DNA of 35,227 bases from Bacteroidales bacterium (GCA_029938715.1 JAOZUK010000032.1:1-35227); one strand, 5' to 3'; counted from the first letter of the stretch, positions 1 through 35,227 are shown. A program made the numbers and translations. Notes: generated by a model not told the origin, from the sequence alone.

Positions 1-629
1 GTTATGATGGGGCCATGCGTCACCTGGAGAGCTCCCTGAAGAACCTGCAGACCGATGTGATCGACCTGTGGCAGATCCACAACATAAAAGGTGGTGGAGA
101 TGAGGATATCGACTATATATTCTCCGATGAAGGATGCATGAAGGCACTTATTAAAGCTCAGGAGGAGGGAGTGGTCCGTTTCCTTGGGATTAGCGGACAT
201 GCCGATCCCGATCCCATGAAGGAGCTGGTGGATCGTTATCCGTTTGATGCTGTGCTGATGGCACTGAATGCAGCCGATAAGCACCACAACTCTTATATTG
301 ATAAGCTGTTGCCAACGACCGTTGAAAAGGAGATGGGGATTATTGGTATGAAAATCCCGGCCCGTGACCGGATCTTCTCCCATGGCGGAATCATCACCAT
401 GAAAGAGGCCATGAGTTACACCATGTCACTGCCTATCGGTACCATCATCGTAGGACTGGATAATATAGCCGAGCTGGAAGAGAATATCAGGATCACTCAG
501 GAATTTGAGCTCCTTTCAGCAGATGAAATGCTGGCCATTGAGGAGAAGGTAAAACCACATCACGAACACCTTATGTTTTACAAGGGATTGTCTGACTGGC
601 CAGAAGAGTGGTCGGGTAACAATGTCTGA
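1..629 (+). CDS. Aldo/keto reductase, C-terminal part (5' truncated by window edge)
   Basis: The frame is already open at base 3 and runs to TGA at 627-629, so the true start lies upstream of the window. The visible ~208 residues contain the aldo/keto reductase pattern in which a helix 'HLESSLKNLQTDVIDLW' leads to a strand ending in H-N, as in the TIM-barrel segment that carries the active-site His of this family. A late segment ('GTIIVGLDNIAELEENI') matches the usual family C-terminal phosphate/NADPH-binding strand and helix. The catalytic Tyr and Lys would lie upstream and cannot be checked. Family members reduce aldehydes or ketones with NAD(P)H in the cytoplasm; the substrate cannot be told. 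It converges on the GH30 gene with a 17-bp gap. Confidence 0.8.
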   Translation, partial: YDGAMRHLESSLKNLQTDVIDLWQIHNIKGGGDEDIDYIFSDEGCMKALIKAQEEGVVRFLGISGHADPDPMKELVDRYPFDAVLMALNAADKHHNSYIDKLLPTTVEKEMGIIGMKIPARDRIFSHGGIITMKEAMSYTMSLPIGTIIVGLDNIAELEENIRITQEFELLSADEMLAIEEKVKPHHEHLMFYKGLSDWPEEWSGNNV

Positions 630-646
630 TCCTGCATTTAGATCAA

Positions 647-2584
647 TTAATCTCCAATCATCAGGGTGCCTGAGAGCCACTCTCTATCTCTGCTTTCCAA
701 CCTGAAGAAGTAGAGTCCTTCGGTTAAACCATCGCGGTGAAAGATTATCTCATGTTCACCTATATTAAGATGTCCCAGGGGTTCTCTCCTCACCACCCGA
801 CCCTGACTGTCCATCAGAGTCAACCATATATTCTGACCTTTTTTCATGGAGAACTTAAGGGTCGCTGATTGGGAAATTGGATTGGGGTAGAACTCAACCC
901 GATGAATGATTGAAGATTCAATCCCCACACCCAGAACCCTGACCGCTTCAGGTTCTGAGATATTTTGAGCCGAATCAGATGCATACAACCAGTACACCCC
1001 ATTATCCAGCCCTGCAATTAAAATATTAGCCGCTGTTCTGGCGACAACCTCAACCGAATCCATCAAAACCTCACGAATGGAGGCCAGATCCTTTGAAGTA
1101 TTTTCAGGAACCAGGTATACTACGCCCGCTTCAGAACTTACCACTTCAATCATGCCTTCCTGATAGATGGAATCAGTAGCTTCCAGTATGGGTGCCTCGG
1201 TATCATCTGGGGGATCATAGGCCTTGATCCTCATATCCAGTGTGGTAATTGAATGAGGAATTAATGTCACAAGCGAATCAACCACCTCCCCCTTTAACTC
1301 GCAATTTTCCAATTCAGAGGTGGAATAGACGGCCGACTCCTCGATTCGGTATCCTGGAATATCCATGTGCACAGTCAGATCATCAGTATCAGACCTGTTT
1401 ATTAATACGGTTGTGGCGGAGTCGCCCGTAAGGCTAATGAAGGTCAAAGCTGCGCCATGGGAGCCAGTCAAAGAGTGATGGGTCATTTTCCAGCCAGGGT
1501 GAATAAAAGCCGAAAACTGCTTAAATGCATAGAACTCTTTTGTTTTGGTATAACCCTTCTGCGGATCGATCCACTGTGATTGGTCCCACGGAAAATCAAG
1601 CTGAACCAGTCCACCCTCATTCCAGATCAGGTCCCAGTATAAATAGGCCACCACCTGTTCGTCGAGGAATGATTTATAGATCAATCCGGCCAACGAAAAC
1701 CAGTCTCCCCGTGAATACTCGGTCTGGAAATGAGGAACTTCGGGATGAAAGTCGCCCACCTTTGAAAAATCTTTAGATGCATAGGGATTGTTTTCATCCA
1801 CCCCATGATAGAGATGGTGAGCAATGCCATCCAGTTTAGTAAGGTCGAGTGCGTTCACATAGTTTTCGACACTGTTATATCCAATTCCAACCGTTTCCGG
1901 CCCCAATACAGCGGGCTTCTGTACCCTTTGCATAAGCGTATCATAAACCTCGTTAAGGGCTTTGTCATATCCTGCAATGGTATCGCTGGAGCTAATGGTT
2001 TCCAGGGGATTGAACAGGCAGCTCTCCCAGGAAGCCGAGAAGTCGGGTTCATTCTGAATGCTTATGTATGTGGGAAATATTCCATGGGCACTATACTCGT
2101 CCAGCGAACCATTCCACCATTGTGCAAATCCGGCATAATCAAATTCAACTCCATCCGGACCGATGGAATACCTTAAGGATCCGCCATTCTTTCGATCCCC
2201 TGTATTTTTTAGGTATCCGGGGGGTCCCCATGAGGTAGAGAGCAGCGAGATGGGATGTCCGAGAGCAGACTCGGCTGCTACCATATACTCAGCCACCCTT
2301 TCGACCATGCCCGGGTCGTAATAGTAAGCATTCCTTACCCGTAAAATATCCAGGCTTAGTTCACCAAATATAGCCTGGTAGATCTCACTCTTATTGGGGT
2401 GTGCATTCAGCCAGTTTTCATAATAAGCCAGCGAGGCTCCAAATCCAATCACTGTCTGGTAGGTTTGGTCAGTGGCTATAGATAATTTGTAAGTTTCACC
2501 CGACTGTGCTAAAATCTGCTCTGTTCCCAGACATGTCAGGCCAAAGATAACCAGGGAGATCGTTGGAAAGTATTTGAAATTCAT
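647..2584 (-). CDS. Secreted GH30-family glycoside hydrolase with T9SS C-terminal sorting domain
   Basis: A 645-aa protein when read from ATG at 2584-2582. The frame extends to a TTG at 2596, but the ATG gives a clean signal peptide (MNFKYFPTISLVIFGLTCLG..., ending near ILAQ). Residues ~35-330 look like a GH30 (beta/alpha)8 barrel: 'GFGASLAYYENW', 'LLSTSWGPPGYLKNTG', the acid/base motif QNEPDF (E179) and the nucleophile motif QTEYSRGDW (E289). A small beta domain follows (~340-455), then an Ig-like segment after 'PPDDTEAP' (~455-555). The C-terminus (~560-645; 'VEFYPNPISQSATLKF', 'GEHEIIFHRDGLTEGLYFFRL') is a type A T9SS sorting domain, so export through SprA and cell-surface attachment or release are expected. 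GH30 enzymes cut beta-glucans, xylans, galactans or glucosylceramide; the specificity is not readable here. No SusC/SusD pair or other carbohydrate genes flank it. Confidence 0.85.
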   Translation of the reverse strand: MNFKYFPTISLVIFGLTCLGTEQILAQSGETYKLSIATDQTYQTVIGFGASLAYYENWLNAHPNKSEIYQAIFGELSLDILRVRNAYYYDPGMVERVAEYMVAAESALGHPISLLSTSWGPPGYLKNTGDRKNGGSLRYSIGPDGVEFDYAGFAQWWNGSLDEYSAHGIFPTYISIQNEPDFSASWESCLFNPLETISSSDTIAGYDKALNEVYDTLMQRVQKPAVLGPETVGIGYNSVENYVNALDLTKLDGIAHHLYHGVDENNPYASKDFSKVGDFHPEVPHFQTEYSRGDWFSLAGLIYKSFLDEQVVAYLYWDLIWNEGGLVQLDFPWDQSQWIDPQKGYTKTKEFYAFKQFSAFIHPGWKMTHHSLTGSHGAALTFISLTGDSATTVLINRSDTDDLTVHMDIPGYRIEESAVYSTSELENCELKGEVVDSLVTLIPHSITTLDMRIKAYDPPDDTEAPILEATDSIYQEGMIEVVSSEAGVVYLVPENTSKDLASIREVLMDSVEVVARTAANILIAGLDNGVYWLYASDSAQNISEPEAVRVLGVGIESSIIHRVEFYPNPISQSATLKFSMKKGQNIWLTLMDSQGRVVRREPLGHLNIGEHEIIFHRDGLTEGLYFFRLESRDREWLSGTLMIGD

Positions 2585-2609
2585 GTCTGCCTTCAAGATT
2601 TAAGAATGC

Positions 2610-2617
2610 CAAAGATA
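2610..2617 (-). promoter_or_regulatory. Bacteroidota -7 promoter element for the GH30 gene
   Basis: Read on the minus strand, the bases are TATCTTTG, an exact match to TAnnTTTG. It lies 25 nt before the chosen ATG (2584). No good TTTG is seen at the -33 position (ATTA at about the right spacing), so this is half a consensus promoter. Confidence 0.4.
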
Positions 2618-2653
2618 GGATAAATCATATTCTCCATTAATGTTGCCCAATCC

Positions 2654-2684
2654 TTTGAATTGATAAATATGTCTTCTATTTTTA
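2654..2684 (+). promoter_or_regulatory. Candidate promoter of the SpoIIE-type phosphatase gene
   Basis: TTTG at 2654-2657 is followed after exactly 19 nt by TATTTTTA (2677-2684), a 7-of-8 match to TAnnTTTG. The spacing fits the Bacteroidota -33/-7 promoter. It ends 22 nt before the ATG at 2707 and lies back to back with the GH30 promoter in the 122-bp divergent gap. Confidence 0.45.
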
Positions 2685-2706
2685 TTGCGTAAGGTATTTA
2701 GAGCCA

Positions 2707-4896
2707 ATGGTAAAAAACAAAAGCGTTCCCGGCAAAAGCGTCCCGAAATTTTATGGATTAAGAATTTATCTTTCTTCAACCATCCTTTACTTCATGTTGG
2801 TGATACCCTTCCTGCTCTTTATAGGTTATCAGAGCTTCCCTGAATTTGCCGAAATGAAAAAAATGTTCACTAACGATTCAACAGCCCTGGCCGATTCCCT
2901 GGTAATAGCTCTTGATCCCTTTGGGGATATCAATGAACATGACATCGACAGCATTGTGAACAATGCCATTAAATCGGGAGAACGTTATGCGGAAGCCGAT
3001 ACAGCAATTTCAGATGACTCCGGGCTCCACTTTGAGGTAAGCAGACAGGGGGATCATATGGATTCTTTAAAGAAACGCAGAAACATCCCTAAATATTTTG
3101 CCATTCTCTTTATCCTCTTATTCGCGGGTTTCCTGGCGGGTTTTCTTTACAACATACGTTTTAAACGCTATTTCAAACTAAAGAGACAAAACCGGGAAAT
3201 TCCGGAGAAGTTGCACCTCTTTTGCAAAAAACAGCTGTTAAATACACCCATTGTAAATAGTCTGATTCTTGTCTCACCTAACCTGCTGGTATTTCTATAT
3301 GCACTGATATTTGTGATTGCCCCATCAAATTTCAAAGAAGAGTTTCAGCGACATATGTTCATCCAGCTTAATTATCTGTCTCTGGTAGCCTCAGTTCTGG
3401 AATTTTTGTTTGTCTACTACTGGCAAAAGCACAGGGTACATATCAGATACATCGATCACATTTACACCGAAGAGGAATTGAGGGTACAGGTATTTAAACG
3501 CAAAGGGGGAAAGATTCGGAACCGCTTCCTTGTAGCCAGTGGGATGACTACATTTCTTCCTCTGGTTATCGTAATGGTCTACCTGATCCTGAGCCTGACC
3601 ACCATCAAAGAATTAAACCTGGATAGTCTATCAAAGGAACAGGGAGAACTTCTGCTGGGACCATGGAATGCGATTGTCAATTCTGCCCAGGAGACAATTC
3701 CCATTGAAAAATATGAAAAACTCTTCTACGTCAATGCCATAGACTCCATTGTAATGCTTGCAGGGATAGTAAATGGAATCCTGGTATCCTTTATCTACCT
3801 GTTATTGTTTATCAGATGGGCCAACCTGGATATAACCCGTCCGGTGAAGGAGCTTTTAGTAAATATTAAAAATACCACAGGAGGCGGAGAGGAGCGATAT
3901 ACCATTGTCCGCACCAATGATGAGATTGGTGAGCTGGCTGAAGGATACAATGAGATGACCAGCAAGATCCACACATATGTGGAGAGCATTTCAAAAATGA
4001 ACCGGGAACTGGAAGGAAAGGTGAAGGAGCGAACCAGTGAGGTGGTGCAGCAAAAAGAGGAGATTGAAGCTCAAAAGGAGGAGATAGAGGCACAACTTGA
4101 CATGGCCACCCTTCAGCGGGATACTATTTTGAGTCAGAAGGATCAGATTCTGGATAGCATTCGTTATGCCGAGCGGATTCAATCTGCCATTTTGCCGCCT
4201 GCCCACCATTTATCCGATTACCTGTCTGATCATTTTGTACTATTTAAGCCCAGGGATATCGTTAGTGGAGACTTTTACTGGACCAAACAACAGGATGATA
4301 AACTCCTGATTGCGGTTGCCGATTGCACAGGACATGGCGTTCCAGGAGCTTTCCTGAGTATGCTCGGGATCTCCGCAATGAACGAGATTATCAATCGGAA
4401 CGAAGGACTCAGGGCCAACGAAATACTTGAAAGGCTCCGGGATTTTATGATTACTTCGCTTCATCAGACTGGTTCTAAAGGCGAATCCCAGGATGGCATT
4501 GAGATCGCCCTGTGTATCATCGATCCCAGGAATAAAACCCTGGAGTTTGCAGGAGCCAATCGACCGGTGTACCTGGTCAGTGGAGATTCCGTTCAACATA
4601 TAAGGCCCGACAGGATGCCCATAGGTATCTATGACCATAAAGTACTACCCTTTTCCAGTCAAAAGATTAAAATAGAGAAGAATGATGCCCTCTACCTTTT
4701 CTCTGATGGCTTTGTGGATCAACTGGGCGGTCCGTTGCGAAAAACGTTCCGATCGAGAAAATTCAGAAATCTCCTGCTTGAGGTTCAGAATAAACCTATG
4801 GAAGATCAAAAACGTATCCTGAATGATACCCTGGAAGCCTGGCAGGGAGATGTGGAACAGATAGATGATATACTGGTGATCGGGATCAGGCTCTAA
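2707..4896 (+). CDS. Membrane-bound SpoIIE/PP2C-type Ser/Thr phosphatase with HAMP domain (SiaA/RsbU-like)
   Basis: A 729-aa protein. Hydrophobic segments lie near residues 17-40, 128-148, 182-207, 222-240, 275-297 and 345-370, with a polar, acidic stretch between the first two. A HAMP linker follows (~372-430; 'DITRPVKELL', 'NDEIGELAEGYNEM'), then a Glu/Gln-rich coiled coil (~430-485) and a SpoIIE/PP2C phosphatase domain (~490-729). The metal-binding acidic residues are visible: D522 in VSGDFYW, D539 in ADCTGHGVPGAF, D667 in LFSDGF and D720/D721 in QIDDILV. By analogy with Pseudomonas SiaA it would dephosphorylate the SiaC-like protein encoded just downstream on the opposite strand (11-bp convergent gap). 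SiaA has a periplasmic sensor domain; here the N-terminus is instead a multi-span region, so the signal may differ. Assignment to SpoIIE is firm; the SiaA role is inferred from context. Confidence 0.88.
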   Translation: MVKNKSVPGKSVPKFYGLRIYLSSTILYFMLVIPFLLFIGYQSFPEFAEMKKMFTNDSTALADSLVIALDPFGDINEHDIDSIVNNAIKSGERYAEADTAISDDSGLHFEVSRQGDHMDSLKKRRNIPKYFAILFILLFAGFLAGFLYNIRFKRYFKLKRQNREIPEKLHLFCKKQLLNTPIVNSLILVSPNLLVFLYALIFVIAPSNFKEEFQRHMFIQLNYLSLVASVLEFLFVYYWQKHRVHIRYIDHIYTEEELRVQVFKRKGGKIRNRFLVASGMTTFLPLVIVMVYLILSLTTIKELNLDSLSKEQGELLLGPWNAIVNSAQETIPIEKYEKLFYVNAIDSIVMLAGIVNGILVSFIYLLLFIRWANLDITRPVKELLVNIKNTTGGGEERYTIVRTNDEIGELAEGYNEMTSKIHTYVESISKMNRELEGKVKERTSEVVQQKEEIEAQKEEIEAQLDMATLQRDTILSQKDQILDSIRYAERIQSAILPPAHHLSDYLSDHFVLFKPRDIVSGDFYWTKQQDDKLLIAVADCTGHGVPGAFLSMLGISAMNEIINRNEGLRANEILERLRDFMITSLHQTGSKGESQDGIEIALCIIDPRNKTLEFAGANRPVYLVSGDSVQHIRPDRMPIGIYDHKVLPFSSQKIKIEKNDALYLFSDGFVDQLGGPLRKTFRSRKFRNLLLEVQNKPMEDQKRILNDTLEAWQGDVEQIDDILVIGIRL

Positions 4897-4907
4897 TCCT
4901 ATTTGTT

Positions 4908-5312
4908 CTAAGCATCTGTATTTATGTATTCGAAATCAAGTTTGGACATCCTTGACATCTCCTGACCCACTTCCAGCATATCCTCATCATCTTCTTCGTA
5001 AAGCCACTTAACCAGAATCTTCAAACTCAAATCATTTAGTACATTGAGTGCCTTAAATATGTCGAGAATGTATTTGGCCGACGTTGAATTAAAATATTCA
5101 AAGTTGAACTGGACAATAAGGTTGGAAGACCTTTCAGATCTGCTCATCCCAGATTGCTCTTTGGCATAACCATCCAGCCATTCTAAAATAGGCAAATAGA
5201 ATTTACGTACATTCTCAGGCCGTGATTCACCGGAAAAATCAAATTGATTCGATTCTGGGTCTAGAATAACGCTTGGTGAATTAAATGTGGGTTCAATGAC
5301 TAGCTTTTCCAT
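4908..5312 (-). CDS. SiaC-like phosphoregulatory protein (DUF1987)
   Basis: A 134-aa acidic soluble protein. It resembles the SiaC/DUF1987 family: an N-terminal 'IEPTFNSPSVILDPE' strand pair, a 'GESRPENVRKFYLPILEWL' segment, and a central 'FEYFNSTSAKYILDIFK' motif. In Pseudomonas aeruginosa, SiaC is a STAS-like protein phosphorylated on Thr68 by SiaB and dephosphorylated by SiaA; in the unphosphorylated state it binds and activates the diguanylate cyclase SiaD. The likely phosphoacceptor region here is S76-T77-S78. The start lies 3 nt after the stop of the SiaB-like gene, so the two are co-transcribed. No GGDEF gene is present in the window, so its output partner is unknown. Confidence 0.82.
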   Translation of the reverse strand: MEKLVIEPTFNSPSVILDPESNQFDFSGESRPENVRKFYLPILEWLDGYAKEQSGMSRSERSSNLIVQFNFEYFNSTSAKYILDIFKALNVLNDLSLKILVKWLYEEDDEDMLEVGQEMSRMSKLDFEYINTDA

Positions 5313-5315
5313 GAG

Positions 5316-5828
5316 TTATTCGTTTATAGTAATTTGCATTTGAAAAAATGAATGTGTCTGATCCATAAGTGAGAAAGAGTACTGGATATCTTTCTCTGCT
5401 CGAAGGGCCATGGTGATCAACCCCAGGCCTGCTCCATTGTCATCCACCCCGGCTTCTTTATTAATCACATCCTCGTACAATGACTTCAGTGCTTCATTGT
5501 CAAGCTGGTTCACCCGATCAAGCTTAAATTTAAGATCCTCTACTACATCGTTGGTTACCAGGTTTCCCACTGTGACAATGAACTCTTTTCCCCGTTTCTT
5601 TATGGCAAGCACGGGTAACTTTTTCTTACTCCGGGCAGTTGTCTGATCGCGTGCAGCATACTTGTAAATATTATCAATAGACTCAACCACGGTCCCGTAA
5701 AGTCTTTTTTTGGCAGGCTTCTTCATGGCGTTGAACGCCTCTGACGACCGTAATTTATTAAGTATCATCTCCATGGTTGCAAAGGAGATAGGACCTTTAA
5801 AATCTACGATAACTTCAGCTTTTGCCAT
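5316..5828 (-). CDS. SiaB-like protein kinase (GHKL-type ATPase fold)
   Basis: A 170-aa soluble protein similar in size and motifs to the SiaB family. An N-box-like helix has the pattern E49-S-I-x-N53 ('VVESIDNIYKYA'), and a glycine-rich ATP-lid motif 'DDNGAGLGLITMALRAEK' holds GAGLGL at 132-137. Both are typical of GHKL ATP-binding folds as in anti-sigma factor kinases. The family phosphorylates SiaC. It is first in a two-gene operon with the SiaC-like gene and diverges from the ABC transporter gene across 140 bp. Recognition rests on the pairing with DUF1987 and a SpoIIE phosphatase as well as on sequence. Confidence 0.8.
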   Translation of the reverse strand: MAKAEVIVDFKGPISFATMEMILNKLRSSEAFNAMKKPAKKRLYGTVVESIDNIYKYAARDQTTARSKKKLPVLAIKKRGKEFIVTVGNLVTNDVVEDLKFKLDRVNQLDNEALKSLYEDVINKEAGVDDNGAGLGLITMALRAEKDIQYSFSLMDQTHSFFQMQITINE

Positions 5829-5928
5829 ACAATTTAAAATCTCTGATATGCTGCTCTGTCAGATTGACAAAGTAATAAAAAAAAGTCTAATAAGATTGTA
5901 ACCTCTTAAATTTGAATATATTCGTATT

Positions 5929-5936
5929 TAGCTTTG
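5929..5936 (+). promoter_or_regulatory. Bacteroidota -7 promoter element for the ABC transporter gene
   Basis: TAGCTTTG is an exact TAnnTTTG match, 32 nt before the ATG at 5969. A TTTG at 5911-5914 is only 14 nt upstream, shorter than the usual 19 nt, so the -33 element is doubtful. The rest of the 140-bp divergent gap is AT-rich. On the other strand a TTTG lies 19 nt before TATCAGAG, a poor -7, as a possible siaB-like promoter. Confidence 0.4.
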
Positions 5937-5968
5937 AGAAAGTGTGAAATATAGCAATAGAGTAATCC

Positions 5969-8900
5969 ATGAGTGAAGCCATATTAAAAGCATTGATGCA
6001 ACTTTTTGCGCTTATTGTTGATATTGATGCAATTCAGGAAATATCGGAAAAGGAGAAAGCCATTATCCGGTCCTTTCTTTCCCGCCAGCTTTCAAGTGAA
6101 CTGGTGGAGAAATACATGGATATTTTTGATGAATACCTCCATATTTACCACCAGGATCACATCGAAAAGGGAAGCAAGAAGGGTAAAAAAAGAACCGCAC
6201 TTACAGCGGTAAGGATCCTCTCCATTTGTGAAACCATCAACGAGGAACTGGAACAGAGACAGAAGGTTTATGTCATTTTCCAGATGATAGAGTATATTGC
6301 CTATGGGATTGAGATCCGTGAAACAGAACTTGATTTCCTGCAAACAGTAGCTTCGGCATTCAATATGGATGAGGATGAATACCAGGACATTCTGAGTTTC
6401 ATCATCTACTCACTGAACGAAATTCCCCGTAAAGAGTCTGTACTGCTTATTAACAGCGACGAAGAATACAGTGTTCAGGGGGTACATCACCTCTGCTATA
6501 CAAACCTTCAAGGGGAGATCTCGTTTTTAAATATTCCCAGTGTGAATACCTATGTCATGCGATATCATGGCAAAGAGGACCTTTTTCTCAACGGGCAGAT
6601 CATTCATTCGGGATTAACTTATTCATTTGAACATGGTTCGTCCATCCGGGGCCAGAATATTGAAGCCATCTATTATACAGATGTGGCTGGAACCTTTTCA
6701 ACTTCATCCATCTCAACAAAAATAACATTCCTGGCCAGGGATGTGGAGTTCCGTTTCAAAAACAGCGACAATGGAATTCATGGTTTCCAGCTATCGGAAC
6801 AATCAGGGAAATTGGTTGGAATTATGGGGGGTAGCGGTGTGGGCAAATCAACATTGCTAAATGTACTTAACGGAAACCTCAGGCCTCAAAAAGGGGAGAT
6901 ACTGATTAATGGGTATAACCTGTATGAAGAAAAGGAAAAGCTGAATGGGGTGATCGGTTTTATTCCACAGGACGATCTGCTGCTGGAAGATCTTACAGTT
7001 GAGCAAAACCTCTATTACAATGCCAAATTATGCCTGGATGACTACGATGAGGATAAGATCCATCAAGTCGTCAAACAGGTATTGATCGATCTGGACCTCT
7101 ATGAAATCCGTCACCTGAAGGTGGGAAAACCCCTGAACAAGGTGATCAGCGGTGGACAGCGAAAAAGAGTGAATATAGGCCTGGAGCTTATTCGTGAACC
7201 TTCTATCCTTTTTGTGGATGAACCCACTTCAGGGCTCTCTTCTGTGGACTCAGAAATGGTAATGAACCTGCTTAAGGAACAGGCCTTTAAGGGGAAACTG
7301 ATTATTATAAATATCCATCAGCCTTCGTCGAACCTATACAAAATGTTCGACCGGATCATTTTCATGGATAAAGGAGGATACCAGATCTATTGCGGGAACC
7401 CTTCAGAAGCTGTGGTCTATTTTAAGACCAGAAGTAACCATGCCAATGCCAAAGAGGATCAGTGTGTAAAATGTGGAAATGTGGATCCCGACCAGGTGCT
7501 CCAGATTATTGAGGCCAAAATAGTCAATGAGTATGGGAAACTCTCACGAACCCGCAAGATAAGTCCCAAGGAGTGGTTTGAATATTTCAGGAACAGCAAC
7601 TCACGTCGAACCATGCCGGAACCAGTAAAAGAAGAGCTGCCTGAGAACTTCTACAGTGTACCCAGCCTGTTTAAGCAGACAAAGATCTTCTTTACCAGAG
7701 ATATTCTGTCCAAAATTACCAACCGGCAGTACATCCTGATCAGCCTCCTGGAGGCACCCCTTCTGGCAGTGATCATGGGTTATTTCACCAAGTACTTCAG
7801 CGGCACCACCGACAATCCGGCTGCCTATGTATTCCGTAACAATGTGAATCTGCCTGCTTTTCTGCTTATGAGTGTGATTGTGTTTCTTTTTCTTGGCTTA
7901 ACCATTAGCTCGGAAGAGATCATCAAGGACCGAAAAATCATTCAACGCGAATCGTTCCTTAACTTAAGTCGTGGCAGTTACCTGAAAGCTAAAATCCTAA
8001 TTATGTTTTTGATCTCTGCCTTTCAGTCAATTACCTATGTGCTGATCGGCAACCTGATCTTTGAAATTTATGGAATGGGATTCAGTTACTGGCTGGTCCT
8101 TTTCTCCACCGCCTGTTTTGCAAATCTGCTGGGCCTGAATATCTCTGCAGGTCTGAATTCAGTTGTCACCATCTACATACTGGTTCCACTGATGCTTATT
8201 CCCCAGATTCTGTTCTGTGGTGTCCTGGTTAAATTTGACAAGCTGCACAAAAGACTTACAAATTACGAGTATGTACCTGTCTTAGGCGACCTGATGACAT
8301 CACGCTGGGCCTATGAAGCGCTAACTGTGGAGCAGTTTAAAAACAATAAATACCAGCAAATCTTTTATGATATCGATAAGAAGTGGAGCAATTCGGATTA
8401 CCCTCAAGCATTTCTGATTCCCAAATTGAAGGATAAACTGAATGAGATTCAGGAGGATCTAATGGACAATTCAAATCCGGAAAAGGTAAGGGTTAATATA
8501 AATATCCTGCATGACCAGCTTCTCAATTTTACTCAAATGGTTCCCAAGATTAGCTTCAATACCGATCTCTATCTGGATCCCGGGTCCTTCAATGATTCAG
8601 TGGCCAATATGACCAGGTCCTATTTGAGTGAGCTTGATCCGATATTCCGACACAATAGGACCCAATTTAAAAGGCGCAAAAATGAGATGGAAAAAACACT
8701 CATTGACGAGATGGGGGCTGAGGCTTACACAAATTTCAGAAACAGGTATGATAACCTAAGACTTACAGAAATAGTGGTCAATCGGGATGTGCTTCACAAA
8801 GTGGAGCAAAAAGACGGTAAACTGATCAGAAAGTATCAACCCATTTACCAGGATCCTGGTTCAAGATATGGAAGGGCTCATCTATATGCCCCTTATAAGA

Positions 8901-9067
8901 TGCTGGGGGGGCTTAAGATCGATACCCTCTGGTTTAATGTACTGGTTATCTGGGTGTCTGCCTTCTTCCTCTATTTGGCCTTATATTTTAATTTGCTCAG
9001 AAAGTTACTTACCAGGTTTGAGACCATTAAGTTTAAAAAGAGACAATCCTCCGAAATCCGATTGTAA
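5969..9067 (+). CDS. ABCG/White-type ABC transporter with N-terminal TerB-like and FHA-like regions
   Basis: A 1032-aa half-transporter. Residues ~1-150 form a helical region resembling TerB-like domains ('KEKAIIRSFLSRQL', 'FNMDEDEYQDILSFII'). Residues ~155-250 are beta-rich and look like an FHA or related small domain ('EDLFLNGQII', 'YSFEHGSSIRG'). The ABC ATPase spans ~255-480: Walker A GGSGVGKST (K293), signature SGGQRKR (S394), Walker B FVDEPTSGL (D417, E418) and switch H450. A linker with a CxxC pair (QCVKCGN) follows, then an ABC2-type membrane domain from ~585. The last two helices are separated by about 225 polar residues (~757-984) predicted to be extracytoplasmic. The substrate is unknown. 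It sits next to the SiaB/SiaC-like operon with no cyclase nearby, so its N-terminal region is a candidate SiaC target. The 3' end overlaps the convergent barrel gene by 35 bp. Confidence 0.82.
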   Translation: MSEAILKALMQLFALIVDIDAIQEISEKEKAIIRSFLSRQLSSELVEKYMDIFDEYLHIYHQDHIEKGSKKGKKRTALTAVRILSICETINEELEQRQKVYVIFQMIEYIAYGIEIRETELDFLQTVASAFNMDEDEYQDILSFIIYSLNEIPRKESVLLINSDEEYSVQGVHHLCYTNLQGEISFLNIPSVNTYVMRYHGKEDLFLNGQIIHSGLTYSFEHGSSIRGQNIEAIYYTDVAGTFSTSSISTKITFLARDVEFRFKNSDNGIHGFQLSEQSGKLVGIMGGSGVGKSTLLNVLNGNLRPQKGEILINGYNLYEEKEKLNGVIGFIPQDDLLLEDLTVEQNLYYNAKLCLDDYDEDKIHQVVKQVLIDLDLYEIRHLKVGKPLNKVISGGQRKRVNIGLELIREPSILFVDEPTSGLSSVDSEMVMNLLKEQAFKGKLIIINIHQPSSNLYKMFDRIIFMDKGGYQIYCGNPSEAVVYFKTRSNHANAKEDQCVKCGNVDPDQVLQIIEAKIVNEYGKLSRTRKISPKEWFEYFRNSNSRRTMPEPVKEELPENFYSVPSLFKQTKIFFTRDILSKITNRQYILISLLEAPLLAVIMGYFTKYFSGTTDNPAAYVFRNNVNLPAFLLMSVIVFLFLGLTISSEEIIKDRKIIQRESFLNLSRGSYLKAKILIMFLISAFQSITYVLIGNLIFEIYGMGFSYWLVLFSTACFANLLGLNISAGLNSVVTIYILVPLMLIPQILFCGVLVKFDKLHKRLTNYEYVPVLGDLMTSRWAYEALTVEQFKNNKYQQIFYDIDKKWSNSDYPQAFLIPKLKDKLNEIQEDLMDNSNPEKVRVNINILHDQLLNFTQMVPKISFNTDLYLDPGSFNDSVANMTRSYLSELDPIFRHNRTQFKRRKNEMEKTLIDEMGAEAYTNFRNRYDNLRLTEIVVNRDVLHKVEQKDGKLIRKYQPIYQDPGSRYGRAHLYAPYKMLGGLKIDTLWFNVLVIWVSAFFLYLALYFNLLRKLLTRFETIKFKKRQSSEIRL

Positions 9068-9689
9068 AGGAGAGTATGTTGTTATTGATCAACAAAGGAT
9101 CTTTATTGGTAACAGGAATTAAATCGGATTGATACTGGATCTCGGCAAAAAGGTGAAACTGATTTAGCCGGTATTCAAGTCCGGTTCCTAAAGTCAATCC
9201 CAAAATAGTACCATTTTGAGTCTTCAGCGGATAGGCTGACTCGGTTTCATAATTCAATAGAAAATCGAGACGGGGACCCAATAAGAAATAGGGAACCAGA
9301 TGCTCCAGGTCAAAGCGATAACGGGCCAGGGTCGAAACTGAAATATAGGTGAATTTTGAAGTGAATTCATCTCCTTCATTGACCTCGATCCTGTCATCAT
9401 CAGCATGATTTACAGTGATTGATTCGGTTGTGGTTTTACTCCCCTTATCCAGGTAAGCCAGATCCAGCTGAAAACTAAAATGCTCTCCTTTAAAGGCCTC
9501 CACAAAAAAAGCAGCTGCTACTCCTGTTACAGGCTCAGTATCCAGGGTAAAATCGAGATTAGTAAATTTCCAGCTCTGATTGGCTACCGAGACACCCGCT
9601 TTCAAACCAAAGCTGGCAGGAGCCTGTCCCTGCACCACAGGGGTGAAGGCGATCAGGAGCATCCATATGGGGTATATATACAGGTTCAT
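9033..9689 (-). CDS. Small outer-membrane beta-barrel protein (porin/OMP_b-brl family)
   Basis: A 218-aa protein with a signal peptide (MNLYIYPIWMLLIAFTPVVQGQ) and an alternating beta pattern: 'ASFGLKAGVSVANQSW' as first strand, repeated aromatic-ended strands ('FSFQLDLAYLDKGS', 'FTYISVSTLARYRF', 'LFAEIQYQSDLI') and a C-terminal aromatic F in 'FTIGFRRIVSF'. This fits an 8- to 10-strand outer-membrane barrel of the kind common in Bacteroidota. Its ATG overlaps the stop of the M1 peptidase gene (ATGA), so it is translationally coupled to it. Its last 35 bp overlap the end of the ABC transporter gene on the other strand. Its specific function is not known. Confidence 0.75.
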   Translation of the reverse strand: MNLYIYPIWMLLIAFTPVVQGQAPASFGLKAGVSVANQSWKFTNLDFTLDTEPVTGVAAAFFVEAFKGEHFSFQLDLAYLDKGSKTTTESITVNHADDDRIEVNEGDEFTSKFTYISVSTLARYRFDLEHLVPYFLLGPRLDFLLNYETESAYPLKTQNGTILGLTLGTGLEYRLNQFHLFAEIQYQSDLIPVTNKDPLLINNNILSFTIGFRRIVSF

Positions 9690-11677
9690 TCCACTATAAT
9701 TTTTTCCACTGTCACCATCTTTCCATAACTAAAACGGATGATATAAAGCCCGTTGCCAGTTTCCTTCAGATCCACTCCATATTCCAGATGGGGCAAACAG
9801 CCCTCAAAACGGGATTCTAATACTACCTGTCCCGATGCATTGTAAACCACCAGGGAGATATCCCCCTCCCACTCGTCAGGTAGCTCAAAGGTAAAGTGGC
9901 CGGGATTTGGATTGGGTGAAATTAAGATATGGGCGCCACTCTCTTTTTTTGCTGAGCCTTCCCCTGAATCAACCACCTTATTCAGTACCTGGTTATCTGG
10001 ATCAACCTGGATACTGTCCACCGGATGTTTAAATTCAAACTGATAATTCTCCTCCCCGTTTTGATGGAACACACGAACTGTACTGTCCCCTCCAGGATAG
10101 TAAATTTTGTACTCCATTGACATCTTGAAAAGGGGAGTTAGCTCAGAGGATCCGGTCTGAACCGATTGCATATCAAGCATTCCGCCCTGCTGTTGCCAAC
10201 TCACTGAGTAGACAGGATATCCGTAACCGAAATACCATTGATCAAAAAAGTCTTTAAAATCCATTCCTGAGGTCTCCTCCAGCACCTCCATGAAATCCAA
10301 CCCGCTAGCCACCCCATTTCCGTAAGTTTCCAGAAAAGTGTTGAGCGTTCTGAAAAACAGGTCATCATCCTGAAGTTCGAACCGAATCATATGCAGCAAT
10401 GCCATTCCTTTGTTATAGGAGAGGTTACCACTAAAGATCCGTGCATCGTTAAGGGCTTCCTGAGCCGGGATATATACCGAACCGTCGGGCTCCAACAATG
10501 CCCGGCCAAACCTGTAGGCTCGTTCACCATCTGCATATTCCGGAGCCAGGTTTTCTGTAGCCAGGTATCCAGCATAAGTGGCAAAACCTTCATTGATCCA
10601 GATGTCCTGCCAGGTAGCGCAGGTTACATGGTTCCCAAACCAGGAGTGACCCAGTTCATGTGCCACCAGATAAAAATCAAAGCTCCCCATTCCGGTCATG
10701 GTCTGATGTTCCATCCCCCCTCCCCAGGGCCAGAGGTAATGTCCGTATTTCTCATTCCGGAACGGGTAGGGACCAAACAGATCACAAAAAAGTTTCATCA
10801 TGGGAATGGTGGTCTCAATTTGCTCCTGATAGGTATCCAGACATCCCGGAAGATCGTAGATGAAATTCTGGATAAACACTGGATTGGTAAATCCCGTTGG
10901 CAGGGCTTCAATGTTGTACTCTATATAGTCAGCCACCGCAATGGAGATGAGGTAATAGGCAATGGGGTAATTGGATCTCCATTGGTAACGTACCTTTCCA
11001 TTGGGATAGTGGGTGGTGGCTGTGTGCAACCCATTGGAAACCCCCATCAATTCGTAATCGGTGGTAATAAATACATGCACCGAGTCGGCTTTATCTCCCA
11101 GGCTCTGCTTACATGGAAACCAGTCTTTTGCATAAAACGGCTCAGAGAGGGTAAAGGTAACCGGTATGTTCCAGTCTGAGTCTGTCTCTGTGACCATGCC
11201 TTCACCAGTTTGCCCACCATAAAAGACCTCTGTACTAATCAGGACCCCTGAATCAACAAGAGATGACAAAGCAATATAGAGCTGATCTCCGGCATGGGTG
11301 AAATTCATCTCATTTCCATCTACCTTAATCTTTTCAACCTCCAGGTTATGATGTAAATCGAATACCAGGGTATCGAGATGACCGTTTATCACCTCCACCA
11401 GGATGGTGACACTACCACCGATGCGATCGGAGCGGTTATCTGCTGTGACATCCAATCCGTAAAACTTCACATCGTACTCCTCCATCAGGGGATTTGAACT
11501 GAAATTTCGCGAAGCAAGGGTCGGGGATTGCACGATCCTGGCCTTTTCTCCTCTAAAATTGAACTGGGAATCTCCTTCAGAACCCAGAGTGGGGAGATCC
11601 TGAGCATAACCAAATACATGGCAAACTGTGGTGATAAACAGCAATGAGATCATTTTGTTAATACCCGCTGGTCTCAT
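9686..11677 (-). CDS. Secreted M1-family zinc metallopeptidase with T9SS sorting domain
   Basis: A 663-aa protein. A hydrophobic signal sequence (start at residue 1 or at M9) ends near 'VFGYAQ'. The N-terminal saddle domain precedes the catalytic domain with GGGMEHQT (E323, the GAMEN equivalent that binds the substrate N-terminus), zinc motif HELGH (H340, E341, H344) and third ligand E363 in WINEGFATY. A Tyr-rich stretch near 'YNKGMALLHMIRFEL' fits the end of the family's catalytic domain. Residues ~590-663 ('HILISPNPNPGHFTFELP', 'ASGQVVLESRF', 'GNGLYIIRF') form a type A T9SS sorting domain, so it should be exported via SprA. Relative to classical aminopeptidase N it lacks the large C-terminal helical domain. 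It probably trims peptides at or outside the cell surface. It is the first gene of a pair with the barrel protein. Confidence 0.88.
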   Translation of the reverse strand: MRPAGINKMISLLFITTVCHVFGYAQDLPTLGSEGDSQFNFRGEKARIVQSPTLASRNFSSNPLMEEYDVKFYGLDVTADNRSDRIGGSVTILVEVINGHLDTLVFDLHHNLEVEKIKVDGNEMNFTHAGDQLYIALSSLVDSGVLISTEVFYGGQTGEGMVTETDSDWNIPVTFTLSEPFYAKDWFPCKQSLGDKADSVHVFITTDYELMGVSNGLHTATTHYPNGKVRYQWRSNYPIAYYLISIAVADYIEYNIEALPTGFTNPVFIQNFIYDLPGCLDTYQEQIETTIPMMKLFCDLFGPYPFRNEKYGHYLWPWGGGMEHQTMTGMGSFDFYLVAHELGHSWFGNHVTCATWQDIWINEGFATYAGYLATENLAPEYADGERAYRFGRALLEPDGSVYIPAQEALNDARIFSGNLSYNKGMALLHMIRFELQDDDLFFRTLNTFLETYGNGVASGLDFMEVLEETSGMDFKDFFDQWYFGYGYPVYSVSWQQQGGMLDMQSVQTGSSELTPLFKMSMEYKIYYPGGDSTVRVFHQNGEENYQFEFKHPVDSIQVDPDNQVLNKVVDSGEGSAKKESGAHILISPNPNPGHFTFELPDEWEGDISLVVYNASGQVVLESRFEGCLPHLEYGVDLKETGNGLYIIRFSYGKMVTVEKIIVE

Positions 11678-11682
11678 AATTC

Positions 11683-11710
11683 TTTGTAAGTTCTGAAAAT
11701 TTTAACTTTG
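11683..11710 (+). promoter_or_regulatory. Candidate promoter of the superoxide reductase gene
   Basis: TTTG at 11683-11686 and TAACTTTG at 11703-11710 (exact TAnnTTTG) are separated by 16 nt, slightly short of the 19-nt norm. The -7 element ends 26 nt before the ATG at 11737. The element is in the 59-bp divergent gap with the M1 peptidase gene. Confidence 0.4.
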
Positions 11711-11736
11711 TTTCAACGAACTAAAATAAATATTTT

Positions 11737-12126
11737 ATGCCGCGTATATTTAATCCCGTAGATATCAGTAAAGAGGAGAAGGAGGTCAGAAAAGACTATT
11801 TTGATCGCCATACCCCGTATGTCATTTGTGATGCATATGCCATTGAAGGAGAGAAGTTTGAAGTGAAAGTCCGACTGGGAAACGAATACAACCATCCGGA
11901 CGATCCCGATCACCATATAAAATATGTGCAGTTATGGAACCGTGAGACCTTCCTTGCCGAAGCCCATTTTGCACCCGGCTCGCTAGGAAACAAACCTGAG
12001 CAAATGGAGGTGGATTTCTACATTGTACCCGGACCGGTATCCATGAACCTATCGGCCATGTCGGTCTGTACCAAACACGGACTCTGGCAGAGTGAATCGA
12101 AAGAGGTGACCGTAAAGAAGAGATAA
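11737..12126 (+). CDS. Class II superoxide reductase (neelaredoxin/desulfoferrodoxin centre II type)
   Basis: A 129-aa cytoplasmic protein with the full His4-Cys iron site: H25 (in DRHTPYV), H53 and H59 (in NHPDDPDHHIKYVQLW), C111 and H114 (in SVCTKHGLWQSE). The length and the absence of an N-terminal four-cysteine rubredoxin-like centre make it the one-iron class II type. The enzyme reduces superoxide to hydrogen peroxide without making oxygen, using electrons from rubredoxin or similar donors; it is typical of anaerobes and microaerophiles. The loop before the first His, usually E-K-H-x-P with a Lys that steers superoxide, reads D-R-H-T-P here. It stands alone with its own promoter and converges on the lipoprotein gene with a 9-bp gap. 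Confidence 0.88.
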   Translation: MPRIFNPVDISKEEKEVRKDYFDRHTPYVICDAYAIEGEKFEVKVRLGNEYNHPDDPDHHIKYVQLWNRETFLAEAHFAPGSLGNKPEQMEVDFYIVPGPVSMNLSAMSVCTKHGLWQSESKEVTVKKR

Positions 12127-12135
12127 CTTGACCGG

Positions 12136-12657
12136 TCAGTCGAGCAGCTCCTCTACCTCCTCTATTTCACCGTAACCATCCACACCTACCCAGGAGACAA
12201 ATGCGATTTTCCACTCCCCTTCAAGCTTCTCCAGGAACCTGACCTGTATACTATTAATCTCATGCGTATCCTCCCCATAATCTGAGGTCCACTTCTGATC
12301 GCAGACTACAAAGGCTGAACCGGGATGGATCTTCATCCGGTAGTTGTATTTTTCTACTGTGATGTGGAGTTCCGGATTCAGGTCATCTTCTGTTTCATCG
12401 CCCAGTAAATGCTTGCCAACCTCTTCCCAGCCTTCAAGGAAAACATAGCTGTCGGGGCCTGCTGTTAATCGCATATTTAACGAATCCTGCACATGCGTTG
12501 CGTAGACCGATTCGTAGTCTCTTTCCAGATATGCATCTGTTTCCTGGTTGATTACAGCAATAATGGCAGCCCGTTCCTTGTCCATGTCAATTTCCTGCTC
12601 ACAACCTGTAACGCCTGTAAGGGCTATGGCCAGAATAAAAAGAATTGTGTACCTCAT
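12136..12657 (-). CDS. Small lipoprotein with NTF2/SnoaL-like domain
   Basis: A 173-aa protein. The signal sequence MRYTILFILAIALTGVTGC ends in a lipobox with C19, so it should be lipidated and anchored in a membrane facing the periplasm or outside. The remainder ('ERAAIIAVINQETDAYLERDYESVYATH' region, 'YVFLEGWEEVGKHL', 'GEWKIAFVSWVGVDG') has the helix-then-curved-sheet plan of SnoaL/NTF2-like proteins. The function is unknown; such folds may be enzymes or ligand-binding modules. The gene is monocistronic and diverges from the histidine kinase gene over 112 bp. A weak promoter candidate on the minus strand is at 12717-12724 (TATTTTGC), and a short hairpin lies in its leader. Confidence 0.65.
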   Translation of the reverse strand: MRYTILFILAIALTGVTGCEQEIDMDKERAAIIAVINQETDAYLERDYESVYATHVQDSLNMRLTAGPDSYVFLEGWEEVGKHLLGDETEDDLNPELHITVEKYNYRMKIHPGSAFVVCDQKWTSDYGEDTHEINSIQVRFLEKLEGEWKIAFVSWVGVDGYGEIEEVEELLD

Positions 12658-12687
12658 AATTAGAAAAATTAGATTAGTGATTAGTAA

Positions 12688-12702
12688 GGGCTAATGGAGC
12701 CC
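12688..12702. repeat. Short inverted repeat in the leader of the lipoprotein gene
   Basis: GGGCT-AATGG-AGCCC is a perfect 5-bp stem with a 5-nt loop, 31 bp before the lipoprotein start on the minus strand and 54 bp before the kinase promoter element on the plus strand. It might be an operator or leader hairpin; short stems like this also occur by chance. Confidence 0.3.
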
Positions 12703-12755
12703 ACCGTCCCGTAGATGCAAAATACAACAATGAAGTGTTAAAGTCAATTTATTGT

Positions 12756-12763
12756 TACATTTG
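12756..12763 (+). promoter_or_regulatory. Bacteroidota -7 promoter element for the histidine kinase operon
   Basis: TACATTTG is an exact TAnnTTTG match, only 6 nt before the GTG at 12770, which would give an almost leaderless mRNA. The -33 position has no clear TTTG. The longer reading from TTG at 12752 would begin upstream of this element and is therefore unlikely. Confidence 0.4.
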
Positions 12764-12769
12764 CTGTCA

Positions 12770-14698
12770 GTGAAAAAACAGTTTGTCATATGGTTGTCAC
12801 TGTTATGGATCAGCTTTTACGGGATCGCTGCAGAGCGTTCAAACCCGGTACCCGTCAACGGTATACTTGACCTTCGGAATGAAGTGGTTGATGACCAAAC
12901 CTACATCAGCCTGAACGGGGAGTGGCGGTTTCACTGGCAGGAACTGATTGTCCCTGAGTCGGTCCACCCGATGATGGAAGAGGATCCCGGAATTGTGGTC
13001 AGGATCCCCTCCTTCTGGAACAGTTATGAAATAAATGGAGAGACCCTTCCGGGAAATGGGTACGGTACTTATCAACTCACTATAATCCTGCCTGAAAACC
13101 ATCAAACTGCCCTCTGTTTTGACATTCCGGTATTTGATGTGGCCTATAAATTTTATCTAAATGATTTACTGGTCAACTTCAATGGCAGAGTAGGAACCTC
13201 ACGCGAAGAGGAGGAACCCTGGTACGAACCTTACAGCTTTTGTTATAAACCAGATTCCGATACACTTAATCTTCTAATCCAGGTCTCCAATTTCCATCAC
13301 AGAAGAGGTGGTTTCTGGAAATCCTTATATATGGGAGGACCAGAGAAAGTGCTGGGCAAAATGATGCACCGGAGAATGTATAACTACTCCACCATCGGGG
13401 TCCTGTTTTTCTTCTTCCTATTTTACCTTATTTTCTGGTTCGTCTCTAAATGGGATTACCTGATGCTTCTGTTTGCACTTACGGCTCTGGGGATCCTGGT
13501 TCGATCGGTGAACACAGGGCTCTATTTCTCCAACGCCTTTATAGAAACCCCATGGGCCTGGCAGATACGAATGGAATACCTGGGCTCTTACATGGCTTAT
13601 ATTTTCGGAGTATTATTTCTGAACCAGATTTTTCCGGCCAGGTATATGAAACCGGTGATCAGAGTGAATACCATCCTTTTTACAGGGGCTAGTATATCTC
13701 TCTTTATACTTCCGACACACCTTTTCAGCTATGAAATGTTGGTATTCCAACCAGCCCTTCTCCTGTTCCTGGTTCATTACCTGGTTAAAGGCTTCCTCGG
13801 AGCACTGAGGGGGAAGGTCATAGATGCCATCTTCTTTTGCTCACTTGGGCTCTTTATTTATGCCATGGTGAATGACATTCTACTGGCCAATAGTGCAGGG
13901 GCCATACATCACAACTATCTGACCCAGGTCTCCTTCCAGGTATTTATTTTTGCCATGTCGGTGCTGATCATCATGCAATGGTTGCGCAACTACAATACCC
14001 GTTTACAACTGGAATCCTCCCTTCGATTCAAAAACAAAGTGCTATCGGTGATCGCTCACGACTTAAAGAATCCGGTGGCCAGTGTGGCCCAGTTCTCCGA
14101 ACTTCTGGCGGACAAACCCGATCTCGCCCGGAAGGATCACATCATCAACTCCTTAAAAGAGTCTTCTCAGGCTGCAGTCACCCTCCTGGACAACCTCCTT
14201 TACTGGGGCAGGAGTCAGTCCGATGAACTCGTTATTAAGGCGGTACCACTGGATATTGAAAAAATGATAAATGCTGTACAATCCCTCTATGCACATATGA
14301 TCGGTCAGAAAGAGATAGATTTCAAGGTAGATATACCCCCCGGAATTTATGCATATGGAGATAAAGCACTTGTAAATATTGTGATTCGAAATCTTCTGTC
14401 CAATGCCATAAAATTTACCCCGAAGAGTGGATCCATTCAAATTAAGGTCTTTGAAGAGGGTGAATTTGTAAGATGTGAGATCATTGACAATGGTGTGGGT
14501 ATCAAACCTGAGATCCTGGATGAGTTTGAAAAAAACGGAATGATGGGATCATCAACAGGTACTGATCACGAGGTAGGAACGGGACTGGGGCTGCAGCTTG
14601 TCAGGGATCTTGTAAATAAAAATGGTGGATCGTTACAAATAGAAAGTACACTGCAGAATGGCTCCACATTTTCATTTACAATTCCAAAATATAAATAA
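12770..14698 (+). CDS. Sensor histidine kinase with 7TMR-DISM sensor
   Basis: A 642-aa protein read from GTG at 12770, which yields a normal signal peptide (MKKQFVIWLSLLWISFYGIAA). Residues ~25-190 form an extracytoplasmic jelly-roll domain of the 7TMR-DISMED2 type, related to sugar-binding modules ('SLNGEWRFHWQEL', 'GYGTYQLTI', 'RRGGFWKSLYMG'). Seven hydrophobic segments follow (~195-405). The HisKA dimerisation helix has H430 in VIAHDLKNPVA; the ATPase domain shows N545 (RNLLSNAIKF), the DNGVGI box and GTGLGL (603-608). There is no receiver domain, and no response regulator gene lies nearby, so its partner is elsewhere. It starts a run of co-directional genes; the next gene begins 7 bp later. 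The signal may be a carbohydrate or another small ligand. Confidence 0.85.
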   Translation: MKKQFVIWLSLLWISFYGIAAERSNPVPVNGILDLRNEVVDDQTYISLNGEWRFHWQELIVPESVHPMMEEDPGIVVRIPSFWNSYEINGETLPGNGYGTYQLTIILPENHQTALCFDIPVFDVAYKFYLNDLLVNFNGRVGTSREEEEPWYEPYSFCYKPDSDTLNLLIQVSNFHHRRGGFWKSLYMGGPEKVLGKMMHRRMYNYSTIGVLFFFFLFYLIFWFVSKWDYLMLLFALTALGILVRSVNTGLYFSNAFIETPWAWQIRMEYLGSYMAYIFGVLFLNQIFPARYMKPVIRVNTILFTGASISLFILPTHLFSYEMLVFQPALLLFLVHYLVKGFLGALRGKVIDAIFFCSLGLFIYAMVNDILLANSAGAIHHNYLTQVSFQVFIFAMSVLIIMQWLRNYNTRLQLESSLRFKNKVLSVIAHDLKNPVASVAQFSELLADKPDLARKDHIINSLKESSQAAVTLLDNLLYWGRSQSDELVIKAVPLDIEKMINAVQSLYAHMIGQKEIDFKVDIPPGIYAYGDKALVNIVIRNLLSNAIKFTPKSGSIQIKVFEEGEFVRCEIIDNGVGIKPEILDEFEKNGMMGSSTGTDHEVGTGLGLQLVRDLVNKNGGSLQIESTLQNGSTFSFTIPKYK

Positions 14699-14705
14699 AA
14701 TTGCC

Positions 14706-16142
14706 ATGAGGATTATTAAGAAGAAGGCGGTAGAAGAAAAGGACAACAGGATCATCCTGATCAGGAAGGGTGAAGGTGCAGGCCAACAGATTGCAGATGA
14801 TAGGCAACGAGCCTATCTTCAAGAGAGATTGAAAACCAAAAAAGAGGTTTCCATATTAAATCAATTCGATCCGCTGGTTATTGTAATAAGTATTGATTCG
14901 CTTGAGCAGCCGGAAGGCAGCAGGCTGGAAGGTGCCAGAAAAGCCGGATTTAATGTACATCCTGTTCTGAAAGACCAGGAGGTGGATTCGGTGGTGGTTA
15001 TAAATGAAGGGGTGGAGCAGGCGGAGTGTATCGCTTTCGCTGAAGGGCTGGCTCTTTCAAATTACCAGTTTTTAAAATACCAAACCAGCGCCAGGTCGCT
15101 ATCAAACAAGCTGGGGGAAATTGGGCTCATAGATAAAGGGCTTACAAACAAGGATGTGGTGAACCTCAATCACCTGGTTGAAGCAGTATATCTTACCAGG
15201 GACCTGGTGAATGAACCACTCTCCTACCTGACAGCTGTTCGACTTTCAGCTGAAATAGAGAAAATGGGAGCCGAAGCCGGATTTTCGGTAGAGGTCTTCA
15301 ATAAGAAGAAGATAGAATCCTTAAAGATGGGTGGATTGCTGGCAGTCAATAAGGGCAGCCTGGATCCTCCCACATTTTCCATTCTCACCTGGAAGCCCGA
15401 AGGTGCGGTAAACAGTCATCCCATTGTGCTGGTGGGGAAAGGGGTAGTTTTTGATACTGGCGGACTTAGCCTGAAGCCCACACACGACTCCATGGATTAT
15501 ATGAAATGTGATATGGGTGGAGCCGCTGCGGTTGCCGGGGCCTTTTATTCAATTGCAAAAAACCAGCTCCCAGTGTGGGTCATAGGATTAATCCCGGCCA
15601 CAGACAACAGGCCGGATGGAAATGCATATGTTCCAGGCGATGTGGTTACCATGTACAATGGAACCACAGTGGAAGTGCTTAATACAGATGCCGAAGGAAG
15701 AATGTTGCTGGCCGATGCCCTGAGCTATGCCGGACAATACGATCCTGAACTGATCATCGAACTCTCGACCCTTACAGGATCTGCCCAGATGGCCATCGAT
15801 AAATACGGTATTGTGGGTATGGGGAATGCCCCTGGTGAAACCATGGAAGCCCTTAAGGAGAGTGGAGAGTATACTTCCGAAAAAATCGCCCAGTTTCCCT
15901 TCTGGGATGAGTATAAAGAACAGCTGAAGTCGGATGTGGCTGATCTGAAAAATATCGGGGGCAAATTTGCCGGAGCCATCACTGCAGGAAAGTTCCTGGA
16001 ACACTTCACCAACTTCCCCTACATTCACCTGGATATTGCAGGGCCCTCCTTTAACAAGGCTCCATTCAATTACAGAGGCAAAGGAGGCAGTGGTGTGGGA
16101 GTCAGGATCCTCTACAACTACTTTCTCAGCAGGTCACAATAA
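14706..16142 (+). CDS. pepA: Leucyl aminopeptidase, M17 family
   Basis: A 478-aa protein read from ATG at 14706; the frame is open further upstream but that part would overlap the kinase gene. The C-terminal catalytic domain shows the M17 signatures: VGKGVVFDTGG (K245, D250), KCDMGGAAA (D269) and NTDAEGRML (D328, E330, R332), covering the two-zinc site and catalytic Lys/Arg. The stretch between D250 and D269 is one residue longer than in E. coli PepA. The enzyme removes N-terminal residues from peptides in the cytoplasm, usually as a hexamer. It lies 7 bp after the kinase and 11 bp before pdxA, so it is in the same transcript. Confidence 0.92.
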   Translation: MRIIKKKAVEEKDNRIILIRKGEGAGQQIADDRQRAYLQERLKTKKEVSILNQFDPLVIVISIDSLEQPEGSRLEGARKAGFNVHPVLKDQEVDSVVVINEGVEQAECIAFAEGLALSNYQFLKYQTSARSLSNKLGEIGLIDKGLTNKDVVNLNHLVEAVYLTRDLVNEPLSYLTAVRLSAEIEKMGAEAGFSVEVFNKKKIESLKMGGLLAVNKGSLDPPTFSILTWKPEGAVNSHPIVLVGKGVVFDTGGLSLKPTHDSMDYMKCDMGGAAAVAGAFYSIAKNQLPVWVIGLIPATDNRPDGNAYVPGDVVTMYNGTTVEVLNTDAEGRMLLADALSYAGQYDPELIIELSTLTGSAQMAIDKYGIVGMGNAPGETMEALKESGEYTSEKIAQFPFWDEYKEQLKSDVADLKNIGGKFAGAITAGKFLEHFTNFPYIHLDIAGPSFNKAPFNYRGKGGSGVGVRILYNYFLSRSQ

Positions 16143-16153
16143 TAAATGAATCC

Positions 16154-17242
16154 ATGAGTAAAAAAATAAAAATCGGAATTTCCCACGGGGATATCAATGG
16201 GATCGGTTACGAGGTAATCATAAAGACCCTGATGGACAAAAGGATCAGCGAAATATGTACCCCCATTGTTTTCGGATCACCAAAAGTGGCAGCCTATCAC
16301 AAAAAAACACTGGATATAGAAAATATCTCCTTCACAGGGATCAACTCTCCCGAGGAGGCAAAAGGAAACAGAAACTATATCATAAACTGTGTGGATGAAA
16401 ACATCAGGGTAGAGCTTGGAAAATCCACAGACAGTGCAGGAATCTCTTCATTCAAGGCACTCGATGCAGCGACAGTTGCACTTGCATCCGGAGCAATTGA
16501 TGCCCTGGTCACGGGGCCTGTAAGCAAACAGAATATTCAGCATTCCAACTTCAATTACAACGGGCACACAGAGTACCTGCAAGCCCAATTCAGAGTCGAT
16601 GAAGTAATGATGCTTATGGTCAGTGATTTGATGAAAGTGGGGCTTGTGGCTGGACATATACCAGTTTCAAAGTTATCCGCCTTCATTACAAAAGAGATGA
16701 TCAAGGAAAAAATTGAGATCCTGGCCAATTCATTGCTGGAAGATTTTGGAATCAGGAATCCCACCATTGCTGTGCTGGGGCTAAATCCTCATGCGGGTGA
16801 TGATGGTTTGTTGGGTAGTGAAGAGAATGAGGTGATTATCCCGGCCATTAATGAATCGAAAAAGGCCAATTTCTCAGTTTTCGGACCCTTTTCGGCTGAT
16901 GGCTTCTTTGGATCGGGGCGGTTTACAAAGTTTGATGCTGTTCTTGCCATGTATCATGACCAGGGCCTGGCTCCTTTCAAAGCCCTAAGCATGGAAAATG
17001 GAGTCAACTTCACTGCCGGATTACCCGTGGTAAGGACCAGTCCCGCTCATGGGACTGCATTTGAACTGGCTGGAAAAAATGAGGCCTCTGCCGACTCATT
17101 CCGCAACGCCATCTATCTTGCCATTGATGCAGTTCGAAACAGGGAGCTACACAGGGAGATCTCAAACAATCCGCTCTCTCCGAGAACTACTCGTACAAAC
17201 GGCAAAGATGAGTCGCTTGAAAACCTTGAATCAAACTCATAA
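16154..17242 (+). CDS. pdxA: 4-hydroxythreonine-4-phosphate dehydrogenase
   Basis: A 362-aa protein with clear PdxA motifs: 'GISHGDINGIGYEVI' at the N-terminus, VTGPVSK, NGHTEYLQ (substrate His H138), the metal-binding His residues H168 (VAGHIPVS), H213 (LNPHAGD) and H268 (MYHDQGLAPFK), and the late 'VRTSPAHGTAFELAGK'. The spacing of these His residues equals that of E. coli PdxA shifted by two. It oxidises 4-phosphohydroxy-L-threonine with NAD+, a step of the DXP-dependent pyridoxal phosphate route. The C-terminal ~30 residues after 'AIYLAIDAVRN' are polar and not conserved. No other PLP-pathway gene is in the window. Confidence 0.93.
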   Translation: MSKKIKIGISHGDINGIGYEVIIKTLMDKRISEICTPIVFGSPKVAAYHKKTLDIENISFTGINSPEEAKGNRNYIINCVDENIRVELGKSTDSAGISSFKALDAATVALASGAIDALVTGPVSKQNIQHSNFNYNGHTEYLQAQFRVDEVMMLMVSDLMKVGLVAGHIPVSKLSAFITKEMIKEKIEILANSLLEDFGIRNPTIAVLGLNPHAGDDGLLGSEENEVIIPAINESKKANFSVFGPFSADGFFGSGRFTKFDAVLAMYHDQGLAPFKALSMENGVNFTAGLPVVRTSPAHGTAFELAGKNEASADSFRNAIYLAIDAVRNRELHREISNNPLSPRTTRTNGKDESLENLESNS

Positions 17243-17303
17243 GTCCCTGAGGGATAATAGTCCCCTGATTTTCAAACGCTGGTCGAATAAGTCATGGGCC
17301 GTA

Positions 17304-19259
17304 ATGGCCACTCTTCATAAAGTGATTATCATCGGAACCCTTTGCTGCAGCTATAACCTTCTTGCACAGAAACCCCTGACCGATCGCACCGGTGCTGATT
17401 CCATAAGCCTGCGCATGGAGTTGGAAGAGGTGGAGGCGGTGGCAGAGTCTCCATCTGAACTGGAGGGTGTCTCCCTAAAACCCCTGGTTGTTGTCACATC
17501 CCAGGATGTTATTGCTGCGGGGCACTCCTCTCCTGAAGAGATGCTGGAGTATTTACCAGATCTTGATATCCGACAGCGTGGTAATCATGGAACCCAGGCT
17601 GACCTTTCCATCCAGGGTGGATCGTTTGATCAATCCATGGTCCTTCTGAACGGGATCAATCTCTCTGATCCACAAACTGGTCATTTTCATCTAAACCTGC
17701 CTGTTGACCTCTCTGCCATATCTCAGGCAAAAGTACTGTCTGGTTCCGCTTCCCGTCGATTTGGAACACAGGCTTTCACGGGGGCTGTTAATTTCGAAAC
17801 AGACCCCCTGGACACCACCCATGTTCAGGCAGGAGTCCTGTTGGGTCAGTATAGATTCCATAAGGCTTTTCTGAATGCCAATGTAAGTGGGAAATACCTC
17901 TCCACCCTGGCCAGCATCAGTACATCGGGAAGCGATGGGTACAGAGATAATACCGATTTCCGAACCAACCACTTTTTTATCCATACAACCACGGGAATCA
18001 GGAATGTAAATGCCCACCTTATGTTCGGTCTGAATACCAGAAAGTTTGGAGCAAATTCATTTTATTCCCCCAGGTTTCAAGAGCAATATGAAGAGACCTC
18101 AACAGGTTTTACTGCATTCAAACTCCTCCTGCGAAAACCCCTGTCGTCCTACACCCTGAACACCTATTGCAGGATGAACAAGGATTACTTTATACTGGAC
18201 AGGTCAAATCCTGCCTTCTATCAGAACGACCACCTGACCCAGGTTGCCGGTACCGATCTGATCGGGAAATTTTCCTCCCGGGCCGGAGTTACCCAGGCAG
18301 GAATCCTGTTCAGAAGAGAAACCATCCTAAGCACTTCTCTTGGAGAGCCATTGGAACCGCCGGATTCAATGGTGATTAAGGCCGGTATTGCCTACAGTCA
18401 CCGATATTTCAGAAACCAGGTGAACCTGAATATTAATCACACCTATGAAGGGAGGTGGGTTTCCCTCGAAGGAGGATTTCTTCTCCACTTTAACTCAGAC
18501 CTTGGATCGGAACCCACACTGATGCCAGGACTCGATGTGAGCTTCAGGTTATCTCAGAAAATGAATCTTTTTGCATCGCTGAACCGGTCCATGCGTATGC
18601 CTACCTTTACAGATCTCTTTTACCAGGGCCCCACAAACAATGGCAATCCCCTTCTGATCCCGGAAAGGGCCACCACAGCAGAACTGGGTATCACCAGAAA
18701 GGGTGTCGACATTCAATCCACTTTAAGCGGCTTTTACAGGCAGGGAAGAGATCTTATTGACTGGATATGGATGGAGGATGAAAAATGGCATACCATGAAT
18801 CTAACAGAAATTGACGCGGCCGGCAGCAATTTCAGTGTGCAATATAATCCTGGAACTACTGTGAACAAAATGGTTTCACTGGAGCAATGGAAGTTTGCGT
18901 ACACATTTACCTACCTTACAAAGGTCTCTGAAGAGGTTATTTCACGTTACCTGCTCGACAATCTGAGGCACAAAGTATCCATGGGTTCTCACCTGGCCAT
19001 CTTTAGAAACTTCAACCTCTTTATAGGACTCTCTTTTCAAGACAGGAACGGAAGCTTTTTAAAGTACGATGTGGATTCTGATGTTTCACTGGAGCAACCT
19101 TACGAACCCTTTCTTCTGATGGATGTAAAATTGAGTTATTCATTCAAAAGAATTCACATATACCTGAAATCCAACAACCTGCTAAACACGCACTATTATG
19201 ATGTTGGGAATGTGATCCAACCAGGCAGGTGGAATATGGCCGGAATTGAGTTCAGATGA
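17304..19259 (+). CDS. TonB-dependent outer-membrane receptor
   Basis: A 651-aa protein read from ATG at 17304, which gives a good signal peptide (MATLHKVIIIGTLCCSYNLLAQ). The frame is open from 17049, but that start would overlap pdxA by nearly 200 bp and bury the signal sequence; an ATG at 17208 is a weaker option. A plug domain lies at ~55-165 ('PEEMLEYLPDLDIRQRG', 'LSIQGGSFDQSMVLLNG', 'FGTQAFTGAVNFET') and a 22-strand type barrel occupies the rest, closing with 'GNVIQPGRWNMAGIEFR'. There is no N-terminal carboxypeptidase-like domain, so it is a simple BtuB/FepA-like receptor rather than a SusC. The substrate is unknown. It converges on the lipoprotein gene with a 3-bp gap. Confidence 0.87.
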   Translation: MATLHKVIIIGTLCCSYNLLAQKPLTDRTGADSISLRMELEEVEAVAESPSELEGVSLKPLVVVTSQDVIAAGHSSPEEMLEYLPDLDIRQRGNHGTQADLSIQGGSFDQSMVLLNGINLSDPQTGHFHLNLPVDLSAISQAKVLSGSASRRFGTQAFTGAVNFETDPLDTTHVQAGVLLGQYRFHKAFLNANVSGKYLSTLASISTSGSDGYRDNTDFRTNHFFIHTTTGIRNVNAHLMFGLNTRKFGANSFYSPRFQEQYEETSTGFTAFKLLLRKPLSSYTLNTYCRMNKDYFILDRSNPAFYQNDHLTQVAGTDLIGKFSSRAGVTQAGILFRRETILSTSLGEPLEPPDSMVIKAGIAYSHRYFRNQVNLNINHTYEGRWVSLEGGFLLHFNSDLGSEPTLMPGLDVSFRLSQKMNLFASLNRSMRMPTFTDLFYQGPTNNGNPLLIPERATTAELGITRKGVDIQSTLSGFYRQGRDLIDWIWMEDEKWHTMNLTEIDAAGSNFSVQYNPGTTVNKMVSLEQWKFAYTFTYLTKVSEEVISRYLLDNLRHKVSMGSHLAIFRNFNLFIGLSFQDRNGSFLKYDVDSDVSLEQPYEPFLLMDVKLSYSFKRIHIYLKSNNLLNTHYYDVGNVIQPGRWNMAGIEFR

Positions 19260-19262
19260 GAA

Positions 19263-20003
19263 TCAATTGTACTGGTAGACACTCTTCTGGTTGTAAACAA
19301 ACTGGAACAGGTGATCTTCCATGGGAAAACAGAACATAAAGCATTCTGTATCTGTTTCCTGGGGGAAATATACAAATCCGCTTACTGCCTTCCCGGGAGG
19401 GATCTGGCACGGTCTGAAAATCTCCTGGTTGACAATCTCTTTCTCCTCCTCGATCATTGACATATTTGACTTTATCTCCTTATTCTGAGAAGTGTAATTC
19501 CTTGCTGTTCCCAGCGAATTGAAAATCCCATCGGCAATATAGGCCGGATTTTCTGTAGCTATAAAACCGGTGGTACCCACCAGGATACTCACTCCCGTCT
19601 GTACAATTCCAAAGATGGAGTTGACCCTCTTCTCTCCTAACTTCTCTTCAAGGGTTTCATCATACGCGTGTAATACCCGTTGGGGATGAAATGCCATCCT
19701 GGGCGGAAGCTTTGAGGTATCGGCCATTGAACTGTCCAACAGTACGTAATAGAACTCGGATGGATTGATGGAAAGGGCATCAGGCGTATGATTGACCACC
19801 ACAAAATCAAACACCATTAACTCATCGAAGATCCCGTCAAATCCTAACTCCACTTCAATGCCCTCACTGCTGAGGGGAAGATATTCCCTGCCATTGGCAA
19901 AGTTTCCTTCGGGAGCATCAGGCTCAATAACGGTAACTTTTGTGGGTACCGCACAGGATGAGAGAACCAGAAGTATTAGGACCAGTTTAAGGAGTACCTT
20001 CAT
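19263..20003 (-). CDS. Lipoprotein of unknown function
   Basis: A 246-aa protein read from ATG at 20003. Upstream frame extension is possible, but this start gives a standard lipoprotein signal, MKVLLKLVLILLVLSSC, with a strong LSSC lipobox (C17). The mature part begins with beta-rich sequence ('EGIEVELGFDGIFDELMVFDFVVVNHT'), then a hydrophobic Gly-rich stretch ('IVQTGVSILVGTTGFIA') that may insert in a membrane, and ends with a beta segment including 'IPPGKAVSGFVYFPQ'. I do not recognise a family. It is the last gene of the long leftward run, 51 bp after gcvH, and may be expressed with it. Confidence 0.6.
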   Translation of the reverse strand: MKVLLKLVLILLVLSSCAVPTKVTVIEPDAPEGNFANGREYLPLSSEGIEVELGFDGIFDELMVFDFVVVNHTPDALSINPSEFYYVLLDSSMADTSKLPPRMAFHPQRVLHAYDETLEEKLGEKRVNSIFGIVQTGVSILVGTTGFIATENPAYIADGIFNSLGTARNYTSQNKEIKSNMSMIEEEKEIVNQEIFRPCQIPPGKAVSGFVYFPQETDTECFMFCFPMEDHLFQFVYNQKSVYQYN

Positions 20004-20054
20004 TTTCCAGGATCTTTGATACTCTATTTTAATCAAAAACCCTGCCGAAAATCG

Positions 20055-20432
20055 CTACCCGATCATCGACCTATACTGATCGGCTGGAATAAGGTCATCC
20101 AGTTGTGAAGGATCAGAAAGTTTTATCCGAACCATCCAGCCATCGCCAAATGGCTGGGTATTAACCAGCTCCGGGGTATCTTCCAATGCAGGATTCACCT
20201 CCATTACCTCGCCATCAACTGGCATATAAAGATCAGAAACAGTTTTTACAGCTTCAATGGTTCCAAATGTATCGCCTCTGGAGAAAACTTCACCTTCGGT
20301 TTCAATTTCGATGAAAACAACATCACCCAGTTCGCCCTGAGCAAAATCGGTCACTCCAATAACAATTTCGTCACCTTCCACACGGATCCATTCGTGCTCT
20401 TCGGTATATTTCAGATCATCAGGTACATTCAT
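20055..20432 (-). CDS. gcvH: Glycine cleavage system H protein
   Basis: A 125-aa protein of normal length. 'YTEEHEWIRVEGDEIVIGVTDFAQGELGD' at the N-terminus and GTIEAVKTVSDLYMP, with lipoyl-lysine K63, are diagnostic. GcvH carries the aminomethyl group between the P, T and L proteins of the glycine cleavage system; in many bacteria it also serves in lipoate transfer. No gcvP, gcvT or lpd is in the window. The gene lies next to sprA, with its own -7 promoter element and a leader made of tandem 8-bp repeats. Confidence 0.95.
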   Translation of the reverse strand: MNVPDDLKYTEEHEWIRVEGDEIVIGVTDFAQGELGDVVFIEIETEGEVFSRGDTFGTIEAVKTVSDLYMPVDGEVMEVNPALEDTPELVNTQPFGDGWMVRIKLSDPSQLDDLIPADQYRSMIG

Positions 20433-20440
20433 AATGAAAA

Positions 20441-20488
20441 GGTTAATAGGTTAATGGGTTAATAAGTTATTGGGTTATTGGATTATTC
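20441..20488. repeat. Six imperfect 8-bp tandem repeats in the gcvH leader
   Basis: Plus-strand units are GGTTAATA, GGTTAATG, GGTTAATA, AGTTATTG, GGTTATTG and GATTATTC, directly adjoining. On the gcvH strand they read roughly as CAATAACC/TATTAACC. The array ends 8 bp before the gcvH ATG and its far end touches the -7 element TACATTTG, so almost the whole leader of the mRNA would be repeat. Confidence 0.8.
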
Positions 20489-20495
20489 AAATGTA
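20488..20495 (-). promoter_or_regulatory. Bacteroidota -7 promoter element for gcvH
   Basis: On the minus strand this reads TACATTTG, an exact TAnnTTTG match, 55 nt before the gcvH ATG. No good TTTG is found at -33. It would give gcvH a promoter separate from the upstream sprA transcript. Confidence 0.4.
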
Positions 20496-20541
20496 ATGGT
20501 TTTGAATTTAATTTTTGACTGCTTTAAATCATATTTCTTCA

Positions 20542-23500
20542 CTACAAGGTAAACGTCATACTAAATCCGGCGTGGTAGTTGGCATTGGGAAAACTATTGG
20601 ATATATATGGGTTGGTTAATCTCTGATCGTAGAATGCCCTGAGGGAAAATTTATCACTTAACATATAGTCGGCCGATAGTTTCAGACTGAATATCCGTTG
20701 TCCGGCAGTAATTTCACTCCCCGAAATATCCTCCAGCTTCCGGATAACGGTACGGTTGTTCCGCATGGAGAGATCGGCCCGGACATTGAGGTCACTGCTT
20801 AACTCCCTGTTGTTGATGATCAGCTGGACCTCATTGAAACGATAGCCAAGACCCACAATAAATTCACCACTATTCACTTCATTCACCTGGGTATTGGCCA
20901 TATTCATGGCAATGGTACGCGATCTGCGGTATTCTACTCGGGTCGTAAGGCTATTCTTCCAGTCCATGTTCAGATCTAACAGGGGACTAAAATTTTCATT
21001 TAAGCTCACCGTACTAACATTTTGTTCAACCATAAAGTTACCCTGCAGGTCCACAGCGATGGGAACTCCATTGATGGTATCAAAGGTATAATAAGGGTTG
21101 CTGATAAAGGAACCCACACTGTAAGTGGAACGGTAGGAATGGTTCATCACAATGGAGTTCACAAACTTTTGTAAAGCTTCAATTTTACCCAATCCATCGA
21201 AGCGAACCTGCCAGTTGGGGAGGATTTCAAGTATGGATCTGGTGGCCTTCAGCGGTACGGAATTGGGATCCTTGCCACTGTATGCAGCCAGGAAAGCAGG
21301 GATGATCACCTCCTGTGAGGTAGGGCCATAGCCCTCATAATAGCCGGCTGAATCCTCCAGAATGTTGCCCGATTTCTCCATGTAATCAGTGGCCAGCCGC
21401 TCAGAGATTATTTTCCGGTATTCCCCCTTTAGAAGCGAGAATGAACTGGAAGACTCCACATCTGCGTCGATATTTTCAAAGGCAGTCCTCATTGAGATAT
21501 AGGACATGGAGAAATTCCCACTATAAACCTTGCCCCTGGCCGAATCGGGAGGCAATTCTCCGAAGATATTAGCGGTATAGTATTCCGAAAGAGTGGATGT
21601 AAACATCCGGTTTAAGTTCAGGTCAATTTTCAATCCGCTAAAGGGCTCAATATTGACCCTGGCTGTAAACCGTTCTGTATTATTCAGGCTGAATGGATCG
21701 TTCAGGTTCATATCGGTACTTAACCACCCTTTATTAAATGCATCTGCTGCAAAATACTCATCCTGCCAGCCTGCTAAAAACGGAAATCCCGGAGCAAGTT
21801 CTCCATTGTAAGTCTGCGTTCCAAGGAATTGCGTTTTCGGTACATATCCCGGCAAAAAGGTTCCGCCGCTCTTTGAATAGGTCACATTCAAGGTCCTGAC
21901 ACTCATTAAAATCCTTACTGAGGTCTCTGCAATGAAAATCAGCGGACTCTGTCCTTTCTCTACGGTCCCCACCACTTTGATAGTCGCACTCCGAATGGCA
22001 TTCTCAGAGGTAACCATGATGCGGTTATCACCCAGAATCTCGGTAACCACTTCCACGGCCTGTCCGTTCTCATCGGAAACTTCAACCGTGATATTCTGAG
22101 TCTTCAGATTGTGTGAGACGTAACGTCCTCTTCCCTCCCTTAGATAGAGGTTTTCCTTGGTATACACCTTGGTTTTAGTCCTTTTCTCCGCATCCTGTGT
22201 TCGGCTCTTTGCATTTCTGTATTTAGCATTGATCTCCTTCAGATAGGACACTTTGTTATAGAGGTTCACAAGATTCAACTGACCATTCAGCTGAATGGTA
22301 TTAGAGTTTTTAATGTTGTTACCCAGATTGATGGGCCCAAACAGCGGGTCGTCGGGTATGATCGGTCCCGCATCCCATCCATAGGTGCCTCCGTATCGTA
22401 CATTGGCACTGGTCCAGTCCAGCAGCGGAATCTTATTAATGGGAATGGTGTAGGAGGCATTAAACTGATGGAAATAGCTGGTGGTACGGCCTCCTGCAAG
22501 AATGCTGCTCCAGAGCGAATCCTTGTATATGTCATAATTATCCATCCCCCTGTTCCACCTTCCTTCCGGTTCATCGATCCTTGCCATATTGGTGGATGAA
22601 AAGTCGAAACGAAGGTTCTTGGTGAGGTCGAATTTCAGATCAAAATAACGGTTCCACATAAAGTCCTTCCTAAAGGTAGGTTCCACTATAAATTCCGGAT
22701 TATTGATGTTGCGCACCTGCTTTTCAAGATAATACCGGTCCATATCGGTTCTAAAGGAGACTCTTGACGGTGAGTAGTTAAAGTTCATATCCTTTATGAG
22801 CCTGAACCAGTCGTTGCTCAGCCACTTCACCGATTTAAAAGGTTGTACATTCTTTGGCCTTGTGGTAAAATTGTAACTGAGATTTGCCCTTACCTTACGG
22901 GTGTTATAGTAATCAATATTGGGGTTGTAGCTGGACATTTCGTTCATTGAAAAACTGGTGGACCAGTTCGAGAGTTTGTAAAACTGTTTTTTACTTCCTG
23001 CCTTATTCATTCGCACGTTGGTCACAGCAAAAGCTTTACGTTCCACCATATCTCTGGCATTTCTGATAATGGAGTCACGCTCTGCCTTTGTCTCAGCCTC
23101 ATCAATGGCTTCTTTGAGAGGAATATCCGGATCCAGTGGATTGTACTCCGGATTGACAATGGCTTTTGAATAGCTCATAAAAATAGGAATGTTCACTCCA
23201 CTTTCCTGCTTGAAGAATTTGCCCATCTGAAGATTCGACGAGAGGTTGTACTGTATGACTTGCTCCTGCTGGCGCTCCTGTACCTTCTGCTCGATGCTTC
23301 CGAATCCGGGCTGACTGGTATTCCCGGCAAAAGTCAGGTTACCAAAATCGGCAAGTTTGAGTGTGGCCCTTCCATTGGCAGCCCATCCTCCATTTTCATT
23401 AAAGTCGGTAAGGCGAAGTTCATTGAGCCAAACCTCCCCTGTCTTGGAGAATCCATCATCGGGTCCGTATGCATTATCACCGGCTTTGGGATTTCTAACT

Positions 23501-26500
23501 CCGATCATAATGGTTCTGATGCTACTCATGTTAGGGTTTCCGGAAACAGAAACCCGATTTCCTTTTTCATCATAGGTAGAGAAGACCGAGAGCGCAGTTA
23601 TCTCGCTTTCCGGATCACTCATGGCCCTGTTCCTGGCCTGTTTCACCTCTTTAAACAGATCAAGTTCAAGCTCAAACTTATTCTCCTGGGGCCATACAAT
23701 GGCCCGATCACTCTCACTGTCATTGTCGTACTTGCCCGGAGGGGTCAGTTTCAAAGGAACCTCATACTCATAATAGTTATCCTGGTAGTCAGACCCAAGC
23801 CTTATAAAGGCCACAAGCTCATCGTTTTCAAGTGCTGTACCGGGGACTGCCTCAGCGTGAGCCTCCATCCTGATTTTTTTGTACTGTCGCACATCCAGTT
23901 CGGTATTTTTATAAGCAGCCCTAGCGTCGCCATCAGCCAGATCAAGTACCTTCAACACAATGGACTGTTCATTCAGCTGCCTTAGCTGTGGCTGGGTGGG
24001 GTCGATCTGGCGTGAGAATCCAGGAGGCAATACATAGTTAACCGGCTCCTTACCCGCATTCTCCTCAATATTTACCGCCGAAATGGCCAGGGCACCATCG
24101 GTAGGCTCTTCACCGGTCCATGCCTCGCCTCCCTGTGTAAAGGGCAACTGATAGCGCCTCCACTCCTCCCTAACAAGATCAAGTCTCGCAAACCTGAGAA
24201 TAGTGGTATCCTGAAATCCAGTCATGAACATCCGCATAAAACGGATGGTTTTGAAATCGGAGATATCTCCTACAGTTCCCTCGTAGTTAAAAATAGGAAT
24301 CCGAAACTGGTACCAGGTCACATCTGCCTTTCTTCCGTTTTCATAAGTTACACGGTCCACCACCTTATCGATGATGTTGTTCCTCCCCACCTCCAGTTCG
24401 TTTTTATCGATATCCACACGGTATACAAAGTAACTCTCGCCCTCACTTACCGTATTATCCCTGTTAATGTCCTCTATATCGGGCAATGAGGTTCCCGATG
24501 TGGGATAGGACTCAGGATTATTAACATCACTGGGAGAATTTCCCTCATGGCTGTTATATTTTTTGTAACGGGCCAGGATATCGGCCTGTTGAGCATCATA
24601 TACCGAACTGCGATAATAGCTGTAGTTGTCTGTTGAGGGATCTGAAAAAATCTCATCTCTGGCTGCCGGGTTCAATTGCCCGGTAGTTACCAGGTTCTCG
24701 ATCTGATTCAGATAATCGTCAGGCTCAAGGGAAAAGAAGGAGACCTCATCGTTGGAATAGAGCGAGGAGAGACCGTCCAGACCCACATCCTGGAATCTCC
24801 GGGTTTCATCTCCAGCGCTGAATCCCTGTACAAGAGATTGGGTGAGAGGGATACGTCCCCATACCGTGGTATCCACTTTCTCAACCACCTCAGAAGTGGG
24901 CAGTCCATTTTCAAACATCTTCCGGGAGTCCTTTACCACGTCCTCGGAAATGTTACCCAGGTTGAAGTAAAGTTGCCCTCCCTTGTGATTGGGCATTTCA
25001 GCAAACGGATCCATCATCCAGAATTCGATAAACTCCACGTTTGATTGCTCAAAGTCGCTGGAGTAGATCTCACGCATCACACCTCCCCAGCGTTCTTCTG
25101 GCTTGAGCAGCTGACCATCCTGGTCAATATTTCTATAGTCGTAATTATAGGGCCCCCGTTCTGTGGGGTAGAAGGCCATGTTTAACACTGAGATCCTGGT
25201 GGGAACCCCGTTTGGATTCTCCTTATTTGGAAATATATCCTGCTCATAAATCTCGTATACATAGGCACTGGACTGAAGGTTGGGATTCGCCTTGATGTAA
25301 TCGGGTGTGCGGGAGTCGTTATTCAGAAAGAGTGGATCGATATGGTACCATGCAAGTCGTGCCCTTCCATATCCATACCTCCTGTCATTGTTCAATTCTG
25401 CTTCGGGAAAGAAACCCCTGGGTGTACTGGCCAGTTTCCAGGAAGAGAACTGCTTCAGATCGATAGAAGTTTCACTGCCTTCAAAGTCATCTATATAAGC
25501 ATTCCCCTCTTTTTCAATGGCCTTTGAGTGACCCGGAATTAGCTGTGCAAACTCTCCCACCACGGAGAAAGAGGAGGGAGCCTTGGTCTCCAGGCCTGGA
25601 AGTTTGTCAATAATATTTGTAACCCACTGCGTCTCCGTACTGTAGCTTCCGTTCAGACCCCAGATGGTATTGGAAATGGGTTCATCCCCTATGTTTACCT
25701 TCTGGGTAAGGGGCCTTTCGGTCAGATGCATGGCAGTGGCTCCCAGTGTGAAATTATCCGATATTTTATAATCCGCATGGGCGCCCACCAGCGTTTTGGT
25801 CTGGAAATTAAATAGAGACTGGTTCTCCAGTGATATCCTGATGGGTGTTCCCGATTCCATGATCCCCTGGTTGATAATGGTCACCCGGCCCATCATGTAG
25901 TCCACCGTATAATCCTGTCCTTCAATAAGTTCTCTCCCTCCCGCTGTTACCTTCACCGATCCCTGGGGCACATTCATGGCATTCAGCATTATCTCGGAGC
26001 TGTTGGAAGAGGAGTACTCTCCCTCTATGAGGAACTTGTTCTTTTCGGCAATCTGTTGAGCCTTGGTTTTGGTAGAATCGTATAGTTCCTGGTATACGTA
26101 CTTCTCAATAGCAATTGCCGCTGCCTCCGCATCAAGGCTATCCTCAAAAATTTTCGCAAGGTCGGAACCGAACGGTTCAAGCAATGGGAAGAAAACCCTT
26201 CCATTAGACGGGTTAATGGTGATCCCTGGCATGTAGTCAAAGATTCCGTCGGGGTAGGGGTCCTTCTGGGAGTTCATGTTATCCAGGTTAAGCAGCCTGA
26301 TCAGAATGGTCTTATCCAGATCCCCTCCGGGAAGATAGTTCACGGCATTTCCGGTCTTATCATCCCTGTATAATACATCCAGCTGAAAATCTTCCTGACT
26401 CAACTGGTATGCCCCCAATGCATATACGTTCTTCATCATCAGGTTCCATGTATAACTATTGGGAGTGAAGTTACTGGGCTTCATCAATTTGAGAATCAGG

Positions 26501-27918
26501 GAAGAGGGAGCACTGATCCCGCTGGACTGTGAAAGTTCTCCCACCTGAAAAGTCTGTCCCCGGTAGGTATACTCATAAGCCACAGCCAGTATCTCATCCG
26601 TATTCAGGGCTGTGTTCAGAGAGACATAACCCAGTTTATCATTGTAGGTGTATTCCCGAGTAGAAAGGAGCCTGGCATTTTCAATTTTTTCAAAATCAAT
26701 CCCCAGCACCAACCCTGCATCTTCAAGTGTACCAGTTACATTTTTGATCTCCCTGATGTCAGAATAGGTGGTGGTCAGCTCCTCGTAGGCATTGTTCAGG
26801 GCATTTCTTGGAAAGTTACCCACCTGGCTGGGATTTCTTTCAAAGATGATTGATTTGGGGTCAGGCTCCCCCAGGTCGTTGACTGCCACAATGTTCCTTG
26901 CGTCATTAAAATTTGTCGTTTTATTAGTCACCCACACTTCCATGCGGTTGATGGAGACCTCTGAGGTAATGATAGGCAGCCTGGACAGGGCTCTGTTGTA
27001 GTTATCCCGGAAATACTCCGAAAGGAAGAAATGCTTATTGGCATCATAGTCATCTACCGTAACCGAATACTCCTGAAGTTGTGCTCCACCCTCCACGTTG
27101 ATCACCGAGGATTCACCCCGCTGCTGTGAAAAAACGCTGGTCAGGGTGAGTTTTCCAAACTGTAATTCTGTTTTCAGCCCAAAAAGACTCTGGCTCCCAC
27201 TGATGAGTGATCCAGGGAGGGGCATGCTCACATTCCCGGCTTCAATCTTTTTGATAATTTCATCCTCTTTTCCTGAGTATTCCAGTTTTGTTTGATTCTC
27301 AAAATCGAAAGTGGCTTCTGTGTTGTAACTGATGTCCATGGCCATCTTATCACCGATGGAACCGGCCACGTTCATAATGATCTTCTCATCAAAGGTGAAG
27401 GAGGGAACACTCCTCAGGTTCTCACTGATGTTGGGATTATCCTGTTTGGAAAGATTAAATCCAAAAATGAGTTCTGCACTTCCCGATGGGACAATGTTGA
27501 TGGTATTGGATCCAAAAAGCTTATCAAATGCTTCCCCCCCCACATTAATAGGTGGAATGAATGAGAGTTGTTGCTCCAGAGAAGATCCACTGGATTTCAG
27601 ACGCCAGTATTCATTTACCTGTTGCCTGAATTCATATCGCTGGTACTCATCGGCTGTCATCAGGGTGGGCGTCCTGTAATTCCATCTCCCTATGGTTTCG
27701 GAAAACACATACTGTTTGGTTACCGGGTCATAAACCACATTGGAACTGATGTTGGAAGGGTTATTAAGGTAGAGTGGAGATTTAAAGCCTGACGTAGATA
27801 AGGGATATGAACCCTTGTCAGAAAACGGGTAATGTAAAGTTGAATCCTGTGCATTTACGCTTAAAGCTAGCAGGAATCCTGTGATGATCAGGGATATATG
27901 ATTATACCAACGGCTCAC
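20542..27918 (-). CDS. sprA: SprA/Sov, T9SS outer-membrane translocon
   Basis: A 2458-aa protein, close to the 2403 aa of Flavobacterium johnsoniae SprA. A signal peptide (MSRWYNHISLIITGFLLALSVNA) is followed by the conserved SprA N-terminal region (~150-345; 'IVPSGSAELIFGFNLSKQDN', 'SFTFDEKIIMNVAGSIGDK', 'QTKLEYSGKEDEIIKKIEAG'), long stretches of amphipathic beta sequence, and a C-terminal aromatic strand ending 'GFSMTFTL'. SprA forms a very large single-chain barrel through which folded cargo with C-terminal sorting domains crosses the outer membrane. It starts at GTG, whose G is the last base of the ruvA stop codon (TAGTG), so it is likely translationally coupled. The other T9SS core genes (gldKLMN, porV) are not in the window. 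Confidence 0.95.
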   Translation of the reverse strand: MSRWYNHISLIITGFLLALSVNAQDSTLHYPFSDKGSYPLSTSGFKSPLYLNNPSNISSNVVYDPVTKQYVFSETIGRWNYRTPTLMTADEYQRYEFRQQVNEYWRLKSSGSSLEQQLSFIPPINVGGEAFDKLFGSNTINIVPSGSAELIFGFNLSKQDNPNISENLRSVPSFTFDEKIIMNVAGSIGDKMAMDISYNTEATFDFENQTKLEYSGKEDEIIKKIEAGNVSMPLPGSLISGSQSLFGLKTELQFGKLTLTSVFSQQRGESSVINVEGGAQLQEYSVTVDDYDANKHFFLSEYFRDNYNRALSRLPIITSEVSINRMEVWVTNKTTNFNDARNIVAVNDLGEPDPKSIIFERNPSQVGNFPRNALNNAYEELTTTYSDIREIKNVTGTLEDAGLVLGIDFEKIENARLLSTREYTYNDKLGYVSLNTALNTDEILAVAYEYTYRGQTFQVGELSQSSGISAPSSLILKLMKPSNFTPNSYTWNLMMKNVYALGAYQLSQEDFQLDVLYRDDKTGNAVNYLPGGDLDKTILIRLLNLDNMNSQKDPYPDGIFDYMPGITINPSNGRVFFPLLEPFGSDLAKIFEDSLDAEAAAIAIEKYVYQELYDSTKTKAQQIAEKNKFLIEGEYSSSNSSEIMLNAMNVPQGSVKVTAGGRELIEGQDYTVDYMMGRVTIINQGIMESGTPIRISLENQSLFNFQTKTLVGAHADYKISDNFTLGATAMHLTERPLTQKVNIGDEPISNTIWGLNGSYSTETQWVTNIIDKLPGLETKAPSSFSVVGEFAQLIPGHSKAIEKEGNAYIDDFEGSETSIDLKQFSSWKLASTPRGFFPEAELNNDRRYGYGRARLAWYHIDPLFLNNDSRTPDYIKANPNLQSSAYVYEIYEQDIFPNKENPNGVPTRISVLNMAFYPTERGPYNYDYRNIDQDGQLLKPEERWGGVMREIYSSDFEQSNVEFIEFWMMDPFAEMPNHKGGQLYFNLGNISEDVVKDSRKMFENGLPTSEVVEKVDTTVWGRIPLTQSLVQGFSAGDETRRFQDVGLDGLSSLYSNDEVSFFSLEPDDYLNQIENLVTTGQLNPAARDEIFSDPSTDNYSYYRSSVYDAQQADILARYKKYNSHEGNSPSDVNNPESYPTSGTSLPDIEDINRDNTVSEGESYFVYRVDIDKNELEVGRNNIIDKVVDRVTYENGRKADVTWYQFRIPIFNYEGTVGDISDFKTIRFMRMFMTGFQDTTILRFARLDLVREEWRRYQLPFTQGGEAWTGEEPTDGALAISAVNIEENAGKEPVNYVLPPGFSRQIDPTQPQLRQLNEQSIVLKVLDLADGDARAAYKNTELDVRQYKKIRMEAHAEAVPGTALENDELVAFIRLGSDYQDNYYEYEVPLKLTPPGKYDNDSESDRAIVWPQENKFELELDLFKEVKQARNRAMSDPESEITALSVFSTYDEKGNRVSVSGNPNMSSIRTIMIGVRNPKAGDNAYGPDDGFSKTGEVWLNELRLTDFNENGGWAANGRATLKLADFGNLTFAGNTSQPGFGSIEQKVQERQQEQVIQYNLSSNLQMGKFFKQESGVNIPIFMSYSKAIVNPEYNPLDPDIPLKEAIDEAETKAERDSIIRNARDMVERKAFAVTNVRMNKAGSKKQFYKLSNWSTSFSMNEMSSYNPNIDYYNTRKVRANLSYNFTTRPKNVQPFKSVKWLSNDWFRLIKDMNFNYSPSRVSFRTDMDRYYLEKQVRNINNPEFIVEPTFRKDFMWNRYFDLKFDLTKNLRFDFSSTNMARIDEPEGRWNRGMDNYDIYKDSLWSSILAGGRTTSYFHQFNASYTIPINKIPLLDWTSANVRYGGTYGWDAGPIIPDDPLFGPINLGNNIKNSNTIQLNGQLNLVNLYNKVSYLKEINAKYRNAKSRTQDAEKRTKTKVYTKENLYLREGRGRYVSHNLKTQNITVEVSDENGQAVEVVTEILGDNRIMVTSENAIRSATIKVVGTVEKGQSPLIFIAETSVRILMSVRTLNVTYSKSGGTFLPGYVPKTQFLGTQTYNGELAPGFPFLAGWQDEYFAADAFNKGWLSTDMNLNDPFSLNNTERFTARVNIEPFSGLKIDLNLNRMFTSTLSEYYTANIFGELPPDSARGKVYSGNFSMSYISMRTAFENIDADVESSSSFSLLKGEYRKIISERLATDYMEKSGNILEDSAGYYEGYGPTSQEVIIPAFLAAYSGKDPNSVPLKATRSILEILPNWQVRFDGLGKIEALQKFVNSIVMNHSYRSTYSVGSFISNPYYTFDTINGVPIAVDLQGNFMVEQNVSTVSLNENFSPLLDLNMDWKNSLTTRVEYRRSRTIAMNMANTQVNEVNSGEFIVGLGYRFNEVQLIINNRELSSDLNVRADLSMRNNRTVIRKLEDISGSEITAGQRIFSLKLSADYMLSDKFSLRAFYDQRLTNPYISNSFPNANYHAGFSMTFTL

Positions 27919-28499
27919 TACATAAACTTCAAGGCAGCCTTCACTACCTCCTCCACGGAAAGTTCGGGCTGCTCTGATAAAATTCGGGTCAGGATCTTCT
28001 CCACAGTTCTCTTTGGAAAGCCCAGTGCCACTAAAGCAGATAACGCTTCATCACGACTTGTATTGTCCTGCGAAAAGAATAATTCATCAATTCCGGCACC
28101 TCTCCCGACTTTATCTTTAAGATCGATAATGATCCGTTGCGCTGATTTTGCTCCAATCCCCTTGATTCCTTGTAAAACTGCTACATTACCAGACAGAATT
28201 GCCTGGGTAATTTCATCGGAAGTAAGGGAGGAGATGATCAATCTGGCTGTATTGGCTCCTACCCCCGAAACCGAGATAAGCAATCGAAATATTTCCCGCT
28301 CCGATCTGGTGCTAAACCCGTAAAGCAGCTGTGCATCCTCCCTGACCACAAAATGGAGATAGATACGTCCACCGGGCTGATTGCTTATATTGCTGTAAGT
28401 TAAAACTGAAATATGAATATAGTAGGCTAGATGTCCGGTGCTGACCACCAGGTGCGCAGGAGATTTTTCTACAAATTCCCCCTCGATAAACTCATACAT
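27918..28499 (-). CDS. ruvA: Holliday junction branch migration protein RuvA
   Basis: A 193-aa protein of normal length. The N-terminal OB-fold domain (MYEFIEGEFVEKSPAHLVV..., ending near 'HFVVREDAQLLYGF') is followed by two helix-hairpin-helix motifs ('LLISVSGVGANTARLII' and 'LQGIKGIGAKSAQRIIIDL') and a small C-terminal domain III that binds RuvB ('DEALSALVALGFPKRTVEKIL'). It binds Holliday junctions and guides RuvB. ruvB and ruvC are not in the window. It sits 67 bp downstream of infB and overlaps sprA by one base. An inverted repeat covers its start codon. Confidence 0.95.
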   Translation of the reverse strand: MYEFIEGEFVEKSPAHLVVSTGHLAYYIHISVLTYSNISNQPGGRIYLHFVVREDAQLLYGFSTRSEREIFRLLISVSGVGANTARLIISSLTSDEITQAILSGNVAVLQGIKGIGAKSAQRIIIDLKDKVGRGAGIDELFFSQDNTSRDEALSALVALGFPKRTVEKILTRILSEQPELSVEEVVKAALKFM

Positions 28500-28518
28500 A
28501 CCAATCGATTTTGGTATG
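28497..28518 (-). promoter_or_regulatory. Inverted repeat covering the ruvA start codon
   Basis: CATACCAA (28497-28504) and TTGGTATG (28511-28518) are perfect 8-bp arms around a 6-nt loop. On the minus strand the 3' arm contains the ruvA ATG, so a transcript arriving from infB could pair the start codon into a stem. A weak -7-like TATCTTAG (28519-28526, minus) lies directly upstream, so the repeat may alternatively be an operator at a local promoter. Confidence 0.55.
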
Positions 28519-28566
28519 CTAAGATAGTAAAATCGAGGAGAAGAAAAGCCTCCTTAGGACAGGATG

Positions 28567-31536
28567 CTAGAGTGTTTTCTTAAACTCGGTTTCTTCATAA
28601 GCCTCAACCATATCACCTACCTTGATATCGTTGAAATTCTCTATGTTAAGTCCACACTCCAATCCGGTTACCACCTCTTTGGCATCATCCTTAAAACGCT
28701 TCAGTGAACCCAGCTCTCCGCTGTATACCACAATCCCATCCCTGATAAGGCGAACTTTGGAATTACGTCTGATTTTGCCTTCCCTTACCATGCATCCGGC
28801 AATGGTTCCCACTTTGGTGATCTTGAAGGCCTCAAGTACCTCAAGGGTGGCAATGATCTCTTCCCTGATCTCGGGTGAAAGCATCCCCTCCATGGCCGCT
28901 TTGATCTCTTCAATGGCATCATAAATAATGGAGTAGAGCCGGATATCGATTTGCTCTTTTTCTGCCAGTCTCCTGGCGCTCAGTGAAGGTCTCACCTGGA
29001 AGCCAATTACAATGGCATTTGATGCAGCAGCCAACAAAATATCCGATTCAGAGATCTCTCCCACCGCCTTATGCTTGATGTTTATCTGGATCTCTTCTGT
29101 ACTTAACTTAATCAATGAGTCGGAGAGTGCCTCAATGGACCCGTCCACATCCCCTTTCACAATCACATTCAACTCCTGGAAATTACCAATGGCAATCCGA
29201 CGTCCAATCTCATCCAGAGTAATGTGTTTGGTGGTGCGCAGCTCCTGTTCACGCTGTAACTGCTCACGTTTGTTTGCAATCTCTTTGGCCTCCTTATCGG
29301 TATCCATCACATTGAAGTTCTCGCCAGCCTGTGGCGCTCCATTTAAACCCAGTATAAGTGTGGGTGTAGATGGTCCAGCCTCTTTAATCTTTTTCCCCCT
29401 TTCATCAAACATGGCTTTCACATGACCAAAATACTGACCGGCCAATACCACGTCCCCTAATCTCAGCGTACCCGATTCCACCAGGATAGTGGCAATGTTT
29501 CCCCGCCCTTTATCCAGGGTTGATTCGATGATGGTACCACGGGCTCCTTTGTCCGGATTAGCCTGTAATTCCAGTAATTCAGCTTCTAACAGCACCTTTT
29601 CAAGCAACTCTTCAATATTGATGTTCCCCTTGGCTGAAATCTCCTGTGACTGATACTTTCCGCCCCAATCTTCAACCATGTAGTTCATGGTGGCCAGTTC
29701 TTCCTTTATCTTCTCCGGATTTGCTGCAGGAAGATCAATCTTATTGATGGCAAATACCATAGGGACTCCGGCTGCTGCCGCATGATTGATGGCTTCGACA
29801 GTCTGAGGTTTTACACCATCATCGGCTGCAACCACGATAATGGCCACATCTGTAATCTGGGCTCCCCTGGCACGCATGGCAGTAAACGCTTCGTGACCGG
29901 GGGTATCCAGGAAGGTAATCCGTCGACCATCTTCCAGTTTCACTCCATAGGCTCCGATATGCTGCGTGATCCCTCCTGCTTCACCTGCTACCACATTGGC
30001 ATTCCTAACCGTATCCAGCAATTTTGTCTTACCGTGGTCCACGTGACCCATGACTGTTACAATGGGAGGTCTGGGTTGCAGATCGTCGGGATCATCCTCT
30101 TCATCTTTAATAGACTCAACCACATCCACACTCACAAACTCTATCTTGTAGGAAAACTCATCCGCCACCATTGCCATGGTCTCTGCATCCAGTCGCTGAT
30201 TGATTGAAACCAGTAGTCCAAGGTTCATACAGGTGGAAATTACTTGGGTGGCCTGAACATCCATCATGCTGGCCAGCTCATTGACAGAGACAAATTCTGT
30301 TACCTGCAACACATTTTTCTTCTGCTCGGCATGTTTACTCTCTACCTGCAACTTAGCCTGAACTGCATCACGTTTTTCTCGCCTGTACTTTGATGTTTTT
30401 GATTTGGATCCTTTATTTGTAAGTTTGGCCAGAGTATCCTTTATCTGCTTCTGAACATCCTCTTCGTTTACCTCAGGCCTGGCTAAACGCCTCCTTTTCT
30501 TGCCTCCTTTTTCAGGCCGGGCACCAGATTTATTCTGTTTGGCAATATCCACACGTCCAGTCTCTTTGGAAATGCGCTTTCTTTTCTTCTTTTGATCAAG
30601 CTGCAGCTCCTTGTCCTTACTGGAAGCAACTGGTTTCTTTTTAGGCACCCGCTTTTCCGGTAGATCTATTTTGCCAACCACAGTTGGACCAGTCAGCTTT
30701 TCAACTCTTGTGGGAATCAGGTTGCTCTCCTCCTCCTTCTCTTCAACTTCCGGAGCTTTTTCCACAGGGGGTATCTTATCTTCAGTCACTTTCAATTCAG
30801 CTTTTACTGTCGATTCTGCAGAAACCTCAACTACTGTATCGGCCACCTCCGCGGTAACTTGAGCACTTGCCTTTTCGGCTACAACCTCTTCAGAAACCTC
30901 CTCTTTTGTCTTTTGACGTTTTTTGTCTTTCGGCTCACTTCCTTTGGTTGTGACTTTCGACTTCTTGGTGGGGCGGGTCTTCTGATTCATCGACTCCAGG
31001 TCGATTTTCCCTACCACTTTCGGTCCACCTTCAGCAGCAGTTTCCTCTTCTTCCTTCTTCGGGGCCTTTTCCTTCTTAACAGTCTTAGGCTTAGCTTCAA
31101 TGGCTTCCGGAGCAACCTCCTTTTCTACAGGTTTAACTGCTTCAGGGGAGGGTGTCACCTGAATCTTTTCCTCCACTACCACAGGGGCTACAGTCTCCTC
31201 TTTGGGGATCACCGTTTCCACAAACACTGCTGTGTTATCTGTAATGAGCAGTTCCTCACCCTCTTCAGGTTCTACTTCCCCGGATTCATCCTCCATGTTA
31301 AGGGATTCCTGTCTCACCCTGAAATTCTTCAGGGTAAGCTTCTCCGACTCCTTCTTTACGCTCAGGTCACTGCTGTATTCGTCCAGCAGTAGATCATACA
31401 GTTCCGGATCCACCTTGCTGTTGGGATTAGAATCGATTTCATGACCCTTCTTGCCCAAAAACTCAACAATCGTGGTGATCCCCACGTTGAGTTCCCGTGC
31501 AGCCTTACTAAGTCTAGTTGCCTTTCTTTCAGCCAT
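28567..31536 (-). CDS. infB: Translation initiation factor IF-2
   Basis: A 989-aa protein. The N-terminus holds an IF2_N-type helical motif ('[21 protein letters not shown]'), followed by a long low-complexity Lys/Glu/Val/Pro linker (~80-400), as is usual in Bacteroidota. A second IF2_N-like motif ('[22 protein letters not shown]') precedes the GTPase domain with G1 GHVDHGKT (around residue 496), G2 '[13 protein letters not shown]', G3 DTPGHEAF and G4 NKIDLP. Domains II, III and IV follow, the last ending '[12 protein letters not shown]'. It delivers initiator tRNA to the ribosome. It starts 6 bp after nusA in the rimP-nusA-infB operon. Confidence 0.96.
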
Positions 31537-31542
31537 ATGGTT

Positions 31543-32778
31543 CTATTCAAATTCTGCTTTTAGCACATTGACCAGTTCTTTTATGGTCTCCTCCTCAAGG
31601 TCTGTTCTTTTAACCAGGTCCTCAACACTCAAATTAAGTACCGATTTAGCCGTATCGCATCCGATGGCCTTTAATTCATCCAGCACCCAGCTTTCGATTT
31701 CATCAGCAAATTCCTCCAGATTCACATCCTCATCGTCTTCATTAGATTCGCGATACACATCGATTTCATAACCAGATAACTGGCTAGCCAATTTTATATT
31801 TAACCCACCCTTTCCAATGGCCAGGGAGACCTCTTTTGGCTGGAGATAGACCTCAGCCCGCATATCTTCCTCATTTAATTTAATGGAGGTAATTTTGGCC
31901 GGACTAAGTGACCGGGTAATAAATAGCTGGGTATTGTTGGTGAAGTTAATCACATCGATATTTTCATTCTTTAACTCCCTCACGATCCCATGGATCCTGG
32001 ATCCTTTCATACCAACGCATGCTCCAACCGGATCAATTCTTTCATCATATGACTCCACTGCCACCTTGGCCCTTTCACCAGGTACCCTTACGATTTTCTT
32101 GATGGTAATCAGTCCGTCGAAAATCTCAGGAACCTCAAGCTCAAAGAGTCGCTCCAGGAATATTGGAGATGTTCTTGAAAGGATGATCAATGGATTGGCG
32201 TTCCGCATATCCACCTTCACAACCACTGCCCTGATGGTATCTCCCTTGCGAAAATAATCGGAGGGTATCTGTTCCGTTTTGGGTAAAATAAGTTCATTCC
32301 CTTCGTCGTCAAGAATCAATATCTCCCTCTTCCAAACCTGGTATACCTCGCCGGTAACCACATCCCCGATGCGATCCTTATACTTGTTGTAGAGATGGTT
32401 TTTCTCCAGCTCCATGATCCTGGCTGAAAGATTCTGACGAAGGGCCAGAATGGCACGCCTTCCAAAATCGCCAAGCTTCACCTCATCGGTTACATCTTCG
32501 CCCACTTCATAGTCTTCATCTATCTCTTTGGCCTTGCTCAGAGGAATCTGAATGGCAGAATCCTCTAATTCATTGTCCTCAACAACCGCACGGTTTCTCC
32601 AAATCTCAAAGTCCCCTTTGTCGATGTTAATGATGATATCGAAATTCTCATCAGTCCCATATTTTTTTAGAAGCATGCCCCTGAATACATCTTCAAGCAC
32701 ACTCATCATGGTCACCCGATCAATGTTCTTAAGGTCCTTAAATTCGGAAAATGTCTCTATCAGATTTAGGTTTTCCAT
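31543..32778 (-). CDS. nusA: Transcription termination/antitermination protein NusA
   Basis: A 411-aa protein. Domain order is an N-terminal RNA-polymerase-binding domain (~1-125), S1 (~130-200; 'GDVVTGEVYQVWKREILILDD'), and two KH domains ('VGACVGMKGSRIHGIVRELKNE' region and 'VSLAIGKGGLNIKLASQLSGYEI'). A short C-terminal helical piece ('AIGCDTAKSVLNLSVEDLVKR') replaces the long acidic repeats of E. coli NusA, as in many Bacteroidota. It modulates pausing and termination. It is 16 bp downstream of rimP and 6 bp upstream of infB. Confidence 0.95.
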   Translation of the reverse strand: MENLNLIETFSEFKDLKNIDRVTMMSVLEDVFRGMLLKKYGTDENFDIIINIDKGDFEIWRNRAVVEDNELEDSAIQIPLSKAKEIDEDYEVGEDVTDEVKLGDFGRRAILALRQNLSARIMELEKNHLYNKYKDRIGDVVTGEVYQVWKREILILDDEGNELILPKTEQIPSDYFRKGDTIRAVVVKVDMRNANPLIILSRTSPIFLERLFELEVPEIFDGLITIKKIVRVPGERAKVAVESYDERIDPVGACVGMKGSRIHGIVRELKNENIDVINFTNNTQLFITRSLSPAKITSIKLNEEDMRAEVYLQPKEVSLAIGKGGLNIKLASQLSGYEIDVYRESNEDDEDVNLEEFADEIESWVLDELKAIGCDTAKSVLNLSVEDLVKRTDLEEETIKELVNVLKAEFE

Positions 32779-32794
32779 TGTTTACTCTATTGAA

Positions 32795-33220
32795 TCAATT
32801 AAATGATATTATTGCCTTAACTGTTTTTACCTCTTCAAACTCAATTTCTTGTTCGTCGCCTTTTCCCTTCAAAGTGAATCCCTTTTCGGTTACCGATTGT
32901 AATTTACCGGTGGCCCTGGTCCCATCATTGAATAGAACGTCTAAAGGATGACCCAAATTCTTCTCATACTGTTGCTTCACCTTAAGCGATGTGCTCAGCC
33001 CGGGCGAAGAAACCTCAAGTGAATAGTCTTCCTCATCCCGGTCCATGGTTTCATTTAAGAAACGACTGATCTGTACACACTCATCGATGGAGATCCCATT
33101 GGGCCGATCCACATGAACACGGATGGAATTGCCCGCTTTTACGGCCACCTCCACCACGAACATATCGGTCCCCCTGATGTGCTGCTCTAACAACTCTGCA
33201 ATCGTCTCGCTGTTTATCAT
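32795..33220 (-). CDS. rimP: Ribosome maturation factor RimP
   Basis: A 141-aa protein read from ATG at 33220 (MINSETIAELLEQ). An in-frame TTG at 33250 would add ten residues and is less likely. Core motifs include 'FVVEVAVKAGNSIRVHVDRPNGISIDEC' and 'YSLEVSSPGLSTSLK', the latter being the RimP 'LEVSSPG' signature, and a C-terminal SH3-like domain ('GKLQSVTEKGFTLKGKG'). It assists 30S subunit maturation. It is the first gene of the rimP-nusA-infB operon, preceded by a near-ideal promoter. Confidence 0.93.
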   Translation of the reverse strand: MINSETIAELLEQHIRGTDMFVVEVAVKAGNSIRVHVDRPNGISIDECVQISRFLNETMDRDEEDYSLEVSSPGLSTSLKVKQQYEKNLGHPLDVLFNDGTRATGKLQSVTEKGFTLKGKGDEQEIEFEEVKTVKAIISFN

Positions 33221-33284
33221 TTTTTCACGTAATAAAATAGGGGACCACAAGCCCCCTAAGAATCACACCCTCCTAACGACAGCG

Positions 33285-33315
33285 CAAAAGTACAAATAAT
33301 CACTTAATTAACAAA
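33285..33315 (-). promoter_or_regulatory. Consensus Bacteroidota promoter of the rimP-nusA-infB operon
   Basis: On the minus strand, TTTG (33315-33312) is followed by exactly 19 nt and then TACTTTTG (33292-33285). Both elements match the -33 TTTG / -7 TAnnTTTG consensus perfectly at the preferred spacing. Transcription should begin a few bases on, giving a leader of roughly 60 nt before the rimP ATG. Confidence 0.75.
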
Positions 33316-33503
33316 AAACAGCGCTTTTTTTCCAGTATGACTATTTTTCTATATTTTGAAGGTGTAGAATTCTCAATACATTGACTTATATCCTTTAGCG
33401 TATTCCCTGCTGATGCCGTTACTGCCTTACAACGATACTTCAGAGGTAAAACAAGATGATACATCAACAGATTCTTATTATACCTTTTTACGATGTGCTC
33501 AAT

Positions 33504-33534
33504 TATGCATCAAAAACATGTGTTTTCATGCATA
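33504..33534. repeat. 31-bp imperfect inverted repeat upstream of the PD40 gene
   Basis: Left arm TATGCATCAAAAACA and right arm TGTTTTCATGCATA are separated by TG; they pair apart from one mismatch and one bulged A. The repeat lies 86 bp before the ATG at 33621. It may be an operator or a transcript hairpin. Confidence 0.55.
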
Positions 33535-33567
33535 CAATAACCTTAGATTTTCTTAACTTTTCTTAGC

Positions 33568-33588
33568 CTTCGAGGCAGAGTCTCGAGG
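33568..33588 (+). repeat. Short hairpin in the leader of the PD40 gene
   Basis: CTTCGAG-GCAGAGT-CTCGAGG forms a 7-bp stem (one G-U pair in RNA) with a 7-nt loop, 32 bp before the ATG at 33621. No T-run follows it, so it is not an intrinsic terminator. Confidence 0.35.
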
Positions 33589-33620
33589 AATTCTATGATT
33601 AAATCAATAACTACTTGATT

Positions 33621-35227
33621 ATGAGCTTGTCCAGCAATTTTTTAAAAGTTCTTTTTATCATTAGTTTACTCTGTATTATTAATAGCATTGGTAGAAGCGA
33701 AAACAGCAATCCCAATTTCCGACATAATTCAGAAGATATCAGTGATGGTAAAGTTGGGAAATATACCTTCTATGTTGAGTATGACAGGATCTTTACTTCG
33801 CATGAGAATCTGTTGTACAATTTTTGGATAACACACTCTAAGATGAGTAACGATGGGAAGAAGGTCTTTCTTTTTGGAAACGACCGAATCTCTGAAGTCG
33901 GGTGTAAACGCGCCATATTAATGAATGTTGATGGCTCTGGTATTGAAGAGATAAATCTGGAATATGCAGATTGTGATCCGATTCTTAAATCTTTTGATAT
34001 CAACTACGACGGAAGCAGAGTTTTTATGGCAGAGCAGAATCAATTGGTCAAGTATGAAGATCAACAAACCCAGTATGTGTTTAATTCAGAGGAAACACCC
34101 AATGAAAAATTGGGTGTTGTTAGTCAAATATTATGTGATTACAGTGGAGAAAATATATACATCCGGGATTTCCAGTCAGGAGTTTTTCGAACCTCGCATC
34201 AAAATCCTACCGCTGCCGAACATATAATAAAGCCTACTAGCGTATTACCCAGTGGTGATACAGTTTCACGTTTTGACGGACCGATGTCTATAACAGCTGG
34301 CGCTGATAAATTTCTGTTTTTTGTTACCGCTTTTGTAGGGCAGCAGCACCTGGTAAAAGAGTTGTTTATGCGGACTGGTTCGAACTTTTATCAGATGGCC
34401 AAAGATAATTATGGCACATTGGTATCAGCAATTAGTGGGGATGGCAAGGTAATCGTTTACAGAGATAGTGATGGACTTGTTATTGCTCAAAGCGAACATA
34501 CAGGAGGTGAACGAGTCTACTTAAAAAACAGACTTGATGGCATTATTTCATTAGATTTATCCTACGATGGCTCAAAATTGCTGTACAACGATGCCTACCT
34601 GGTAAATACCGATGGATCGGATGCTGTGCAGATTAATAATTTGAGCACCGTCAATCTATGTTTAAGTGATTCGGGCAATATGGTGGGGTTTCATTCCTCG
34701 TATCGCGAGTCAGGCAAATCGGAATCCTGTTACTATGTGGGTTACATGAACGAGTTTGGGAGGGTACCCAATGCTCCAACCATTGAGAATATCTCTCTGA
34801 GTACTCCCATTGAAAGCAATGAAACCAAAAGCTATATTACGGTTACCGCAGAAATGAACGATCGGGATGGCTTAGGGGATATAGAAAGTTTAGAGAGTTG
34901 TCTGATTGATGAAGATGGTCTTTATAGCACTCTCATTACATTGAATGATGGTGGATGGGGTGGTGATGATGTGGCAGGCGATAGTTTCTATAAAGGAAAT
35001 ATGTGGTTTGATAATTATGATTCTGTGACCATTCGTGTCCAGGCAATGGACAAATCAGGTAAAGTTACCATAGCCCATGCAGGATTTCGCATCTATCCCA
35101 GTACCATAGATATAGAAGAGGCAAATCAACCTCAAACTTATTCACTTTTTTACGAACCCCTGAACCAGCAATTGAATATTCAGTTTGAAAAAATACAGCC
35201 CCACGTGCGCTTGTCTCTTTTCAATAC
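33621..35227 (+). CDS. Secreted PD40/TolB-like beta-propeller protein, 3' end beyond the window
   Basis: The frame is open without a stop from ATG 33621 to the last base (535 codons visible). The N-terminus (MSLSSNFLKVLFIISLLCIINSIG) is a signal sequence. Four PD40-like strand motifs recur: SNDGKKVFLF (S76), NYDGSRVFMA (N128), SGDGKVIVY (S272) and SYDGSKLLY (S314), as in TolB/WD40-like propellers. A beta-sandwich follows (~375-490; 'APTIENISLSTPIE', 'ITVTAEMNDRDGLGDIES'). The last visible residues ('LNQQLNIQFEKIQPHVRLSLFN') look like the start of a type A T9SS sorting domain. It is probably a cell-surface or secreted binding protein; ligand and role are unknown. Confidence 0.75.
   Translation, partial: MSLSSNFLKVLFIISLLCIINSIGRSENSNPNFRHNSEDISDGKVGKYTFYVEYDRIFTSHENLLYNFWITHSKMSNDGKKVFLFGNDRISEVGCKRAILMNVDGSGIEEINLEYADCDPILKSFDINYDGSRVFMAEQNQLVKYEDQQTQYVFNSEETPNEKLGVVSQILCDYSGENIYIRDFQSGVFRTSHQNPTAAEHIIKPTSVLPSGDTVSRFDGPMSITAGADKFLFFVTAFVGQQHLVKELFMRTGSNFYQMAKDNYGTLVSAISGDGKVIVYRDSDGLVIAQSEHTGGERVYLKNRLDGIISLDLSYDGSKLLYNDAYLVNTDGSDAVQINNLSTVNLCLSDSGNMVGFHSSYRESGKSESCYYVGYMNEFGRVPNAPTIENISLSTPIESNETKSYITVTAEMNDRDGLGDIESLESCLIDEDGLYSTLITLNDGGWGGDDVAGDSFYKGNMWFDNYDSVTIRVQAMDKSGKVTIAHAGFRIYPSTIDIEEANQPQTYSLFYEPLNQQLNIQFEKIQPHVRLSLFN

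Follow-up and report, generated by a model that had tools for sequence, protein, structure and literature searches.

To our knowledge, the SiaABC-type phosphorylation switch is known only for activating a c-di-GMP enzyme in Pseudomonas. In the SiaC-SiaD structure, phosphate on SiaC blocks binding, and residues S82 and Q86 of SiaD hydrogen-bond T68 of SiaC in the complex (PMC8457831). A phosphorylation-controlled ABC exporter, Rv1747, has been described in M. tuberculosis, where control by Ser/Thr phosphorylation is exerted through a small partner protein (PMC5549992, PMC3908365). Our search of the open-access literature met the name DUF1987 in one paper only and found no paper tying SiaC to a transporter. 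Here we describe a SiaABC-type switch that is kept beside an exporter, and frequently shares an operon with it, in many Bacteroidales genomes lacking a cyclase, so that the exporter is probably controlled in place of the cyclase.

The window, meaning the whole stretch of 35,227 nucleotides that was analysed, comes from a Bacteroidales bacterium (GCA_029938715.1, JAOZUK010000032.1:1-35227). A sequence-only reading had placed a membrane phosphatase, a SiaC-like protein, a SiaB-like kinase and an ABCG-like transporter at 2707-9067, with 140 bp between the diverging kinase and transporter genes. ORF coordinates and profile matches bear out all four genes and the spacing:

2707..4896, + strand, SiaA-like membrane phosphatase, 729 aa (Pfam SpoIIE 1.7e-25, HAMP)
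4908..5312, - strand, SiaC-like phosphoprotein, 134 aa (PF09345 5.4e-31; PDB 6kko/6k4f SiaC matched)
5085..5087, - strand, codon of SiaC S76, which lines up with phospho-acceptor T68 in the SiaC of P. aeruginosa
5316..5828, - strand, SiaB-family kinase, GHKL-type, 170 aa (NF038262, PF19788 1.8e-32)
5829..5968, no strand, 140-bp gap between the diverging siaB and transporter genes (ORF coordinates)
5969..9067, + strand, ABCG-type half transporter, 1032 aa (ABC_tran 3.8e-29, ABC2_membrane 8.5e-21)

The N-terminal half of the SiaA-like protein is membrane-spanning and is followed by HAMP (residues 376-422), a coiled coil and a SpoIIE/PP2C domain (residues 530-728), whose top PDB match is the PP2C domain of SiaA (6k4e, 5.3e-39). 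Its motifs SGDFYW, ADCTGHGVPG, SDGFVDQLGG and QIDDILVI line up with the active-site motifs of SiaA; the protein has the SiaABC arrangement, in which a membrane HAMP scaffold carries a SpoIIE/PP2C domain whose metal-site motifs are intact. SiaC/DUF1987 likewise has a Thr/Ser at the T68 position, here S76, within the motif YFNSTSAK (YLNTSSIK in P. aeruginosa SiaC). In an alignment of 118 SiaC proteins the T68-equivalent column held T (101) or S (17) and no other residue, and the switch residues Y-x-N-[TS]-x-S were invariant in 79/79 transporter-linked copies. The window SiaB belongs to the SiaB family (NF038262, 124 bits, cut-off 85), and an N-box, E49-SID-N53, and a G-box, DDNGAGLGL, were read off its translation. 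None of the three proteins reaches the NCBIfam equivalog cut-off for its Pseudomonas counterpart (NCBIfam SiaA, for example, gives 239 bits over the C-terminal part, the cut-off being 700), and they are therefore treated as family members and not as strict orthologues. Elsewhere in the window, a 2458-aa protein (20542-27918, - strand) resembles, by reading only, the type IX secretion/gliding protein SprA.

The same reading had noted that the window lacks a GGDEF gene. This holds not only for the window but for the entire 6.2 Mb assembly (97% complete), which has no GGDEF match; the genome thus lacks the output of SiaABCD and cannot have SiaD, and a SiaD encoded elsewhere in it is ruled out. 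Across the order, GGDEF was found in 6/198 genomes while SiaC was found in 87/198, often multicopy (up to at least 21 copies per genome), so diguanylate cyclases cannot be the main route by which SiaC acts in this order.

SiaC and the transporter were searched for separately before their coordinates were compared, profiles derived from the window proteins served to annotate the fetched regions, and linkage was called at a threshold of 1.5 kb. The neighbourhood proved to be conserved well beyond the source genome: 106 loci, spread over at least 31 family-level groups, have SiaC within 1.5 kb of the exporter family; they come from 31 coded families and from named metagenome-assembled genomes (MAGs), and a few are overlapping fetches of one place. 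Named linked loci belong to Bacteroidales and other Bacteroidota MAGs; relatives of the transporter were also seen in Flavobacteriales and Chlorobiota MAGs. The 106 loci comprise 69 convergent, 20 divergent and 15 co-directional arrangements with SiaC upstream, and 2 others, and linkage in four layouts indicates that proximity survived rearrangement. When sampling started from SiaC, 31/60 rank-ordered loci were linked within 1.5 kb, and when the transporter N-domain was the starting point, in named genomes, 25/80 were linked though many contigs are short, against about 1% expected in either case by a rough gene-density estimate. The genome survey that had been called for found co-occurrence in the order as well: 81 of the 198 genomes have both SiaC and the exporter, 6 SiaC only, 5 the exporter only and 106 neither (Fisher 1.6e-41, with the 198 genomes treated as independent). 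These linkage and co-occurrence statistics count related genomes as independent and most genomes are draft MAGs; together they make chance adjacency implausible. The 5 genomes with a transporter and no SiaC count against the exporter as output.

A tree of 85 transporter sequences fell into three parts, clades I to III. In clade I, 12/12 sampled loci have the co-directional order PP2C-SiaB-SiaC-transporter, which is the siaABCD order with the transporter at the place of SiaD; the same operon occurs in 3/3 loci of a family outside the order, and gaps, clade I included, are 27-94 bp. Clade II is linked in 32/36 cases, in the convergent layout. Most rows of clades I and II were sampled SiaC-first, and their linkage rates are therefore biased upwards. 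Clade III, which holds the window, is mostly unlinked save for the window genus and close relatives (L072, L073, L186-L189), L080, L178 and L180, so that linkage there arose or was kept separately. In other families, the nearest orthologues of the window transporter mostly lie away from SiaC, which also counts against the exporter-output reading. The window SiaC itself groups, with support, in a set of 17 rows of which 16 are linked to a transporter. It is very improbable, in our estimation, that the neighbourhood is conserved without functional coupling, by co-inheritance or co-regulation only: gene neighbourhoods can persist uncoupled and linkage is often missing in the transporter clade of the window, but such persistence fits poorly with four layouts, near-perfect co-occurrence and the complementarity with stalk-bearing outputs described below. 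No natural SiaC-transporter fusion was seen among the fetched loci; the fusions found were of SiaB with SiaC (292-321 aa; L003:1935-2822(-), L004:1940-2815(-) and L194:817-1779(-)). Three tandem SiaC genes were present in each of L109:6089-7343(+), L141:6357-7439(-) and L144:6103-7365(-).

In a sample of the phylum, SiaC was found in 18/296 genomes. The full-length transporter occurs in exactly 5 of these 18, all of the window's class and without GGDEF; the other 13, from other classes, all have GGDEF and none has the full-length transporter, some of the GGDEF matches being weak and not adjoining SiaC. The exchange can be seen at operon level, with PP2C-SiaB-SiaC-GGDEF in L267 and L270, from other classes of the phylum, and PP2C-SiaB-SiaC-transporter in L278-L280.

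The GGDEF proteins that follow SiaC carry a 74-residue N-terminal stalk that is common to several other SiaC-adjacent protein types, namely histidine kinases (L266, L268, L269 and L285, Pfam-checked in L269 and L285), PP2C proteins (L103, L277), small membrane proteins (L120, L124, L125, L281) and small standalone proteins (L273, L282, L283):

L266:6358-7434(-), stalk-effector protein
L269:7391-8452(+), stalk-effector protein
L285:7376-8422(+), stalk-effector protein
L103:4749-5627(-), stalk-effector protein
L120:5205-5771(+), stalk-effector protein
L267:7246-8220(+), stalk-effector protein
L270:6197-7000(-), stalk-effector protein
L273:6706-7008(-), standalone stalk protein (the three are 85-101 aa)
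L282:6709-6975(-), standalone stalk protein
L283:6731-6985(-), standalone stalk protein

The stalk profile matches P. aeruginosa SiaD (7e6g) at 6e-5 on two repeats, ISDGFQ and ISDRYQ, and the SiaC-contacting S82 and Q86 fall in the second, ISDRYQ. At least four kinds of effector (GGDEF, histidine kinase, PP2C, small membrane protein) carry this SiaD-type stalk as a fusion, and each of them comes immediately after SiaC; in L282 and L283, multi-AAA ATPases of 982-1270 aa come next after the standalone stalk.

Within the order, the stalk was found in 7 genomes: 5/6 with SiaC only, 2/81 with SiaC and transporter, and 0/111 without SiaC (SiaC-only against SiaC plus transporter, Fisher 3.3e-6, genomes treated as independent). 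The sole SiaC-only genome without a stalk is 74% complete. Nearly every SiaC genome thus has a stalk or a transporter output, and of all the indirect evidence for the transporter as an output, this complementarity weighs most. Many SiaC copies are beside neither transporter nor stalk, which counts against that reading; about 20 or more copies were present in G016, G042, G047, G070, G167, G192 and others, many of them adjoining neither. Such unlinked copies, together with the variety of other SiaC outputs across the phylum (GGDEF, histidine kinase, PP2C, small membrane protein), would suit a reverse arrangement in which the exporter supplies or clears the signal sensed by SiaA and SiaC acts on another target. 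We consider that arrangement improbable, in view of the position after SiaC, which in stalk-output systems is held by the likely docking partner and in exporter operons by the exporter, and of the absence of stalk partners from the window genome and nearly all transporter genomes.

No ISDxxQ stalk was found in the window genome. The idea that the exporter N-domain is a disguised SiaD stalk was rejected, profile comparison giving it a probability of 1.4-1.9% (1.4% with hhalign), and a likeness seen by eye between I90-N91-E92..K99 of the exporter and I81-S82-D83..R90 of SiaD is not claimed. The transporter does carry about 250 extra residues ahead of its ATPase, as the sequence-only reading had proposed, and its parts are as follows:

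5969..6418, + strand, TerB-like helical domain, residues 1-150 (Pfam TerB in homologues; model matches PG1108, 2h5n)
6419..6712, + strand, FHA-like beta-sandwich, residues 151-248 (AlphaFold2 pLDDT mostly >90, Foldseek)
6725..7408, + strand, nucleotide-binding domain (NBD), residues 253-480 (Walker A GGSGVGKST, signature SGGQRKR, Walker B FVDEP)
7667..9061, + strand, membrane domain (Pfam ABC2_membrane, AlphaFold2 secondary structure)

The full-length AlphaFold2 model (pLDDT 85.6) best matches ABCG5/8, ABCG2 and ABCG1 by Foldseek (up to E 1.8e-24). With the NBD-TMD order of a half transporter, the ABCG fold and intact Walker A/B and signature motifs, which are invariant columns across 70 transporter homologues, the protein is of the ABCG type. 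A large helical insertion (about residues 776-975) is predicted before the last membrane helix. A CxxCG motif after the NBD (window 7463-7477, residues 499-503) is invariant in 70/70 aligned transporters and is possibly a metal site.

The N-terminal 250 residues were modelled (AlphaFold2, pLDDT 87.6) as a seven-helix TerB-like domain followed by an FHA-like sandwich; searched by sequence against the PDB, the N-domain gave no significant match. Pfam TerB was matched in 72/84 transporter homologues (best 2.5e-10; the window copy, at 0.0071, is under the cut-off), and family-wide similarity together with the PG1108 fold match assigns the first part to TerB. For the second part Foldseek returned mostly FHA domains (E about 0.01, probability mostly 0.9-1.0). 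The FHA fold looks degenerate, judging from sequence columns: no Pfam FHA match was among the families listed for the 84 homologues, and the GR, SxxH and SxNG residues of a phospho-threonine pocket are not conserved. At L258:6125-6901(+), the TerB/FHA-like N-domain also occurs on its own, as a 259-aa copy immediately ahead of a full transporter.

An FHA-like fold in the N-region raises the possibility of opposite polarity, with phosphorylated SiaC binding and being recognised by the FHA-like domain as phosphorylated Rv2623 (pT237) is by FHA I of Rv1747. There is a published case of an ABC exporter that bears an FHA domain and is regulated by a small phosphoprotein (PMC5549992), and Rv1747/Rv2623, of polarity opposite to that proposed here, is the best precedent for an exporter of this kind under a small phosphoprotein. 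We nonetheless regard this polarity as quite unlikely for the window, given the degenerate look of the fold and the blocking of SiaC-SiaD binding by phosphate (PMC8457831). The TerB-like and FHA-like module, with SiaC binding in its unphosphorylated form, is a plausible candidate docking platform.

Mirror-tree comparisons gave distance correlations of about 0.78 between SiaC and the transporter NBD/TMD and 0.85 between SiaC and SiaB. Partial correlations were 0.27-0.36 for SiaC with the NBD and membrane segments and -0.14 and -0.20 with the TerB/FHA segments, in a test that is crude and carries shared species-tree signal; the negative values leave docking at the N-domain without coevolution support. 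These values, and an N-domain without the docking stalk, would favour control of the exporter by SiaC via the NBD or membrane domain, the TerB/FHA region serving otherwise (dimerisation or another ligand). Such docking is rather unlikely, since this family has the N-domain on top of an ordinary ABCG core and retains it in all linked copies, and the test that supports it is a coarse one.

The explanation that we favour for the locus as a whole, and consider likely, is that SiaA and SiaB set the phosphorylation of SiaC at S76 and that SiaC binds the exporter and switches transport, with no cyclase output. SiaA would react to a signal and, as a membrane PP2C phosphatase, yield unphosphorylated SiaC; the GHKL kinase SiaB would reverse this by phosphorylating S76. 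SiaC, most likely unphosphorylated, given that in the analogous case of SiaD binding is blocked by phosphate, would bind the cytosolic part of the exporter dimer and change its activity, and the TerB/FHA-like N-terminal region is the first candidate docking site. We infer the contact between SiaC and the exporter, its site, the phosphorylation state and whether the effect is activation or inhibition. Wide conservation, the GGDEF-free genome and the exporter at the operon position of SiaD in relatives lend strong support to the proposal that a known switch has a different output here, and the exporter is very likely that output. A broader reading, for which we hold the chances to be even, is that SiaC is a general Bacteroidota adaptor with interchangeable outputs: an ISDxxQ-stalk set (diguanylate cyclases, histidine kinases, PP2C phosphatases, small membrane proteins and standalone stalk proteins) and the much commoner Bacteroidales TerB-FHA-ABCG exporter, gated directly via a different interface. 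If the exporter is the output of the switch, a front end known from c-di-GMP signalling would prove to be reusable and to work also where c-di-GMP cyclases are absent, and a large uncharacterised family of Bacteroidales exporters would gain its first proposed regulator.

The locus can be set against four described systems. With P. aeruginosa SiaABCD (PMC7647112, PMC8457831) it shares the phosphatase, kinase and DUF1987/SiaC families, the acceptor position and the active-site motifs, and many relatives match the siaABCD operon order, which is rearranged in the window's genus; it differs in having no SiaD, a Ser as acceptor, and an ABCG transporter without the ISDxxQ stalk at the output position. 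Rv1747-PknF/Rv2623 of M. tuberculosis (PMC5549992, PMC3908365) shares an ABC exporter with an N-terminal FHA fold, but employs a Hanks-type kinase and a USP partner and no SiaC, whereas the window has SiaABC, a TerB-like domain and an FHA pocket that is apparently lost. The HsbA-HsbD and Bgr partner-switch systems (named in PMC8457831) likewise have a PP2C phosphatase, a kinase and a phosphoprotein feeding an effector; their adaptor is STAS rather than DUF1987 and their effector a diguanylate cyclase rather than a transporter. Eukaryotic-type ABCG1/2/5/8 have the same NBD-TMD order and fold as the window exporter, which differs from them in its 250-residue TerB and FHA-like N-extension, the CxxCG after the NBD and the large helical insertion.
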